The translations under genes were made by a program, and so were the position numbers. DNA of 64,000 bases from an uncultured Bacteroidota bacterium (GTDB lineage: Bacteria; Bacteroidota; Bacteroidia; Flavobacteriales; Flavobacteriaceae): NCBI GenBank assembly GCA_902614065.1, contig CACMJT010000002.1, forward strand, positions 1 through 64,000, read 5' to 3'. Positions within the stretch are counted from its first letter, which is position 1. Every line of letters starts with the position of its first letter. Below the pieces are notes generated by a model that was given only the letters and a program-made list of their open reading frames with translations, made no database searches and had not been told where the DNA came from. Positions 1 to 64,000 of the stretch are shown piece after piece.

Positions 1-1178
1 ATTTCAGTTCCATCAGTCAGATAATATTTTGATGCATATACAGCAGCACCTTTATCGTTCGACATCCAAACTTGTTCAACTAGTTGATTACCCAAAACAA
101 CAGTTTTATTTACAGTAGCCAAAGCTCCTGCTCCAATAGCGGTTCTATTTGATGCACCAGGTGCATCTGTCCTAGCATTGTGTCCAATTAAGGTATTTGA
201 TGTGCCACCAATAAGCTCATCACCGGCAGTATTACCAACAGCTGTATTATAATTTCCATTGGCAACTAATTTTAAAGCATCTTTACCGACTCCAGTATTT
301 GAAATACCAACTTTTGCAGCACCTAAAGCATTAGATCCCACAGCAGTATTGTTATCACCTGTTGTTATGGCATCAAGTGCTGTTATTCCAACAGATAAGT
401 TATTGGAAGCCGTGTTAGTAGTTGAAGACGGGTCATTACCAATATATAATGAATTTGATTCAGAGAGAACGTCGCTCAAACCAACAAGTGTTGAGGATCC
501 ATCACCTCCCGACCCAGCTGGTCCTGCGGGTCCTGTATCTCCTTTATCACCTTTATCACCTTTATCACCTTTATCTCCTTTTGGACCTTGTGCTCCAACA
601 GCACCATCAGCACCATCCGCACCGGCAGCTCCAGTGTCTCCTTTATCTCCTTTTGGACCTTGTGCTCCAGTTGCTCCATCAGCACCATCCGCACCAGCAG
701 CTCCAGTGTCTCCTTTATCCCCTTTTGGACCTTGTGCTCCAGCAGGTCCGGCAGGTCCAGCAGGTCCGGCAGGTCCTACAGCTCCATCTTTTGCATTTAG
801 AGCATACAGTGCGTAGGGCACTGGTAGTAATTCGCTTTCTGTAGAAACAGAGTAATTGTAACCATCAAGTACAGTAATAGTTGCACTCACATAATGCTTG
901 CCTGATCCCCAATCAATAGCTGAAAATGCAGATATATTTTTAGATCCGAGTCTTAGACTAACAAGACCGTTTTTACTTGTTGTTGCAGTATGAGACTCAG
1001 AATAAATAGTTGCTCCGTTACTCGTTATTGCCAAATCAACTTCAACATCTGTACTGACAACTAGGTTACCGTTAGCATATCGCACAATACTCTGATAGGA
1101 AAGATCCTGTGATATCTGAGAATATGAGAATGTTGAAAATAAAGTTATGAATGATAAAAAGGTTAATAGTTTTTTCAT
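1..1178 (-). CDS. collagen-like / head-repeat surface protein, C-terminus cut by window edge
   Basis: The reading frame is open from an ATG at 1178 down to the window edge (at least 392 codons). It starts with a signal peptide (MKKLLTFLSFITLFSTFSYS), followed by a roughly 110-residue domain common at the N-terminus of Bacteroidota fibre proteins. Next come uninterrupted Gly-X-Y triplets at about residues 131-223, rich in GPKGDKGD and GAAGADGADG. From about residue 270 to 356 there are TAVG-type short repeats, such as NTAVGSNALG, like trimeric adhesin or phage-fibre heads. The missing C-terminus would be expected to carry an S74 chaperone or sorting domain; this is inference. The gene lies 7 nt downstream of a small T9SS substrate on the same strand, so the two are probably co-transcribed. 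The likely role is an extracellular trimeric fibre, with binding partner unknown. Confidence 0.8.
   Translation of the reverse strand, partial: MKKLLTFLSFITLFSTFSYSQISQDLSYQSIVRYANGNLVVSTDVEVDLAITSNGATIYSESHTATTSKNGLVSLRLGSKNISAFSAIDWGSGKHYVSATITVLDGYNYSVSTESELLPVPYALYALNAKDGAVGPAGPAGPAGPAGAQGPKGDKGDTGAAGADGADGATGAQGPKGDKGDTGAAGADGADGAVGAQGPKGDKGDKGDKGDKGDTGPAGPAGSGGDGSSTLVGLSDVLSESNSLYIGNDPSSTTNTASNNLSVGITALDAITTGDNNTAVGSNALGAAKVGISNTGVGKDALKLVANGNYNTAVGNTAGDELIGGTSNTLIGHNARTDAPGASNRTAIGAGALATVNKTVVLGNQLVEQVWMSNDKGAAVYASKYYLTDGTE
587..740 (-). repeat. 72-bp tandem repeat coding for Gly-X-Y triplets
   Basis: The anchor cttgtgctcc occurs at 587, 659 and 731, exactly 72 bp apart, giving two complete copies plus partial flanking ones. 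Each copy encodes eight Gly-X-Y triplets (GAQGPKGDKGDTGAAG followed by ADGADGA and one more residue). The unit is a multiple of three, so copy-number change would alter fibre length without breaking the frame. A shorter ggtgataaa-type nine-base repeat lies at about 541-575. Confidence 0.85.
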
Positions 1179-1185
1179 TTTAAAA

Positions 1186-1650
1186 TTAGTATTTAATTAT
1201 TTTGATTGTCTTATTAAGTTTTTCTTGTTTAAATATGTGTACAAAATATACACCGTTCGCTAATGTTGAAACATCCAACGAGAATGGATTTGAATCAATA
1301 GTACCTTCCATAATATATGCTCCAGCAACTGAGCTTACTGAATAGCTTAAAGCTCCAATATCATCGATTCCTAGTGATATAAATATCTTGTTTGTTGTTG
1401 GGTTTGGGTAAGCTTTAAGTGAGATGAAATCAAATTCGATCACATCACCATCTACGTAGAAGGATTGTAAAACGCCTTCTTTATAGTTGATGTTACTGGA
1501 AACGTTTTGATAAAAAATTTGTCCAATTGAATAATCAATATTCAGTGTATTTAAGCTTTCTGAATTTCCACCACTTGCAACAAAACTGCTTTGCGAGTAC
1601 GCATTGTTTAAGGAAAACAAAAATATGCAAGAAAGTATAAAGTATTTCAT
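1186..1650 (-). CDS. small secreted protein with T9SS type A sorting domain
   Basis: This is a protein of 154 residues counted from the ATG at 1650. An upstream in-frame ATG at 1692 would put 14 polar residues before the signal peptide, so the inner start is preferred (MKYFILSCIFLFSLNNAYS). The middle part (SLNTLNIDYSIGQIFYQ) resembles the short N-terminal module often found ahead of T9SS sorting domains. The C-terminal ~75 residues form a type A sorting domain: YPNPTTNKIFIS at its start, then DVSTLANGVYFVHI and a basic end. It should be exported by Sec, carried across the outer membrane by T9SS and anchored or released there. There is almost no mature domain between signal and sorting domain, so the function is unknown. 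It is followed 7 nt later by the collagen-like gene. Confidence 0.8.
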   Translation of the reverse strand: MKYFILSCIFLFSLNNAYSQSSFVASGGNSESLNTLNIDYSIGQIFYQNVSSNINYKEGVLQSFYVDGDVIEFDFISLKAYPNPTTNKIFISLGIDDIGALSYSVSSVAGAYIMEGTIDSNPFSLDVSTLANGVYFVHIFKQEKLNKTIKIIKY

Positions 1651-1819
1651 ATTTATAAGGTTCTTGAAATTTATTTTTTGGTTAAAAACCAAGTTATGAA
1701 TAATTTAAAAAGTATCAAAATATAAGATTATAAATTAGATAGGGCACATTTCTTGTATTATAAATAATGAATATAAATTTTAAAGTAATTTCTATTCTTT
1801 ATATATTTACGGCCAACAT

Positions 1820-3439
1820 ATGAAAAAATTGAACTTTTTTTTACTTCTAGCTACAGTTGCGCTTATATTAGGTTGTAACAGAAATAGTATGAAAGGAAGT
1901 GGAAAAAATTCTTCCTCTGCAACAGGCTGGAGCATTAACGATAAAGATGGTGGCAGTTTTTCCTACAATCAAAAATACAAGGGACAGATAAACGCACCTG
2001 GTATGATTTTCATTCAGGGTGGAACATATGTAAAAGGAAATGCAAAGGATAATGTGTTAAATGATTGGAACAATACTCCGAATCAACAATATGTTAGATC
2101 ATTCTTCATGGATGAAACAGAAGTTACCAATGTTATGTATAGAGAATATCTTTTCTGGCTAAAAAAGAGATTTTACAAATCAGATGTAGAGGACATTAGA
2201 AATATATATTTTGCCGCACTTCCGGATACTTTAGTTTGGAGAAATCCGCTAGGTTTCAATGAAGATATGGTAAACAATTATCTTAGGCACCCAGCTTTCA
2301 ACAATCATCCAGTTGTTGGAGTATCTTGGGTACAAGCACAAAATTTTTCAAAGTGGAGAACAAACAGAGTTAACGAAAAATTATTGATAGATAAAGGATA
2401 TCTTAATGAAGATGCCATCAAAGAATTAGACAATGATACAACAAACGTATATGGATTCAATACTTTCACCTATTTGGTTAGCCCAAAATCCTCCTACGGC
2501 GGAAACTTAGAAAATCTTATTGAAGGAACGGTATCAGCTGATACTGAAAATCCAGAGTTTGCATCGATTGAAACCGGACTTTTAATCCCAGCATATAGAT
2601 TACCAACTGAAGCAGAGTGGGAATATGCAGCCTTGGGCTTGGAAGAATTAAGGGAAGGAAATTTATATCGCGGAAAGAAGAAGTTTCCTTGGGCTGGTGA
2701 ATACACCAGATCTCAGCAAAAAAATAAATTAGGTGATCAACTTGCCAACTTTAAACTTGGACGAGGTGATTATGGTGGAATAGCTGGTTGGTCTGAAGAA
2801 GGTAGCGGTATTACTACGAGCAGCAGAGCTTACCCTCCTAACAGCTTTGGTTTGTATGGAATGGCTGGTAATGTTTCTGAATGGGTTGCAGATGTATACA
2901 GACCAATAATTGATGAAGAAGCTAATGACTTCAACTACTATCGTGGAAATGTTTATTCAAAACCTCAAATCACTAGAGATGGAAAGGTTACTACAATTGA
3001 CCGAGAAAACTTTAAAGATCAATTTCAAGTAATGGAGAATGGCCGTTTAAAAATATTTAAGCTACCTGGCGAGATTGGATCTGATGAGCTCACAGAAGAA
3101 GATCTTAGAAGAATCAACTATACAAGAGCTGAAAATAGAAATTTTCAGGACGGTGATAATGAATCGACAAGGGAATTTGCCAGCAGCAGCTCTAGCATGA
3201 ACAGACCTATGTATAGCGATCCTACATTGACTAAATCTTCTTCAACAAAAAGGCTAACATTAATAAGTAATGAAGCTAGGGTTTTTAAAGGCGGTTCATG
3301 GCTTGACAGGTCTTATTATTTAGATCCTGCTCAAAGGAGGTTTTATCCTGAATACTTCGCTACTAATTTTATTGGTTTTAGAAATGCTATGTCCTACATG
3401 GGTGAAGATAGAAACCAAAAAAAGCCTAAAAGAAGATAA
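1820..3439 (+). CDS. gldJ: gliding motility lipoprotein GldJ
   Basis: A lipoprotein of 539 residues with lipobox LILGC (Cys19) and a formylglycine-generating-enzyme (SUMF1)-like fold. The fold shows in the motifs MIFIQGGTYVKGN, MDETEVTNVMYREYL, YRLPTEAEWEYAALG, LYGMAGNVSEWVADVY and VFKGGSWLDRSYY. GldJ is an outer-membrane-associated lipoprotein of the gliding/T9SS machinery in Flavobacteriia; it stabilises other Gld proteins and is needed for secretion. Family members are about 560 residues, so this one is essentially full length. The murF gene follows 40 nt downstream, the usual flavobacterial order, which supports GldJ over the related GldK. The C-terminal tail is basic (NQKKPKRR). Confidence 0.92.
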   Translation: MKKLNFFLLLATVALILGCNRNSMKGSGKNSSSATGWSINDKDGGSFSYNQKYKGQINAPGMIFIQGGTYVKGNAKDNVLNDWNNTPNQQYVRSFFMDETEVTNVMYREYLFWLKKRFYKSDVEDIRNIYFAALPDTLVWRNPLGFNEDMVNNYLRHPAFNNHPVVGVSWVQAQNFSKWRTNRVNEKLLIDKGYLNEDAIKELDNDTTNVYGFNTFTYLVSPKSSYGGNLENLIEGTVSADTENPEFASIETGLLIPAYRLPTEAEWEYAALGLEELREGNLYRGKKKFPWAGEYTRSQQKNKLGDQLANFKLGRGDYGGIAGWSEEGSGITTSSRAYPPNSFGLYGMAGNVSEWVADVYRPIIDEEANDFNYYRGNVYSKPQITRDGKVTTIDRENFKDQFQVMENGRLKIFKLPGEIGSDELTEEDLRRINYTRAENRNFQDGDNESTREFASSSSSMNRPMYSDPTLTKSSSTKRLTLISNEARVFKGGSWLDRSYYLDPAQRRFYPEYFATNFIGFRNAMSYMGEDRNQKKPKRR

Positions 3440-3479
3440 TTATTTCTTTATTTCACACTAACATTATCTATATTTAAGT

Positions 3480-4760
3480 ATGCTTGGAATAGATGAGCTA
3501 TATAAAGAATTAAAATCATCTAATTTTCTGGTAGATATAGACTCAAGAAAAATCAGAAAAGGTTCTGTTTTTTTCGCTATTAAAGGAGATAATTTTAATG
3601 GAAATGAATTTATTAGTGATGCACTTAACAATGGATCTCGTTTAGCTATATCTGATCAAGATAATCCAAACTTTAATGATAATCACAATGTAATTAAAGT
3701 TTCTAATTCCCTATCTACTCTTCAAGAACTCTCAAAATTTCACAGAAAAAAATGCAATGCTAAAGTCATTGGTATTACTGGTAGCAATGGAAAAACAACA
3801 ACAAAAGAGCTAATTTATTCAGTACTGAGCTCAAATTTCAAAACAATTTGTACGCTCGGCAATTTTAACAATCATATTGGCTTGCCATTAAGCCTTTTTG
3901 AAATAAGACATGATACTGAGTTTGCTATTATTGAAATGGGGGCAAATAACTTTGGAGAAATTGCATTTCTAACCTCGCTTTGCGAACCTGACTACGGTTA
4001 TATTACAAATTTTGGAAAAGCCCACCTTGAGGGTTTTATTGACATAGATGGAGTGATAAAAGCTAAGACTGAGCTATATGAATGGATCATTAAAAATGAT
4101 AAAACTTTGCTGATCAATGGAGAGGATAAAAATCAAAAAAAATTTGACAATCACAAACACATTATGTTCGGTTGTGGCGATAATTTTCAATTTAATTTTA
4201 GAGAAAAAAATAATGATTTTGTAAATGTTTTACACGATAATTATCTCTTTGAAACAAAACTTTACGGAACATACAACTATTCAAACGTTTGTGCAGCCAT
4301 AGCATTGGGACTTGAATTCGGGATAGATAAAAATCAAATCAATCAATCATTAAAAAACTATCAACCAAACAACAACAGATCTGAAATTATAAAAATCGGT
4401 GATAAAAGAATTGTCCTTGATGCATATAATGCCAATCCATCCAGTGTGGAAGAGGCAATTAAATCATTTTCAATTTTAGAGGGTGATAAAGCAATTGTTC
4501 TAGGTGATATGTATGAATTAGGGAAAGAATCATCAATCGAACATAAAAAAATTATAAAATTATGTCAAGAGAATATCAATTCTAAATGTATTTTTATTGG
4601 TGAAACATTTTACAGTTTTTCAAATAATGAACGAAACTCAAATTTTTTTAAAAATAAATCTGATTTTTTCAGTTCTAACATGGAAATAGGTGAGAAAAAT
4701 ATTCTCATAAAAGGTTCTCGTGGAATGGAAATGGAAGAAATCTTAAAACACCTAAAATAA
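3480..4760 (+). CDS. murF: UDP-N-acetylmuramoyl-tripeptide--D-alanyl-D-alanine ligase MurF
   Basis: A Mur ligase of 426 residues that adds D-Ala-D-Ala to the UDP-MurNAc-tripeptide in the cytoplasm, the last soluble step of peptidoglycan precursor synthesis. The N-terminal domain (DSRKIRKGSVFFAIKGDNFNG) is the MurF/MurE substrate-binding fold. The ATP P-loop GITGSNGKTTTKE lies at residues 98-110, the central-domain motif AIIEMGANNFGEI follows, and the C-terminal domain begins at the conserved DAYNANPSSVEEAI. Length and motifs are normal for Bacteroidota MurF. It sits directly behind gldJ, and its stop is 2 nt before the next ATG, suggesting one transcript with the amidase. Confidence 0.96.
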   Translation: MLGIDELYKELKSSNFLVDIDSRKIRKGSVFFAIKGDNFNGNEFISDALNNGSRLAISDQDNPNFNDNHNVIKVSNSLSTLQELSKFHRKKCNAKVIGITGSNGKTTTKELIYSVLSSNFKTICTLGNFNNHIGLPLSLFEIRHDTEFAIIEMGANNFGEIAFLTSLCEPDYGYITNFGKAHLEGFIDIDGVIKAKTELYEWIIKNDKTLLINGEDKNQKKFDNHKHIMFGCGDNFQFNFREKNNDFVNVLHDNYLFETKLYGTYNYSNVCAAIALGLEFGIDKNQINQSLKNYQPNNNRSEIIKIGDKRIVLDAYNANPSSVEEAIKSFSILEGDKAIVLGDMYELGKESSIEHKKIIKLCQENINSKCIFIGETFYSFSNNERNSNFFKNKSDFFSSNMEIGEKNILIKGSRGMEMEEILKHLK

Positions 4761-4762
4761 TT

Positions 4763-6391
4763 ATGAAAAATCTGTTTTTTCTTACTCTAATACTTCTTTT
4801 CGTCTCATGCAACTACAATCTAGTAAACAAATGGGAAAATTATGATGAAAGTGAAGAGATAAAAACTAATGCTACAATTGAAAACAAAAGACTTCAATTT
4901 AAAAGAATTCAGTCCATTTCAAATGACAAAAACCAACTAATTAATGGTTTTGAGAGAGAAATATTCAATTTTTTAGAAAATGAGTATGATTTAACAAAAG
5001 AATTGGTACATGAAAAGTCTATTCCCGAAATTCAACAAAGTGTGATTGATGGGAAATTAACCTACTACAAATTATCACTTTTTTACTTGACAAGAATTTA
5101 CCTAATTGAATTTGATAAAGAAAGCTATTTAAACTCCATTATATCTATAAATAAAAACATCCTGAGGGAAGCAAAAAGTAAAGATAAAATTAAAAACACC
5201 AACATTTATTCTCTTCACGGAATCCCAATTCTCTTGAAGGATAATATAGGTTTTAAAGGACTTCCAACTACAGCTGGCGCACATAGTTTAAAAAATAATT
5301 TTACAGATGATGCATCAATTGTAAAGCAACTTAAAGACAGTGGTGCTTTAATTCTTGGCAAAACTAATTTAAGCGAGTGGGCCAATTATTTCTGTTATGG
5401 ATGTCCTAATGGCTACAGTGCAATGGGTGGGCAGACATTACACCCATATGGGAGAAAAATTTTAGATACGGGAGGCTCAAGCTCTGGCAGTGGTGTATCA
5501 ACCACTTCAAACTTAGCTGCAGCTTCATTGGGATCGGAAACATCTGGATCAATCTTATCACCATCATCAGCAAACTCACTAGTTGGAATGAAACCGACAA
5601 TTGGCAATGTTAGTAGAGCTGGAATTGTACCAATATCGTCAACACTCGATACAGCCGGCCCAATGACCAAGTTTGTTATTGATAACATATTGATTTACAA
5701 TGCAATTAACGATTTTGATCCGCTGGATGATTACTCTGTTGAAAATTATGATATTAGGATAAAAGAAGTTGTAGATAATAAATTAGAAGATTACACAATT
5801 GGCTATTACAAAAGTTTTTATGAAAGAGATTCTCTTTACAAAAATGCAATTGATTTTCTAGTTGAAGAAGGGGTTGAGTTACAAGTTATTGATGCTCCCC
5901 AGATTAGACTTGAGGGTTTCGCAAAAATATTAGATGAAGATATGAGATATGATTTAAGAAGCTATCTATTTTTTTATGGAAACAAGAATCTCAAAGTTGA
6001 AGACATTTCATCAATAATAAAATACAATGAAATGGATTCTGTCGAAAGGGCTCCCTACGGACAAGGAATTTTCAAAAAAATAATTCAAGATACAATGTCA
6101 ATTAATGATTTTGAAGATTTGAAATTTGAGCTTATGAACAAAGGAAATGAGTTCTTTGATATTCCAATGAATAAATACAACTTAGACGCAGTGCTATCAA
6201 TAAACAATTACCATGCTGGGTATGCTGCGATGGCTCACAATCCATGCCTAACAGTTCCCATGAAAGTCAGGAAAAACAATGAGCCGGCGGGCTTAACAAT
6301 TATAGGCAAGTCGTTTCAAGAGCAAAAACTTTATGAAATTGGCTACTTTTTTGAAAAAAAGTACAAGGGAAGAATCCCACCTAAAAACTAA
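4763..6391 (+). CDS. amidase-signature family lipoprotein
   Basis: An amidase-signature enzyme of 542 residues. A lipobox (FVSC, Cys16) and a ~70-residue extension precede the catalytic domain. The catalytic triad can be placed by alignment to the family: Lys159 in GIPILLKDN, cis-Ser239 in GGSSSGSG and nucleophile Ser263 in GSETSGSIL. The Ser-to-Ser spacing of 24 matches that of fatty acid amide hydrolase. This is a periplasmic or surface lipoprotein form of a Ser-cisSer-Lys amidase; the substrate is not predictable from sequence. The spacer after murF is only 2 nt, so it is likely co-expressed, but a cell-wall role is only a guess. It ends 1 nt before the convergent yceI-like gene. Confidence 0.88.
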   Translation: MKNLFFLTLILLFVSCNYNLVNKWENYDESEEIKTNATIENKRLQFKRIQSISNDKNQLINGFEREIFNFLENEYDLTKELVHEKSIPEIQQSVIDGKLTYYKLSLFYLTRIYLIEFDKESYLNSIISINKNILREAKSKDKIKNTNIYSLHGIPILLKDNIGFKGLPTTAGAHSLKNNFTDDASIVKQLKDSGALILGKTNLSEWANYFCYGCPNGYSAMGGQTLHPYGRKILDTGGSSSGSGVSTTSNLAAASLGSETSGSILSPSSANSLVGMKPTIGNVSRAGIVPISSTLDTAGPMTKFVIDNILIYNAINDFDPLDDYSVENYDIRIKEVVDNKLEDYTIGYYKSFYERDSLYKNAIDFLVEEGVELQVIDAPQIRLEGFAKILDEDMRYDLRSYLFFYGNKNLKVEDISSIIKYNEMDSVERAPYGQGIFKKIIQDTMSINDFEDLKFELMNKGNEFFDIPMNKYNLDAVLSINNYHAGYAAMAHNPCLTVPMKVRKNNEPAGLTIIGKSFQEQKLYEIGYFFEKKYKGRIPPKN

Positions 6392-6392
6392 A

Positions 6393-6953
6393 TTATTTAA
6401 CCAAAGTAACCTCCAGTTCGACATCATCTAATATAAGGCGATCACCTAGGTTCTCAAAGAAAGAGCCAGATCTATATTGCACATCATATTTAGACCTATC
6501 AAAAATCAATTTTGCTTTATATGAGTCATCAGTCAATTGAGTCATCTCAAATGTAATTGGATTAGTAATACCTTTGATTGTAAGATTTGCCTCAACGAGA
6601 TACTTATTATCTATCATTTCTGACTTTTCTAAAATCTCAAGTTCAGCATTTTTAAATTTATCTACGCTAAAAAAATCATCATCCTTTAGATGATTTTCTA
6701 ACCTATTTTTTCCACCACCAGAAATATCATCAACAGAGATTGAAGTCATATCAACAATAAAATTTCCTGTAGAAATTGCATCTCCGTCAAAGGTTATATC
6801 TGCTTTTGTAAAGTTTATGTGTCCCCAGTGAGAAGCATTAGTGATCTTTTTACCAGTCCACTTGACCTTGCTCTTTTCAAGATCAAAATTTGTTTGTGAA
6901 AATGCAAAAAGGGAAATAAATAAAAATATGATATGTAGTAAATTAGTTTTCAT
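6393..6953 (-). CDS. YceI-family periplasmic protein
   Basis: A protein of 186 residues with a signal peptide ending near LFAFSQ, followed by a YceI lipocalin-like domain. Recognisable segments are KSKVKWTGKKITNASHWGHI, the GNFIVDMTSISVDDI strand, KNRLENHLKDDDFFSVDKF and the C-terminal RSGSFFENLGDRLILDDVEL. Members bind long isoprenoids or amphiphiles in the periplasm. The specific ligand and role here are unknown. It is the last gene of a minus-strand run with the M20D peptidase upstream, separated by 29 nt, and converges with the amidase gene with only 1 nt between stops. Confidence 0.9.
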   Translation of the reverse strand: MKTNLLHIIFLFISLFAFSQTNFDLEKSKVKWTGKKITNASHWGHINFTKADITFDGDAISTGNFIVDMTSISVDDISGGGKNRLENHLKDDDFFSVDKFKNAELEILEKSEMIDNKYLVEANLTIKGITNPITFEMTQLTDDSYKAKLIFDRSKYDVQYRSGSFFENLGDRLILDDVELEVTLVK

Positions 6954-6982
6954 AATGATATTAAAACTAAAATTATGCCAAA

Positions 6983-8272
6983 TTATTTTTTAGAAATAAA
7001 ATCCAAGGTTAATGCTACCATTGATCTAATTCCTGTTTGCATAGCAGAATCATCTACATAGAAATCTGGGCTGTGATGCAAAACTGTGCGTGGATCAACT
7101 CCTTCTTTTGAACCACCAATAAAGAAATACATACCAGGTATTTCTTGTTGAAAAAAGGAAAAGTCCTCTGCCCCTGTTCGGGCATTTAAAAATATTACAT
7201 TCTCTGGCTTATTAACCCTTCTCAAAGTTGGAAGCATATTTTCATAAAGCTCTGGCTGATTAAAAGTAATTGGGTAGCTTGTTCCATATGTAATTTTAGC
7301 TTCAACATTGTTAGCTTCGGCTAAATTTAAGACGACTTCTTCAAACCTTTTTAATAAAGTTTTTCTCATAGATGGTCTAAGGGTTCTAATTGTCCCAAGC
7401 ATATATAGATCCTCAGGAATTATATTGCTTCTGACTCCACCGTGAATCGCACCAACTGTAATTACTGCAGCAGCTTCTGTCAATTCTAGATTTCTACTGA
7501 CTATTGTTTGAAGAGAGTTAATCATTTGAGCAGCAGTAACAATAGGATCAATTCCATCCCAAGGTCTAGATCCATGCGTTTGTTTACCCTTCAAATCAAT
7601 TCTAAACTCATCAACAGCGGCCATTATACCTTTGGGTCTAACCGCAACATTTCCTACATTAAAACCGGACCCAACATGAAGACCAAAAATTGCATCCACA
7701 TCTGGATTTTTTAAAACACCTTCTTTAACCATCAACTCTGCTCCACCCTCCTCACCTACTGGTGCACCTTCCTCAGCTGGCTGGAAAATAAATTTAACCT
7801 GACCAGGGATTTGATCCTTAAGCTCATATAGAATCTTTGCAGTGGCTAACAAGATAGCTGTGTGCATATCATGGCCACATGCATGCATGACAGGCACCTC
7901 TTCCCCATTATAAACCCCTGTCATTTTGGAAGCCCATGGAATATCAACCCTCTCTTTAATTGGCAATCCATCGATATCTGCCCTCAACCCTACCACAGGA
8001 CCTTCTTTTCCCTCATTAAGGATTGCCACAACTCCTGTTTTAGCAATTCCAATATTGGGTTTATAACCAATTTTTATCAATTCATTTTTAATTCTTTCAG
8101 CAGTCTTAAATTCTCTGTTACTGAGCTCTGCATTTTGATGGAACCAATGCCTGAGTTCAATTATCTCATCAATATTTTCTTCAATTAGTTTTTCAACAGT
8201 GCTATCAAAGTTTTGTCCATTAATTGTAAATGATGCAACTAAAAGAATTATTAAAACAATATTTTTTTTCAT
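6983..8272 (-). CDS. M20D-family amidohydrolase (N-acyl amino acid / peptide hydrolase), secreted
   Basis: A protein of 429 residues with a signal peptide (MKKNIVLIILLVASFTINGQ), so periplasmic or exported rather than cytosolic. M20D (HipO/AbgB-like) metal-site residues are visible: Cys132, His134 and His137 in HACGHDMH; Glu167-Glu168 in QPAEEGAPVGEEGG; His199 in IFGLHVG; and the C-terminal LHHSPDFYVDD. The lid/dimerisation domain includes KQTHGSRPWDGIDPI. The family hydrolyses N-acyl or N-aromatic amino acids and dipeptides; the substrate here is unresolved. It follows the YjbQ gene by 11 nt and precedes the YceI gene by 29 nt on the same strand. Confidence 0.92.
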   Translation of the reverse strand: MKKNIVLIILLVASFTINGQNFDSTVEKLIEENIDEIIELRHWFHQNAELSNREFKTAERIKNELIKIGYKPNIGIAKTGVVAILNEGKEGPVVGLRADIDGLPIKERVDIPWASKMTGVYNGEEVPVMHACGHDMHTAILLATAKILYELKDQIPGQVKFIFQPAEEGAPVGEEGGAELMVKEGVLKNPDVDAIFGLHVGSGFNVGNVAVRPKGIMAAVDEFRIDLKGKQTHGSRPWDGIDPIVTAAQMINSLQTIVSRNLELTEAAAVITVGAIHGGVRSNIIPEDLYMLGTIRTLRPSMRKTLLKRFEEVVLNLAEANNVEAKITYGTSYPITFNQPELYENMLPTLRRVNKPENVIFLNARTGAEDFSFFQQEIPGMYFFIGGSKEGVDPRTVLHHSPDFYVDDSAMQTGIRSMVALTLDFISKK

Positions 8273-8283
8273 AAGTATAAATT

Positions 8284-8691
8284 TTATTCTCCAATTACGG
8301 TAAGCATTAATCTTCTGCTGCTTGCTGAATTTCTATGCTCACAAAGATAAATTCCTTGCCAAGTACCAAAATTAGGTTTTCCATTTGAGACTGGAAAAGA
8401 AATTGATGATCCAATCAAACTATTTTTTATGTGAGAGGTCATATCATCGGTTCCCTCAAAAATATGAGTAAAATAATTTTCATTTTCAGACACCATGTGG
8501 TTGAAATGCGTTTCAAAGTCATCTCTCACAGAGGGATCAGCGTTTTCATTAATTGTTAAACTGGCAGAAGTGTGTTTAATAAATAAGTGTGCAATGCCAC
8601 TCACTTTTGGGATATGATTAATAATTTTGCTTGTAATTAAATGAAATCCACGACTGTAAGGACACAGTATTATTTCTTTTTGAAAAACCAT
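8284..8691 (-). CDS. YjbQ-family protein (UPF0047)
   Basis: A small cytosolic protein of 135 residues from the YjbQ/TIGR00149 family. The diagnostic segments are LFIKHTSASLTINENADPSV, DDMTSHIKNSLIGSS, FGTWQGIYLCEHR and the C-terminal RRLMLTVIGE. Members have a conserved His/Glu-rich pocket; some show weak thiamine-phosphate synthase activity, but the physiological role is not established. It is the first gene of the minus-strand run that continues into the M20D hydrolase, and it diverges from the SRPBCC gene with 32 nt between the starts. Confidence 0.9.
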   Translation of the reverse strand: MVFQKEIILCPYSRGFHLITSKIINHIPKVSGIAHLFIKHTSASLTINENADPSVRDDFETHFNHMVSENENYFTHIFEGTDDMTSHIKNSLIGSSISFPVSNGKPNFGTWQGIYLCEHRNSASSRRLMLTVIGE

Positions 8692-8723
8692 TTACATAAA
8701 TTTAAATATTTTAGTAATCAAAG

Positions 8724-9227
8724 ATGGATAATCTAAAAAAATCTTGGTCTGTTGGATACAAAATGAAGGTTGATTCCAATGTTGATGATCTTTGGAATAT
8801 TATAACAAAACCTGGCCATCTTGAAATGGTTCATCCTTTTTGCAAAGAGAATTACCCAATTTTTTGGGACAAAGAAAACTCGAAAGATGTATTAGTATAC
8901 ACCAACGGAGTAAAATTAATAAGGGAGTTCAAATCGTGGAACGAAAAGCAGGGTTACTCGTTAGAAATTGGTACAAAAAATGGAAGAAAATCACTTGTTG
9001 AGTGGAAAATTTCTACAGAAAATCAAAAAACATATTTGTCGATAAGAGTTTATACTTTTTTTATGAGGGATAGAAATTTAATTCTTTCATTTTTACCACA
9101 TTTTATTTTTATATATCCAAATCTGAGGAAATACTTAAAAAGCGTAATTGGCGGGATAAATTACTACCTACAAAACAAAAAAAGAGTTCCAAGAAATTTT
9201 TTTGGGAGTCATCGTTGGTTCTCTTAA
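8724..9227 (+). CDS. SRPBCC (START-like) family protein
   Basis: A protein of 167 residues with no signal peptide. The N-terminal VDSNVDDLWNIITKPGHLEM is the typical opening of the SRPBCC/polyketide-cyclase-like helix-grip fold, and NGVKLIREFKSWNEKQGYSL and SLVEWKIS provide the strands. The second half holds a hydrophobic stretch (LILSFLPHFIFIYPNLRKYL) used in this family to line a lipophilic pocket or contact membrane. The ligand is unknown. The ATG at 8724 is the only good start. A non-coding gap of 70 nt separates it from the RND operon. Confidence 0.75.
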   Translation: MDNLKKSWSVGYKMKVDSNVDDLWNIITKPGHLEMVHPFCKENYPIFWDKENSKDVLVYTNGVKLIREFKSWNEKQGYSLEIGTKNGRKSLVEWKISTENQKTYLSIRVYTFFMRDRNLILSFLPHFIFIYPNLRKYLKSVIGGINYYLQNKKRVPRNFFGSHRWFS

Positions 9228-9254
9228 TTATAAAAAAAAACTATTTAATAACAC

Positions 9255-9281
9255 TTTGTCATTCATTTGGTATTAAATTTG
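9255..9281 (+). promoter_or_regulatory. possible Bacteroidota-type promoter for the RND efflux operon
   Basis: TTTG at 9255-9258 and TAAATTTG at 9274-9281 resemble the Bacteroidota -33 (TTTG) and -7 (TAnnTTTG) boxes. They lie 16 nt before the ATG of the adaptor gene. The spacer of 15 nt is shorter than the usual ~19, so this is a weak call. Confidence 0.3.
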
Positions 9282-9297
9282 CCCATTTGAAAACTAG

Positions 9298-10404
9298 ATG
9301 AAAAGAACAATTATTTCTGTATTAGCAGGCTTAATTTTATTAATTATTACATATTTCCTTTCCAGTTTGATTATGAATTCTGGAAATGAAATAGTAGCTA
9401 AGGCTGTAACTGCAGAGGAAAATGTAAAAGTAACAAATGTCAAAAATTCAACCAACGACGCTACATTGAGTTTAAATTCAATTGTTCAATCTGAGAACAA
9501 ATTGCAACTAATTTCGGAAGTAACTGGAATCATAGATTTTACAAATATTCGATTCAAAAAAGGTCAAAAATTCATGAAGGGTCAGACTATTATAAAAATT
9601 AATTCTGACGAAGCAGAGGCCTTCCTAAGACAAAGCAGAAGTCAATTTCAAAATCAAATAGCATCTGTTTTGGCTGACATCAAGATTGATTATCCCGAAA
9701 GCTATAAAAAATGGGAGGATTATTTTCTAAATTATGATATTGAAGAAAATATACAAGATCTGCCTGAGCAAAGCACAAATAATGAAACCTTCTTTCTAAC
9801 CGGAAGAGGAATAATTTCTAGCTATTATGGTGTGAGATCGGCTGAAGAGAGATTGAATAAATATAGTATCACAGCACCATTTGATGGTATTGTATCCAGC
9901 TCTTTTGTTGAAAATGGAACTATGGCAAGAGCAGGCCTAGTACTTGGCGAATTCATTAATAGTGATTCGTTTGAAATTGAAGTAAATATCCCGACTGAAT
10001 ACAAACCCTACATAATAATAGATAAGGAAGTTAATATCAAACTATCCGATGAAAGTAGTGTAGTTGGAAAAATTAACAGAATAAATAATAATGTAAACAG
10101 AGAAACACAAACTGTTAGTGTTTTTGTAAAAAGTAATTCCAAAAAACTAAGTGACGGAATGTATGTAGATTTGGATTTATCTCTCAAATCAATTGAAAAT
10201 TCTTTTAAAATTTCTAGATCAATGATCAAAAATGATTCGATTGTTCACACAGTAGAATCGATGGCTGTCAAAAATAAAATAGTTAATCCTGAGTTTTTTG
10301 GAGATAACTATGCTATTGTAACTGGTCTTGATGATGGAGACTTAGTAATTAAAACACAAATCCCCGAGATATTCGAGGGCATGAAAGTCAAAATCATTGA
10401 TTAG
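9298..10404 (+). CDS. RND efflux periplasmic adaptor (HlyD/AcrA family)
   Basis: A membrane fusion protein of 368 residues. It has one N-terminal membrane anchor (about residues 5-26), a biotinyl-lipoyl half-motif around KFMKGQTIIKINSDEAEAFL, a short helical hairpin, and the returning lipoyl half ITAPFDGIVSSSFVENGTM. A beta-barrel and a membrane-proximal domain follow. It joins the inner-membrane RND pump to the TolC-type outer-membrane channel. The pump gene begins 2 nt after its stop and the TolC gene overlaps the pump, so the three form a tripartite efflux operon. Substrate unknown. Confidence 0.92.
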   Translation: MKRTIISVLAGLILLIITYFLSSLIMNSGNEIVAKAVTAEENVKVTNVKNSTNDATLSLNSIVQSENKLQLISEVTGIIDFTNIRFKKGQKFMKGQTIIKINSDEAEAFLRQSRSQFQNQIASVLADIKIDYPESYKKWEDYFLNYDIEENIQDLPEQSTNNETFFLTGRGIISSYYGVRSAEERLNKYSITAPFDGIVSSSFVENGTMARAGLVLGEFINSDSFEIEVNIPTEYKPYIIIDKEVNIKLSDESSVVGKINRINNNVNRETQTVSVFVKSNSKKLSDGMYVDLDLSLKSIENSFKISRSMIKNDSIVHTVESMAVKNKIVNPEFFGDNYAIVTGLDDGDLVIKTQIPEIFEGMKVKIID

Positions 10405-10406
10405 TA

Positions 10407-13400
10407 GTGAGAAGATTAATTACCTATTTTGTCAATTATCCGAAAGCAATAAATATTCTTGTTCTATTTTTTATTGTCTTCGGAACAGCAGGCACATTGG
10501 CCTTGAAATCATCTTTTTACCCATTAATTGACCCAAAATTTATTGAAATCAGCGCTGTACTACCTGGTGCCTCACCAGAGGAAGTTGAGGAAGGTATAGT
10601 AATGAAGATTGAAGAAAATCTTAAAGGAATTGAAGGGGTTGACAGATATTATTCCACTTCAAGAGAAAACCTTGGCTATATACTGGTTGAAACTCTTGAG
10701 GACTCCGATGTTGATAACGTTTTGATTGATGTAAAGAATGCTGTAGATAAAGTTCCTTCTTTTCCATTGGACCTTGAGCCAATTGTTGTAAAAAAAATGG
10801 AGCAACAAGAACCCACTTTTATTTTTTCACTCACAGCAGAAAATATTGATTTGAGTTCATTAAAAAATATTTCAAAAAAAATTGAGGTTGATCTCAGGAA
10901 TCTTGAAGGTATATCTCAAATTTCAACATCTGGGTTTTCAGATAATGAAATTGAAATTTCTGTAAATGAAAAACTACTATCAAAATACAACCTAACTTTT
11001 TATGAAATTCTCGATGCAGTTCAGAAAAGCAACATAATTGTTAGTGGAGGAACCATAAAAACTAACGAAGAAAAATTTTTAATAAGATCTAATAACAAAA
11101 ATTATTACTCAAACCAACTTAATGAAATTGTTGTAAAATCATTCCCATCAGGAAATAATTTAAAACTTGGGGATGTTGCGAATGTTTATGAAAAGTTCTC
11201 TGATGATGAACCGCAGTTAAAATTTATTGACAACAAGTCCTCAGTGATTATGACTGTACTGAGCACCAAAAACGAGGACCTTTTAGAGTCGGCTGATAAA
11301 ATCAGACTTTATATTGATGACTTCAACAAGAAAAACGAAAACATTCAACTAATCAGGCTGAAAGATTACTCTGAGGTTTTGAGACAAAGAACCAATCTTC
11401 TGCTTGAAAATGGTGGTTTAGGTATTCTTTTAGTACTAGGATTGTTGTCACTATTTTTGAATACAAGATTGGCTTTTTGGGTAGCATTTGGTTTGCCCAT
11501 TTCTTTTCTTGGAATGTTGATATTTGCAGGAAACTTCAATATCACTATCAATATCATGTCTCTATTCGGGATGATTGTTGTTATTGGGATTTTGGTTGAT
11601 GATGCAATTGTAATCGCTGAAAATATTTACAAACACTATGAAAGTGGAAAGTCAGCTGCAGATTCTGCGGTCGATGGTACACTTGAAGTGTTACCAGCCA
11701 TCGTTTCTGCCATTATCACAACAATAATTTCCTTTGCAACATTACTATTACTTGCAGGTGATGTTGGTAATTTCTTTGGAGAAGTTGCCATGATTGTAAT
11801 AATCACACTAATTGTGTCGCTGATAGAGGCACTGATTATATTGCCTTCACACTTGGCTCATTCAGATGCACTAAAAAGAAAAAAGGAAGATAAAAATGGA
11901 ATTCTATTTTCATTTTTTTCGACCATGAAAAAGCTGAACCAAAGGGGCTACCGAGTTATGGATTGGTTGAGAGATAAAATATATACTCCAATGTTAAGAT
12001 TTGGATTAGAGTATCGATTTCTCAGTCTTAGTGGTTTTATTGCTGCACTCATGCTAACTGTGAGTTCGGTTTTTGGGGGTATAATTCCGATGACTTTTTT
12101 TCCGACAATTGCGAGTGATTTTGTAACGGTTGATTTAAAAATGCCCATGGGCACAAGCACAAAAGTCACAGATTCCATTATTAATGTTATTGAAAAAAAT
12201 GCAATCATTGCTGGAAATGAGCTTCAAGAAAAATATATGAAGGATGACGAAAGAAAACTGATTCAAAATATTCAAAAAAATATTGGAAATTATGCTGATA
12301 ATTTAGAGATGGTTGCTGGTGTTGGAAACATAGAGGGATCAAGTGTTGCATCATTGGAAATATATATGCTAGACAGTGAGGAGAGAACGCAGGATATTAA
12401 GTCATCGATGCTTGCTTCTTTAATCAGAGAAAAAACTGGAACAATACCTGGAGCGGAAAAGTTCATCATTAACGACGGTGCCAATTTTGGAGGCAGTCCT
12501 GTTGCAATTTCTCTTTTGAGCAATAATAAGTCGGATCTAAAAAATGCTAAAGATGACTTGATTGAAAATTTAAAGTCTAACCCTATTTTAGTTGATATAG
12601 CTCACAATGATCCACAAGGTTTTAAGGAAATTGACATTCAGCTGAAAGAAAATGCATATGCTCTTGGTCTAGATTTTCAAATGGTCATGAATCAAGTTAG
12701 GTCTGCATTCTTTGGACTTGAGGCTCAAAGAATACAAAGAGGAAATGAAGATATAAAACTTTGGATCAGATATGATGAGTCAAGCAGATCAGAAATTAAA
12801 AATCTTGACAACATGAAAATCGTTACACCTAGCGGAAGAAAAGTTTTCTTAAAGGAAATTGCAAATTTTTCAATAAAACGTGGTGATGTAGCAATAAACC
12901 ATTTAAACGGGGAGAGAGAAATTAAGATTACAGCAAATTTGATTGATCCCAATCAAAGTGCTTCAGATGCAGTATTTGGTATTCAACAAAATATAATACC
13001 AATAATTGAAGAAAAATATCCAACGATAGAGACTTCTTTTGAAGGTCAATACAGGGAAGCCAACAAAACAATAGAATCATCCAAGATTGTTTTTCCTCTG
13101 GCACTATTTTTAATTTTCTGTGTTATTGGTTTTACTTTTAGGACATACAGTCAACCATTTTTACTTTTGTTATTAATACCATTTAGTTTAACAACTGTTG
13201 CATGGGGTCATTTGGTTCATGGATTTCCAGTTAATGTTATCTCACTTTTAGGTGTAATTGCATTGGTTGGAATTCTTGTGAATGATGGGCTAGTTTTGAT
13301 ATCTAAATTTAATTCAAACTTAAGAGCTGGTAAAAGTTATGATGAATCATTGTTTGGAGCAGGTAAAGAAAGATTTAGAGCAATTTTCTTAACATCAATA

Positions 13401-13649
13401 ACTACAATGGCAGGGTTGGCACCTATAATTTTTGAAAAAAGCTTTCAAGCGCAATTATTAAAACCTATGGCAATATCCATTGCATATGGTATTGGCTATG
13501 CTACTTTCCTGACACTAATATTGCTCCCAATACTACTATCACTAACCAATACATTCAAGTTAAATTTTGTGTGGTTGAGAAGTGGTAAAAAACTTGATAA
13601 AAGAGAAGTTGAGGCTCCAGTCATAGAACTTAAAAGAGAAAAGAAATGA
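10407..13649 (+). CDS. RND efflux permease (AcrB/hydrophobe-amphiphile family)
   Basis: An inner-membrane proton-driven pump of 1080 residues, the normal length for this family. The start is a GTG 2 nt after the adaptor stop. The periplasmic porter domain begins PKFIEISAVLPGASPEEVEE. TM4 carries the paired aspartates in GILVDDAIVIAENIYKHYES, and the symmetrical C-terminal half has GILVNDGLVLISKFNS. Conserved proline-rich loops such as FWVAFGLPISFLGML are also present. The second aspartate-rich TM has N-D in place of D-D, as expected for the C-terminal repeat. The stop overlaps the TolC-family ATG by 4 nt, so translation is probably coupled. Substrate class is not predictable. Confidence 0.95.
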   Translation: MRRLITYFVNYPKAINILVLFFIVFGTAGTLALKSSFYPLIDPKFIEISAVLPGASPEEVEEGIVMKIEENLKGIEGVDRYYSTSRENLGYILVETLEDSDVDNVLIDVKNAVDKVPSFPLDLEPIVVKKMEQQEPTFIFSLTAENIDLSSLKNISKKIEVDLRNLEGISQISTSGFSDNEIEISVNEKLLSKYNLTFYEILDAVQKSNIIVSGGTIKTNEEKFLIRSNNKNYYSNQLNEIVVKSFPSGNNLKLGDVANVYEKFSDDEPQLKFIDNKSSVIMTVLSTKNEDLLESADKIRLYIDDFNKKNENIQLIRLKDYSEVLRQRTNLLLENGGLGILLVLGLLSLFLNTRLAFWVAFGLPISFLGMLIFAGNFNITINIMSLFGMIVVIGILVDDAIVIAENIYKHYESGKSAADSAVDGTLEVLPAIVSAIITTIISFATLLLLAGDVGNFFGEVAMIVIITLIVSLIEALIILPSHLAHSDALKRKKEDKNGILFSFFSTMKKLNQRGYRVMDWLRDKIYTPMLRFGLEYRFLSLSGFIAALMLTVSSVFGGIIPMTFFPTIASDFVTVDLKMPMGTSTKVTDSIINVIEKNAIIAGNELQEKYMKDDERKLIQNIQKNIGNYADNLEMVAGVGNIEGSSVASLEIYMLDSEERTQDIKSSMLASLIREKTGTIPGAEKFIINDGANFGGSPVAISLLSNNKSDLKNAKDDLIENLKSNPILVDIAHNDPQGFKEIDIQLKENAYALGLDFQMVMNQVRSAFFGLEAQRIQRGNEDIKLWIRYDESSRSEIKNLDNMKIVTPSGRKVFLKEIANFSIKRGDVAINHLNGEREIKITANLIDPNQSASDAVFGIQQNIIPIIEEKYPTIETSFEGQYREANKTIESSKIVFPLALFLIFCVIGFTFRTYSQPFLLLLLIPFSLTTVAWGHLVHGFPVNVISLLGVIALVGILVNDGLVLISKFNSNLRAGKSYDESLFGAGKERFRAIFLTSITTMAGLAPIIFEKSFQAQLLKPMAISIAYGIGYATFLTLILLPILLSLTNTFKLNFVWLRSGKKLDKREVEAPVIELKREKK

Positions 13650-14953
13650 GAAAATTAACCTATATATTATTGATTTTTTTCAATATCAGTTATGCTCAAG
13701 ATATTCTTACAACGGACATGGCTGTTAAACTGACTCTTGAAAATAATCTTGACATTAAAGTCAGTGAGAATATCTTGGAAATTTCAAAAAATAACTCTTC
13801 AATTTTAAATAGTGATTATTTACCTACTATCAGTGCAACTTCAGGAATAACCAGAAATCAAGGAGATGTTGAAGTTAAAACGAACCAAGGCATTTCAGCT
13901 AAAATAGATGATACCTACAACGATGAAAATTTTGGTAGTGTGAATATTGTATATAACCTTATTGACGGTAGAGGTAGAAGATACAACTATAAAAAATCAA
14001 AAGAACTTTTTAATAGAACCGAACTGGAAGTAAAAGAAATTATTGAAAATACACTACTGCAACTCTTTACAGTATACTTTGATTTTGCAAGATTAACAAA
14101 AGAAAAGAAAATATTAAAAAACACATTAGATATTTCTGTAGAAAGATTAGACAGAGTCAAAACAAAATACAAATTTGGTCAGTCCACATCGCTTGAGGTT
14201 TCAAGTGCTGAGGTTGATAAAAATACAGACAGTTTAAACTATTTGAATATCATAAAGGTCCTTTCCAATACCAAAAGAGATCTCAACTTGATCATGAATG
14301 TTGATTTGGAGACAGACTTTAAGGTAGTCGAGGATATTGATTTTATAAACGAAATAGAGGCTGAAAAGTTCTTTAATATGGGTTTAAATAATAATACATT
14401 GTTTCAGATATTAAATAAAGATGTTGAAATTTCTGACCTAGAGCTAAAAGCTATAAAATCAACATACTTACCTACAGTGCAATTGAGAGGTTCATATGGT
14501 TGGAATGAGACAATTGATGAAATTGCTTACAACCCAGTTAATGAATTCTACTCAAAAGGAATTTCGACAGGTGTAAATATTTCAATTCCAATTTTTGATG
14601 GTGGAAAAAGAATCACCGCAACTAAAAATGCAAGATTAAATCTTGAAAATTCATTAATTCAAAAAAATAAAAATGAGTTGGAAATAGGTAAAAACTTACG
14701 GAACGCATACGAGACCTACAAAAACAACTTATTCCTACTTCAAATTCAAGAAAAAAGCTTCAAAACTAGCAAGCTTTCATTTTCTAAATTTGAGGAAAAA
14801 TACTCACTAGGTCTGGTTTCATCATTAGAATTTAGGCAGGCGCAAACAAATTTATTAAGGGCAGAGCTTTTATTCAATAGCTCTATGTTTGAAACTAAAA
14901 TTTCTGAATTAATTTTTCTTAAGCTAAGTGGAGAAATAGTGAGTAATTATTAA
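13646..14953 (+). CDS. TolC-family outer membrane efflux protein
   Basis: A protein of 435 residues with a signal peptide ending near FNISYAQ. Two outer membrane efflux protein repeats of long helices are visible: the first spans about residues 20-210 (MAVKLTLENNLDIKVSEN at its start), the second begins near ISDLELKAIKSTYLPTVQL. They include the typical GVNISIPIFDGGKR and SLEFRQAQTNLLRAEL segments. It forms the outer-membrane exit duct for the pump encoded just upstream; ATGA overlap at 13646-13649. It ends 1 nt before the convergent AAA+ gene. Confidence 0.93.
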   Translation: MRKLTYILLIFFNISYAQDILTTDMAVKLTLENNLDIKVSENILEISKNNSSILNSDYLPTISATSGITRNQGDVEVKTNQGISAKIDDTYNDENFGSVNIVYNLIDGRGRRYNYKKSKELFNRTELEVKEIIENTLLQLFTVYFDFARLTKEKKILKNTLDISVERLDRVKTKYKFGQSTSLEVSSAEVDKNTDSLNYLNIIKVLSNTKRDLNLIMNVDLETDFKVVEDIDFINEIEAEKFFNMGLNNNTLFQILNKDVEISDLELKAIKSTYLPTVQLRGSYGWNETIDEIAYNPVNEFYSKGISTGVNISIPIFDGGKRITATKNARLNLENSLIQKNKNELEIGKNLRNAYETYKNNLFLLQIQEKSFKTSKLSFSKFEEKYSLGLVSSLEFRQAQTNLLRAELLFNSSMFETKISELIFLKLSGEIVSNY

Positions 14954-14954
14954 T

Positions 14955-16427
14955 TTAAGAATTCAGGTTATTTAAATAACTTCCGATTGAGTCTTTAAAT
15001 TCAATTCCCTCAAGTGATCTCGTCTTTGTTAATTTCTTGAAACAAGATAGGCCCCATATTAAAACTTCTTTATAGAAATAAATCTCTTCTACGTTGATAT
15101 TTTTACAATTGTTTGAAATTATTGCTGAAAGTCCATCCACTTGATCAAGCTCATTTCTATACTCCCGATCGTTGAAGTCATCTCCGATAAATACTTCTTT
15201 TCCCTTTTTAGTGAACCATTGAATCACATCATCATAAGGTGTTTGTTCATTAGGTTTTTCAAGAGATTTAATTGGTGGAAAAAGCAAATTAAAAACAGAT
15301 TTGATCGCTTCTTCAATTAGACTGTATGATACCTGATCAGCACCCTCTTGTTCCCCCTCATAAACCAGCTCAACCTTGCCATTTATCGATGGGACAACGC
15401 CAGTAAAATCTGTCAAACGAATAACTGTATTCTTTTCACCATTAACAAGCATCCGTCTTTTGGCAGTGCTTACTAAATTCTCATAAGCAGTGATGCTCAT
15501 TCTTGTACTGATTCCACTTTTTGCATCCACGTACTCGCTCGATCTAGCAATAAAATTAATTTGCTCTACCAAATCCTTTGCAACCTCAGGGATCAAGATA
15601 CTGTTTTTGTCTTCAGCAGAAATATTGGATTCTTGCTTGGTTATTTTTTTTGCAATATTAATAGACAAAGGATAATGCGTGAGTATTTGTGAACCAATCC
15701 TATCCTTTAGAGGGGTAACAATGCTACCACGGTTGGTGTAATCCTCTGGGTTTGCAGTAAATACAAATTGAATATCTAATGGTATTCTTAATTTAAAACC
15801 TCTGATTTGAATTTCTTTTTCTTCCAGAATAGAAAATAAGGATACTTGTATTCTAGCTTGTAAGTCTGGCAACTCATTCACAACGAAAATGCATCTGTTG
15901 GCTCTTGGGATCATTCCAAAATGAATGACTCTTTCGTCTGAATATGACAATTTCAAACTTGCAGCTTTTATAGGATCCAAATCTCCAATCAGATCCGCAA
16001 CAGACACGTCAGGTGTTGCAAGTTTTTCATAAAACCTTTCACTTCTATGAATCCAATCTATTTCAGTTTTGTCTCCTTGATTTTTAACAATCTCCTTTCC
16101 TTTGGATGAAATGGGTGAGGTTGGATCATCATTGATCTCAGATTCTTTTATAACAGGAATCCATTCATCAAGTAAATTGACCATTTGTCTGGCTAATCTC
16201 GTTTTTGCCTGACCTCTCAATCCCAAAAAATTTATATTGTGACCAGCCAAAATTGCTCTCTCCAGTTGAGGAATTACACTGTTTTCGTAACCATGTATTT
16301 TTTCAAAAGTCTTCTTTCCATCTTTTAGAAGTTGAGTCAAATTTCTTTGTAACTCATCTTTAATAGACTCTGCTTTATATCCCGATTTTTTAAGTTCTTT
16401 TAGTGTACTTATAGTTGGTTTTTTCAT
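14955..16427 (-). CDS. AAA+ ATPase of the magnesium-chelatase/MoxR type
   Basis: A cytosolic AAA+ protein of 490 residues. Walker A is GLRGQAKTRLA (residues 69-79). The Walker B strand is CIFVVNELPDL (179-189), where Asn replaces the usual Asp before the catalytic Glu. Sensor/helical elements follow in QFVFTANPEDYTNRGSIV and the arginine-rich PLKDRIGSQILTHYP. It is annotated in Bacteroidota as magnesium chelatase, but no tetrapyrrole genes are nearby. A general MoxR-like chaperone ATPase acting with the adjacent VWA protein is more likely. The VWA stop lies immediately before this ATG (16428/16427), so the two are one operon and probably one complex. The C-terminal ~100 residues match no motif I recognise. 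Confidence 0.85.
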   Translation of the reverse strand: MKKPTISTLKELKKSGYKAESIKDELQRNLTQLLKDGKKTFEKIHGYENSVIPQLERAILAGHNINFLGLRGQAKTRLARQMVNLLDEWIPVIKESEINDDPTSPISSKGKEIVKNQGDKTEIDWIHRSERFYEKLATPDVSVADLIGDLDPIKAASLKLSYSDERVIHFGMIPRANRCIFVVNELPDLQARIQVSLFSILEEKEIQIRGFKLRIPLDIQFVFTANPEDYTNRGSIVTPLKDRIGSQILTHYPLSINIAKKITKQESNISAEDKNSILIPEVAKDLVEQINFIARSSEYVDAKSGISTRMSITAYENLVSTAKRRMLVNGEKNTVIRLTDFTGVVPSINGKVELVYEGEQEGADQVSYSLIEEAIKSVFNLLFPPIKSLEKPNEQTPYDDVIQWFTKKGKEVFIGDDFNDREYRNELDQVDGLSAIISNNCKNINVEEIYFYKEVLIWGLSCFKKLTKTRSLEGIEFKDSIGSYLNNLNS

Positions 16428-17555
16428 CTATATTTTTCTTTTTTTGTTTGTTTCATAATCCTCAAAAATCATTTCTCCTAAATTATCAAGACCCGTATAA
16501 AATGCTTTGCCATTGTTGGCTTTGGTAAACTCTCTGATAAAATGTTGTAAATAGGAATCACGAGCGATCATAAAAGTTGTGATTGGTATTTTTAATTTTC
16601 TAGCTTGCTTAGCCATTGTGTAACATTTCTTCACGATTTTTTGATCCAATCCAGCGCTATTTTTATAGTACGAACCGTCAGGCATTTTTAAACAACTGGG
16701 TTTGCCATCAGTAATCATTAATATTTGCTTGTTGTTATTTTTTTTCTTGCTTAACATGTCCATGGCAAGTTGTAATCCAGCCACAGTATTTGTATGGTAG
16801 GGTCCTACTTTTAAATATGGAAGTTCCTTGATACTTATTGGCTTGGCATCATTTCCAAAAACCAAAATATCGAGTGTGTCTTTGGGATATCTAGTCAGTA
16901 TTAGTTCAGATAAAGCCATCGCTACTCTTTTAGCAGGAGTAATTCTATCCTCACCATAAAGAATCATGCTATGACTAATGTCAATCATGAGGACCGTACT
17001 CATTTGGGATTTATTCAAAGTGTTTTTAACCACTAAATCTTCGGATTGTAAATCAAGCTCCCCACTGCCTGTTCTTGTATACATATTTCTCAAACTTTCC
17101 GTAATCATTAATTGATCAATGGAATCTCCAAACTGATAATCTCTGTAATCATCAAAATCATTTAAACTTTTCCCAGTATGGTTAGTTTTGTGATTGCCAG
17201 ACCTTGATTTTTTGATTTGCCCAAATATTTTTTTTAACGCGAACTTTCTAAGAGCTCTTTCCATCTTAGCAGAAATTTTTTTTGATTCTTTTCCAGATCC
17301 AATATCGAATTCTGCTTTTACAAATCCTTTATTCAATAAATCATTAATAAAATCTTCAATTGTATAATCATCTGTTGTCAACTCGTACTCCTTATCAAGT
17401 TCTTTCAACCAATCGATTGCTTCATCAAAATCACCGCTTGTGTATGTAATTAGTTCCTTGAAAATTTCAAATAATTTTTCAAAGGGGGTTATGTTTTGAT
17501 TTTTAGCTGAGGAAAAAGACCAGCCAGAAATAGGAATTTTATTAAACAAATTCAT
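16428..17555 (-). CDS. VWA-domain protein, partner of the adjacent AAA+ ATPase
   Basis: A protein of 375 residues with no signal peptide. The von Willebrand A domain begins at about residue 186, with a full MIDAS metal site in LMIDISHSM (Asp192, Ser194, Ser196); ITDGKPSC supplies the later acidic ligand. The N-terminal half is helical and charged. Such AAA+/VWA pairs resemble ChlI/ChlD and MoxR/VWA systems, in which the VWA subunit carries substrate to the ATPase. The target is unknown. It is directly followed on the same strand by the ATPase gene with no gap. A strong terminator lies upstream at 17611-17648, so the operon begins fresh here. Confidence 0.85.
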   Translation of the reverse strand: MNLFNKIPISGWSFSSAKNQNITPFEKLFEIFKELITYTSGDFDEAIDWLKELDKEYELTTDDYTIEDFINDLLNKGFVKAEFDIGSGKESKKISAKMERALRKFALKKIFGQIKKSRSGNHKTNHTGKSLNDFDDYRDYQFGDSIDQLMITESLRNMYTRTGSGELDLQSEDLVVKNTLNKSQMSTVLMIDISHSMILYGEDRITPAKRVAMALSELILTRYPKDTLDILVFGNDAKPISIKELPYLKVGPYHTNTVAGLQLAMDMLSKKKNNNKQILMITDGKPSCLKMPDGSYYKNSAGLDQKIVKKCYTMAKQARKLKIPITTFMIARDSYLQHFIREFTKANNGKAFYTGLDNLGEMIFEDYETNKKRKI

Positions 17556-17610
17556 CAGAGTGTAAGTAACAAATCAAATGCCACTTTAACTTAAATTAAG
17601 ATAGTTTATA

Positions 17611-17648
17611 AAAAAATGTCTACAGGCTAATGCTTGTAGACATTTTTT
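17611..17648 (-). terminator. bidirectional-looking intrinsic terminator
   Basis: Perfect 14-bp inverted repeat: AAAAAATGTCTACA at 17611-17624 pairs with TGTAGACATTTTTT at 17635-17648 around a 10-nt loop. Read on the minus strand it follows the NTF2-like lipoprotein gene by 17 nt and ends in a T run, so it should stop that transcript before the VWA operon. The T run on the other strand makes it symmetrical. Confidence 0.85.
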
Positions 17649-17665
17649 GAGTTTTGTGATGTTGA

Positions 17666-18163
17666 CTAGCTTTCTGGATCGGGAGCAACAGCCATAACCA
17701 CGCCTGTAGCATCTCCATAATCTCCACCATTGATCAACATTCCATCTTCATCGAATGTTAAATAATGATAGAATTTCACTTCAAATGGTTTTCCAGATGC
17801 AGTATTCTTTCCTGTCCATGTTCCGTAAGTTCGTACACTTCCATTGAGCATTTTTGTCTCAGGATCAACACCAGGCAAGAAGTTTTCAGGTTCATAATTA
17901 ATATCCTCCATTGCACCAATCCAACCAGAAATGTATGCAACAACATCTTCTTTAGTTGTAAAGTACTCCGTGTTGGCATAGAAGGCACCTTGCCATTCAA
18001 TTTCATCACCAATCTTAGAACTTAAGTAATCCAAATCCTCCTCTTCCCATTTATCAAACCATTCTTGAGCTCTCTCAACATTTTTTTCAAAATTGGGATT
18101 TTGCTGTGGAGCATCACACGATGCTAAAGCAAAAAATATAAAAATTAAAAATATTTTTTTCAT
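17666..18163 (-). CDS. NTF2/SnoaL-like lipoprotein
   Basis: A protein of 165 residues with lipobox ALASC (Cys16). The mature part looks like an NTF2-like cone: WFDKWEEEDLDYLSSKIGDE, then YFTTKEDVVAYISGWIGAM, and strands ending in VKFYHYLTFDEDGMLINGGD. The family includes ketosteroid-isomerase-like enzymes and simple binding proteins; no catalytic residues can be assigned. It stands alone, with a terminator 17 nt downstream and divergent from the surface-protein cluster starting at 18268. Confidence 0.75.
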   Translation of the reverse strand: MKKIFLIFIFFALASCDAPQQNPNFEKNVERAQEWFDKWEEEDLDYLSSKIGDEIEWQGAFYANTEYFTTKEDVVAYISGWIGAMEDINYEPENFLPGVDPETKMLNGSVRTYGTWTGKNTASGKPFEVKFYHYLTFDEDGMLINGGDYGDATGVVMAVAPDPES

Positions 18164-18267
18164 ATCTACATAATAAAATTTAAAGCATTAAGATAAGGAA
18201 TTGAATGTTATTAAAAATTTAATTATCATTTATTTTTTAGAAAACTTTTTTAATATTTTTGGCGGGT

Positions 18268-20718
18268 ATGAATCGGTATTTCTTTACCCTTTTATTTGTG
18301 GTTTTTTCAAGTTTTTTGTTTTCACAAAACACATTTTATGTTGCTCCATCATCCTCGGGTGGTAGTGACAGTAACAACGGTTCGATAGGTTCACCTTTTG
18401 AAACCATACAATATGGTGTCAACCAATTGTCGTCTGGTGGTGATAAACTCTATATCAGAGCAGGCACATACCGGGAGACAATTACCATAAATAAAATTGG
18501 TGCCAGTGGAAACCCAATAATCATTGAGGCTTATGGCAGTGAGGATGTTACCATTGACGGAACAGTGGACATAACCGGTAGTTGGACAAGTCACGGAAAC
18601 GGTATTTACAAACTAAGCTCGTATTCAACAAATATCACACAACTTTTTGTTGATAATGAGCCGATGGTAAATGCTAGATGGCCCAATGCTCAATTTAATG
18701 ATGATTCAGTTTTTTCTCACTCTACTTGGGCTCAAGGTGATGAAAACACTCTGAGTGACACTGATGACCCAGATTACGTTAATGATCGCAGCATAGACGG
18801 ATCTTTGCAAATTGATGAAGACGTATTTGATCCTGGAATTGGTGGCATTGGTAATTCCGCATTGGACTTAAATGGTTCCATAGGAATTTTAAATATAGGG
18901 TCGTTTAAAACATGGACTGTAGAAATTACAGGACACACTCAAAATGCCTCCTCAGACGATGTAATTACATATAATACAAGTGACATAGGTACCTACAAAG
19001 ACAAACATCATTACTATTTTTTTGAGGGTAAACTGAGTTTTTTAGATACAAACAATGAATGGTTTCATGACAAAAGTGACAACACTCTATATCTTTATCC
19101 TGATTACGGCGATCTTTCCAATAGAACAATCAAGGGCAAAACAACTGACTATAGTGTAACTTTTAGTGGTGCACAGTATGTGACCCTAAAAAAAATTAAT
19201 TTTTTTGCCACTACTTTAGAGATGACTGGCAATTCTGACTACAATACTGTGGAGGAATGTAATTTTTATTATCCTAGTGCATCAAAAAGAATGCTTGGAA
19301 CTACAAATGGTATGGGAAATCCAAGTGTTACTGAACTAGGCAGCAATGCAGACAACAACACCATTGAAAAATGTCTGTTTGAAAACACCGAGGGAGAGGC
19401 TCTTGTCATTAAAGGAGATAGCAATACAATTAAGAACAATTACTTTCATCACATTGACTGGAGCTCATCTGAACTTCAAAACCTGATGGTTTCTATATAC
19501 ATTGCTGGAACAAGCAATACATTTCATCAGAATACCATACATACAACTGGAGCATCAGCAACGGTGCTGCCTGGAAGAATGTCTACATTTAGTTACAATA
19601 AAGTAACAAACACCGGACTTTTACAATCTGATGGTGCTGTTTTTCAAGGAACAAAAAACAACGTTGAGGGATCGGTAGTGCATAACAACTTTATATATGA
19701 TACCGAAAAATATGCATTTCGGTATGATGCACCAGGTGGAGATGCAACTCAGGCAGGAAGTTATGGCATCATGCATCACAACATCGCTGACAATACCAAT
19801 GGGTTAATGATTAAGGGAAATAATCAAATCATTGCTCACAATACAATTTTAAATACAATAAACAATAGGAATGATATCATTATTCTTTCTGAAGATTGTT
19901 CCAACAACAGCACATACTTGTATAATAATTTAGCAAAAAGAATTGGTGCTCACAGGAGCGCAACATCATTTTCACTAACCTCTGACAGTCCGATGCCGAT
20001 TGCAGGAAATGTAGGGGGATCAAACTATGGGTACATAAAAGTTTCAGGTAGTTGGAGAGCTTGTCAAAGTGGAGACAGCTACTATAATGCGACAGCAGGA
20101 TCTGGCAGCTCTCAAAATAATATTGATGAGATCAATGTTTCAAGAACAGGACTTAGCTATAATTCTGATGTTGAGAGTTTGCTGAATTACAATTCAGGTG
20201 ATGGAAAAACAGAGTCTGATTATCACCCAACAAGCAATACAATTATAGACCAAGGAGTTTCACCCACAACTACTCCATCAAATAATTCGAATTATGGAAG
20301 TACCACTGTGAGCGGCACTGTTTATAGTGGCCCCGGACTTAACAATCTGGTACCACACACCAATGCTGGTTCAGCTGCTGATATTGGTGCATTTGAGGTT
20401 GGGGAATCATGGACAGCTGGAGCAGATTGGTCCCCAAAGTTTTATAAAGTAATTTGGAAAACTTCTGCTGGTTCGACAGATTGGAATACAGCCTCCAATT
20501 GGTCAACAGGTGTAGTGCCTGATGCTGATAACAACATTACAATTCCAGCTGGTGCATCAAATATGCCCGTTGTGTCCTCATCTGTTTCAGTAAAAAGCTT
20601 GACAGTGAACTCCTCAGCTACATTGACAATTAATTCTGGTGTCACGCTCACTGTGAATGGTAATTTGGTTAACATGGGAAATATCACCGTCAATGGTGAA
20701 ATAAATGTTAATAATTAA
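18268..20718 (+). CDS. secreted right-handed beta-helix protein without a sorting domain
   Basis: A protein of 816 residues from the ATG at 18268; an in-frame TTG nine bases upstream is less likely because the signal peptide MNRYFFTLLFVVFSSFLFSQ starts cleanly here. The N-terminal part opens like DUF1565/parallel beta-helix enzymes (FYVAPSSSGGSDSNNGSIG, YIRAGTYRETI). Beta-helix coils with asparagine ladders run through about residues 60-620 (NNTIEKCLFENTEGEALVIK, SNTIKNNYFHHI). The final ~100 residues are a separate module (GSTDWNTASNWSTGVVPDAD) ending in LTINSGVTLTVNGNLVN-type strands, and the protein stops there with no recognisable T9SS sorting domain. Polysaccharide lyase or carbohydrate binding is possible. 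That final module resembles the start of the T9SS protein at 21665. Confidence 0.78.
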   Translation: MNRYFFTLLFVVFSSFLFSQNTFYVAPSSSGGSDSNNGSIGSPFETIQYGVNQLSSGGDKLYIRAGTYRETITINKIGASGNPIIIEAYGSEDVTIDGTVDITGSWTSHGNGIYKLSSYSTNITQLFVDNEPMVNARWPNAQFNDDSVFSHSTWAQGDENTLSDTDDPDYVNDRSIDGSLQIDEDVFDPGIGGIGNSALDLNGSIGILNIGSFKTWTVEITGHTQNASSDDVITYNTSDIGTYKDKHHYYFFEGKLSFLDTNNEWFHDKSDNTLYLYPDYGDLSNRTIKGKTTDYSVTFSGAQYVTLKKINFFATTLEMTGNSDYNTVEECNFYYPSASKRMLGTTNGMGNPSVTELGSNADNNTIEKCLFENTEGEALVIKGDSNTIKNNYFHHIDWSSSELQNLMVSIYIAGTSNTFHQNTIHTTGASATVLPGRMSTFSYNKVTNTGLLQSDGAVFQGTKNNVEGSVVHNNFIYDTEKYAFRYDAPGGDATQAGSYGIMHHNIADNTNGLMIKGNNQIIAHNTILNTINNRNDIIILSEDCSNNSTYLYNNLAKRIGAHRSATSFSLTSDSPMPIAGNVGGSNYGYIKVSGSWRACQSGDSYYNATAGSGSSQNNIDEINVSRTGLSYNSDVESLLNYNSGDGKTESDYHPTSNTIIDQGVSPTTTPSNNSNYGSTTVSGTVYSGPGLNNLVPHTNAGSAADIGAFEVGESWTAGADWSPKFYKVIWKTSAGSTDWNTASNWSTGVVPDADNNITIPAGASNMPVVSSSVSVKSLTVNSSATLTINSGVTLTVNGNLVNMGNITVNGEINVNN

Positions 20719-20776
20719 TTCTTAGTTAATAAATTTCAAGATCACCACTCATTAATTTTATGTAAAATAATTCAGG

Positions 20777-21675
20777 ATGAAAAAACTATTTACACTTTTA
20801 GCATTAACTATCTCATTTAGTATGAATGCACAAATGAGCGACAATAGCAGTGGCACTTCAGCAACAGGAAGTAATTCCGTAGCAATGGGATATGACACAA
20901 CAGCAAGTGGAAATACTTCCACAGCAATGGGAGGTGACTCAACAGCAAGTGGAGATTATTCCGTAGCAATGGGAAATCGTACAACAGCAAGTGTATATGG
21001 TTCTACAGCAATGGGATATTTTACAACTGCAAGTGGGGCTTATTCTATAGCAATGGGAGCTAGCACAACAGCAAGTGGAGGTTATTCTACAGCAATGGGA
21101 TTAGGCACAACAGCAAGTGGAAGTGGTTCTACAGCAATGGGATATTTTACAATAGCAAGTGATTTTGCTTCTGTAGTAATCGGACAATGGAATTCTTCAG
21201 GGTCTTCTGTTACAAATAATGCTACTTCATTTAGTACTTCAAACACAGCTTTTGTCATTGGAAATGGTACAAATTCAAATAAGTCTGATGCTTTTAAAGT
21301 AATGTTTAATGGTGACACTACAGTAAGCAATGACCTTACAGTTGTGGAGATGTAGTAATTTCATCCGATGCAAGATTAAAGTCAAACATTGTATCTCTTG
21401 GTTCTACACTTCCTAAATTATTACAAATAGATGGTAAGTCCTATGAGATGAAAGGCAAACAAAAGATCGGTGTACTTGCACAAGAGATAAAGGAAGTATT
21501 TCCTGAACTTGTCAGTGAGGACGACAATAAAATGTTAGCAGTTAATTATCAAGGATTAGTGCCTGTACTTATCAATGCATTGAAAGAGCAAGATGCAAAG
21601 ATGAAGGAGCAAGAAAAAAAAATAAATAGATTAGAAAAAATATTGCTTAAATTAAACGAAAATTATGAAGACTAA
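20777..21675 (+). pseudogene. head-repeat adhesin with S74 chaperone domain, broken by a one-base frameshift
   Basis: The first frame (20777-21355, 192 codons) has a signal peptide (MKKLFTLLALTISFSMNAQ), then seven 14-residue YadA-head-like repeats (ASGxYSTAMGxxTT), then SDAFKVMFNGDTTVSNDLTV. It then ends in a stop at 21353. From about 21346 the -1 frame continues without a stop to 21675 and reads GDVVISSDARLKSNIVSLG, then IGVLAQEIKEVFPELV and a coiled coil rich in K and E. This is a complete intramolecular-chaperone (peptidase S74) domain with its SDARLKSNI signature. A single lost base between 21341 and 21346 explains the break, with Asn-Gly expected where the sequence reads gttgtggag. A sequencing error or slippery decoding cannot be excluded. 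The end overlaps the next gene by 11 nt. Confidence 0.85.
20876..21169 (+). repeat. seven exact-length 42-bp tandem repeats in the adhesin head
   Basis: Seven units, each 42 bp, run without gaps from 20876 to 21169. Each carries acagcaatggga and acagcaagtgg with variable bases in between, and encodes 14 residues of head repeat. Period and reading frame are preserved, so copy-number change would not shift the frame. Confidence 0.9.
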
Positions 21676-23194
21676 ATTTTTAATTTTTTTCTCACTCATA
21701 TCAATATTAGGTTTCTCACAAAACTTAACCATTAACAGTGGAGCTACTTTAACTATTTCAAAGGATGGGAAATTAACGGTTTCAGGCTCTTTAACCAATA
21801 GTGGTACACTAAACATAGAACAAGATGCAGATGAATCGGGAAGTTTAATTGCAAAATCTGCAAGCACACCCACAATAACCTTAAAAAAGTATTTAGTAGG
21901 CAGTCAGTGGACTCTTATTGGGATACCCGTGACCGGAGAAGTGGTTAATGATATCGATGACAATCTAGCTACAAATTCTGGAAAAAGTGCAATTGGATAT
22001 TGGGACAATGACAAAACTGGCGGAGCTGGATGGGTAACTTTCAATACAGGTTCAACAGACGCCAATGAACTTGTTCCAACAAGAGGATATGAAATCATGA
22101 GAAGCTCGTCTGGAACAGTTTCATTTACAGGGACGATGTTAAATTCTGATCAAACGCAGGCAATTACGACAGAGAGTGGCACTAACGGAAATTGGAATCT
22201 AGTTGGTAACCCTTTTCCATCTTATTTAAACATGACTGATGATTCAGGTGATGCCACCAATAATTTTTTAACAGCAAATGCATCTGCACTCGGAAATGGA
22301 GCATACGTCGCCGTTTATGCATGGGACGGGTCTAATTATGATACCTATAATCAGAGTGATGGAGACAGCCAAGATAAAATGGCACCGGGAGATGGGTTTT
22401 TTGTATACGCCTCATCAGACACTAATGTTTCATTCACAGAGGCTATGCAAGAACATGACGGAGGAATCGGCTTTGTTGGCAGTGTTGCTCCACCTGGTGA
22501 TCCATTGAATGGACCAAATAATTCAGAAGTTTTAAACAGAGAGGTTTATTACAAACTAAAAATGGATGATCAATCAGAGAACAAACATGTACTCATTTCA
22601 TTTACCGATCAATCCACAAAGGGATTGGATCCTGGATATGATGCTGGTGTTTTTAGAATTGGAAATTCACACATTTACACAAAACTCCTAAAAGACGATA
22701 ATGGCATTGGATTTTCAATTCAATCATTGCCCTACTCTGAAATAAATAACGTAGTGGTTCCTTTGGCAATAGACTCAAAGTCATCCAAAATATCTATTGA
22801 TGTCGTACAAAACACATTGCCTAATGGCACACTTGTTTACATGGAGGATCGTTCTCTAAAGACTTTCGTTGAAATCAATAATGATTATACAATAAATACA
22901 AATTCTGAACTCAATGGATATGGTAGATTTTACTTGCATTTCACCAATGACATAATTCCTGAATTACCAACAGATGGAGATTTTAGGATTTTCAAAATCT
23001 CAGAGAATGATGTTCGATTAATGGGTGATAGTGATAAAAGTTACAATGCCAACATTTACGACTTTTCTGGTAGACTCATCAAGAAAGTAAATTTTGACCA
23101 TAAAGTTGATGTGAGTAATCTAAAAAAAGGAATTCATGTTTTGAAATTGTCGAGCGAGGGAGTCATTACAACAAAGAAGTTTGTTGTAGAATAG
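21665..23194 (+). CDS. secreted protein with T9SS type A sorting domain
   Basis: A protein of 509 residues with signal peptide MKTKFLIFFSLISILGFSQ. It begins with short beta strands (LTINSGATLTISKDGKLTVS), then SLIAKSASTPTITLKKYL and GSQWTLIGIPVTGEVVND, the usual layout of flavobacterial T9SS substrates. A jelly-roll-like middle follows (NGNWNLVGNPFPSYLN). The last ~70 residues (from about 440) are a type A sorting domain with NIYDFSGRLIKKVNF, VDVSNLKKGIHVLKL and a basic end. The start codon lies inside the end of the broken adhesin frame (11-nt overlap), so translation may be coupled. No enzymatic motif is visible; a surface or matrix role is likely. Confidence 0.85.
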   Translation: MKTKFLIFFSLISILGFSQNLTINSGATLTISKDGKLTVSGSLTNSGTLNIEQDADESGSLIAKSASTPTITLKKYLVGSQWTLIGIPVTGEVVNDIDDNLATNSGKSAIGYWDNDKTGGAGWVTFNTGSTDANELVPTRGYEIMRSSSGTVSFTGTMLNSDQTQAITTESGTNGNWNLVGNPFPSYLNMTDDSGDATNNFLTANASALGNGAYVAVYAWDGSNYDTYNQSDGDSQDKMAPGDGFFVYASSDTNVSFTEAMQEHDGGIGFVGSVAPPGDPLNGPNNSEVLNREVYYKLKMDDQSENKHVLISFTDQSTKGLDPGYDAGVFRIGNSHIYTKLLKDDNGIGFSIQSLPYSEINNVVVPLAIDSKSSKISIDVVQNTLPNGTLVYMEDRSLKTFVEINNDYTINTNSELNGYGRFYLHFTNDIIPELPTDGDFRIFKISENDVRLMGDSDKSYNANIYDFSGRLIKKVNFDHKVDVSNLKKGIHVLKLSSEGVITTKKFVVE

Positions 23195-23208
23195 TAATTT
23201 TTATTTGA

Positions 23209-24747
23209 TTATTCAATACCAGGCTGCTTGATTTTATAACCAGCTTCTTTTTTTGCCAAATCAACCATGTTTTTGACATCTTTCAAAAGTTTTTTGGCAT
23301 CATACACAATTCCATCTTTGATTGTATACTTTACGCCACCTACTCTCGTAACATTATTATCATCATCAAGTTTTATAGCACCTGTTCCATACAACACTTT
23401 TAAATTTTCCAGTGGGTTTTCGTCAATCACTATCAGATCAGCAAATTTTCCAACTTCAACAGAACCAGTAAACTTTTCGATTCCCAAGGTTTCAGCACCA
23501 TTTAGGGTAGCTGATTGTATAACCTCCAATGGATGGAAACCAGCTTCTCTCAACAGCTCAAGTTCACGAACATATGCAAAGCCATACAACTGATAAATAA
23601 AGCCTGAGTCTGATCCTACTGTGACTCTTCCACCACGGTTTTTGAATTCATTTAAAAAAATCATCCAGAGTCGGTAATTTTCTTTCCAAGCAACCTCCTG
23701 CTCTGTTCCCCAGTAATGCCAATAAGAACCATGAGAAATTCTACTAGGTGCGTAGAATCCCCACAAACTGGGCAGGGTATAATCATCATGCCACTCAGCT
23801 CGTCTAGCTCTATGTAGATCTCTACTTGCCTCATAAATGTTCAGTGTTGGAGAAATTGTAAAGTCCAAAGAAATTAATTCATTCATTACATTATTCCAGT
23901 GGTCAGAAAAAGGTTCTGCTGCTTGAGCCCACAATTTTCCTGCCTCTTCAAATCTATGCTGCTCATTTTGATAATTATAATTGGGAGGATAATTTTGAAT
24001 AATTCGATTATTAAACAACGCCTCAGGCAAACCATACCAGTGCTCCATAGAAGTTAGTCCTGCCCTAGCAGAATTTAATACGTTCCATTTAACAACATTC
24101 AGTTGTGCATGATGAGCTGTTGATCTCAATCCTATTTTTTTATTTTCTTTAATGGCAGCCTCCATTACTTCTGGAGGAGCACCGAAAAATTTTATCCCGT
24201 CTGAGCCCTCTTTTGCATTGTTTCGAACCCACTCTCTAGCCTCATCAGGTGATTTTACCCTTGAATTAAAGGTTGAAAAAGAAATTATTCTAGGAGCAAT
24301 TATCTCATTCATCTTGCTCTTATTTTTTAATTCTAATTTGAGATTTTGGGAAAGTGATCCACCGGGCTCTCTAATCGTGGTTATTCCATGAGCCATCCAT
24401 AAGTTAAAAACATATTCAGGATTAGCACCCTGAGATCTTCCTCCAATATGACCATGAGTATCTATAAATCCAGGTAAAATATAGCTGCCCTCACAATTTA
24501 TTTCAACACCGCCCTTTAATAACTTTGGTCTTCTATTTTCATTGATTGGAATCCCTGGATAACCAACATTTTGGATTTTTGTAATAATATTTTTTTCAAT
24601 AACAATATCAACCGGTCCAAGTGGTGGTGCTCCTGTACTATTAATTAGTGTTGCACCCCTAAGTATTAACTGTTTATGTTGTTTTTCAAAAATTTGAGAT
24701 AGGGAAACAACGGGGAATAAAACTAAAATTAAAATTATTTTTTTCAT
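23209..24747 (-). CDS. secreted metal-dependent amidohydrolase
   Basis: A protein of 512 residues from the ATG at 24747 (MKKIILILVLFPVVSLSQ signal); an in-frame start at 24780 would extend into the tRNA-derived repeat and is rejected. Amidohydrolase-superfamily metal-site motifs are DTHGHIGG, RSTAHHAQLNVVKW and VTVGSDSGF. The beta-sandwich part is split between the ends (LPGFIDTHG, and SVEVGKFADLIVIDENPLEN near the C-terminus). It resembles imidazolonepropionase-like or prolidase-like exported members; the substrate is unknown. Its start codon is only 7 nt from the first tRNA-Val 3'-end copy (24755), so its native promoter has probably been displaced by the insertions to the right. Confidence 0.88.
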   Translation of the reverse strand: MKKIILILVLFPVVSLSQIFEKQHKQLILRGATLINSTGAPPLGPVDIVIEKNIITKIQNVGYPGIPINENRRPKLLKGGVEINCEGSYILPGFIDTHGHIGGRSQGANPEYVFNLWMAHGITTIREPGGSLSQNLKLELKNKSKMNEIIAPRIISFSTFNSRVKSPDEAREWVRNNAKEGSDGIKFFGAPPEVMEAAIKENKKIGLRSTAHHAQLNVVKWNVLNSARAGLTSMEHWYGLPEALFNNRIIQNYPPNYNYQNEQHRFEEAGKLWAQAAEPFSDHWNNVMNELISLDFTISPTLNIYEASRDLHRARRAEWHDDYTLPSLWGFYAPSRISHGSYWHYWGTEQEVAWKENYRLWMIFLNEFKNRGGRVTVGSDSGFIYQLYGFAYVRELELLREAGFHPLEVIQSATLNGAETLGIEKFTGSVEVGKFADLIVIDENPLENLKVLYGTGAIKLDDDNNVTRVGGVKYTIKDGIVYDAKKLLKDVKNMVDLAKKEAGYKIKQPGIE

Positions 24748-24754
24748 AATTTTT

Positions 24755-24776
24755 GTGGGTGATACTGGACTCGAAC
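24755..24776 (-). repeat. att-like core, copy A (partial tRNA-Val 3' end)
   Basis: GTGGGTGATACTGGACTCGA begins this 22-bp core, which matches the 3' end of the intact tRNA-Val at 29313-29334 with one difference (C for T at position 17). Beyond it the sequence stops resembling a tRNA. To its left is the amidohydrolase start and no copy of the 72-bp module, so this is the outer chromosomal junction. Confidence 0.8.
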
Positions 24777-24882
24777 TCACATCTTAAGCTATTCATTTTC
24801 AAAAGCTTAATTTTTTAGGGTGTTCCCCAGGGGAACACTTTATGTTCCCCGTAGTATCACTTTCACTTAAACAAAACTAATG

Positions 24883-24919
24883 AAAATTAATGTAGACAGA
24901 TTCTGTCCACATTAATTTT
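24883..24919. terminator. 17-bp hairpin with T run in the cassette end
   Basis: AAAATTAATGTAGACAG (24883-24899) pairs with CTGTCCACATTAATTTT (24903-24919), with one A-C mismatch and loop att. It is followed by T residues on the plus strand and mirrored by A residues on the left, so it could stop transcription either way. A weakened copy with three mismatches lies at 27114-27150. It would insulate cassette genes from outside transcription, or it could be a recombination structure. Confidence 0.6.
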
Positions 24920-24984
24920 TAAATTTTAACATTATCTTATTATTTTAAAAACATTTGATTCACATTACAGTCATATTATCTAAT

Positions 24985-25821
24985 GTGTTTAAAAAAAGAC
25001 TAATAGATTTAGTTGTTCTTTCAGATATTCACCTAGGTACACGAGGGTGCAGAGCTGATGAATTAATTAATTATTTGAGAACTATCAAACCTAAAAAAAT
25101 CATTCTAAATGGTGATATAATTGATATATGGCAGTTCAAAAAAAAGTACTTTCCAAAATCTCATTTGAAAGTAATAAGAATACTCTTAGATTTTTTATCT
25201 AAAGGAACCAAGATTTATTATTTACCAGGAAATCATGATGAAGTTCTTAGGAAATTTAATGGTTATGGAATGAAAAATTTTAAAATTAGTAATAAAGCAG
25301 TTTTAAAATTAAATGGTAAAAAAGCTTGGTTTTTTCATGGTGATGTATTTGATATAACAATGAAGTATTCTAAATGGGTCGCAAAATTAGGAGGAATAGG
25401 ATATGATTTTTTGATTAGATTAAATTTTACTGTTAATCGTTTTAGGGAATGGAGGGGTAAAGGAAAAATATCATTTTCTAAATACATAAAATACAAGGTC
25501 AAGGAAGCAGTGAAATATGTCAATCAATTTGAAGATATTGCTCTCGGGATAGCTCGTGAAAATAATTATGATTTTGTTGTCTGTGGACACATACATCAAC
25601 CAGTTATTAGGGATCAAATTATTAAGGGAAAAAAAATAACATATTTGAACTCTGGAGATTGGATAGAAAATTTAACTTCACTGGAATACAACAATGATAG
25701 TTGGAGTTTGTTCGAATATGATCCTAATAATTTCAAAAATCTGAAAAAAGAAAGAAAATCAACAATTGATAAATCAACAAACGAACTTTTTGAATCTATG
25801 CTTAAAAATTTTAAATCATGA
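24985..25821 (+). CDS. LpxH-like metallophosphoesterase
   Basis: A protein of 278 residues from a GTG at 24985 (MFKKRLIDLVVLSDIHLG), matching where family members start. An in-frame TTG at 24955 would add ten hydrophobic residues. Calcineurin-like metal motifs are complete: LSDIHLG, NGDIIDIW, PGNHDEVLR, FFHGDVFD and VCGHIHQP. This branch, related to UDP-2,3-diacylglucosamine hydrolase, is often found in flavobacteria beside a glycosyltransferase, as here, suggesting work on a surface glycolipid or lipid-linked sugar phosphate. Its stop overlaps the glycosyltransferase ATG by 4 nt. It lies inside a tRNA-bounded cassette, so it may be an extra rather than the housekeeping copy. Confidence 0.85.
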   Translation: MFKKRLIDLVVLSDIHLGTRGCRADELINYLRTIKPKKIILNGDIIDIWQFKKKYFPKSHLKVIRILLDFLSKGTKIYYLPGNHDEVLRKFNGYGMKNFKISNKAVLKLNGKKAWFFHGDVFDITMKYSKWVAKLGGIGYDFLIRLNFTVNRFREWRGKGKISFSKYIKYKVKEAVKYVNQFEDIALGIARENNYDFVVCGHIHQPVIRDQIIKGKKITYLNSGDWIENLTSLEYNNDSWSLFEYDPNNFKNLKKERKSTIDKSTNELFESMLKNFKS

Positions 25822-26876
25822 AAATTTTATACGCAGTTCAGTCAACAGGAAACGGACATATAATTAGAGCAAATGAATTAATTAAAATTTTTAAAAATCG
25901 AGCTGAGGTTGATGTGTTGATTAGTGGAACTCAATCATCATTAAAATTGAAACATGATATAAAATATCAATATAAAGGCTTGAGTTTTGTATTTGGAAAA
26001 AAAGGAGGAATTGATTTTTTCAAGACATTTAAATTATTCAATCCAATAACATTTATTAGAGAGATTTATAATTGTCCAGTTAACAAATACGATTTAATAA
26101 TTAATGATTTTGAACCTATATCTGCTTGGGCATGTTTATTTAAAAGAAAAAAAAATTGTATTGCATTGAGTCATCAATTCTCTTTATTATCACATAAAGT
26201 ACCAAAAGGATCAAAAGTGAATCTGATTCAGTCATTTATTTTAAAATATTATTCGCCTATTAAGAAAGGCTATGGATTTCATTTTAAAAAATATGATAGA
26301 AATTTTTTTTTCCCAATAATTAAATCCAACCTAAGAAATAAAGAAATTAAAAATGGTTCTCATATAACTACATATTTACCATCATATTCAGATGAGTATC
26401 TTTATGCTATATTTTCAAAAATATACAAGCAAAATTGGCATGTTTTTTCCCAACATACAAAGCAGAAGTATAGGAGAGGAAATATTTCATTTTTTCCTAC
26501 AGGATATGAGGAGTTTGAAGAAAGTTTATTATCGTGTTCAGGAGTAATATGTAATTCTGGTTTTGAAACTCCATCTGAAGCACTATTTCTTGGAAAAAAA
26601 TTACTGGTTATTCCAATGAAATATCAATTTGAACAACATATGAACGCAGTTGCCTTAGACAAAATGGGAGTTAAAGTTCTAAAAACACTTAATAAAAACT
26701 CAATTAGTAAGATTAGAAAATGGATTAAAAAGGTTAATCTAATTAGGATGACTTATCCTGATGAAAATAAGAAAATCATTGATAAAATTTTAATTGATTT
26801 TATAAGAGAAAAATCAAATAAAAAAATATCTAATAATTTAAAATACTTTACAAACCAAAGGGATACAATACTCTGA
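25818..26876 (+). CDS. glycosyltransferase (MurG-like GT-B family)
   Basis: A protein of 352 residues without signal peptide. The N-terminal MKILYAVQSTGNGHIIRANE is the nucleotide-sugar GT-B opening seen in MurG-like and MJ1255-type proteins. The C-terminal half has VICNSGFETPSEALFLGKKL followed by PMKYQFEQHMNA, the donor-binding loop of that fold. The tail is lysine-rich (REKSNKKISNNLK), which may help membrane association. It is coupled by ATGA overlap to the LpxH-like phosphoesterase, so the two probably act on one glycolipid. Base use looks noticeably AT-rich beside the amidohydrolase to the left, though this was not measured. Confidence 0.85.
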   Translation: MKILYAVQSTGNGHIIRANELIKIFKNRAEVDVLISGTQSSLKLKHDIKYQYKGLSFVFGKKGGIDFFKTFKLFNPITFIREIYNCPVNKYDLIINDFEPISAWACLFKRKKNCIALSHQFSLLSHKVPKGSKVNLIQSFILKYYSPIKKGYGFHFKKYDRNFFFPIIKSNLRNKEIKNGSHITTYLPSYSDEYLYAIFSKIYKQNWHVFSQHTKQKYRRGNISFFPTGYEEFEESLLSCSGVICNSGFETPSEALFLGKKLLVIPMKYQFEQHMNAVALDKMGVKVLKTLNKNSISKIRKWIKKVNLIRMTYPDENKKIIDKILIDFIREKSNKKISNNLKYFTNQRDTIL

Positions 26877-26913
26877 GAAAATGTTAGGTTTCCAATTACA
26901 AAAATTAAATTTT

Positions 26914-26985
26914 CACTAGTTCGAGTCAAAATTTGGGAACACTTTTTAGTTTTGTAAAGCGTTGATAATCAGTGTGTATTTTTTT
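26914..26985 (+). repeat. 72-bp cassette right-end module, copy B
   Basis: Starts CACTAGTTCGAGTC and ends in a T7 run right before the tRNA core at 26986. It aligns to 29241-29312 over equal length, with a few mismatches and two compensating one-base gaps. Shared features are TTTGGGAACACTTTT, GTTTTGTAAA and CGTTGATAATCAGTGT. GGGAACACTTT also occurs in the 167-bp left-end module, so the two ends share a sub-motif. The rest of the gap 26877-26913 shows nothing. Confidence 0.85.
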
Positions 26986-27007
26986 GTGGGTGATACTGTA
27001 CTCGAAC
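26986..27007 (-). repeat. att-like core, copy B (partial tRNA-Val 3' end)
   Basis: A 22-bp copy of the tRNA-Val 3' end differing from the intact gene at two positions (T for G at position 14, C for T at position 17). It is the junction between the two cassette units. It sits in the same orientation as copy A and the tRNA, as needed for excision between copies. Confidence 0.8.
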
Positions 27008-27152
27008 TCACATTTTAAGCCATTCATTATCAATAGCTTAATTTTTTAGGGTGTTCCCAAAGGGATCACTTTATGTTCCCACTAGTATCACTCAAATTAA
27101 TACAAAACTAATGAAAATAAATGTGGACAGATTCTGTCTAAATTAATTTTTA
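26986..27152 (+). repeat. 167-bp structured end module, copy B
   Basis: Gap-free match to 24755-24921. The outer GTGATACT/AGTATCAC pairing and the GCTTAA hairpin survive. The GTGTTCCC arm faces GGGATCAC here, so that stem is one pair weaker, and the final hairpin (27114-27150) has three mismatches. The differences fall mostly in loops and in unpaired stretches. The rest of the gap, 27153-27233, is AT-rich leader sequence with no other feature seen. Confidence 0.85.
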
Positions 27153-27233
27153 TAAATTTCTGATATGATTAAGTATTTGTTTGCTCTAAGTCTTTTTTGG
27201 TCAATTGATTATTTTAATGTTTATATTTAAAAT

Positions 27234-29099
27234 GTGAAAAGAATTGTATTTACTATTTTTCTAATATTAATCAATATTAATCTTGTAAGATCTCAGGGTG
27301 ATTTAGATTATAACCAAGCCATGAATTTTTTCTTTAGTGATCTAGAAATATTAATGAATGGTAATGATGATGGTTTTTCATTCGGTGATATTTTAAGAGA
27401 ATTTAATGGAAAAAATTTAATGCCTGATGCATCAATTAAGGTTCTTGAAAATAAAGATGGTTCTCTTATTATGGAATATGGTCCTCAGTTTATTATGCAA
27501 ACACAGTTTGCTACATTTGATTACTATTCTAAAGGAGCCTTTGATAAACAATATTTTTTTCCAAAAAAAGACAATTTTGCAACTAATGTAGTAGATAAAA
27601 TTTTTTATGGCTCAAATAATTCATTTAAAAGTAAAGGAAACATTTTTAAAATTATGAGCATATTTAGTTCTATAAATGTTGATGAAAATGAGTTTGAAAA
27701 TTATTTTCAAAGAATCAAATATCAAATAGAAAATAGATTGAATTTATATAATTATGCTGAATATGAATTTGATAATGTAGATTTAGATAAGTACAATGTA
27801 AACTACGGTAAAGTTAAAATGCCATATGTTAGTGGGAAAAGTTATGTTAAGAAAAATATAATATATGGATCAGAATCATTCAGTGATTACAAATATCCTG
27901 TAGTATCAATTTTTTTAAGTAAAACTAAAAAATACGATGATAAAGGGAATATTTTAAATTTTATTGTTTTGGAGTCTGAATCAGTAGTAAAATCATTTGA
28001 AATTACAGATAAAAGGATTGATCAGTTTATTGTTAATGGTAATGATTTTAGAAAAATAAATACATATCAACTTGATCAAATGATTGATGTATTTTTTGAT
28101 GATTGTGAAGCAAATAATATTTTCATTAATAGAGATCAAAATATATTAACTGAATTTAAAGAATTAGAAGGAACAACCTTGGCTTTAGCTTACGGAATAG
28201 AAAATGATAAGAATATCGCTATTCAAGTTGATCCAGTTGAATGGGATAAAGCTTCTTTGGCAAGAAAATGGTATACAATTTATCATGAGCTTGGACATGA
28301 TGTATTAAATTTATACCATGGTGATGGAGGAAAAATGATGTTTAATTTTGCTGATATTGACTATTCATGGAATCAATTTTTTGAGGATAAGAAATTCATG
28401 TTTGATATCTATAAAAAGAAAAATAATCTCAATGATGAAACTCTAACCAATAAAGCTGAAAGTAAAATAAAATCTAATTATGAAACTGAAGATAATTTAG
28501 ATTTAAACTCAACTCAAATTAAAGAATATAAGAATGATTCTGAGCTTTCTAAGACAACTTTATTTTATGACAGTGAGTGGAGAGGTTGTAATGAGGACAA
28601 TGCAATTTATTATCGAGAGGTTTATTTTGATAAATCTGGATCACCAGTGGGTGAAATTCGAGATTATTACTATAAATCAAAAAAAATACAATCGGTTATT
28701 GAGGGAGCTATTAGAGTAAATAAATTTGATGATAGAAAATCCATATTTATAGGAAAAGCTACTGGATATGATGAATTAGGTAATATAACATTTGAAATGA
28801 ATATCAAGAAAAAAACTTTATTTTATGATGAAAATAGAATGGGTTGTGATAAAGATGATGCATATAAATATAGAGTATTTTATCAAGATGAATTATCAGG
28901 AAGACCAATTGGAGAAATTAGAGATTACAATATTGAAACAAATAAATTAATAGCAATTATTCCAGGTGCAAATAAAATTGATGAATTTCAAGATTCGAAA
29001 TCTACTTTTTTTGGTATTATAAAAACATATGATTCTAATGGACAATTAAGTCGTCAATTCGATTGTGATGGTGAAGGTAATTGTGAAGAATTAGATTAA
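27234..29099 (+). CDS. secreted putative zinc metallopeptidase with two C-terminal repeats
   Basis: A protein of 621 residues from a GTG start (the overlapping ATG at 27232 hits a stop at once). The signal peptide is MKRIVFTIFLILININLVRS. The centre carries YHELGHDVLNLYHGDGGKMM: an HExxH zinc motif at 351-355 with His362 as a possible third ligand. After a charged linker come two copies of an ~85-residue repeat, at about 441-523 and 527-610, each opening TLFYD and containing GEIRDY and a graphics-like YDxxG turn similar to MORN-type repeats. No T9SS sorting domain is recognisable. It is the sole cargo of cassette unit 2. Close relatives are uncharacterised, so protease activity is inference from the motif alone. 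Confidence 0.7.
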   Translation: MKRIVFTIFLILININLVRSQGDLDYNQAMNFFFSDLEILMNGNDDGFSFGDILREFNGKNLMPDASIKVLENKDGSLIMEYGPQFIMQTQFATFDYYSKGAFDKQYFFPKKDNFATNVVDKIFYGSNNSFKSKGNIFKIMSIFSSINVDENEFENYFQRIKYQIENRLNLYNYAEYEFDNVDLDKYNVNYGKVKMPYVSGKSYVKKNIIYGSESFSDYKYPVVSIFLSKTKKYDDKGNILNFIVLESESVVKSFEITDKRIDQFIVNGNDFRKINTYQLDQMIDVFFDDCEANNIFINRDQNILTEFKELEGTTLALAYGIENDKNIAIQVDPVEWDKASLARKWYTIYHELGHDVLNLYHGDGGKMMFNFADIDYSWNQFFEDKKFMFDIYKKKNNLNDETLTNKAESKIKSNYETEDNLDLNSTQIKEYKNDSELSKTTLFYDSEWRGCNEDNAIYYREVYFDKSGSPVGEIRDYYYKSKKIQSVIEGAIRVNKFDDRKSIFIGKATGYDELGNITFEMNIKKKTLFYDENRMGCDKDDAYKYRVFYQDELSGRPIGEIRDYNIETNKLIAIIPGANKIDEFQDSKSTFFGIIKTYDSNGQLSRQFDCDGEGNCEELD

Positions 29100-29240
29100 A
29101 TAAAATATGCATTATTAGCATTATATATTATGCAAAAAAAGTGTCATTTTATTTTGTAAAAAAATCATCACCTAAATCAATAAATTGCCTAATCACTATG
29201 GGTGGTAAATGAAAAAGGTCATAAAAAATATAAAAATTCT
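29100..29240. other. AT-rich non-coding stretch, nothing recognised
   Basis: This lies between the metallopeptidase stop and the 72-bp right-end module. A weak repeat of gcattat elements at about 29109-29139 precedes an A run, but arms pair for only about five bases, so I do not call a terminator. Confidence 0.4.
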
Positions 29241-29312
29241 CACTAGTTCGAAACGAACATTTGGGAACACTTTTGGTTTTGTAAATCGTTGATAATCAGT
29301 GTATATTTTTTT
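29241..29312 (+). repeat. 72-bp cassette right-end module, copy C
   Basis: Same module as 26914-26985, here directly abutting the intact tRNA-Val gene. It begins CACTAGTTCGAAACGAAC and ends in a T7 run. The TTTGGGAACAC and TTGATAATCAGTGT segments are identical to copy B. Its presence at both unit right ends but not left of copy A shows that it belongs to the cassettes and not to the chromosome. Confidence 0.85.
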
Positions 29313-29313
29313 G

Positions 29314-29388
29314 TGGGTGATACTGGATTCGAACCAGTGACCCCTACCCTGTCAAGGTAGTGCTCTGAACCAACTGAGCTAATCACCC
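29314..29388 (-). tRNA. tRNA-Val(GAC)
   Basis: A complete cloverleaf on the minus strand. The acceptor GGGTGAT pairs with ATCACCC, the D-arm is GCTCAGTTGGTTCAGAGC, and the anticodon stem CTACC/GGTAG has loop TTGACAG (anticodon GAC at 29351-29353). The T-arm is CTGGTTCGAATCCAG. The discriminator is A and CCA is not encoded. It is the intact copy of the sequence whose 3' end is repeated at 24755 and 26986, and is thus the insertion target. Confidence 0.95.
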
Positions 29389-29459
29389 TCTGATTTGTTA
29401 AATCATAAAAGTCTAATATCTATAAATTCGAGATATATACTTTTTAGCTTATTATACTT

Positions 29460-29684
29460 TTACTTCCCGTTTTGAATAGGATCAGTTTCGGGCATCAATT
29501 TATTTAAAATAGTATAAACAGGACAAAACTTAGTAATTGGACTAATAACCTGTAATGCACCTACTGCAATTACTATCCATAAAAAATTGAAATTAGATGT
29601 TAGGTAAGATAACCCAACACCAGTAAGGTAAAGCATACCACATATAGCGTCGTGAGCTCTTATTTTTGAAATATTCTTTTTCAT
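29460..29684 (-). CDS. DUF2892 (YgaP-like) small membrane protein
   Basis: A protein of 74 residues with two membrane segments (about 16-30 and 32-52) and the family signature ISPITKFCPVYTILNKLM near the end. DUF2892 proteins are inner-membrane proteins sometimes fused to or encoded with rhodanese or sulfur-handling proteins; none is adjacent here. Only one cysteine is present, in FCPVY, which is family-typical. It is a single gene on the minus strand, upstream of the tRNA-Val gene. Confidence 0.88.
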   Translation of the reverse strand: MKKNISKIRAHDAICGMLYLTGVGLSYLTSNFNFLWIVIAVGALQVISPITKFCPVYTILNKLMPETDPIQNGK

Positions 29685-29756
29685 ATTTAATGGCTTAATT
29701 TATTAATAACAAATATAAGTTATTCACTAAATAATCTTAGTTTGTTTGAATCTTTT

Positions 29757-30665
29757 CTATATCAATTCTGCAATCATACATCTAACACTTCCTCCACCAC
29801 ATTTTTGAATAATAGGAATTGGGATATTTAAAATTTTAGATTCACTTGACAAAATTTGTTTTTGATTGGTAGTTAATGAACTAAAAGCCAATTGACTGAT
29901 AACAATTACTTTATTCCCTGATTCACCAAGCTGAAGTAAATTTCCAGCAAAAGACTCCATTTGTTTAAAATTAATTTCAATAATATTTCTTCCTGTACTT
30001 TCAATAGATTCTTTGACTTTTTTTCTTTCATCCTCATCCACTATGGATTGAAAACATACCAATATAAAATCATCACCTATACTCATCATTACATTGGTGT
30101 GATAAACAATTCCTCCTTTTGAATCATATGATGTGAATGTTATTGGACTATAACCAATATCAGAGCAAAATTTCTGAAATAATCCTGGGTCAGATCTTTT
30201 TGAAATTGAACAGTATGCAACTTTATTAGTTCTATCTAGAACTACGCTCCCCGTACCTTCCAAAAAAACATCATCCTCTTCATAATTTGTGTAGTCATTT
30301 AACAGAGTGTAATTAAATCCATTATTATTTAACTTATCAATGAAAGATTTATTTTTTTCTTTTCTTCTTGACTCAGCATACATGGAATGAATCACATATT
30401 TATCATTGTGAAAACTAATCCAATTGTTTGGGAATACATCATCCGATAAATTTTTATTTCTTTCATTTTCACAAACAATAATATTGATCCCATTATCTCT
30501 TAAAATTGAGCACATATTCTCAAATTCATCAATTGCTGCAAATTGAATTTCATTGTCACTCATGTTATCAACTTTTGACTGAAAAAAATTATCTTTTGAT
30601 GTATCCTCGTTGTATCCAAATGAGGATGGTTTAATCATTAAAATATTTTTCGTTATTTGGTTCAC
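29757..30665 (-). CDS. ctlX: citrulline/arginine-deiminase-fold hydrolase (CtlX-like)
   Basis: A cytosolic protein of 302 residues from the amidinotransferase/arginine deiminase superfamily. Recognisable segments are MIKPSSFGYNEDT at the N-terminus, VFPNNWISFHND (guanidino-group loop), FLEGTGSVVLDR, YHTNVMMSIGDDF and the active-site CGGGSVRCMIAE with Cys296 as the predicted nucleophile. This matches the CtlX family, described from citrulline-using bacteria. The exact substrate, citrulline or another ureido compound, cannot be told from sequence. It is a single gene divergent from the small hypothetical at 30706. Confidence 0.85.
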   Translation of the reverse strand: MNQITKNILMIKPSSFGYNEDTSKDNFFQSKVDNMSDNEIQFAAIDEFENMCSILRDNGINIIVCENERNKNLSDDVFPNNWISFHNDKYVIHSMYAESRRKEKNKSFIDKLNNNGFNYTLLNDYTNYEEDDVFLEGTGSVVLDRTNKVAYCSISKRSDPGLFQKFCSDIGYSPITFTSYDSKGGIVYHTNVMMSIGDDFILVCFQSIVDEDERKKVKESIESTGRNIIEINFKQMESFAGNLLQLGESGNKVIVISQLAFSSLTTNQKQILSSESKILNIPIPIIQKCGGGSVRCMIAELI

Positions 30666-30705
30666 TTATTGTGGATGTTAATCGAAATTAAAATAATCTT
30701 TTTAA

Positions 30706-31128
30706 ATGCTAAGAAATGTTTCATATAAAAATGAAAAACAAGAATTAGAAATTAATAATCTTGTTGGTAAACCTTTTGGGCTTTTTAAAAGAATAAAAGA
30801 AGGTGGTGTTGGCTCAGGGAAACTTTTGATTACGAAAGCTTACAAGGATATTGAAAACCTTCTAGTTTTAGATCATAATCTAAACTATTGCAATATTGAA
30901 ATGAGACCTAATGGAATAATCATATACTTTAGAGTACTATTGGAAACTTATGCTCTTGTTATTCCATACTATAAATTGGTAATGTTTAAAGTAGATGGCG
31001 AAGAGTACACTCTAAATATTGATCAAAAGTTCATAAAAATCAAGGTTAAAGGCAAAGGTGGTCATGGATTTTTTAGAAAGATAATGGAACAAAAAGCGAT
31101 TGACTTCGAAAAGTATAAAATCAATTAA
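30706..31128 (+). CDS. conserved-looking hypothetical protein, cytosolic
   Basis: A protein of 140 residues with no signal peptide or membrane segment. An N-terminal polar region is followed by alternating strands (NIEMRPNGIIIYFRVLLETYALVIPYYK; only part quoted is diagnostic of a beta-rich, PH-like fold). A glycine-lysine turn, KVKGKGGHGFFRKIMEQK, lies near the end. I do not recognise the family. It starts at an ATG 40 nt from the divergent ctlX and ends 38 nt before a lipoprotein gene on the same strand, so the two may be co-transcribed. Confidence 0.65.
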   Translation: MLRNVSYKNEKQELEINNLVGKPFGLFKRIKEGGVGSGKLLITKAYKDIENLLVLDHNLNYCNIEMRPNGIIIYFRVLLETYALVIPYYKLVMFKVDGEEYTLNIDQKFIKIKVKGKGGHGFFRKIMEQKAIDFEKYKIN

Positions 31129-31166
31129 AAAAATATTTTAACTTTAAATAAAATAAAAGTAATACC

Positions 31167-31793
31167 ATGAGAGTAGTTTATTTTTTGACATTCATAACTT
31201 TAATACTGACATCCTGTGAAGTTGATAAAATTAACAATGATGATGATTTGATTGAATCAATTATAAACTTTGATGAAAAAATTATTGTCTTAGAAACAGA
31301 ACTTCCAATTGATTCAAAAGTATTTATTGATGAGGAACTTCCTGAGGAATTTATTGATCGATCTCTTCTTGCAAATGATCTTGGTTTTGAAATTGAAATG
31401 AGAAATTTAGATTATAAAGATTTGGGTTTAAAGAAAGAAAATATATATTTTGATTTGACAGGAAAAAAACTTGAAAAATCAAAGAAAAGTAAACAGGATA
31501 AGAAAAGAGAAAATGCAAAAAAAGAGAAGTGTTATTACATACAGTATCCAATAAAGATTAAACTTCCTGATGATAAAATTGTTGAGGTCTCCAGTAAAAA
31601 AGAACAATCACAAATTCTAAAAGAATGGTACAAAAAAAATCCTGATGTAAAAGTCAAATCTACATACATATATCCCATAACTGTCAAGGTTTTTATTGAC
31701 GATAAAACAATGGATGAGTACGAGGAATATGATTTGAATAGTGATGATGAATTCGGGGAATTAAAAGAAAGATGTAAACAATCTTCTGATTAG
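31167..31793 (+). CDS. hypothetical lipoprotein, highly charged
   Basis: A protein of 208 residues with lipobox ILTSC (Cys17). The mature region is rich in Asp, Glu and Lys and includes a lysine-rich stretch (KSKKSKQDKKRENAKKEKC) in the middle. Its C-terminal half has strands such as YYIQYPIKIKLPDDKIVEVS and YPITVKVFIDDKTMDEYE, which look like two copies of one strand-turn pattern. It is probably periplasmic or outer-membrane anchored. No family is recognised. Confidence 0.65.
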   Translation: MRVVYFLTFITLILTSCEVDKINNDDDLIESIINFDEKIIVLETELPIDSKVFIDEELPEEFIDRSLLANDLGFEIEMRNLDYKDLGLKKENIYFDLTGKKLEKSKKSKQDKKRENAKKEKCYYIQYPIKIKLPDDKIVEVSSKKEQSQILKEWYKKNPDVKVKSTYIYPITVKVFIDDKTMDEYEEYDLNSDDEFGELKERCKQSSD

Positions 31794-31809
31794 TTTTGAA
31801 TCATCGATT

Positions 31810-32004
31810 TTACTTTTTTTTAAAAGCAAATAACAAATAAAGTAGTACAGAAATTAAAACTAGAACTGAACCAATTGGTATTAAAAAGAATGGTTCATTC
31901 AAAATTCCATCCTTTTCAACTTTGGAACCTATGAATTCAAATGTTATGAAACATATAATTCCCATAGACAAAAAAACTGTAGCTATTTTAAAATTATTAT
32001 CCAT
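31810..32004 (-). CDS. small two-TM membrane protein (DUF3955-like)
   Basis: A protein of 64 residues with two hydrophobic helices (about 7-25 and 40-60) joined by FIGSKVEKDGILNEPFFLIP. That linker pattern (IGS.V..DGIL.EPFFLIPIG) resembles DUF3955 proteins. It ends in a lysine run (FAFKKK). Its stop faces the stop of the lipoprotein gene 16 nt away, and it diverges from the flavin reductase gene. Function unknown. Confidence 0.65.
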   Translation of the reverse strand: MDNNFKIATVFLSMGIICFITFEFIGSKVEKDGILNEPFFLIPIGSVLVLISVLLYLLFAFKKK

Positions 32005-32047
32005 TTAGGTTATTAATTTTATAATTTTAAATTAATAAAAATTTAGA

Positions 32048-32665
32048 ATGATTAAGTTCGATTTAGAGAAAATAAAGGGTTTAGAAAAAATATATAGACT
32101 AAATCTAATTAATAGTTGTACAGGATATAAATCTGCAAATTTAATTGGATCTATTGATGAAGAAGGAAAAACAAATCTTGCAATCTTTAGTTCTATTACA
32201 CATTTAGGAAGTGATCCTGCAATGATTGGTTTTGTATTAAGACCAAGAACAGTACCTAGAAATACCTACAATAATATTTTTAAAAATAAATATTTTACTG
32301 TAAATCATGTTTTTGAGAAGGATATTGCAGATGCACATCATACCTCAGCAAAATATCCAAAAGAAGTTTCAGAATTTGATGTTACAAAACTTGAACCTGA
32401 ATTCTTAGATGGTTTTGAAGCTCCATTTGTAAAAAGCTCAAAAGTGAAATTTGCATGTAAGTACTTGAATGAATACGACATTAAAGAGAATAACACAGTT
32501 TTAGTTGTTGCAGCAATACAAACATTATATGTAGATGAAAAATCCATACATGAGGATGGTTGGATTCAACTGGATAAAGCAGGAACAGTAACAATTAATG
32601 GACTTGACGGTTATGCAAAAACATCATTATTAAACCGTTTTGAATATGCTAGACCAAAAAAATGA
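32048..32665 (+). CDS. flavin reductase-like FMN-binding protein
   Basis: A cytosolic protein of 205 residues from the flavin reductase/FMN-binding split-barrel family. Flavin-contact segments are NLIGSIDEEGKTNLAIFSSI, MIGFVLRPRTVPRNTYNNI and FTVNHVFEKD, with SAKYPKEVSEFD after them. The Bacteroidota branch is usually annotated as flavin oxidoreductase; reductant and partner are unknown. The stop overlaps the O-methyltransferase start by 4 nt, so the pair is coupled, which is a known arrangement but with no defined pathway. Confidence 0.9.
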   Translation: MIKFDLEKIKGLEKIYRLNLINSCTGYKSANLIGSIDEEGKTNLAIFSSITHLGSDPAMIGFVLRPRTVPRNTYNNIFKNKYFTVNHVFEKDIADAHHTSAKYPKEVSEFDVTKLEPEFLDGFEAPFVKSSKVKFACKYLNEYDIKENNTVLVVAAIQTLYVDEKSIHEDGWIQLDKAGTVTINGLDGYAKTSLLNRFEYARPKK

Positions 32666-33297
32666 ATGAATTTATAGATGAGGATTTATATGAATATTTG
32701 TTAAAACATTCCTCAGAAGAACCCGAACATTTAAAAAAGCTAAATAAAGAAACACATTTAAAAATTCTAAATCCTAGAATGCTCAGCGGCCACCTCCAAG
32801 GAAGGTTTCTATCATTGATTGCTAAGATATATAAACCAAAAAGGGTGTTGGAAATAGGAACATATACAGGCTATTCTGCACTTTGCTTCAGCGAAGGCAC
32901 AGAGGTTGATGGTGAAATTCATACAATTGATAAAAACGAGGAACTTTTAAAGATTCAAGGTGATTATTTTAAGAATTGTAAAGCAACAATTAAGCAATAT
33001 TGTGGCGATGCCTTAGAAATTATACCAACAATTAATGAAACTTTTGACTTAATTTTTTTAGATGCTGATAAAGAAAACTATATAAATTATTACAATCTTA
33101 TCATTGACAAATTGAGAGTGGGTGGTTTGATTATCGCTGACAATGTACTTTGGAGTGGTAAAGTATTAAAAAAGAATTCAAAGGACGAAGCAACAAAATC
33201 ATTAATAGAGTTCAACAAACTAATCAAAAATGACGATAGGGTTCACAATGTTATTATCCCTGTTAGAGATGGATTAAATTTGATTTATAAAAATTAA
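32662..33297 (+). CDS. O-methyltransferase (caffeoyl-CoA type, class I)
   Basis: A protein of 211 residues. SAM-binding motifs are VLEIGTYTGYSALCFSEG (motif I), EIHTIDKNEELL (motif II) and FDLIFLDADKENYINYYN (motif III, with metal-ligand Asp), followed by IIADNVLWSGKVL. This is the metal-dependent cation O-methyltransferase family, which methylates catechol-like hydroxyls; the substrate in bacteria is generally unknown. It overlaps the flavin reductase gene upstream by 4 nt and converges with tatA by 4 nt. Confidence 0.92.
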   Translation: MNEFIDEDLYEYLLKHSSEEPEHLKKLNKETHLKILNPRMLSGHLQGRFLSLIAKIYKPKRVLEIGTYTGYSALCFSEGTEVDGEIHTIDKNEELLKIQGDYFKNCKATIKQYCGDALEIIPTINETFDLIFLDADKENYINYYNLIIDKLRVGGLIIADNVLWSGKVLKKNSKDEATKSLIEFNKLIKNDDRVHNVIIPVRDGLNLIYKN

Positions 33298-33557
33298 AGG
33301 TCCCTTTTGATTGAATCAGTAATGTCGTCAAGTTCTTCCTTGACTTTACTAATATCCTCCGTGATTTTATCGGTCTCAATTCCCTTGTTTTTTGATCCCT
33401 TCTTTATCTCAGATTTTATCTCTTGAGTAGCATCACGGACCTGTCTAATCCCCTTACCCATTCCTCTGGCAATTTCTGGAATTTTGTCGGCACCAAATAT
33501 CATAAGAATTATGAAAAAAACGAATATTATTTCTGCTCCGCTAATAAAATATAACAT
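33294..33557 (-). CDS. tatA: Sec-independent protein translocase subunit TatA/TatB
   Basis: A protein of 87 residues with one N-terminal membrane helix (IFVFFIILMIFGADKIPEIA) ending at the typical F-G hinge, followed by an amphipathic helix (RGMGKGIRQVRDATQEIKSE) and a charged tail. It forms the Tat pore for folded-protein export. Bacteroidota usually carry one such TatA-like protein with TatC elsewhere; TatC is not in this window. It lies 2 nt after the M1 peptidase gene's N-terminal-distal end on the same strand order, being upstream of it. Confidence 0.9.
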   Translation of the reverse strand: MLYFISGAEIIFVFFIILMIFGADKIPEIARGMGKGIRQVRDATQEIKSEIKKGSKNKGIETDKITEDISKVKEELDDITDSIKRDL

Positions 33558-33559
33558 GT

Positions 33560-35857
33560 TTAACCTTTAACATTAGATTTAAATTTATCGAAATCAGTTT
33601 GGTCTTCTTTTTTTGGCCAACTGTTATTTCTCTCATCAATATCGGCTGTTTCTTTATCTGGGTCTAATACAATTTCAATGATTTTTTTGTTTGATGTTAG
33701 AATCTTTCTCACTTCATTATCATTTTTTCTCCAAACTTGTGCCGGATATTTTTTTCTTACTGTTTCTCCATCTTCATATTTAATGTCAATTATTATTGGC
33801 ATAACCAACCCCCCCGGCTTATTAAAGACAACTTCATAATAATATTTTGGCACATCGATTACATCTAACTCTTCTTGACTGTAATTTTCTTTCAAATAAT
33901 TTCCCAAAAGTTTTGAATTATCTATCGCAGAATTTTCTTTCAAGTTGCTTTTATCATTTTCATTTTTTTCGAAAAATATTAATGGTCTGAGTCTATTTCT
34001 TGGAACACCTTGCTCTTCCATGATTTTTAGCATCTCCTCGCCTGGTTCTGGTGAGACAAAATATTGATTTACCTCTTTCAGTCCGATATCAACAAAATCT
34101 GTCGAATAAAACCATCCTCTCCAAAACCAATCGAGATCAACCGCTGAAGCATCTTCCATTGTTCTAAAAAAATCTTCGGGGGTTGGGTGCTTAAACATCC
34201 ATCTTTGAGAATATGTTTTAAATGCGTAATCAAAAAGTTCTTTACCCATGATGGTTTCTCTCAAAATATTTAGAGCTGCAGCAGGTTTTCCATATGCATT
34301 TGGACCTAAATAATAAACATTCTCAGGATTTGACATGATAGGTGCAAGAAAGTTTTGATCAACGCTCATATAATCAGTAATCAGCTGTGCTGGACCTCGG
34401 TCTGAGGGAAATTTATCTAGCGGAGCTATAATTTCCGGATATTTTTCACCAAATTCTTGTTCAGCAAGATATTGAACAAAAGTTGTTAAACCTTCATCCA
34501 TCCATGCCCACTGCCTCTCATCACTATTTACAATCATAGGAAAAAAGTTGTGACCTATTTCATGAATGATAACGCCAATCATTCCAAATTTTTCATCATC
34601 AGAATATGATCCATCAATATTAGGTCTACCAAAGTTGAAACAAATCATTGGATATTCCATTCCGATTCTATGAGCATGGACAGAAACAGCTTTATGATAC
34701 GGATAATCAAATGTGTATTTAGAAAATGATTTCAATGCCTCTACCACTGTAATTGTGGAGTAATCTTCCCAAAGTGGATTGCCTTCTCTAGGATATATTG
34801 ATACAGCCATTACATCGTCATTTCCAATTTTCACAGCCATCATGTCTAAAATATATTTTCTTGATGTAGCAAAAGCGAAATCACGAACATTATTAGCCAA
34901 AAATTTCCAGGTTTTTTTATTAGTTGAGAATGACTTTTCAGCATCCATGGCCTCTTGTTGATTAACAATAATTACAGGTTTATCGTAGGATTTCTTAGCC
35001 TGATTATATCTTTTCATCATTTCTTTAGTATATACTTCTTTTCTATTCTGAAGTTCACCCGTTGCTTCTAAAATGTGATCTGCAGGAACCGTTATATTAA
35101 CTTCATAATTACCGAAAGGAAGAGCAAACTCTCCATCTCCCCAAAATTGTTGGTTTTGCCAACCTTCAACCTCATTGTAAACACACATTCTTGGAAAAAA
35201 TTGAGCAATTATGTATGCTCTGTTTGTATCATTCGGAAAGGTTTCATAGCCAGATCTTCCATCTTGTTTAACATGATCATTAATGTTATACCACCATTTG
35301 ATTTTGAATGAAAACTGCTCGCCTGTTGACAATGGCTTTGGCAAGTTGATTCTCATCATGGTTTGATTTATCACATATTGTAGAGGCTTGTTATTAATGT
35401 CGTTAACATACTCTATATTAAATCCTCCATCAAAAGAATCTTTTAAAAACTCTTTATCAAAGTCATCAGGTATGTAAAAAGGTATAATTTCTGTATCAGA
35501 ATCCCTATCCAAACTTGGGGAATCTTTTTTTCTAACATTTTGATCCAATTGAACCCATAAATAATCAAGTTTTTGTGGTGAATTGTTCGTATATGTAATA
35601 ATTTCATCACCATATATCATTTTATTTTTATCATCTAATTCGACATTAATTTTGTAGTCTGCCTGTTGTTGGTAGTAAGCAGGACCAGGTGCCCCAGAAG
35701 CAGCTCTATACATATTTGGAGATGAAAATTCTTGGTACAACTGTCTGAATTTATTCGTATTTATATTCCCATTTTTTTTGTTATCAACTTGTTGAGAATA
35801 AATTTGAGGAACAATTAAAACAACTATTAAACAATAAGCTAAATTTTTAAAATTCAT
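33560..35857 (-). CDS. M1-family zinc aminopeptidase, exported
   Basis: A protein of 765 residues with a signal peptide (LIVVLIVPQIYSQ). The gluzincin zinc site is intact: His432, Glu433 and His436 in IIHEIGHNF, with Glu455 in WMDEGLTTF at the expected 18-residue spacing. The GxMEN-like exopeptidase motif is replaced by IGMEYPMICFN (about 398-408), which keeps the Gly-Met-Glu core. The N-terminal saddle domain begins at about residue 68. Exported Bacteroidota M1 enzymes trim peptides in the periplasm; exact specificity is unknown. The gene is followed 2 nt later by tatA on the same strand and preceded by a DUF6702 gene 37 nt upstream. Confidence 0.93.
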   Translation of the reverse strand: MNFKNLAYCLIVVLIVPQIYSQQVDNKKNGNINTNKFRQLYQEFSSPNMYRAASGAPGPAYYQQQADYKINVELDDKNKMIYGDEIITYTNNSPQKLDYLWVQLDQNVRKKDSPSLDRDSDTEIIPFYIPDDFDKEFLKDSFDGGFNIEYVNDINNKPLQYVINQTMMRINLPKPLSTGEQFSFKIKWWYNINDHVKQDGRSGYETFPNDTNRAYIIAQFFPRMCVYNEVEGWQNQQFWGDGEFALPFGNYEVNITVPADHILEATGELQNRKEVYTKEMMKRYNQAKKSYDKPVIIVNQQEAMDAEKSFSTNKKTWKFLANNVRDFAFATSRKYILDMMAVKIGNDDVMAVSIYPREGNPLWEDYSTITVVEALKSFSKYTFDYPYHKAVSVHAHRIGMEYPMICFNFGRPNIDGSYSDDEKFGMIGVIIHEIGHNFFPMIVNSDERQWAWMDEGLTTFVQYLAEQEFGEKYPEIIAPLDKFPSDRGPAQLITDYMSVDQNFLAPIMSNPENVYYLGPNAYGKPAAALNILRETIMGKELFDYAFKTYSQRWMFKHPTPEDFFRTMEDASAVDLDWFWRGWFYSTDFVDIGLKEVNQYFVSPEPGEEMLKIMEEQGVPRNRLRPLIFFEKNENDKSNLKENSAIDNSKLLGNYLKENYSQEELDVIDVPKYYYEVVFNKPGGLVMPIIIDIKYEDGETVRKKYPAQVWRKNDNEVRKILTSNKKIIEIVLDPDKETADIDERNNSWPKKEDQTDFDKFKSNVKG

Positions 35858-35894
35858 AAAATATTTTTGAAAACCTAAAATAACAAATCTATCT

Positions 35895-36380
35895 CTAAAA
35901 ATTAATTTGATTTGTGTGTTTATTTCTCGATTGAATAAAACTTTTTCGTGTAAGTTTGGATCTATATAAAATCAAGTTCTTCTGATTCTCAAAAGATTTG
36001 TAGAGGATTTTATTAGAAATTGTTAATTTTTTTGTTTCATCATCTAGCGAAAACTGCATGTAAAACTGTAATACGTCATTTCTTTTTTCAAATCCCAGAA
36101 AATCATAATTAATTCTATTTTTATCAGCAATTAGAATAAAATTTTTCTTTAGGTAGCCATTGAAAAGTTCTTTTAAATAAGAATATTCATCTTTATAATT
36201 AACAACTCGGTCATCGAGACCTAATTCAAGTTCAATATCATCATAAAAAGCCTTCAGAGTAACTTTGTAATAATTATCTTTTTGATCCTTATCTATTAGG
36301 GTTGTACTGACATAATATTTGTGAATACCAGCTGTTGATATTAGGGTTATGAAAAGAAAAATTGACTTAAAGTTCTTCAC
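35895..36380 (-). CDS. DUF6702-like exported protein
   Basis: A protein of 161 residues from a GTG at 36380 (MKNFKSIFLFITLISTAGIH). A longer in-frame reading to 36434 would put 18 unrelated residues before the signal and overlap the previous gene by 68 nt. After the signal come HKYYVSTTLIDKDQKDNYYK and LKAFYDDIELELGLD, as in DUF6702 proteins, then beta-rich segments to a basic C-terminus. Function unknown. The start overlaps the preceding gene's stop by 14 nt, implying translational coupling within a three-gene unit. Confidence 0.75.
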   Translation of the reverse strand: MKNFKSIFLFITLISTAGIHKYYVSTTLIDKDQKDNYYKVTLKAFYDDIELELGLDDRVVNYKDEYSYLKELFNGYLKKNFILIADKNRINYDFLGFEKRNDVLQFYMQFSLDDETKKLTISNKILYKSFENQKNLILYRSKLTRKSFIQSRNKHTNQINF

Positions 36381-37179
36381 TAATGGATTTATAAAAATTT
36401 GATAAGTCTTGTAAAACAAGACCATGATTACCATAAATAAAATTTTGTTCCATTTCCGAATTTTCTAGTGCTCCAATAACAAATTCATAAAGATTATTTT
36501 CATTTCGATTGAATTCATTTTTAAAAAAATTTAAACCATAGAATTGAATAATGTCAACAGCAACTTTGTTTCTTGCGTCGAGAGCTCTTGACTTTCTTAA
36601 AGTATCATAATATCCGCTCAGTTGCTTATAAACAGCTTCAATGTTAAGTGGCATTCCCAACGGCATTAGTAGTGTACTCAAAAGTACACTTGAATTATTT
36701 CTAAAAACAATTTTTTCTTTTCTATTTCCCTTATATCCTGGGACTCCCACATCATCAAAATTCAAAACATCTTTTTTATCTACTAGTGCCAAGTCAGATT
36801 TGATATTGCCAGATAGATTGTGGGGTCGAACCGTCACATTATCAAGAACATTAACTAATGGCTCTAAATAAACCTTTATACTATCGGAGCTATAAATCTG
36901 ATCTGTAATAACAATAAGCTGTTTTTTAATTTGAATAGACGAAAAATAAACAGAATCCATTTTTCTTACACCAATTTGAAAACTTCCCTTTTGATCTGTA
37001 ATAGTTTTACCACCAGAGTTGGCATTAATAACATGAATTCCACTAATATCTATACTGTCATTTACAACTTCCCCAAAAAGTGTTTTAAATTCGGCTGTTT
37101 GTGCACTGTGATTTAGTGGAATTAAACTGAAAATAATTACTGGTAAAAAACTAATTAAGTATTTTTTGATATTTTTCAC
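36367..37179 (-). CDS. carboxypeptidase-regulatory-like domain protein, paralogue 2
   Basis: A protein of 270 residues from a GTG at 37179, with signal peptide MKNIKKYLISFLPVIIFSLI. The domain at about 33-110 (LFGEVVNDSIDISGIHVINA, then TDQKGSFQIGVRKMDSVYFS) is the CarboxypepD_reg-like beta-sandwich usually found at the front of TonB-dependent receptors, here without a receptor barrel. The rest is helical and charged, with no family recognised. It is a likely paralogue of the gene just upstream, which it overlaps by 29 nt, and it overlaps the DUF6702 gene by 14 nt. Confidence 0.78.
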   Translation of the reverse strand: MKNIKKYLISFLPVIIFSLIPLNHSAQTAEFKTLFGEVVNDSIDISGIHVINANSGGKTITDQKGSFQIGVRKMDSVYFSSIQIKKQLIVITDQIYSSDSIKVYLEPLVNVLDNVTVRPHNLSGNIKSDLALVDKKDVLNFDDVGVPGYKGNRKEKIVFRNNSSVLLSTLLMPLGMPLNIEAVYKQLSGYYDTLRKSRALDARNKVAVDIIQFYGLNFFKNEFNRNENNLYEFVIGALENSEMEQNFIYGNHGLVLQDLSNFYKSISEEL

Positions 37180-37891
37180 TTTGCTTTACTAAAAAATCAA
37201 TTAGTTCAAATTCATTATCTTTTTTTAACAAAATTCTTGAGGGAAAATTGTCATCACAAAAAATTAAAAATTCTTCAATTTTGTCTTTTGGAATTTTAAG
37301 ATTGGATGTAAAAAATATATCATCATAAAATTCTCTAATCAAATTACTGGGCTTGTATGAACTAACTACATTTTCCTCTTCTCTGTTCTGCTTGAGATTT
37401 TCTCTGATGAGTTTGAATAAATTGATAAAATTAATTCCATCCTTTAGCTTACCCTGCTCGTTAATTACATTGGATACCCTCGTAGATTTATCAAAAGTGT
37501 AATCATACCTTTTGAACTCTTCCTCTTTCAAATCCAAAAATTTCTCAGTATTTTCTGGCGTAACAACAACCTCTTCCAATTCAGTAATTTTGTCGTTAAC
37601 ATCAATAACTATTCTGTTTTTTTGTAATATTTCCTTCGTAATATTTATTTCCCTTATTTGGTATTGAACAGAGGAAAATATAAGTTTATCATTTAGTTTA
37701 ACTTCTATTTCAAACTCCCCATCATCGTTAGTTGTTGTGGCTGCCTGAGAGGTATTATTAATTACATTGGCAGATGGGACACTAACATTTTTATATAGAA
37801 CTTTTCCTTTTATCCATGTTCTGTAGTCATCTTGTGAAAAAGAAATATTTATTGACAAAAATAAGAATAGGATATTTAATAAAAATCTCAT
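37151..37891 (-). CDS. carboxypeptidase-regulatory-like domain protein, paralogue 1
   Basis: A protein of 246 residues with signal peptide MRFLLNILFLFLSINISFSQ. A CarboxypepD_reg-like domain lies at about 25-110 (WIKGKVLYKNVSVPSANVIN, then DDGEFEIEVKLNDKLIFSSV), followed by a DKITELEEVVV strand and a helical C-terminal half. No TonB plug or barrel follows, so it is a stand-alone periplasmic or outer-membrane-linked protein of unknown role. It starts a coupled run: the next gene begins inside its last 29 nt. The DUF1080 gene ends 1 nt upstream of its start. Confidence 0.78.
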   Translation of the reverse strand: MRFLLNILFLFLSINISFSQDDYRTWIKGKVLYKNVSVPSANVINNTSQAATTTNDDGEFEIEVKLNDKLIFSSVQYQIREINITKEILQKNRIVIDVNDKITELEEVVVTPENTEKFLDLKEEEFKRYDYTFDKSTRVSNVINEQGKLKDGINFINLFKLIRENLKQNREEENVVSSYKPSNLIREFYDDIFFTSNLKIPKDKIEEFLIFCDDNFPSRILLKKDNEFELIDFLVKQSEKYQKILN

Positions 37892-37892
37892 G

Positions 37893-38654
37893 TTAGTCCA
37901 ATGATTTGATTTTAATATTTTTAAATTTTATAGGATGACTTTCAGATTGCAAAGATATATAGCCCTCAGATAACTTTTTATCTTTCATATTAAGCATATT
38001 CTCAGGTAATCTTCCATCATCACCATATCTCAAATTTGTATAAGTTAAAACTGTTTTTCCATTTATAATGTGATGAGCAATTGAATCGTTGTAAACAATG
38101 ATTTCTGCTTTTACCCAATCATCAGAATGGTATGTTTCAGAGGAAGATTGAGTACAATGGCTTTTTACCTTTTCAAAATCTATGTCCACATCAGTACCGG
38201 GTGTACATAAGTTTCCTGTTGGTCTTTTTCCATCACCAAGACCACCTAAAAACTGAGCTTCGAGGCTAACAGGAAATGATTGATCAATCAACATGGTTTC
38301 AGGATGCTGACTATGAAACATTATCCCACTATTTTTGGTTGCCCAACCTTCACCTCCAATTGCTTGACTTCCAAAAAATTTATACTCTAATTTTAAGTGG
38401 TAATTTTTATATTTCTTTTCGGTATAGTAAATATGACCAAATTTAAAATCAAAGTTGTCATAATTTTCATATGAAACTTGAATCGCTTCATCAACAACCT
38501 TGAAAGTATTTCCAAAATTATCGCCGCTAGGATAACCCTTAACCTTCACCGTCCATCCATCTAAATTTTTTCCATTAAATATAGTTTCCCATTCACTCAG
38601 TTCATTTTTGATTGAACATTGACTAAGGACCAAAAGTATTAGTATTATTCTCAT
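37893..38654 (-). CDS. DUF1080 (3-keto-disaccharide hydrolase-like) lipoprotein
   Basis: A protein of 253 residues with a very short lipobox region (LLVLSQC, Cys13). The DUF1080 concanavalin-like domain fills the rest: WETIFNGKNLDGWTVKVKG at its start, then YKNYHLKLEYKFFGSQA, GIMFHSQHPETM and the C-terminal GYISLQSESHPIKFKNIKIK. Related enzymes hydrolyse 3-keto-glycosides; the substrate here is unknown. The ATG lies 9 nt after the tRNA-Gly 3' end on the same strand, so it is probably read from the tRNA promoter. Confidence 0.9.
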   Translation of the reverse strand: MRIILILLVLSQCSIKNELSEWETIFNGKNLDGWTVKVKGYPSGDNFGNTFKVVDEAIQVSYENYDNFDFKFGHIYYTEKKYKNYHLKLEYKFFGSQAIGGEGWATKNSGIMFHSQHPETMLIDQSFPVSLEAQFLGGLGDGKRPTGNLCTPGTDVDIDFEKVKSHCTQSSSETYHSDDWVKAEIIVYNDSIAHHIINGKTVLTYTNLRYGDDGRLPENMLNMKDKKLSEGYISLQSESHPIKFKNIKIKSLD

Positions 38655-38663
38655 ATGTTATTG

Positions 38664-38736
38664 AGCGGAAGACCGGGTTCGAACCGGCGACATTCAGCTT
38701 GGAAGGCTGACGCTCTACCAACTGAGCTACTTCCGC
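38664..38736 (-). tRNA. tRNA-Gly(TCC)
   Basis: A cloverleaf on the minus strand. The acceptor GCGGAAG pairs with CTTCCGC, the D-arm is GCTCAGTTGGTAGAGC, and the anticodon stem TCAGC/GCTGA has loop CTTCCAA (anticodon TCC). The T-arm is CCGGTTCGAACCCGG. The discriminator is T and CCA is not encoded. No duplicated 3' end was found nearby, unlike the tRNA-Val gene. Confidence 0.95.
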
Positions 38737-38773
38737 ATCATTTTTTTAATTATTTTAACTAATAAAACTTACT

Positions 38774-39214
38774 TTGAAAATACAAATAAAAATTATTAAT
38801 TCTAATGAATTACATGATATAAGGAGTAAAGTTCTTAGAAATGGATTAGATCCCAAAATGTGTACTTTCGAAGGCGATACTAGAATAAACTCTATTCACG
38901 TTGGTGCATTTATTGAAAATAAAATTGTTGGTGGCGTATCCCTAATTAAAAACAATTGTAAAATAAACAATGAAAGAGAATGTTTTCAATTGCGAGGTCT
39001 TTGTGTTTATGATAAGTATCAAAATTCTGGTATTGGCACAAAAATTTTGAGTAAAATCGAAAATATAATTAGTAAAAAAAAATCCAAATACATTTGGATG
39101 AACGCCAGACAAAGTGCTGTTAAATTCTACTTAAACCTAGGCTATATAAATTCGAATAAAACAAAGATTATTGGAAATATTGGTTTACATTACATGTTAT
39201 TCAAATACCTATGA
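38774..39214 (+). CDS. GNAT-family N-acetyltransferase
   Basis: A protein of 146 residues from a TTG start at 38774; no ATG lies before the first conserved strand. The acetyl-CoA loop is LRGLCVYDKYQNSGIGTKIL, with the Gly-x-Gly of the pyrophosphate loop reduced to SGIGTK, and the later SAVKFYLNLGYI is the usual alpha4-beta7 element. The substrate is unknown. It overlaps the M15 peptidase gene by 4 nt. Confidence 0.87.
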   Translation: MKIQIKIINSNELHDIRSKVLRNGLDPKMCTFEGDTRINSIHVGAFIENKIVGGVSLIKNNCKINNERECFQLRGLCVYDKYQNSGIGTKILSKIENIISKKKSKYIWMNARQSAVKFYLNLGYINSNKTKIIGNIGLHYMLFKYL

Positions 39215-39924
39215 ATAAAAGAAATTTGTTATGTATATTGATGTTATTATTGGCTAGCTCGCTAATGCATACACAAAAAATAAATACTGAAATTTTAACA
39301 GGAATGGACAACTCCAAAATTGTTGGTGATACCATTCAATTAGAAGGGGAAACCTACAATGCATTTATTAAGATGAAAGATGCAGCTGAAAATGATGGCA
39401 TTAAGATTAAACTTGTTTCTGGGTTTAGAGATTTTTACAGGCAACAAACAATCTGGAATAATAAATACAAAAAATTCACAGAAGAATTTTCATTAGATGG
39501 TCCCTCAGCAATTAAAGAAATAATTAGATTTTCTACGATTCCGGGTACCTCACGACACCACTGGGGTACCGAAATAGATATCATTGATAAAAATTTTGAA
39601 AATGAAAAGAATTTATTGATTTCAAAAAAATATGAAGAGGGTGGAATTTTTAATTCTTTAAAAAAATGGATGGATAAGAATTCAGAAAAATTTGGGTTTT
39701 ACATTGTTTATGATGATAATGATAAAAGACCAGGATTTGAATATGAACCATGGCATTACACATACAAACCAGTTTCAGATTCCTATCAGACAGAATTTCT
39801 CAAACTTGATTTAAAATCGATAATTTCAAAAACTAAATTGGCAGGAAAAGAATTTATAAATGAAGAATTTATCAAAAAATATATTGATGAAAATATTATG
39901 GGCATAAGTTCCCATTTAAAATGA
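39211..39924 (+). CDS. M15-family D-alanyl-D-alanine carboxypeptidase (VanY-like)
   Basis: A protein of 237 residues with a signal peptide (MLLLASSLMHTQ region). The LAS-type zinc site is present: SGFRDFYRQQTIWN (Arg and Gln contacts), SRHHWGTEIDII (His and Asp ligands) and EPWHYTYKP (catalytic Glu and His ligand). It probably trims peptidoglycan stem peptides in the periplasm. It is coupled by ATGA overlap to the acetyltransferase gene upstream. Confidence 0.92.
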   Translation: MNKRNLLCILMLLLASSLMHTQKINTEILTGMDNSKIVGDTIQLEGETYNAFIKMKDAAENDGIKIKLVSGFRDFYRQQTIWNNKYKKFTEEFSLDGPSAIKEIIRFSTIPGTSRHHWGTEIDIIDKNFENEKNLLISKKYEEGGIFNSLKKWMDKNSEKFGFYIVYDDNDKRPGFEYEPWHYTYKPVSDSYQTEFLKLDLKSIISKTKLAGKEFINEEFIKKYIDENIMGISSHLK

Positions 39925-39960
39925 TTTTTTTATAACTAAATTTGAATTTAAAATAGATTC

Positions 39961-41481
39961 TTGAAAATTAATAAAAAAGTACTTCTCATGATTTTGGATG
40001 GTTGGGGAATTGCTGACCAGCCAGAAAAATCTGCAATCTCAAAAGCACACACACCAAATTACGATGATTATTTAAAAAAATACCCAAACGCTCAATTGTT
40101 AACTCACGGCTCACATGTTGGTTTGCCAAAAGGTCAAATGGGAAATAGTGAAGTTGGTCACATGAATATTGGAAGTGGAAGAGTGGTAATGCAAGAACTT
40201 GCAAAAATTAACCATGATATTGAAAATAATAGTTTTGATAAAGACGAAGTCTTGAAGAAGAAAATCAAAAAGTCAATTCAGGATGACAAAAACATTCATA
40301 TCATCGGTCTGGTTTCAGATGGAGGAGTTCACTCACATATTGATCACCTGAAATACATAATCAACACAACAAATCAAATGAATGCAAAAAATGTTTTCAT
40401 ACATGCATTCACTGATGGCAGAGACGTAGATCCTAAATCTGGAATAAATTTTATTTCTGAAATAATTGAATTCACAAAGGACAAATCAGCTGAATTGGCC
40501 ACTGTTTGTGGTCGGTATTATGCTATGGACCGCGATCAAAGATGGGAAAGAATAAAAAAAACATATGATCTTTTGATAAATGGTGTTGGAGAATTAAGTA
40601 ATGATATCGTAAAGTCAATTAAAGAATCTTATAATAAAGGAGTCCATGATGAGTTTATTCCTCCAATAATTTGTGAGAGAGATGGAAAGCCAATCATCAA
40701 AATACAAAGTGGGGATTTGGTTGTATTTTTTAATTTCAGAACTGACAGAGGCAGACAATTGACAGAAGTTCTTACCCAAAAAAATATGACTGATTATGGA
40801 ATGGAAAAAGTTGACCTTGATTTGATAACAATGACTATTTATAATGATAATTTTGAAAATGTTGATAGCATTTACAAAAATGAAAAATTAAAGGATACTT
40901 TAGGCGAAGTTCTATCGATTAACAACAAAAAACAAATCAGAATAGCTGAAACCGAGAAATATCCACATGTAACCTTTTTCTTTAATGGAGGAAACGAAAA
41001 AATCTTGAAAAATGAAAAGAGAATTTTATGCAACTCACCGAAAGTACCAACCTATGACCTAAAACCTGAAATGAGTGCTTATGAAATTGTCAACAAAATT
41101 ATCCCAGAAATTGAATCTAAATCAGCTGACTTCATTTGTCTTAATTTTGCTAACCCTGATATGGTAGGTCATACAGGGAATTTTAATGCTGCAGTTAATG
41201 CATGTGAGACAGTGGATGAATGCATGGGTAAAGTAGTCGATAAGTGCATTGATAATGATTACTCAATAATAATAATTGCCGACCATGGCAATAGTGATGT
41301 TATGATTAATAATGATGGATCAGCAAATACAGCACACACAACTAATCCAGTGCCTATAATAATAGTAGATAAAGAAATAGAAAATGTAGATGATGGGATT
41401 TTAGCTGATATAGCGCCGACAATATTAAATATATTAAATATCGAGAAACCTAAATTAATGACTGGAAAAATATTAATATGA
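39961..41481 (+). CDS. gpmI: 2,3-bisphosphoglycerate-independent phosphoglycerate mutase
   Basis: A protein of 506 residues from a TTG start giving MKINKKVLLMILDGWGIADQ, the normal family N-terminus. The catalytic Ser63 lies in GQMGNSEVGHMNIG. The phosphate and metal ligands lie in VSDGGVHSHIDHL, FTDGRDVDPKSG, ADHGNSDVM and NAAHTTNPVP-like NTAHTTNPVP. It interconverts 3- and 2-phosphoglycerate in glycolysis using two manganese ions. Its stop overlaps the next gene's ATG by 4 nt. Confidence 0.97.
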   Translation: MKINKKVLLMILDGWGIADQPEKSAISKAHTPNYDDYLKKYPNAQLLTHGSHVGLPKGQMGNSEVGHMNIGSGRVVMQELAKINHDIENNSFDKDEVLKKKIKKSIQDDKNIHIIGLVSDGGVHSHIDHLKYIINTTNQMNAKNVFIHAFTDGRDVDPKSGINFISEIIEFTKDKSAELATVCGRYYAMDRDQRWERIKKTYDLLINGVGELSNDIVKSIKESYNKGVHDEFIPPIICERDGKPIIKIQSGDLVVFFNFRTDRGRQLTEVLTQKNMTDYGMEKVDLDLITMTIYNDNFENVDSIYKNEKLKDTLGEVLSINNKKQIRIAETEKYPHVTFFFNGGNEKILKNEKRILCNSPKVPTYDLKPEMSAYEIVNKIIPEIESKSADFICLNFANPDMVGHTGNFNAAVNACETVDECMGKVVDKCIDNDYSIIIIADHGNSDVMINNDGSANTAHTTNPVPIIIVDKEIENVDDGILADIAPTILNILNIEKPKLMTGKILI

Positions 41482-42020
41482 AAAAATTTATACTCCTCTT
41501 TGTAATTACCTTTTTTTCATGTGATAATATGAAAAAAAACAAACAGACAAATAGTGATCCAAATGACATAGAATATGTTGATTTGATTGGTGAATTTCCA
41601 AGAAAAGACTTGTCAAATGTATTGTATAGTTCTTGGTTTGATAAAAATTATGAAAATTACAGCGTTGATAAAGTAACAGCAGGTAAAATAAAGAAATACA
41701 TAAGCAGAGATTTAAAAATAAAAGTTGTTATGGGAACTTGGTGTTCTGATAGTCGTGAAAATGTTCCCTCATTTTTTAAGCTAATAGATTATTTAAATAT
41801 TAAAGACAAAAATATTGACCTAATTGGCCTTGATGTAAATAAAGAGAACCCAAATGGTGATGAAAAAACATACGAAATAATTAATGTTCCAACATTTATT
41901 TTTTATAAAAAGGACAAGGAGATTAATAGAATAGTCGAGATAACACTTGAATCTTTTGAAAAAGATATTCTTAAAATTTTAGATGGGTCTGGATACGAAA
42001 ATGCGTATTATGGATTCTAA
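41478..42020 (+). CDS. thioredoxin-fold lipoprotein with CxxS site
   Basis: A protein of 180 residues with lipobox FFSC (Cys15). The thioredoxin fold is seen in KVVMGTWCSDSRENVPSFFK and the cis-proline region NVPTFIFYKKDKEI. The active site is Cys89-Ser-Asp-Ser92, so the resolving cysteine is replaced by serine. Such single-cysteine forms are typically not disulfide reductants on their own. The role is unknown. It overlaps gpmI by 4 nt and the methionine aminopeptidase start by a few bases. Confidence 0.87.
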   Translation: MKKFILLFVITFFSCDNMKKNKQTNSDPNDIEYVDLIGEFPRKDLSNVLYSSWFDKNYENYSVDKVTAGKIKKYISRDLKIKVVMGTWCSDSRENVPSFFKLIDYLNIKDKNIDLIGLDVNKENPNGDEKTYEIINVPTFIFYKKDKEINRIVEITLESFEKDILKILDGSGYENAYYGF

Positions 42021-42840
42021 AAAAGTTATTTTAAAAAGCTTAGAAGAAATTACCTTATTACAAAAAAGTGCTCAACTGGTATCTAGAACCTTAGGCATAC
42101 TTGCAAAAGAAATAAAACCTGGTATAAATACTTTATACCTAGATAAAATTGCTGAAGAATTTATAAGAGATAACAAAGGTGTCCCCGGTTTTTTAGGGAT
42201 GTATGATTTTCCAAATACGCTTTGTGTAAGTACTAACCATGAGGTTGTTCATGGTATACCAAATAAAAAACCTTTAGAAGATGGAGATATAGTTTCAATA
42301 GATTGTGGTGTATTAATGAATGATTTTTATGGAGACCATGCATATACATTTGAGGTTGGTCAAGTAAGTGATGAAATAAAAAAATTACTAAAGACTGCCA
42401 AGGAGTCTCTTTACATGGGAATAGATAACTTTAGAATTGGGAATAGGGTTGGCGATATTAGTTATTCAATCCAAAAACACAATGAAACACATGGATATGG
42501 GGTTGTTAAAGAGCTTGTTGGTCATGGCCTCGGAAGAAACCTACATGAAAAGCCTGAAATCCCAAACTTTGGAAAAAGAGGAAATGGTAAAAAATTGATG
42601 GATGGAATGGTACTAGCAATTGAACCAATGATCAATATGGGTACTGACCAAGTGGTTCATTCAACAGACGGATGGACCGTATCTACTAAGGATGGAATGC
42701 CAAGTGCTCATTATGAACACAATGTAGCTTTGATTGATGGTAAACCTAAATTATTATCAACTTTTGATTTTATCTACGATACACTCGGGATAAAATCGAA
42801 CGAAGAAGAAAATTTTAAATGGAATGCAGGGAATAATTAA
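42010..42840 (+). CDS. map: methionine aminopeptidase type I
   Basis: A protein of 276 residues from the ATG at 42010. In-frame ATGs at 41983 and 42001 are possible, but the family N-terminus (VILKSLEEITLLQKSAQ) begins just after this one. Metal ligands are in SIDCGVLMNDFYGDHA (two Asp), GHGLGRNLHEKP (His), AIEPM (Glu) and the final HYEHNVAL (Glu). It removes the initiator methionine from nascent proteins. It overlaps the thioredoxin-like stop by 11 nt and the methyltransferase start by 17 nt, so this is a tightly packed run. Confidence 0.95.
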   Translation: MDSKKVILKSLEEITLLQKSAQLVSRTLGILAKEIKPGINTLYLDKIAEEFIRDNKGVPGFLGMYDFPNTLCVSTNHEVVHGIPNKKPLEDGDIVSIDCGVLMNDFYGDHAYTFEVGQVSDEIKKLLKTAKESLYMGIDNFRIGNRVGDISYSIQKHNETHGYGVVKELVGHGLGRNLHEKPEIPNFGKRGNGKKLMDGMVLAIEPMINMGTDQVVHSTDGWTVSTKDGMPSAHYEHNVALIDGKPKLLSTFDFIYDTLGIKSNEEENFKWNAGNN

Positions 42841-43588
42841 GGTTATTTTAAATCTTTTTTCAAGAAAGTTTCTCATCAAAATTAGCCTTATACTAAAACC
42901 TTTTTTTGAGCTAATTTTTAAAGGCGATAGGTTTGTTGATCCAATAAATAACAAATCATACTCATATTTTTTTCCTTATGGATACAATAAACTTAGAAAA
43001 AATGCCTTATCGCCCGGAACATTATCTCTAGAAAGACACAGACTTCTTTGGATTTTTCTAGAAAAAGAGACTGATTTCTTTAATACTGAAAATAAAATAC
43101 TACACATTGCTCCCGAACAATGTTTTTATAAAAGTTTCAAGAAAAACTTTGAGTCATATACAACATGTGATCTTAATTCACCAATTGCTGAAATTAAGGC
43201 TGATGTTTGTAACCTGCCATTTGATGAAAATGAATTTGACTTTGTATTGTGTAATCACGTTCTAGAGCATGTTTATGATGATGAAAAGGCAATGAAGGAA
43301 ATATACAGGGTTCTAAAACATGAAGGAAAAGCAATTCTACAAGTTCCGGTTGATAATGCATTAGAAAAAACTATAGATGGAAGAGATATTTCAGATCAAA
43401 ATTTAAGAAATAAACTTTTTGGTCAATATGACCATTTGCGCATATATGGAACCGATTACTATGATAAATTGATTAAAGTTGGTTTTAAAGTTGAAAAAAT
43501 TGACCAAACACAGAAAATGGATAAATCATTAATAAGGAAATATGGTTTAATAAAAGGGGAAGTAATACCTTTTTGTAAGAAGGTTTAG
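42824..43588 (+). CDS. class I SAM-dependent methyltransferase
   Basis: A protein of 254 residues. A ~75-residue N-terminal region with a hydrophobic patch (FLIKISLILKPFFELIF) precedes the SAM-binding core: ILHIAPEQCFYKSF, YTTCDLNSPIAEI, ADVCNLPFDENEFDFVLCNH and VLEHVYDDEKAMKEIYRVL. The FDFVLCNHVLEH motif is typical of Methyltransf_11 (PF08241). The glycine-rich loop of motif I is atypical, reading HIAPEQC in place of LDLGCGTG. The substrate is unknown. It overlaps map by 17 nt and converges with apbE by 4 nt. Confidence 0.88.
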   Translation: MQGIIKVILNLFSRKFLIKISLILKPFFELIFKGDRFVDPINNKSYSYFFPYGYNKLRKNALSPGTLSLERHRLLWIFLEKETDFFNTENKILHIAPEQCFYKSFKKNFESYTTCDLNSPIAEIKADVCNLPFDENEFDFVLCNHVLEHVYDDEKAMKEIYRVLKHEGKAILQVPVDNALEKTIDGRDISDQNLRNKLFGQYDHLRIYGTDYYDKLIKVGFKVEKIDQTQKMDKSLIRKYGLIKGEVIPFCKKV

Positions 43589-44604
43589 AAAATATTTTCC
43601 TGAAATCCCTCTGAAATAAAACTTTTTAGTTCATCATTGTCATCCAAATAAATAATCATACTTTCAATTTCATCATTCTCTTTCGTTAATTTTTTTGCAT
43701 AATCAAGACTACCAGCCATCATAGCAGTTGCAAAAGCATCAGACACAAAGCAGGATTTTGATAAGACAGAGACACTAAAAATATTGGTTTGTTCGAATTG
43801 TCCATTTATTGGATTGATTATGTGAACATAGTTTTTTCCCGTCACACTATCAATCCTAAAATTTCTATAGTTCCCAGACGTTGCAATTGCAGCATTCTGA
43901 AGCGTAATTTTTTTATAAAACTTATCATCACTTTTGTTTGGGATAGGGTTTTCTATTGCAATCGACCAAAACATATCTCTGAGATGGTTTTTTCCAGATG
44001 TTCTTATCTCTCCTCCGATATCAACCATGTAATTATCAATATATTTAGAGTTTAAAAACTCAGATATTACATCAACAGCATAACCCTTTGCAATTGCATT
44101 AAAATCTAGTTTTGATTTATTATTTAATTTTCTGACCTGTCCGTCAATAATATCAATTTTATCAAAGCCAACTGTTTCAAGTATAATAGCAAGTGAATCC
44201 TCTGAGACTATATTCTGATTTTTTATTGGTCCGAAACCAGCATAATCTAACAATAATCCTATTGAGGGATCAAAATAACCATTTGTTTTTTCATAGATTA
44301 TTTTAGATTTTCTGAAAATATCAATAAATAAATCATCAACAATAACTTTTTCATTTCTATTTACTTTAGATATTGTTGATGATGAGATGTATGTAGAAAG
44401 TGAACTATTAAAGTGATCAAAAATGGAGTCAATTTCCTTTTCAATCGTTGAATTGTTTTTATCAACTTCAAAAAATTTTACTTGATAATATGTTCCAAAA
44501 GTTGAGCCTTTTAAAAGCGTATAATTTGGTTCAAAATCACATGAAATATTTAATAAAATAAATAGGAAAAAGAGTTTTTTAAAATTAACCTCCAAAATCA
44601 TCAA
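43585..44604 (-). CDS. apbE: FAD:protein FMN transferase ApbE
   Basis: A lipoprotein of 339 residues (NISC lipobox near residue 22). ApbE motifs are GTYYQVKFF near the N-terminus, [50 protein letters not shown] and the metal-site region [15 protein letters not shown]. It attaches FMN covalently to threonines of NqrB and NqrC in the periplasm, using FAD. As the last gene of the nqr operon, overlapping nqrF by 20 nt, its role is supported by context. Confidence 0.95.
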
Positions 44605-45883
44605 ATCTTATATTTTCTGGGGGAACCCCAAAATCTAATGCCATTTTCTCAACAGCTAAATTCATCAATGGAGGACCACAATAATACACTTCGATATCTT
44701 CCGGAGAATCATGAAATTTCAAGTAGTTGTCAATAACAGCCTGGTGTATAAAACCAATAAAACCGTCACCCTCACCATCCAAACCATCTTTAACTTTCCA
44801 GTTATCTTCTTCAAGTGGTTCAGAAAGTGCTATATAAAATTTAAAATTAGGAAAATCCTTTTCTAGAGCTCTGAAATGATCAACATAAAACAACTCTCTT
44901 TTAGATCGACCACCGTACCAAAAATTAACCTTTCTTCCACTTTTTATTGTTCTAAATAATTGATACAAATGAGATCTCATGGGAGCCATTCCTGCACCTC
45001 CTCCAACATAAAGCATTTCAGCATCAGACTCATTTATGAAAAATTCTCCATATGGACCTGAAATTGTAACAGTGTCTCCAGGTTTTTTTGAAAATATATA
45101 AGATGAGGCAATTCCTGGGTTTACATCCATCCATTTGTTCAATTTTCTGTCCCAGGGGGGTGTTGCAATTCTCACATTTAGCATAATTTCTTTACCCTCT
45201 GCTGGATAGGATGCCATAGAATAAGCCCTTTCTACATCATCATCATTTTTCATTTCTAAATCCCACAGTCCAAAATTATCCCACTCTAACTTGAACTTTT
45301 CGGGATCATCAGGATGTTCTTTTGGGTGTGATGTTATGTCAATATCTTTATAATTGACTTCACACTTGGGTATTTCAATTTGGATGTATCCACCTGCCTT
45401 ATAATTCATTTCTTCAGGGAGTTCAACAACAAACTCTTTGATGAATGAAGCAACATTAAAATTTCTTACAACCTTTGCTTCAAACTTTTTAATTCCAAAA
45501 ACTTCCTCTGGCACATGGATATTCATATTTTCCTTGACCTTTACTTGACAGCCAAGTCTCCATCCATCTTTTATTTCTTTTCTTGAAAAATGGGGTTTTT
45601 CAGTTGGTAAGATTTCCCCCCCACCTTCATTTACAATACATTTACACTGTATACATGTACCACCCCCACCACATGCGGATGGTAAGAAAACTTTATTGTC
45701 ACCCAAAGTTGAAAGCAGAGTGCTACCAGAACTAACCTCTATTTCTTTTTCATCATTAATTAAGATCTTGACTGGTCCGGAGGGTAATAACTTAGCTTTA
45801 ACTCCCAAAAGCATGGCAACCAATAGGAAAATAATTACTATAAATATTAATGTACTAATTAATATGTAGGTTGAGATATCCAT
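44585..45883 (-). CDS. nqrF: Na+-NQR subunit F, NADH oxidising diaphorase
   Basis: A protein of 432 residues with one N-terminal membrane helix. The [2Fe-2S] ligands are Cys71, Cys77, Cys80 ([14 protein letters not shown]) and Cys112 (RLGCQVKV), spaced as in Vibrio NqrF. The FAD site is [14 protein letters not shown] and the NADH site includes [14 protein letters not shown] and YYCGPPLM. It is the entry point for electrons from NADH. The end overlaps apbE by 20 nt; nqrE lies 3 nt upstream. Confidence 0.98.
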
Positions 45884-45886
45884 TAT

Positions 45887-46507
45887 TTACAATTTAATTC
45901 CCATAAAACTCATGAATCCAAGAGCCATCAAACCTGTTATTATAAAAGTTATGCCCAAGCCTTTTAGAGGTGCAGGAACATTTGAGTATGCGATTTTTTC
46001 TCTGATTGCAGCAATTGCCACAATTGCCAAGAACCACCCTACTCCTGAACCAAACCCATAAACTGCTGCCTCTGAAATACCCGAAAAATCTTTGATCTGC
46101 ATAAAAAGTGAGCCACCTAGAATCGCACAATTCACAGCAATAAGAGGGAGAAATATACCCAAAGATCCATATAGAGCAGGAGAAAATTTTTCAACGATCA
46201 TTTCAACAAGTTGAACCATAGATGCAATAACTGCGATAAACATTATTAAACTTAAAAAGCTTAAATCAAGCTGAGCATATTCGGGACCAATCCAAGACAA
46301 AGCACCATCAACTAATAAATACTCATATATCAAGTAGTTTAAAGGTACTGTTATGGTCAAAACAAAAATAACGGCAAGGCCCATACCAACCCCATTCTTT
46401 AGGGTTTTTGAAATGGCTAAATATGAGCACATTCCCAAGAAATATGCAAAAACCATATTTTCGATGAAAATGCTCTTTATAAATAAATTAGCGTAATCTT
46501 CCCACAT
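45887..46507 (-). CDS. nqrE: Na+-NQR subunit E
   Basis: An integral membrane protein of 206 residues with six predicted helices, in which [20 protein letters not shown]-like [20 protein letters not shown] and [16 protein letters not shown] carry the two conserved cysteines that ligate the intramembrane [2Fe-2S] centre together with NqrD. Length is normal. It lies 9 nt downstream of nqrD and 3 nt upstream of nqrF on the minus strand. Confidence 0.97.
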
Positions 46508-46516
46508 AGCTTTATA

Positions 46517-47206
46517 TTAACCTTTTTCAATTAATTTTTTATTAAATGACCTTTGAATCCAAATTATTATACCGACAGTAATCAGTGCCATTGGAGATAA
46601 AAGCATTAATCCGTTGTTTACATACCATGATTCATATAGGAAATCTGGTACAACTTGCATTCCCCATAAGTTGCCGGAACCTAAAAGTTCTCTAAAAAAA
46701 GCAACTAAAATTAGGATGATTCCATACCCAATAGCATTTCCAATTCCATCCAAAAATGATTTCCAAACTCCATTACCTAGGGCAAAAGCTTCCAGCCTAC
46801 CCATGACAATACAGTTAGTAACAATTAAACCTATAAATATTGAAAGTTCTTTGCTAACATCATAGGCATAAGCTTTTAAAAACTGATCTACGAGTGCAAC
46901 TAAAGAAGATATAACAACCAAAAAAACAATAATTCTGATTCTGTTAGGAATAAGATTTCTCAATATAGAGATTATGACATTACTGCAAGCCATAACAAAA
47001 ATCACAGATGCAGTCATTACTACAGCAGGCTTTAATTGAACAGTTATTGCGAGAGCAGAACATATTCCTAAAACTTGAACAGTGATGGGATTATTATCAT
47101 CAAGTGGATCAGAAAGTAACTTCTTATTTTTCTTTGAGAAAATACCCTCTGCAGAGTTTCTTCCAATGAATAAAAAAGACGGTTTTTTATTGTTTACTTT
47201 TTTCAT
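46517..47206 (-). CDS. nqrD: Na+-NQR subunit D
   Basis: A membrane protein of 229 residues, homologous to NqrE/RnfE. LDDNNPITVQVLGICSALAI and FIGLIVTNCIVMGRLEAFAL carry the conserved cysteines facing those of NqrE. The N-terminal ~25 residues are a soluble extension (KKPSFLFIGRNSAEGIFSKK). The start overlaps the nqrC stop by 4 nt. Confidence 0.97.
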   Translation of the reverse strand: MKKVNNKKPSFLFIGRNSAEGIFSKKNKKLLSDPLDDNNPITVQVLGICSALAITVQLKPAVVMTASVIFVMACSNVIISILRNLIPNRIRIIVFLVVISSLVALVDQFLKAYAYDVSKELSIFIGLIVTNCIVMGRLEAFALGNGVWKSFLDGIGNAIGYGIILILVAFFRELLGSGNLWGMQVVPDFLYESWYVNNGLMLLSPMALITVGIIIWIQRSFNKKLIEKG

Positions 47207-47934
47207 CTCATTGAAACTTTATCATTAATTAAGGATAAATACGGCAAATAATTATTAACCCTTTCATAAATCATATCAGTTACTCCATCACCTGTAATTG
47301 TGGAACCAGAAATTGCATCGACCTCGTGGTCATCTTTATCAATGTTATTTGGATCGTTATTTCCTTTTAAAACTTTTATGCCAACTAATTCACCATTAGA
47401 GTTAAATATTTTTTCATCTTTAAAACTTTCCTTAAACCAATCTTTTGTTATTTCTGCTCCCAATCCTGCAGTTTCACCTTTATGATCAAAAGAAACACCA
47501 TTAACTGTATTAAAATCAGATTTTAATGAAATATAACCCCAAATTGCGTCCCAGAGACCCGTTCCACGTAGTTCGATGATATAATACTTTTCGGAGTTGA
47601 TTTCGGCAACATATAATGGAAAGTGCTGATCCTCATAATCTTTTTTCAGTTCCTTAGCCAAATTAAGATCTGAGAATGGATTAATATTCTCATTTATTGA
47701 CCCATCAATTTTTAACGCAAGTTCTTCTACAATATATTTTTTATATGATTTCTCGGCCTCTTCTCTGCTGACATTTATGCCTACTGTGGAAAGTATATTT
47801 TGCATTTTTTCATTTTTTACATTTTCATCCTGCATCGGCTTCAGTGTCTGAGAAGTATATGCTAAAATAGAAGCAATACCAACTATCATGATTCCAACAA
47901 ATAAAAAAGTGTATAAATTTGATTCCCTACTCAT
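47203..47934 (-). CDS. nqrC: Na+-NQR subunit C (covalent FMN)
   Basis: A protein of 243 residues with one N-terminal membrane helix and a periplasmic FMN-binding domain. The flavinylation motif is DAISGST (residues 206-212), predicting Thr212 as the covalent FMN attachment site; ETAGLGAEI is the second family hallmark. FMN would be added by the ApbE encoded at the operon end. It overlaps nqrD by 4 nt and nqrB by 1 nt. Confidence 0.97.
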   Translation of the reverse strand: MSRESNLYTFLFVGIMIVGIASILAYTSQTLKPMQDENVKNEKMQNILSTVGINVSREEAEKSYKKYIVEELALKIDGSINENINPFSDLNLAKELKKDYEDQHFPLYVAEINSEKYYIIELRGTGLWDAIWGYISLKSDFNTVNGVSFDHKGETAGLGAEITKDWFKESFKDEKIFNSNGELVGIKVLKGNNDPNNIDKDDHEVDAISGSTITGDGVTDMIYERVNNYLPYLSLINDKVSMR

Positions 47935-49088
47935 TATGCTGTTCTTAATTGTGTTTTTAACCTATTTTCTCTTCTTTTCACATTGGCCTCAATAACATAG
48001 TGATCAATAGTTGGTGCAAAAACATTCATGAGTAATATGGCCAACATTACACCCTCAGGATATGCGGGGTTGAAAACTCTTATTAAAATACATAAAACAC
48101 CAACCAGGATTCCATAAATCCATTTTCCTTTAACCGTTTGTGCAGCTGAAACCGGATCAGTTGCCATAAAAACAACTCCGAAAGCAAAACCACCAACAAT
48201 AAGATGATGATGCCAATCAAAACTCATTAATGCATTTGCTCCCCATAAGTTAAAAAGAAGGCCTGTTATGGCAGCACCAATTACGCAACCTAACATAATT
48301 CTCCAACTACCAATTCCAGTATAAATAAGAATAAATGCACCGATTAATACCATTAATGTAGATGTTTCAGCAATGGATCCGGGAATTGATCCAACGAACA
48401 TTTCTAGGACACCAAACTGCTCTGGCGTGTTGCCTGCAGCCAACATACCAAGAATTGTTTCACCTGAAACTCCATCAACATTGGAAGCTTCAGAAACCCA
48501 TACTTGATTTCCAGACATATATGTGGGATAGGCAAAAAAAGCAAATGCTCTTGCGGTTAATGCAGGGTTTAAAATATTCATACCTGTACCACCAAATGCC
48601 TCCTTGCCAATAACAACTGCAAATGCAACAGAAACCCCTACCATCCAGAGAGGAATATCAACTGGCATAATCATCGGTATAAGAAGCCCTGTAACTAGGT
48701 AACCTTCGTTAACCTGATGACCTCTTAATATGGCAAATAAAAACTCTATGGATAAACCAACAATATATGAAACTGCAATCATTGGAACTATTTTGTAAGA
48801 ACCATGAAGAATTGCATCAACAGCTGTGAATGACTGCGTTGTTTGAGCTAAATATTGATATCCAGTATTATAAATGCCGTAAAACAAAGCCGGTAGCAAT
48901 GCAATAATTACAGTTATCATGACTCTTTTTAAGTCAATAGCGTCTCTGATGTGAGCACCTTTTCTAGATGTGTGGTTAGGAACAAATAAAAATGTTTCAA
49001 ATGCATCAAACGCAGGATAAAACTTTTCTAATTTTTGACCTTTTTCAAAAGGCTTTTTTAAATTATCAACTATACTTCTAATATTCAT
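47934..49088 (-). CDS. nqrB: Na+-NQR subunit B (membrane, covalent FMN)
   Basis: A membrane protein of 384 residues with about ten helices. The segment VDGVSGETILG fits the ApbE signature D-x-x-S-G-x-T and predicts Thr211 as the FMN site, with Glu where Ala is usual. The VPNHTSRKGAHIRDAIDLKR region and FGGTGMNILNPALTARAF are family hallmarks. NqrB carries sodium across the membrane and binds ubiquinone or menaquinone. Its stop shares one base with the nqrC start. Confidence 0.97.
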   Translation of the reverse strand: MNIRSIVDNLKKPFEKGQKLEKFYPAFDAFETFLFVPNHTSRKGAHIRDAIDLKRVMITVIIALLPALFYGIYNTGYQYLAQTTQSFTAVDAILHGSYKIVPMIAVSYIVGLSIEFLFAILRGHQVNEGYLVTGLLIPMIMPVDIPLWMVGVSVAFAVVIGKEAFGGTGMNILNPALTARAFAFFAYPTYMSGNQVWVSEASNVDGVSGETILGMLAAGNTPEQFGVLEMFVGSIPGSIAETSTLMVLIGAFILIYTGIGSWRIMLGCVIGAAITGLLFNLWGANALMSFDWHHHLIVGGFAFGVVFMATDPVSAAQTVKGKWIYGILVGVLCILIRVFNPAYPEGVMLAILLMNVFAPTIDHYVIEANVKRRENRLKTQLRTA

Positions 49089-49089
49089 A

Positions 49090-50445
49090 CTATTGTGTTT
49101 CTTTATATAAATAATCCAAACCCTCTCTGATTATGGATTGAGCTTCAATTTTTGAAGATGATGAATAGTCAATTAATCCAAAATCTTCGGGTGAGACTTC
49201 ATAGATACCAAGTTTTTCCATTTTTTCGATATCACCTATCAAACATTCCTTAATCAGTTGCATTGGGTAAACATCCATAGGAAATACACTTTCCATTTCT
49301 CCAGTTGCGACAAAGGCTCTCTCCTCTCCATTTAAGTTTGTATCATATTCTTTTGGTTTTCCATTGCTCAGCCAAGAGAATGAGGTCTTGTAAATGCTTG
49401 GTGTCTTATTATTAATGAACGGTATCCATCCAAAAAGTTTATAATTATTACCCTCTCTGAGAATTGACAAATTATTATTGTAAAAACCTAGGAACCCATT
49501 AGAACTTACTGTTTTTCCACTTAAAACATCACCATTAATATATCTGAGTTCTGAACCTTCTTCTAAATCAACACTTGAAAGAACTGATTTTAATTCTGCT
49601 CCAATAATTAACCTGTAATATTTCGGATTTTTAACAGGTGGGCCTGAAACAGCTACCGTTCTTTCGGGGTTGAATTGACCAGTCTCAAAAAATTCACCAA
49701 TAATAGCAACATCTTCTGGATTTAAAATCCAAACAACCTCACCAGAATTAATTGGATCAATATGATGAATATGGACACCAACATTTCCGCTTGGATGCGG
49801 TCCATTGAAGTAATTGAGATTAAAATTTGTTAACTGTTTGGCCAGGTCTGACTGGGAACTATTCAAACCTAAATATAAATTTCCAGACACTAACTTTTTC
49901 AAAACTTCAAGTCCATATTTAAAATAATCCAAGCGATCATTTAGAATAAATTTATAATCAATAGCTAGAGGTGCAGAATCAAAGCATGAAATAAAAATTG
50001 ATTTAGGTTTTTTTGTTGGATCAGCAATAATATCAAATGGTCTTTGCTTTATGAAAGGCCAACATCCAGAACTTAATAAAGATTTAATTATGGACTCAGA
50101 ATCTAATTTAGAAATGGGTTTAATACTACTTGTTACTATTGAGTCTTTTTTGTCACACTCGATAATAATATTCAAAATTTTTCTCCTCTCTCCCCTAACT
50201 ATATCTCTTACGTGACCCGATACATTTGAAACAAACTTTATTGACTCATTTGTTTTTGAATAAAACAACGGTTGTCCTCTTTTAACATAATCACCAACCT
50301 TAACTTCAAGCTTTGGTATTAGCAAGTGAAAATCATGTAAATTATGGGCGTAAAATTTTGTTAAAGGAATTTTTTTTAATTCTTTTTCAGCAGCACCTTT
50401 TATATTTATGGACAAACCTTTTTTTATAGAGATGTCTTGTGACAT
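49090..50445 (-). CDS. nqrA: Na+-NQR subunit A
   Basis: A soluble protein of 451 residues, cytosolic subunit of the complex. The N-terminal GLSINIKGAAEKELKKI and the KLEVKVGDYVKRGQPLFYSK barrel-sandwich segment are typical, as are GPHPSGNVGVHIHHIDPINS and GERAFVATGEMESVFPMDVY near the end. It is the first gene of the seven-gene operon and precedes nqrB by 1 nt. A putative promoter lies 23 nt upstream of its start. Confidence 0.97.
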   Translation of the reverse strand: MSQDISIKKGLSINIKGAAEKELKKIPLTKFYAHNLHDFHLLIPKLEVKVGDYVKRGQPLFYSKTNESIKFVSNVSGHVRDIVRGERRKILNIIIECDKKDSIVTSSIKPISKLDSESIIKSLLSSGCWPFIKQRPFDIIADPTKKPKSIFISCFDSAPLAIDYKFILNDRLDYFKYGLEVLKKLVSGNLYLGLNSSQSDLAKQLTNFNLNYFNGPHPSGNVGVHIHHIDPINSGEVVWILNPEDVAIIGEFFETGQFNPERTVAVSGPPVKNPKYYRLIIGAELKSVLSSVDLEEGSELRYINGDVLSGKTVSSNGFLGFYNNNLSILREGNNYKLFGWIPFINNKTPSIYKTSFSWLSNGKPKEYDTNLNGEERAFVATGEMESVFPMDVYPMQLIKECLIGDIEKMEKLGIYEVSPEDFGLIDYSSSSKIEAQSIIREGLDYLYKETQ

Positions 50446-50468
50446 AAATCCATTAAATCTTTCGGAAA

Positions 50469-50495
50469 CAAAGTTATTAATTTAATGGCATTCAA
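50469..50495 (-). promoter_or_regulatory. probable promoter of the nqr operon
   Basis: On the minus strand, TTG (50495-50493) and TAACTTTG (50476-50469) are separated by 16 bases and lie 23 nt before the nqrA ATG. They resemble the Bacteroidota -33/-7 elements (TTTG and TAnnTTTG). The rest of this 93-nt divergent gap is AT-rich with no other feature seen. Confidence 0.42.
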
Positions 50496-50538
50496 TAAAA
50501 TAATTATCACTATTATTACATAGTTTTTTTAAAAAAAA

Positions 50539-51732
50539 ATGATTAAAAAAATTGTATTTATATTTTTATTTTTTTTTCTACCAAATACTCTTTTTCCCCA
50601 GTCAAATATCGTTAAAAGTATCAAAGTTAAATCTGAAGGGCATCTAAAATCCAATTTCATATTTGATAAAAATGATGTTATTAACATAAACTTCGATATT
50701 TTGGGTAAAAAAAAAGATGATTATTACTACACGATAACACATTGTGATTACAAATGGAATTCATCCAACATATCAAAATTTGAGTATGTTGAGGGTTTTG
50801 ACGACATCAGGATCAGTGACTATTTTTTTTCGCAAAACACATTTCAATCATATACAAATTTTAATTTCCAAATACCCAATCAAAGTTTAAATATTAAGAT
50901 TGATGGTAATTATATAATAAGAGTTTTTGATCACAATCATAACCAAATTTTTGAAAGAAAGATTATTATAAAAAACAAAATCTATAACGGTATAATTAAC
51001 ATAACACGTTCAAAAGAAATAAAAGATTCACCTTATTCTCAAAACCTCCAAGTTACATTTACCAATCTAGATAATGTTATTTTCAATAGTACTAGTGACT
51101 ATAAATTATTGATTGTAAAAAACAACAATTTAAAATCCAGTAAAATTTTTTCGATCCCAAGACTACAAACAGGATCAAAATTATTCTATGATAATTTAAA
51201 GTTTGAAGGAGGAACAGAATATTTATATTTTGACTCTAAGAATATTCTTTTAACATCGAACGAAATCAGACAAGTGGACTTTGAAAAAATTTACAATACT
51301 AAATTGTACACTGATTTTCAAGAATCAATATATACCCGACAGCCCGATTTAAACGGAACCTTTATTTTAAATGCAAATTGTTTACAGAAAAATATTTGCG
51401 CAGATTATTCAAATGTAATTTTTTCTCTGAGAACAAATAAAAACTATGAAAACGATATTTTCATAATTGGAGAATTTAACAACAATATTTTATCTGAAAA
51501 ATACAAAATGAAAAAAGAGGCCAAAAATTATTACACAGGGGATATAGTTCTGAAGCAAGGGTTGTACAATTATAAATATGTTGTTAAAACAAAAAATGGA
51601 TTCAAAGAGCTATCAAACTTTTGGCAAACTGAAAATAATTATAAAGCCATATTATATGAAAAAAAAATTACTGATAGGTATTATAAAATCATAGGTTTTG
51701 GTGAAAACAATTCAAATAAAATTGTAAATTAG
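50539..51732 (+). CDS. type IX secretion system plug protein (DUF5103 family)
   Basis: A protein of 397 residues with a signal peptide (FLFFFLPNTLFPQ). The N-terminal strands YTITHCDYKWNSSNISKFEY and the middle IYTRQPDLNGTFILNANC are hallmarks of the DUF5103 family, renamed T9SS plug because the Flavobacterium johnsoniae member blocks the periplasmic side of the SprA translocon. It therefore belongs to the secretion machinery that exports the sorting-domain proteins at 1186 and 21665. It is followed by apaG-like and pruA, the usual flavobacterial order, with 1 nt between stop and start. Confidence 0.9.
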   Translation: MIKKIVFIFLFFFLPNTLFPQSNIVKSIKVKSEGHLKSNFIFDKNDVININFDILGKKKDDYYYTITHCDYKWNSSNISKFEYVEGFDDIRISDYFFSQNTFQSYTNFNFQIPNQSLNIKIDGNYIIRVFDHNHNQIFERKIIIKNKIYNGIINITRSKEIKDSPYSQNLQVTFTNLDNVIFNSTSDYKLLIVKNNNLKSSKIFSIPRLQTGSKLFYDNLKFEGGTEYLYFDSKNILLTSNEIRQVDFEKIYNTKLYTDFQESIYTRQPDLNGTFILNANCLQKNICADYSNVIFSLRTNKNYENDIFIIGEFNNNILSEKYKMKKEAKNYYTGDIVLKQGLYNYKYVVKTKNGFKELSNFWQTENNYKAILYEKKITDRYYKIIGFGENNSNKIVN

Positions 51733-51733
51733 G

Positions 51734-52138
51734 ATGTGTAGTACTATGCTAAAAAAAAATACTCACATAGACAATATTAAAGGAATTAGAATATCCGTTA
51801 AATCAAAATTTAAAAAACCTTTTTTAAAAAAAAACAAACCCCTTTATCTATTTAGCTCATCAATCGTAGTATATAATTTTAGCAACTCAAATATTCAGAT
51901 TCTATCTAACTATAAATGTATTTTAGAACCTTTTTTTAAAAAAAATTCGATTTTAAAATTTTCAAGTAAACCTTTATTGAAGCCTGGAAAAAGAGTTAAA
52001 ATTTATTTAGATCATTTTTTAAAATCTAAAGCAGCAATAGTTAATAGTTATTTTTCAATGATTAGTCTAAATAATTCCAAGAAATTTAAAGCTTATATTC
52101 CACCAATAAAATTAACTCACCCAGAAATTCTAAATTAA
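51734..52138 (+). CDS. divergent ApaG-domain protein
   Basis: A protein of 134 residues; a second in-frame ATG four codons in is equally possible. The ApaG immunoglobulin-like fold is suggested by GIRISVKSKF, SSIVVYNFSNSNIQILSNYK, PLLKPGKRVKIYLDH and FKAYIPPIKLTHP near the C-terminus. The canonical GxGVVGxxP loop and the W-x-I-x-D strand are not recognisable, so it is a degenerate member. The call rests partly on position: apaG sits between the plug gene and pruA in flavobacteria. The stop shares one base with the pruA ATG. Confidence 0.7.
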   Translation: MCSTMLKKNTHIDNIKGIRISVKSKFKKPFLKKNKPLYLFSSSIVVYNFSNSNIQILSNYKCILEPFFKKNSILKFSSKPLLKPGKRVKIYLDHFLKSKAAIVNSYFSMISLNNSKKFKAYIPPIKLTHPEILN

Positions 52139-53757
52139 TGGAAAAAATCAAGATATACCAAGCAAAAAATGAACCTGTGCTTTCTTACATGAAAGGTTCA
52201 AAAGAAAGATCAGATGTTGAAGAAACATACAATCAAATGTTTAATTCTAGAGTTGACATACCACTTTACATCGGAAGTGAAAAAATTTTAACAAATGAGA
52301 GAAAGAATATTCTTCCTCCACATGATCACAAAAATGTAGTAGGCACCTACAGTGTTGCTAATAAAAAACATGTTGAAAATGCTATTGAAAATAATTTAAA
52401 GGTCAAAGAATCATGGTCAAATATGCATTGGAGTGAAAGATGTGATATTTTTTTAAAAGCTGCAGATCTGGTTTCAAAAGAATATAGAGCAAAAATAACA
52501 GCAGGTACAATGATTGGACAATCGAAAAATATATTTCAAGCTGAGATTGATGCTGCATGTGAATTTGCTGATTTTTTGAGATTTAACGTTTCATATTTAA
52601 CAGAAATTTATAATGAACAACCTATTGATGGACCAGGAAAAACTAATATTCTAGAGTATAGGCCACTGGAGGGTTTTGTTTACTCTGTTACACCATTTAA
52701 TTTTACTGCAATTGGAGGAAATTTATGTGCCAGTGCTGCTCTTATGGGTAATGTAGTTTTATGGAAACCCAGTGATAATCAAATCTATACAGCTAAAATT
52801 ATTATGGATATTTTTGAAGAAGCTGGTTTACCTCCCGGAGTTATAAATTTGGTTTCTGGTGATCCAATTTTAATTTCTGATATTGCGCTCTCTAATCCAG
52901 AGTTCTCGGGGCTTCATTTTACTGGATCAACAACTGTCTTTAAAGAGCTTTGGAAAAAAATTGGTAATAATATATCTATTTATCGTGATTATCCCAGAAT
53001 AGTAGGTGAAACTGGTGGAAAAGATTTTATTTTTTGTCATCCTTCTGCCAAAATTGATTCTGCAGCTACAGCAATAATTAGAGGAGGGTTTGAATATCAG
53101 GGCCAAAAGTGTTCAGCCGCATCAAGAATATATATTCCAAAATCAATATCTGAAGAATTAATTTCAAAAGTTGTTGAGGAAACTAAAAAAATTAAAATGG
53201 GATCGCCAATTGATTTCAATAATTTTATGACTGCAGTCATTCACAAAGATGCTTTTAAGCGAATATCGAATTATATTAAATACGCGCAAGAAAGTAAAGA
53301 TTGTAATATAATACATGGTGGAAATTGTGATGGTTCAGTTGGATATTTTGTTGAACCTACAATCATAATAACTAAAAATGCAAAATTTAAAACAATGCAG
53401 GAAGAAATTTTTGGACCAGTAATCACCATATTTATTTATAATGACAGTGAATGGAAAGAAATGTTGAAGACGGTTGATTCTACTTCTGAGTACGCGTTAA
53501 CTGGAGCATTCATCTCAGAGGACAAAAACAGTATTGATTACGCGACAAAAAAACTTGTCTACAGCGCTGGTAATTTTTACATTAATGATAAATGTTCCGG
53601 TGCAGTTGTTGGCCAACAACCTTTTGGAGGTTCTAGAGCTTCAGGGACTGATGATAAGGCAGGCTCCAAACTTAATTTATTAAGGTGGGTTAGCCCAAGA
53701 TTGATTAGTACAACCCACAATCCACCAACAGAATTCAAGTACCAGTATATGGATTAG
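52138..53757 (+). CDS. pruA: L-glutamate gamma-semialdehyde (P5C) dehydrogenase
   Basis: A protein of 539 residues, the Bacteroidota length for this enzyme, which oxidises glutamate semialdehyde to glutamate with NAD+ in proline catabolism. Aldehyde-dehydrogenase motifs are FNFTAIGGNLCASAALMGN, GLHFTGSTTVFKELW, VGETGGKDFIFCHP (general base Glu) and FEYQGQKCSAASRIYIP (catalytic Cys). No proline dehydrogenase gene lies beside it. The 3' end overlaps the convergent rsmG by 23 nt. Confidence 0.96.
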   Translation: MEKIKIYQAKNEPVLSYMKGSKERSDVEETYNQMFNSRVDIPLYIGSEKILTNERKNILPPHDHKNVVGTYSVANKKHVENAIENNLKVKESWSNMHWSERCDIFLKAADLVSKEYRAKITAGTMIGQSKNIFQAEIDAACEFADFLRFNVSYLTEIYNEQPIDGPGKTNILEYRPLEGFVYSVTPFNFTAIGGNLCASAALMGNVVLWKPSDNQIYTAKIIMDIFEEAGLPPGVINLVSGDPILISDIALSNPEFSGLHFTGSTTVFKELWKKIGNNISIYRDYPRIVGETGGKDFIFCHPSAKIDSAATAIIRGGFEYQGQKCSAASRIYIPKSISEELISKVVEETKKIKMGSPIDFNNFMTAVIHKDAFKRISNYIKYAQESKDCNIIHGGNCDGSVGYFVEPTIIITKNAKFKTMQEEIFGPVITIFIYNDSEWKEMLKTVDSTSEYALTGAFISEDKNSIDYATKKLVYSAGNFYINDKCSGAVVGQQPFGGSRASGTDDKAGSKLNLLRWVSPRLISTTHNPPTEFKYQYMD

Positions 53758-54382
53758 GGACATGGACAATTTTTTTTTCTTTAAAAAAATCCACATTCAT
53801 TTCCCTAAATAATTCATATGTATGATATTTTGCAACCCCTTTAAACTCATCACTAATATTCCCTCCTTTGTATAAAATAAAGCCATTTTCAAATTCATTT
53901 TTATTTTCACTTAAAAAAATATTTTTGCATTGATTGAAAATTTTATGGTAAGATGCAACAGATCTTGAAATAACAAAATCATAGCGACGATCAAGATCAT
54001 TCACATTGATCCAATCGGTTTTTACATTCTTTAATTTTAGTTTTTTAGCAATATCCGCAACAACAGTAATTTTCTTTCGCACTTTATCAATCAAGTGAAA
54101 ATCAACCTGAGGAAAAATTATTGCCATTGGTATGCCTGGTAGTCCTCCACCTGTACCAAGATCTAAAACTTTTGTATCACTTTTAAATTTAAAATAAAAA
54201 GATGTTGATAACGAATGAGCTATGTGATTTGTTTTAAAATTATTTATGTCTTTTCTAGATATCAAATTTATTTTTTTATTCCAATCAAAAATTAATTCCT
54301 CAAAATGGATTAATAGATTGTATTGTTGTTTTGTAAGACCAAACTTTTGAACTAAATCTAGACTCATTTTGTTAGCAATCAA
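53735..54382 (-). CDS. rsmG: 16S rRNA (guanine527-N7)-methyltransferase
   Basis: A cytosolic protein of 215 residues. The N-terminal helix is followed by WNKKINLISRKDINNFKTNH, the family hallmark. The SAM motif is VLDLGTGGGLPGIPMAI, and FVISRSVASYHKIFNQC is the later catalytic-region segment. It methylates G527 of 16S rRNA near the decoding centre. Its stop lies inside the end of pruA on the other strand (23-nt overlap). Confidence 0.95.
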   Translation of the reverse strand: MIANKMSLDLVQKFGLTKQQYNLLIHFEELIFDWNKKINLISRKDINNFKTNHIAHSLSTSFYFKFKSDTKVLDLGTGGGLPGIPMAIIFPQVDFHLIDKVRKKITVVADIAKKLKLKNVKTDWINVNDLDRRYDFVISRSVASYHKIFNQCKNIFLSENKNEFENGFILYKGGNISDEFKGVAKYHTYELFREMNVDFFKEKKIVHVPNPYTGT

Positions 54383-54430
54383 TATCTAAAATACTCTATT
54401 TTAAATATCTTTGAGACGAAAAGCTATTTT

Positions 54431-55615
54431 ATGAATAAATTTCTAACTGATAAGGTTAACAATTTATCGGCATCTGCCACACTTGCTATGGCTGCAAAAG
54501 CCAGGGAATTAAGAAGTAAAGGTGTTGATGTAATAGGTCTGAGTTTGGGGGAACCTGATTTTAACATACCTGAATTCATTAAAGAGGCCGCGGTTAAGGC
54601 TATTAATGATAATTATAATTCTTACACACCAGTTGATGGGTATGTTGATTTAAAGAAAGCTATTTCAAGGAAATTCTCAAGAGATAACAATTTAAATTAC
54701 TCACCAAGTCAAATTGTTGTTTCAACTGGTGCAAAACAATCTATTGCAAATGTTATTGAAGCAATGATTAATCCTGGTGATGAAGTCATTTTGTTAGCTC
54801 CATTTTGGGTAAGTTATTCAGCTATGATTGAAATTTGTGGAGGTATTCCTGTTATAGTTAAAAGCGATATTACGTCAAATTTTAAAGTCACAGCATCCAA
54901 AATAAAAGATAATATTACATCAAAAACTAAAATGATTATTGTAAACTCTCCAAATAATCCCAGTGGATCGGTATACAATGAAAATGAACTGAGACAAATT
55001 GGTAAGATGCTTATGGACTATCCCAAAATTTTTGTTTTGTCAGATGAAATTTATGAACATATTAATTATGGTGTAAAGCACTTTAGTTTTGCATCAATCC
55101 CTGAGATGTATGATAGAACAATTACCGTAAATGGTGTTGCAAAAGCGTTTGCAATGACAGGATGGAGGATTGGATACCTGGGTGCTCCAGAATGGCTTGC
55201 AAAGGCTTGTACAAAACTTCAAGGTCAGTCAACAAGCGGAGCAAACTGTATAGCCCAAAAGGCTACTATTGCAGCTCTGGATGCAAATGTAAATCAGATA
55301 AAATATATGATTGATGAATTCAGTGAAAGAAGAGAGTTAATTATAGATCTGCTTTCAGAAATTGAGGGATTTAAATTAAATAATCCGGATGGAGCATTTT
55401 ATATTTTTCCTGATATTTCATATTTTTTTGGCAAAACTATTAATGGTTTTGAAATTAAAAATTCAACTGACTTTTCTCTGTTTATTCTTGAGAAAGCTCA
55501 TGTTGCTACAGTAACAGGTGAAGCATTTGGTTCTCCTAATAATATACGAATAAGTTATGCTGCCTCAAGAGAAAATATAAAAAAGGCTGTTGACCGAATA
55601 AAAAGTATTTTCTAG
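54431..55615 (+). CDS. class I/II pyridoxal-phosphate aminotransferase (aspartate type)
   Basis: A protein of 394 residues, fold type I. Substrate- and cofactor-contact segments are LSLGEPDFNIPEFI, YTPVDGYVDLKKAI, NSPNNPSGSVYNENEL, LSDEIYEHINYG and GVAKAFAMTGWRIGY, the last containing the PLP lysine. It resembles flavobacterial aspartate aminotransferase (AspC/AspB type), interconverting aspartate and oxaloacetate. A TATCTTTG element at 54406-54413 could be part of its promoter. Its 3' end overlaps trkH by 4 nt (convergent). Confidence 0.93.
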   Translation: MNKFLTDKVNNLSASATLAMAAKARELRSKGVDVIGLSLGEPDFNIPEFIKEAAVKAINDNYNSYTPVDGYVDLKKAISRKFSRDNNLNYSPSQIVVSTGAKQSIANVIEAMINPGDEVILLAPFWVSYSAMIEICGGIPVIVKSDITSNFKVTASKIKDNITSKTKMIIVNSPNNPSGSVYNENELRQIGKMLMDYPKIFVLSDEIYEHINYGVKHFSFASIPEMYDRTITVNGVAKAFAMTGWRIGYLGAPEWLAKACTKLQGQSTSGANCIAQKATIAALDANVNQIKYMIDEFSERRELIIDLLSEIEGFKLNNPDGAFYIFPDISYFFGKTINGFEIKNSTDFSLFILEKAHVATVTGEAFGSPNNIRISYAASRENIKKAVDRIKSIF

Positions 55616-57111
55616 AGTTTTTGCCAAAAATATGGAGAGAATATTATTAAGAAAGTAAAAAGTTCTAACCTACCAACCAACATGAGAAATGAACACCAAA
55701 TTTTAGCAAAGGGTGTTAGATCAGTATATGTGAATGCAGGTCCAACAGACCCAAGAGCAGGTCCAACATTTCCTATTGAGGCAGCTGAACCACCTATTGC
55801 TGAAATAAAGTCCAAACCTTGAATACTTAAAACACCAGCTCCAATAATAAAAAGTATAAGATAAAGCATAAAAAATCCAAGGATATTAATAACAACTTCT
55901 TTCTTTACAACATTATGGTTATATCTTAATGGTAAAACTGCATTTGGGTGAAGAGCTTTTTTGAACTCTAAAAAACCATTTTTAATGAGAATTGAATGTC
56001 TTGATATTTTAATTCCACCCGATGTTGAACCAGATGATGCACCCAAGAACATTAATCCAAAAAATAACATAGTTAGGAAAGGTGTCCATCCAGCAAAATC
56101 AGCAGTAACAAAACCTGTTGTGGTAATTATTGCAACAATTTGAAAAAAAGCATGCCTGAAACTAGATTCAAGCTTACCAAAAATTTCTGGATGTTCAAAT
56201 GTTGTTTGTTGTAAATCAACAAAATTGTAAATACTAAAAGATGTAACTGTAACAAAAATCAATATGAAAGAGACATACCATAAAAACTCTGTATTCGTAA
56301 ATAGCTTCTTAAAATTACCAATGATTGCAGAGTAAATTAAAAGATAATTTGTTCCAGCTAAAATCATGAAAAAGATGACTATATATTGAACTGAAGGAAT
56401 TGAATTCCAATATGCTAAACTTTCATTTTTTGTAGAAAAACCACCTGTTGCAATATTACTCATTGAATGATTCAGAGCATCAAAAAAACTCATTCCAGCA
56501 ATACTCAATGCTATTGTTTCAAGAATTGTAAGACCAAAATAAATCAACCAAAGTCGTTTAGCGGTAGCACTAATTCTTGGATGAATTTTATCTCCACTAA
56601 TACCAGAGCCTGGTACTTCAGCTGAAAATAATTGCATGCCACCAATTCCTAATAGTGGTAAAATTGCAATTGCTAACACTATTATTCCCATACCTCCGAG
56701 CCAATGAGTCATACTTCTCCAAAAAATAATGCTCTTTGGAAGGGCCTCAACATCATCTAAAATTGTGGAACCCGTAGCAGTATATCCCGACATTGTTTCA
56801 AAAAATATGTTTGAAAATGAGTCTATTGAGTTGGTCAAATAGTATGGTATCATTCCCGATAATATCATAGTTAACCATCCTACAGTTACAATTAAATAAC
56901 CGTCTCTTTTATTTATTTGCCTAATATTATTTTTATTGGTTAACATTAAAATCAAACCTAAAGACATTAATATAGCCGCAGACGAGATAATTTCATTTAC
57001 AACACCATCACTAAATATTAAACTAACTATTGCAGTGAGTATCATAGCACTACCATTAAAAATTAGTAATAAACCAATTATGTAAAGTATTAATTTAAAA
57101 TTTAGTCTCAT
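55612..57111 (-). CDS. trkH: potassium uptake protein TrkH
   Basis: A membrane protein of 499 residues with four pore-loop repeats. The selectivity-filter segments are SGYTATGSTILDD (first repeat), NIATGGFSTKNE (second), IITTTGFVTADF (third) and SIGNVGPALGSVG (fourth). It moves K+ inward in complex with TrkA. Typical helices flank each loop. It begins 2 nt after the trkA stop. Confidence 0.96.
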   Translation of the reverse strand: MRLNFKLILYIIGLLLIFNGSAMILTAIVSLIFSDGVVNEIISSAAILMSLGLILMLTNKNNIRQINKRDGYLIVTVGWLTMILSGMIPYYLTNSIDSFSNIFFETMSGYTATGSTILDDVEALPKSIIFWRSMTHWLGGMGIIVLAIAILPLLGIGGMQLFSAEVPGSGISGDKIHPRISATAKRLWLIYFGLTILETIALSIAGMSFFDALNHSMSNIATGGFSTKNESLAYWNSIPSVQYIVIFFMILAGTNYLLIYSAIIGNFKKLFTNTEFLWYVSFILIFVTVTSFSIYNFVDLQQTTFEHPEIFGKLESSFRHAFFQIVAIITTTGFVTADFAGWTPFLTMLFFGLMFLGASSGSTSGGIKISRHSILIKNGFLEFKKALHPNAVLPLRYNHNVVKKEVVINILGFFMLYLILFIIGAGVLSIQGLDFISAIGGSAASIGNVGPALGSVGPAFTYTDLTPFAKIWCSFLMLVGRLELFTFLIIFSPYFWQKL

Positions 57112-57113
57112 GA

Positions 57114-58463
57114 CTAACGAAAGAGTTTTTCAACTTTATTTATCGCGCTGTAAAGAGAACAAACTAATATCTTGTCCCCTCTGCGTATTTTAAAATCGCC
57201 TAATGCTATCATACCCATCCCATCTCTTATAACTCCACCTACTATGGATGCTCTAGGAAAATCTAAATCCTTTATTTTTTTTCCTTTAACTTTGGAATCT
57301 TTTGAAATCAAAAACTCCAAAACTTCAGCATTCATGTTGTTTAGCTTGTTAAGTTCAAGAACATTTCCCTTTCTAATAAACCTGAAAATTTCATTAGCTG
57401 CCAAAAGTTTTTTGTTGACAAGAGTATCCACACCAATGGACTCAGACAGTTCAAAATAATCTGTATTATCAACAATTGCTATTGTTCTTTTGATATTTTT
57501 TGACTTAGCCATTAAGCAAGACATTATATTTTTTTGTGAATCACCAGTGGTAGCAATAAATGCATCCATTTCCTCGAGGCTTTCTTCACTTAAAAGGTCA
57601 ACTCTAGTTCCATCAATATTAAGCACAAGAACGTTAGGAAGTAAATCTGCAATACTTTCTGCTTTTACTTTATCAGATTCAACCAATTTCACATTTAGAC
57701 CCTGATCACCTAATTCTTTGGCAACTTTAAAACCTACCCTACCACCTCCTAAAATCATTATTTTTTCAATTTTACCCTTTTCTGTGCCCATAAGCTTATA
57801 AAGTTCATCTACCCCATCATCACAAGTAACAAAGTAAACATGGTCATCACTCTTGAAAATTGTATTTCCGCGGGGAATAATTGCATTATGGGTGCCACTT
57901 CTTTCAATTGCTATTGGCATAAATTTGATTCCAGGATATACCATTGCAGCATCCATAACCGTCTTACCAACAAATGGAGCATCACTTTGTATTTTTGCAG
58001 CCATCATTTTAAGAGCACCATCTTCAAAGTCGTGACTATTTGTGAATCCTGACTCATTTACCAATAACTTAACTTCCTCAGAAGCCAAGTTTTCAGGCGA
58101 AATCATTGCATCAATACCTAATGCCGCAAGATCAAATTCACTTGAATCTTCAATAAATTCAGCGTTATTAATTCTAGCAATAGTTCTTTTTGCGCCTAAA
58201 TTTTTGGACAGAAAACAAGTCAGCAAATTCACTGATTCACTTGCAGTAACACCAATGACTAAGTCTGCACTTGATACACCAGATTTTTTTAAAGTTTTCG
58301 GTGATGAAGAATCTCCATTAATAACCTTTATATCAAGATAATTTTCACCATCTTTTAAATTGATTTGATTATTATCAATTAATGTAATATCATGTGACTC
58401 AGAAGAAAGCAGTTTCGATAAATGTAATCCAACCTCACCTGCACCAGCAATAACAATTCTCAT
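57114..58463 (-). CDS. trkA: Trk potassium transporter regulatory subunit TrkA
   Basis: A cytosolic protein of 449 residues with two RCK units, each a Rossmann NAD(H)/nucleotide-binding domain plus a TrkA-C domain. The dinucleotide motifs are IAGAGEVGLHLSKLL (N-terminal) and ILGGGRVGFKVAKEL (middle); TrkA-C segments follow at about 135-220 and 360-449. It gates TrkH in response to nucleotides. It is the first gene of the pair, its start lying 90 nt from the divergent porT, with a TATATTTG box at 58486-58493 as a weak promoter candidate. Confidence 0.96.
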   Translation of the reverse strand: MRIVIAGAGEVGLHLSKLLSSESHDITLIDNNQINLKDGENYLDIKVINGDSSSPKTLKKSGVSSADLVIGVTASESVNLLTCFLSKNLGAKRTIARINNAEFIEDSSEFDLAALGIDAMISPENLASEEVKLLVNESGFTNSHDFEDGALKMMAAKIQSDAPFVGKTVMDAAMVYPGIKFMPIAIERSGTHNAIIPRGNTIFKSDDHVYFVTCDDGVDELYKLMGTEKGKIEKIMILGGGRVGFKVAKELGDQGLNVKLVESDKVKAESIADLLPNVLVLNIDGTRVDLLSEESLEEMDAFIATTGDSQKNIMSCLMAKSKNIKRTIAIVDNTDYFELSESIGVDTLVNKKLLAANEIFRFIRKGNVLELNKLNNMNAEVLEFLISKDSKVKGKKIKDLDFPRASIVGGVIRDGMGMIALGDFKIRRGDKILVCSLYSAINKVEKLFR

Positions 58464-58553
58464 TATTGTAAGTTTGATAACAGCACAAATATACTTGATT
58501 TTAAAGATTTAATTAAAAAATTATTTAGTTCCTTTGTTTTGTAATCAGTTAAT

Positions 58554-59237
58554 ATGTTTAAATATTTTGTATTATATTTTTTTCTTTTTTTACAGATCTC
58601 AAACTCACAGTTTACGAACTTACCAAGTTTTGACGAAAAAAAAATAAGATTTGGCTACTACATTGGATTTAATCAATATGATTTTAAAATAAATTATAAT
58701 GTAAATCCAGAATATTCAATCAAGATAAACAGAGGAACCGGTATTAATGTTGGTTTAATTGGGGAGCTAAAAATTAATGACAATATCAGACTTAGTGTTG
58801 AGCCAGGATTGTACTCAAACAATAAGGAATTGATTTTTAATGAAAGAAGTCAATTTACAAATTACAACGACACACTTTGGAAAGTGAAATCTAACAATAT
58901 TCACTTACCAATATTAATTAAATACAGTTCCAAAAGAGTTGGTAACATTAAACCATACCTTAAGGGTGGTATTTCTACGTCATTGAATTTAGGTAATGTA
59001 GACAATAATTTGGAAAGCTACGGTTTGGTAAGCAATCATTTCAACAAAACTAATTTTTACTATGAACTATCATTTGGAATTGATTTTTACTTAAGATATT
59101 TTAAATTTTCCCCATCTGTAAGAGGAGTTTTCTCGATAAGAAATGAGAAAAAGAAAAATATTCCTGACAATCCATGGACAGGATATGTTGATAAGCTTTT
59201 TACCAGAGCAATTTTTGTAAACTTTAGTTTCTATTAA
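58554..59237 (+). CDS. porT: PorT/SprT-family T9SS outer membrane protein
   Basis: A protein of 227 residues with a signal peptide (LFLQISNSQ) and an eight-stranded beta-barrel pattern. Strands such as FGYYIGFNQYDFKIN, GINVGLIGELKINDNIRLSV, NNIHLPILIKYSSKRVG, KPYLKGGISTSLNL and a C-terminal aromatic (NFSFY) are visible. The PorT-like protein family is needed for T9SS in Bacteroidota. The order porT, RNA methyltransferase, TamA-like barrel matches the flavobacterial neighbourhood of sprT, raising confidence over a generic PorT-like barrel. It overlaps the convergent methyltransferase by 4 nt. Confidence 0.87.
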   Translation: MFKYFVLYFFLFLQISNSQFTNLPSFDEKKIRFGYYIGFNQYDFKINYNVNPEYSIKINRGTGINVGLIGELKINDNIRLSVEPGLYSNNKELIFNERSQFTNYNDTLWKVKSNNIHLPILIKYSSKRVGNIKPYLKGGISTSLNLGNVDNNLESYGLVSNHFNKTNFYYELSFGIDFYLRYFKFSPSVRGVFSIRNEKKKNIPDNPWTGYVDKLFTRAIFVNFSFY

Positions 59238-59953
59238 ATGCCTTTAAACTTACTTAAAAAAATTGCAACTGAAATTGACAAGTTTAGACTTTCTGCTGTG
59301 GAATTACTAGCTATCTTTGGAATTGAAATGTAGTCATTTATTTCTTTCTTTATTTCTTGGGAAATTCCATTTGATTCTGAACCAAAAACTATAATACCAT
59401 CGAAATTTTTAAAACTATAATCACTAATTGATTTACTGTTTAGAGAAGTTCCAATTATCTTTTTATTAGTTGTTTTAATAAATTTAATTAAGTCAGTGTA
59501 TACAACATTCACTTTAGATAATGACCCCATGGATGATTGAACAACCTTACTGTTATAACAGTCAACTGAGTCAACACTACATATAATTTGGTCTACACCA
59601 AACCAGTGGCATGTACGAATAATTGTTCCTAAATTACCAGGGTCATTGATCCGATCAAAAACTAAGTAGAAATTTTGTTTTTGCAAAACTTGATCTTTGT
59701 AATGAAAAACAGCAATGTGTTTATTGGGTTTTTTTAATGAACTTAGCTTGGAGAGTTCAGAAGAACTAATATTAACAATACTATCTAAATTAAATTCATT
59801 AGGATGTGTGGAATAAATTTCATGCAATTTATAATTTGAGGATAAAAACTCGTCAATTGATTTTTTTCCCTCAACTATAAATAATTTTTTTTCTCTCCTG
59901 TTTCTTTTACGCTTAATTTGTCTAATGAGATTAATTTGATTTTTGGTAACCAT
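59234..59953 (-). CDS. TrmH/SpoU-family RNA 2'-O-methyltransferase
   Basis: A protein of 239 residues. The N-terminal ~90 residues are an RNA-binding substrate domain (RRKRNRREKKLF-type basic start, then FIVEGKKSIDEFL). The SPOUT knot has DRINDPGNLGTIIRTCHWFG (motif 1), IIVFGSESNGIS (motif 2) and ISIPKIASNSTAESLNLSIS (motif 3). It is probably a 23S rRNA ribose methyltransferase; the exact site is not predictable. Its start is divergent from the TamA-like gene, whose ATG lies 28 nt away. Confidence 0.93.
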   Translation of the reverse strand: MVTKNQINLIRQIKRKRNRREKKLFIVEGKKSIDEFLSSNYKLHEIYSTHPNEFNLDSIVNISSSELSKLSSLKKPNKHIAVFHYKDQVLQKQNFYLVFDRINDPGNLGTIIRTCHWFGVDQIICSVDSVDCYNSKVVQSSMGSLSKVNVVYTDLIKFIKTTNKKIIGTSLNSKSISDYSFKNFDGIIVFGSESNGISQEIKKEINDYISIPKIASNSTAESLNLSISVAIFLSKFKGI

Positions 59954-59980
59954 TTAATTAGGTGTATTTTTGAAATATAT

Positions 59981-62380
59981 ATGAAAATAAATTTTTTAAA
60001 AATAATAATCATTTTTTTTCTAATTATATTTTTTGGTTCTTGTTCAATTACCAAAAATTTAAATGAAAATGATTATGTTCTTGAAAAAAATAGAGTTTTA
60101 GTCAATGATAAACTAATACAAAGTGATTCATTGGACAGATTGATTGTTTTAAAAGAAAATAAAAAGTTTTTAGGAGTTCCTGTTCAATCATTAATTTATC
60201 AATCAGGTTTTAAAAATACTGACAGTATTTTTACAGATTGGGAAAAAAATAAAAATAATAGAAAAGGTTTAAAAAAATTCTTATCCAAAAAACAATTTTT
60301 ACAACTTAAAAAATATTATCAAAGTTGGAATGAATGGAAATTAAAAAATGGCGAAGCCGTTTCCTTAATAGACTCATTAAAAATCAATCAAACCTTAAGC
60401 AACTTCATGTCTTATTTTCAAAACATGGGGTATTTAGAAACAATGGTTGGATTTGACCTGTCAAAAAATAATTTAAAACAAAAATATGCAACTGTTGATT
60501 TTAATATCAACACAGGGCCCCAATATTACGTTGGTGATGTCAGCTTAATTACAAAATCAAAAATAATTGATTCCATATACAACAATAACCTAGAAAAATC
60601 ATTTTTGAAAAAAAATGGAATATTAAAAACATCCAATTTTCAGAGGGAAAGAGATAGAATAAACACTTTGATGAAAAATAATGGAATTTATAACTTCCAA
60701 ATCAACTCTGTATTTTTTGATGTTGAAATCGACTCAACAAGGAACCTTTATTCGCTTCCTACTAAGATTATAATTGATGGGGATGACTACAGGAAACACA
60801 CAATAGGAGAAATTAATTTAATTAATGTAAAAAACTCAAAAGAATACTCAGAGAAAAGTTTTTTGACAAATCAAATCGAATTTAAAATAAATGAGGTTTT
60901 CAATGATTCATTGAGATCCAAGACTATCCAAAACCTAAATAACTTAGATTTATTTTCATTTCCATCCATTGGATATGAGTATATTGAAAAATCAGATGAT
61001 GAGCTTTCTGCAAATATTTTTCTAAATCCCAAAAAAAAATATGGATTAGGTTTTGGATTTGATATAAAACAATCTGACATAGAGGATATAGGAGTTTCCT
61101 TTGAAAACAGATTTAAATCGCGAAACATTTTTAAAAATGGAGAGAACTTACAATTGTCCGCAGTCGGTTCAATTGGTAAATCCAATGACGTTACAATATC
61201 ACAGGTTTATTTTGATGCCACTCTTAAACTTCCAAAATTTATATTTTTTAAAAATTTGACCAAAAGGTTTGGGTCTGACAGCAAGTCCTTCATTAGTTTA
61301 GGCTCCACAAACCAAAAAAACATTGGATTAGATAGAACAAGTTTTAGATTCAATCTTGACTATGCTTGGGAAAATAAAAGTACTTATTTTAATTTTTCAT
61401 TGTCGGATGTAGAGTTAATTAACAACAGAAATATCAATAATTATTTTAATATTTATAAAAACTCATACAATCAACTTAATACAATAGCACAAAACAATAC
61501 CTCAGACTCAGAATACTTTAATGGTGGTAACTTATCCATCCCAAACGGAATAAACAATTTTATAAATGATGTTTTGAATAATAATTTAACAATAAACGAA
61601 CAAAATGATATCCAGAGGATAAAATATATTGAAAATAGGAGGAATAGACTAACAAGTAATAATCTTATAATTGGAACAACTTTTACAGTATCTAATAACT
61701 ACGATAACAGATATGACAAAGATAATTTCAAACAATGGCGTCTCAAGGTAAAAACCGCAGGTAACCTGACAAGTTTGTTCGTAAAAGAAAACCCAGATGG
61801 ATTCAAAAGGATATCTGATTTAATATTCTCCCAATTTGTTAAAACTGAGTTTAGCTATATTAAGCATTGGAATATCTCTGATAATTCACTTATTGCATTC
61901 CGGTATTTTTCTGGTATTGCAATACCATACGGAAATTCAAAAAATATTCCATTTTCTGAATCATTTTTTGGTGGAGGTTCAAATGATAACCGTGCTTGGC
62001 AAGTGTATAGATTAGGTCCTGGAAGTAGTGGAGCTTCAAATGAGTTCAACGAGGCCAACTTCAAACTAGCTTTAAATCTTGAATACAGATTTAATATTCT
62101 TGGAAGATTTAATGGAGCATTATTTACCGACTTGGGTAATATTTGGAATGTTCTTGACGACACCGAAGATAAAAAAAGAACATTTGTAGGCTTCAAGGAC
62201 CTAAATGAGATTGCAATAGGATCTGGATTTGGCCTGAGGTATGATTCGAGTTTATTTATTTTTAGGTTAGATATGGGCCTAAAAACCTATAACCCAGCTG
62301 CTGTAAAAAATAGACGTTGGTTGAAAGATTTTTCACTCAAAAAAGCTGTTTTTAATATTGGCTTAAATTATCCTTTCTAA
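59981..62380 (+). CDS. TamA/BamA-family outer membrane protein, lipoprotein form (TamL)
   Basis: A protein of 799 residues from the ATG at 59981 (MKINFLKIIIIFFLI). An upstream in-frame ATG at 59918 would run into the neighbouring gene's start and is rejected. A lipobox FFGSC follows, which is unusual for a barrel protein and is the mark of the Bacteroidota TamL group. POTRA-like domains span about 25-380, and the BamA/TamA C-terminal barrel begins near YGLGFGFDIKQSDIEDIGVS, with FFGGGSNDNRAWQVYRLGPG as the conserved loop-6 region (RAWxxYxLGPG). It probably helps insert outer-membrane proteins. It is followed by class II aldolase and accD. Confidence 0.9.
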   Translation: MKINFLKIIIIFFLIIFFGSCSITKNLNENDYVLEKNRVLVNDKLIQSDSLDRLIVLKENKKFLGVPVQSLIYQSGFKNTDSIFTDWEKNKNNRKGLKKFLSKKQFLQLKKYYQSWNEWKLKNGEAVSLIDSLKINQTLSNFMSYFQNMGYLETMVGFDLSKNNLKQKYATVDFNINTGPQYYVGDVSLITKSKIIDSIYNNNLEKSFLKKNGILKTSNFQRERDRINTLMKNNGIYNFQINSVFFDVEIDSTRNLYSLPTKIIIDGDDYRKHTIGEINLINVKNSKEYSEKSFLTNQIEFKINEVFNDSLRSKTIQNLNNLDLFSFPSIGYEYIEKSDDELSANIFLNPKKKYGLGFGFDIKQSDIEDIGVSFENRFKSRNIFKNGENLQLSAVGSIGKSNDVTISQVYFDATLKLPKFIFFKNLTKRFGSDSKSFISLGSTNQKNIGLDRTSFRFNLDYAWENKSTYFNFSLSDVELINNRNINNYFNIYKNSYNQLNTIAQNNTSDSEYFNGGNLSIPNGINNFINDVLNNNLTINEQNDIQRIKYIENRRNRLTSNNLIIGTTFTVSNNYDNRYDKDNFKQWRLKVKTAGNLTSLFVKENPDGFKRISDLIFSQFVKTEFSYIKHWNISDNSLIAFRYFSGIAIPYGNSKNIPFSESFFGGGSNDNRAWQVYRLGPGSSGASNEFNEANFKLALNLEYRFNILGRFNGALFTDLGNIWNVLDDTEDKKRTFVGFKDLNEIAIGSGFGLRYDSSLFIFRLDMGLKTYNPAAVKNRRWLKDFSLKKAVFNIGLNYPF

Positions 62381-62416
62381 CTAACATATTTCTTATTACT
62401 TTAGCTTTGACTTTTT

Positions 62417-63466
62417 ATGGGTGTTGTAACAGGAAATGATGTTCAAAAACTTTTTGATTTAGCAAAGAGAAAAAACTTTGCGATCCCAGCTGTTAATGTA
62501 GTTGGTTCTAATTCAATCAATGCTACCCTTGAAACTGCGAAAAAACTCAATGCCCCCGTAATAATACAGTTTTCTAATGGAGGAGCACTTTTCAATGCTG
62601 GTAAAAGCCTTAGAAACGAAAATCAAAATGCAGCAGTTGCAGGAGCCATATCAGGTGCGAAACATGTTCATGAAATTAGCAAACTTTACGGTTGTCAAGT
62701 GATTTTACATACTGATCATGCAGCTAGAAAACTTTTGCCTTGGATTGACGGTATGATGATTGAAAATGAAAAAAACTTCAAAGATTATGGATACCCTTTA
62801 TTCAGCTCACACATGATAGATCTTTCAGAGGAAAGCATAGAAGAAAATATTAGAACATGTGAATACTATCTTGAAAGAATGTCGAAAATTGGTATAACTC
62901 TTGAAATTGAACTAGGTGTTACCGGAGGAGAGGAAGATGGCGTTGACAATACTGATATCGATAGCTCAAAATTATATACTCAGCCAGAAGAGGTAGCATA
63001 TGCTTATGAAAGATTGATTAAGATAAGTAATAAGTTCACAATTGCAGCTGCTTTTGGAAATGTTCATGGTGTATACCGACCAGGGAATGTTAAACTAACA
63101 CCAAAAATTTTAAAAAATTCTCAAGATTATGTTTCTAATAAATTTAATTTAGATAACAACACAATAAATTTTGTTTTTCATGGAGGATCAGGATCCTCAG
63201 TTGATGAAATTCGTGAAGCCATTTCTTATGGAGCTGTAAAAATGAATATTGACACTGACATGCAATATGCGTTTATGTCAGGGAGCAGAGATTATTTTTC
63301 GAAAAACGCTCAATATTTAAAATCACAAATAGGAAACCCTGATGGAGATGATATACCAAACAAAAAGTATTATGATCCAAGGGTTTGGCTACGAAAGTCT
63401 GAGGAAGCTTTTGTTAACAGGCTTGAAAAAGCTTTTAGAGATTTAAATAATATCAACACTTTGTAA
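62417..63466 (+). CDS. fbaA: class II fructose-bisphosphate aldolase
   Basis: A protein of 349 residues of the E. coli FbaA type. Zinc ligands lie in VILHTDHAARK (His), GNVHGVY (His) and FVFHGGSGSSVDEI (His and phosphate loop), and the base-containing loop is ELGVTGGEEDGVDN. It cleaves fructose-1,6-bisphosphate in glycolysis and gluconeogenesis. It lies directly before accD, with no spacer (stop 63466, next ATG 63467), the usual flavobacterial pairing. Confidence 0.96.
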   Translation: MGVVTGNDVQKLFDLAKRKNFAIPAVNVVGSNSINATLETAKKLNAPVIIQFSNGGALFNAGKSLRNENQNAAVAGAISGAKHVHEISKLYGCQVILHTDHAARKLLPWIDGMMIENEKNFKDYGYPLFSSHMIDLSEESIEENIRTCEYYLERMSKIGITLEIELGVTGGEEDGVDNTDIDSSKLYTQPEEVAYAYERLIKISNKFTIAAAFGNVHGVYRPGNVKLTPKILKNSQDYVSNKFNLDNNTINFVFHGGSGSSVDEIREAISYGAVKMNIDTDMQYAFMSGSRDYFSKNAQYLKSQIGNPDGDDIPNKKYYDPRVWLRKSEEAFVNRLEKAFRDLNNINTL

Positions 63467-64000
63467 ATGGCTTGGTTTCGAAGGAAATTAAAGGGTATTA
63501 GGACCGAGACTAAAGAAAAAAAAGACACACCAGAGGGTCTATGGCACAAGACACCATCCGGAAATATTGTTGATAATGATGAATTAATTAAAAATAATTT
63601 TGTTTCACCAGCTGATAATTTTCACTTAAGAATTGGTTCAGATGAATACTTTAAAATCATTTTTGATGACAATTATGAAGTTCTTTTTGAAAATCTTAAA
63701 AGCACTGATCCACTCGAATTCAAAGATTCAAAAAGTTATAAAGACAGAATAAAGCAAGCCAAAGATAAAAGTGGTTTAAACGAGGCAATTAAGGTTGGAT
63801 ATGGAAAGTCTTACTCAAAAAATATAACAATCGCTGCAATGGACTTTAAATACATTGGAGGTTCGATGGGCTCTGTTGTCGGCGAAAAAATTGCTAGAGC
63901 AGTTGATCATTCTATAAAAAACAAGAGTCCTCTTCTAATAATTTCAAAATCTGGCGGAGCAAGAATGATGGAAGGTGCAATATCTTTAATGCAAATGGCT
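63467..64000 (+). CDS. accD: acetyl-CoA carboxylase carboxyltransferase subunit beta, 3' end beyond window
   Basis: The first 178 codons are present; the gene runs off the window. The N-terminus MAWFRRKLKGI and the crotonase-fold start (MDFKYIGGSMGSVVGEKIAR, ISKSGGARMMEGAISLMQM) identify the carboxyltransferase beta subunit of the fatty-acid-synthesis carboxylase. The four zinc-ribbon cysteines expected at about residues 25-50 are replaced (LWHKTPSGNIVDNDELIKNN and VSPADNFHLRIG), a loss that I recall as normal for Flavobacteriia. It begins right at the aldolase stop. Confidence 0.96.
   Translation, partial: MAWFRRKLKGIRTETKEKKDTPEGLWHKTPSGNIVDNDELIKNNFVSPADNFHLRIGSDEYFKIIFDDNYEVLFENLKSTDPLEFKDSKSYKDRIKQAKDKSGLNEAIKVGYGKSYSKNITIAAMDFKYIGGSMGSVVGEKIARAVDHSIKNKSPLLIISKSGGARMMEGAISLMQMA

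Follow-up and report, generated by a model that had tools for sequence, protein, structure and literature searches.

The window (i.e., the whole 64,000-nt stretch of DNA from an uncultured flavobacterium that was analyzed) carries a minus-strand tRNA-Val(gac) gene at 29313-29388, called by ARAGORN and concordantly by Rfam. The 22-bp core GTGGGTGATACTGGATTCGAAC occurs on the plus strand at 29313 without mismatches and again at 26986 (two mismatches) and 24755 (one mismatch); no further copy was found on either strand of the 64 kb with up to five mismatches allowed. The core-to-core spacing of 2,231 and then 2,327 bp, together with the tRNA call, confirms the claim of an earlier note that three copies of the tRNA-Val core bound two units of these lengths. 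The features of the locus are as follows.

29313-29388, minus strand: tRNA-Val(GAC) gene, predicted attachment target, with its 3′ end as the attB core (ARAGORN, Rfam)
24755-24776, plus strand: core copy 1, left att site of unit 1
26986-27007, plus strand: core copy 2, junction of units 1 and 2
29313-29334, plus strand: core copy 3, within the tRNA-Val gene
24755-26985, plus strand: unit 1, 2,231 bp, distal cassette (calcineurin-like phosphoesterase and glycosyltransferase)
26986-29312, plus strand: unit 2, 2,327 bp, tRNA-proximal cassette (single 621-aa protein, putative secreted metallopeptidase)
24755-24921, plus strand: left module of unit 1, P′-arm-like (core, IHF-like region, arm motifs, inverted core, hairpin)
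26986-27152, plus strand: left module of unit 2
26907-26985, plus strand: right module of unit 1, P-arm-like (arm motif, IHF consensus, T-run)
29234-29312, plus strand: right module of unit 2
26955-26967, minus strand: IHF consensus WATCAANNNNTTR, right module of unit 1
29282-29294, minus strand: IHF consensus, right module of unit 2
27028-27040, plus strand: IHF consensus, left module of unit 2
24820-24838, no strand assigned: arm motifs GTGTTCCC (24820) and GGGAACAC (24831), left module of unit 1
27051-27058, minus strand: arm motif GTGTTCCC, left module of unit 2
26935-26942, plus strand: arm motif GGGAACAC, right module of unit 1
29263-29270, plus strand: arm motif GGGAACAC, right module of unit 2
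24854-24860, minus strand: inverted core half-site GTATCAC, unit 1
27085-27091, minus strand: inverted core half-site GTATCAC, unit 2
24883-24919, no strand assigned: palindromic terminator-like hairpin between att site and cargo, unit 1
27114-27150, no strand assigned: palindromic terminator-like hairpin, unit 2
24955-25821, plus strand: cargo gene, calcineurin-like phosphoesterase (Metallophos, Pfam), which we take to be LpxH-like
25818-26876, plus strand: cargo gene, glycosyltransferase (Glyco_trans_1_3, Pfam)
27234-29099, plus strand: cargo gene, 621 aa, HELGH seen by eye, sub-threshold Pfam match to the DUF4344 putative metallopeptidase

Units 1 and 2 can be aligned at their ends only and therefore differ in cargo. 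The left-end repeats (24755-24921 and 26986-27152) share 88.0% identity (BLAST, E 4.7e-57) and the right-end repeats (26907-26985 and 29234-29312) share 88.8% over 79 bp (E 1e-22), so that the common end modules and unrelated cargo proposed earlier both hold. The 167-bp length given for the left module was also correct, and the right repeat proved slightly longer than the 72 bp claimed. Pfam assigned Metallophos and Glyco_trans_1_3 to unit 1 and nothing but the sub-threshold metallopeptidase match to unit 2, in agreement with the reported lack of a recombinase inside either unit.

In sequence, the unit ends resemble a lambda-type attP: repeated arm-type motifs flank the core on both sides, candidate IHF sites lie between core and arms, the tRNA 3′-end core is duplicated at both ends, and an inverted core is present. 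Scored against the familiar IHF consensus, 19 of 20 right modules contain an exact match. The window composition predicts ∼0.04 matches per module by chance, and shuffling produced one in 356 of 20,000 cases. Exact matches occur in 6 of 14 left modules (in G022 at another position) and one-mismatch versions in the other 8, among them the left module of unit 1. The arm motif GGGAACAC is present in 16/20 right modules and GTGTTCCC in 12/14 left modules, all these motif counts being taken on related and hence nonindependent sequences. Within the window, GGGAACAC occurs on either strand at five places, every one of them inside the modules. G022, the most diverged member, lacks the exact IHF consensus and the arm motif in its right module, and the arm motif and inverted core in its left module. 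Some modules are 99 to 100% identical across species.

Modules adjoining tRNA-Val were found in 22 genomes, namely, in 12 of the 23 from the genus, in 8 of the 21 from a second genus, and in G062 and G063, a count that leaves out three genomes matching only the tRNA core or short pieces. All 17 pattern matches in GTDB r220 adjoin a tRNA-Val(gac) gene. A covariance-model search of 397 genomes of the family under stricter filters returned two genomes of the genus and two weak matches; the latter were attributed to chance, as neither a nearby tRNA nor, by eye, an integrase-like ORF accompanied them. The 16 fully bounded units span 985 to 2,895 bp, keep both ends, and contain one or two ORFs apiece. 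Nine types of cargo were seen across the family, which answers the earlier call for further units with different contents; a Pfam scan of the types examined revealed no recombinase, and its matches to cargo proteins included no relaxase family.

The empty tRNA-Val site that the note had proposed to look for exists in G010, where the sequence equivalent to window positions 24455-24754 is joined exactly to 29313-29388 (376 bp, 99.7% identity, ungapped). Twelve left cores adjoin the chromosome in ∼9 unlike contexts, and the unit starts at the core each time. Unit 1 is more conserved than the alignable flank in all nine genus relatives that carry it at tRNA-Val: 99.8% versus 72.2% in G001, 99.4% versus 68.1% in G003, 98.4% versus 71.4% in G017, 99.6% versus 90.6% in G013, 97.8% versus 91.9% in G007, 96.3% versus 90.3% in G009, 91.2% versus 66.8% in G015, 86.2% versus 71.3% in G022, and, in two pieces, 92.5% and 96.3% versus 72.7% in G004. 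Its place in the array also varies, being distal in the window and tRNA-proximal in G013. Judged by these identities, unit 1 is a whole cassette transferred recently between species, and the genome comparisons indicate that the module-bearing units are a real, recently moving family. Contamination of single-cell assemblies (SAGs) is unlikely, since one and the same unit abuts, at its core, flanks that differ from assembly to assembly and also occurs in records titled MAG. Several units are decayed or incomplete, some of them clearly decaying: a left end is missing or escaped detection in G007, G008, G015, G002, and G446 and was recognized only in part in G065 and G454, and the unit of G017 has a 22-bp deletion.

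The search for a co-occurring tyrosine recombinase, likewise suggested beforehand, yielded no helper. Among 46 incomplete genomes of the host groups, no Phage_integrase match lies on a unit-bearing contig and no cognate tyrosine integrase for the attP-like ends was found; the recombinases present are Xer-like or else integrases of tRNA-Asn or tRNA-Met elements. Because the genomes are incomplete (87% completeness for that of the window and 55 to 85% for other members of the genus), the absence of a helper is not proof. Serine recombinases were found in none of the 23 genomes of the genus. Integrases of 346 to 353 aa in G003, G017, G456, and G455 adjoin either tRNA-Asn itself or a duplicate of its end, and the G013 integrase adjoins tRNA-Met. 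They were not accepted as the helper, since GGGAACAC/GTGTTCCC occurs just once in the ∼95 kb of these loci and that of G452. Pattern scans of IMG/VR with the right module, the left module, and each of the two host versions of the core disclosed no such attP. One core scan gave 25 matches, of which 20 lie inside a tRNA-Val(tac) gene, one is truncated at the end of its sequence and apparently falls in the same gene, and the remaining four are in L174, L159, L166, and L170. Of these four, only L174 was inspected, and no integrase-like ORF was seen by eye in 3.4 kb of its 42.8-kb contig. The module is absent from phage records and plasmids.

We consider it very likely that the units are minimal nonautonomous integrative cassettes mobilized in trans by a tyrosine integrase. 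In each cassette, a single lambda-type attP of ∼250 bp, made up of the right module, the core, and the left module, would close on one or two cargo genes. The integrase, probably supplied by a phage or another transient element, would bind the arm and core sites with the aid of IHF-type bending, and the circular cassette would recombine with the tRNA-Val(GAC) 3′ end. The core copy of the element would then stay at the distal side and leave the tRNA intact, allowing the next cassette to insert there and the array to grow. The earlier proposal of a nonautonomous family served by an integrase in trans thus stands for the family, on the strength of cargo variation, the empty site, and transfer, and we infer the integrase in trans.

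It is rather unlikely that the units are CIME-like remnants, i.e., larger tRNA-Val elements with integrase and transfer genes deleted that move, if at all, in cis. The CIME definition in the available part of the source (attL, cargo, attR, and no integrase) fits the units (PMC7563491), which keep att sites without integrase or transfer genes, and the decay of some units would be expected of such remnants. Classical CIMEs, as outlined there, are 1.2 to 13 kb long, bear cargo, and occur in tandem (PMC7563491), and those of streptococci are, as here, att flanked, integrase free, and in tandem at the 3′ end of the target gene (PMC7563491, PMC5704250). However, the accessible descriptions present CIMEs as deletion products of ICEs or IMEs moving in cis by an autonomous element, whereas the searches made here turned up no parent ICE/IME, present neighbor, or autonomous element bearing these ends. 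The Phage_integrase matches never fall on unit-bearing contigs, which carry no recombinase at present, although they may have had such neighbors in the past. The end modules are also standardized, unlike in those descriptions, the 16 bounded units retain both ends around one or two ORFs, and unit 1 has crossed species boundaries very recently.

Cargo swapping by homologous recombination between end modules (e.g., after DNA uptake), with tandems formed by unequal crossing-over, is highly improbable: the 79- and 167-bp modules, some 99 to 100% identical between species, could seed it, but the junction at the empty site falls precisely at the core, units start at the core in ∼9 unlike chromosomal contexts, which a 22-bp core is most likely too short to direct by homology, and the array position of a unit varies between genomes. 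Equally hard to credit is movement by the host XerC/XerD pair. Xer-like proteins are the only tyrosine recombinases found in most hosts, and the two Phage_integrase proteins in the genome of the window, both encoded on contigs other than those with the units, score best against XerD and XerC, below the curated equivalog cutoffs. Xer sites, however, are short and dif-like, without arm sites or IHF, unlike the conserved stretch of ∼250 bp described here, which combines a tRNA core with IHF consensus and arm motifs. Finally, the left module folds strongly as single-stranded DNA (z −6.6). An attC-like reading of this fold was set aside as no more than a possibility: of the 51 predicted pairs, only 2 vary on both sides, the host-specific base 7 is not tracked by the inverted core, and a simple attC pattern (R″ and R′ boxes) is absent from the 14 left and 20 right modules.

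The cassettes proposed here have parallels among known systems. The earlier note knew of no described class; nonetheless, other phyla are on record as having both stacks of cassettes at tRNA ends and att-flanked elements that lack an integrase, as the available parts of four reports make clear (PMC7771536, PMC10872708, PMC3146451, PMC7563491). Integrase-free att-flanked elements (CIMEs, additive tRNA islands) are already known; what appears to be new is a standard attP carried by cassettes of one or two genes that lack an autonomous relative. Ca. Actinomarinales fGI1 consists of small cassettes at tRNA genes with tRNA-end repeats and intergenus transfer (PMC7771536), and Ca. Methylopumilus fGI-2 at tRNA-Lys is an additive island with tRNA-fragment repeats (PMC10872708). 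Both resemble the present locus as small cassettes with tRNA-end repeats at tRNA genes of streamlined aquatic bacteria; the accessible passages on them contain neither conserved attP-like modules on unrelated cassettes nor a test for a missing integrase. Of the Dehalococcoides ssrA islands, as far as the source is available, 15/31 lack an integration module, 16/31 have one, and the former are possibly mobilized with their neighbors (PMC3146451). These also share a single RNA-gene site, tandem arrangement, and members without the module with our units; however, module-bearing islands are common at their site and none was found here, and their vcrABC islands measure ∼12 kb versus 1 to 3 kb. Integron cassettes and CALINs, in the portion of the source at hand, likewise comprise one-gene cassettes in arrays grown from a fixed point, with the CALIN integrase coming from elsewhere (PMC11389934). 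They use attC, in contrast to the tRNA-gene site and phage attP-like ends of our units. Phage satellites (PICI, PICMI) have their own integrase and phage-derived genes, whereas no integrase is present here. Tycheposons, whose original paper reportedly appeared in Cell in 2023, are also tRNA-anchored cargo carriers of aquatic bacteria. In the available description they are 4 to 200 kb long with a tyrosine recombinase (PMC10872708), unlike the recombinase-free bounded units of 985 to 2,895 bp.

We tentatively suggest that the cassettes might form an integron-like economy built from phage parts, in which several flavobacterial genera would draw on a common pool of circles, each with one or two genes and a standard lambda-type attP, that insert at their one tRNA-Val(GAC) gene. 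The recombinase would not be kept by the hosts but delivered by an infecting element, and new cassettes would arise by fitting an attP onto chromosomal genes. For small-genome bacteria with almost no mobile-element machinery, the family provides a concrete vehicle of gene flow that is defined at the sequence level; the cassette model predicts a helper that can be sought, and its mechanism can be tested directly with the attP, the empty site, and the order of units in the array. The unit 1 glycosyltransferase and the unit 2 protein had no match in IMG/VR, and matches of 10 cargo proteins in PHROGs were confined to nuclease, ParB-like, phosphoesterase, and unknown-function families, the sole strong one being that of a GmrSD-like protein to phrog_2598 (9e-65). 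Some cargo, including this GmrSD-like nuclease, a caspase-TPR protein, and a glycosyltransferase, resembles anti-phage or cell-surface genes, and the cassettes may thus, to judge by protein families, bear on how such populations swap defenses.

Two cassettes without an integrase gene lie in tandem beside a tRNA-Val(GAC) gene of the window, arranged as follows:

23209-24747, amidohydrolase gene (flank)
24755-26985, plus strand, unit 1 (tRNA-distal)
26986-29312, plus strand, unit 2 (tRNA-proximal)
29313-29388, minus strand, tRNA-Val(GAC) gene
29460-29684, gene of a YgaP-like membrane protein (flank)

Direct copies of the core (the 3′ end of the tRNA gene) at 26986 and 24755 set core-to-core intervals of 2,231 and 2,327 bp; no further copy occurs within 5 mismatches in the 64 kb. 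Both units have the same left module, which begins with the core (about 167 bp, 88.0% identity), and the same right module, which precedes the next core (79 bp, 88.8%), and no common sequence outside them. The cargo of unit 1 encodes a calcineurin-like phosphoesterase together with a glycosyltransferase; that of unit 2 encodes a single 621-aa protein in which a HELGH motif was noted by eye and whose match to a putative metallopeptidase is sub-threshold. Both flanks of the array are ordinary chromosome. In a relative (L067, G009:C12), the YgaP-like gene is separated from the next conserved gene by a DEAD-box helicase gene, recognized by eye at about 7082-8761; no such gene is present at the corresponding place in the window.

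Comparison with relatives argues for movement of these cassettes. An empty site in G010 joins window positions 24455-24754 to 29313-29388 in a gap-free 376-bp alignment (99.7% identity). Modules are also missing from the tRNA-Val loci of G021, G014, G018, and G451; the first three lack a match to the window's left flank, and none of the four is direct proof of an empty site. Between species, unit 1 identity exceeded that of the alignable flank in each of nine relatives, G001 (99.8% versus 72.2%) and G003 (99.4% versus 68.1%) being the most striking. In G063, the right end of unit 1 (107 of 108 bp) adjoins a tRNA-Val gene just 84% identical to the window's, and in G013 this unit, distal in the window, is tRNA-proximal. 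Of the 14 left cores read, 12 border chromosomal DNA, representing some nine dissimilar contexts, and the core is where each unit starts.

A 246-bp junction query matched 14 of 60 genomes, including the window's own (1.36 Mb, 24 contigs, 87% complete). G010 and G021 were rejected as carriers because their matches are tRNA core or short pieces alone; carriers number 12 of the 23 genomes of the genus, and the query found no modules in the 37 genomes outside it. A right-module pattern scan of GTDB r220 (84,980 species, one genome each) returned 17 loci, all adjoining a tRNA-Val(gac) gene, in uncultured Bacteroidetes, Cryomorphaceae, or Flavobacteriaceae that, from their isolate names, are presumably marine. 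Eleven loci fall inside the genus and six outside, four of these in a second genus with modules in 8 of 21 genomes; a ninth match there (G451) was rejected as core alone. The remaining two, G062 and G063, appear in the genome list of neither genus and therefore probably belong to further genera.

A recombinase that might mobilize the cassettes in trans was sought in 46 genomes (23 of the genus, 21 of the second genus, G062, and G063). Their tyrosine recombinases are Xer-like in length and score, except for four tRNA-Asn integrases (346-353 aa, 45-74% mutual identity; G003, G017, G456, and G455) and one tRNA-Met integrase (G013). G452 has a decayed pair of tyrosine recombinase fragments adjoining tRNA-Asn; one contig end of G063 carries a further fragment, which was taken as part of an Xer gene. 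For the two recombinases of the window's genome, to which the NCBIfam comparison was confined, the best scores (XerD, 302.8 bits; XerC, 285.8) were below the cut-offs (329.6 and 335.2). Serine recombinases were absent from the 23 genomes of the genus, and searches of IMG/VR, phage records, and plasmids revealed no site carriers. The recombinase would therefore come from outside or from an unassembled part of the genomes. The strongest alternative to cassettes mobilized in trans is that they are decay products of larger elements; against the trans reading stand the failure to find a helper in these 46 genomes, all incomplete, the fact that no circular form was seen, the existence of decayed copies, and a diverged member in G022 that has lost several motifs.

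The tRNA-Asn island of G003 (L128, G003:C13, 742-9575) bears its integrase and is bounded by a second tRNA-end copy at 742; by eye, its genes resemble a type I restriction system, and the other three tRNA-Asn integrases are related. Around tRNA-Asn or its copy, loci L129, L249, L250, and L251 hold many small neighboring genes with a near-identical leader peptide (MKKLILLLFIPL...) and divergent sequence afterwards, which may be another cassette-like system. Short-repeat proteins with the nearly identical leader MKK[LI]FTLLALTISFSMN are encoded at 20777-21355 of the window and, in another genus, at 6634-8217 of L251, adjoining tRNA-Asn. A duplicated small-gene pair (64 aa; 70-76 aa) lies a few kilobases from the tRNA-Met integrase (L130, G013:C1, 1512-1917 and 5031-5418).

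The end modules of the putatively mobile cassettes present, across the junction, an arm motif (GGGAACAC), an IHF consensus, a T-run, and the core, followed by an IHF-like site, arm motifs in both orientations, and an inverted core half-site, with a palindromic terminator-like hairpin between the latter and the cargo. This arrangement of predicted binding sites is that of a lambda-type attP as described for lambda and CTnDOT, and the tRNA 3′ end would serve as attB. Leaving out the modules of G446, G452, G454, and G459, exact GGGAACAC occurs in 16 of 20 right modules and the IHF consensus in 19, whereas left modules have exact GTGTTCCC in 12 of 14, the exact inverted core GTATCAC in 12 of 14, and the IHF consensus either exact (6) or with one mismatch (the other 8); the modules are related by descent, and these counts are not independent. 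The window frequency (22 in 64 kb) predicts 0.04 IHF matches per right module, and 356 of 20,000 shuffles had a match. On either strand, GGGAACAC is found in five places in the window, all within modules. Core base 14 varies in left copies and is invariant in tRNA copies, which places the predicted exchange to its left. Base 7 of the tRNA core is G in the genus and C in other genera, and left copies mirror the host: 8 of 10 within the genus carry G and all 7 elsewhere carry C (Fisher p = 0.002, shared descent ignored), a pattern that we read as base 7 lying within the overlap region. The exceptions, in G001 and the distal unit of G013, have C in a G host; these units may have come from a C host, or the base may have mutated.

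We tabulated 22 unit-like stretches, sixteen with a core copy on both sides (985 to 2,895 bp). In six (G007, G008, G015, G065, G454, and G446) the left end is lost, diverged, or unrecognized, and the left limit is our choice. Chromosomal-looking ORFs of G446 were left out of the cargo; the G008 stretch also covers the greater part of a fatty-acid-hydroxylase gene whose membership in the unit is uncertain. G002, with a right end only, was left out of the table, the G004 unit is divided between two contig ends, and the G063 sequence begins within a unit. Nine cargo types occur:

Cargo types across the 22 tabulated stretches
Unit 1 gene pair: 9 of 22 stretches
Unit 2 protein
Caspase-TPR protein: G013
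368-379-aa protein, no Pfam match: G060, G008
477-aa protein, no Pfam match: G064
DUF2927 protein: G061, G065
GmrSD/HNH protein: G062
CobW-type GTPase: G452, G454; G459 (split in two frames)
T5orf172-type nuclease: G459

Cargo occurs on both strands, and two-unit arrays are present in the window, G013, and G459. Among nine cargo proteins (unit 1's left out), PADLOC gave clear matches to NsnA (G062) and a caspase (G013), and one further, weak match. No integrase was found in the cargo types scanned, nor any Phage_integrase match on the unit-bearing contigs of these genomes.

Cassettes with tRNA-end repeats are described in Ca. Actinomarinales (PMC7771536) and Ca. Methylopumilus (PMC10872708), islands without an integration module at one site in Dehalococcoides (PMC3146451), and att-flanked, integrase-free CIMEs in streptococci (PMC7563491, PMC5704250). 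Compared with these, the standard attP and the one- or two-gene cargo are different here, as are a bare unit recently moved between species and the lack of an autonomous relative in sight. Among the titles and abstract openings listed by searches of open-licence literature, which lacks most subscription papers, there was no earlier description of this cassette family.

From its gene contexts in two relatives, unit 1 looks to be a pair of chromosomal genes to which an attP has been added. In G016 (L252, G016:C53, 1801-4421), a run of four neighboring genes ends with this pair, and the 8 kb read there hold neither a tRNA nor a module. Homology is limited to unit 1 bases 157-2132, starting close to the stop codon of the gene before the pair and reaching 10 bp beyond the last stop. 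In G015 (L076, G015:C30), where no left module was found, the same four genes directly abut a right module and tRNA-Val, an arrangement that may represent an intermediate step or have arisen by rearrangement afterwards. Within the genus, the unit 1 glycosyltransferase gave 14 matches spread over 13 of 23 genomes; three are homologues at 49% identity, among them a second copy in G007.
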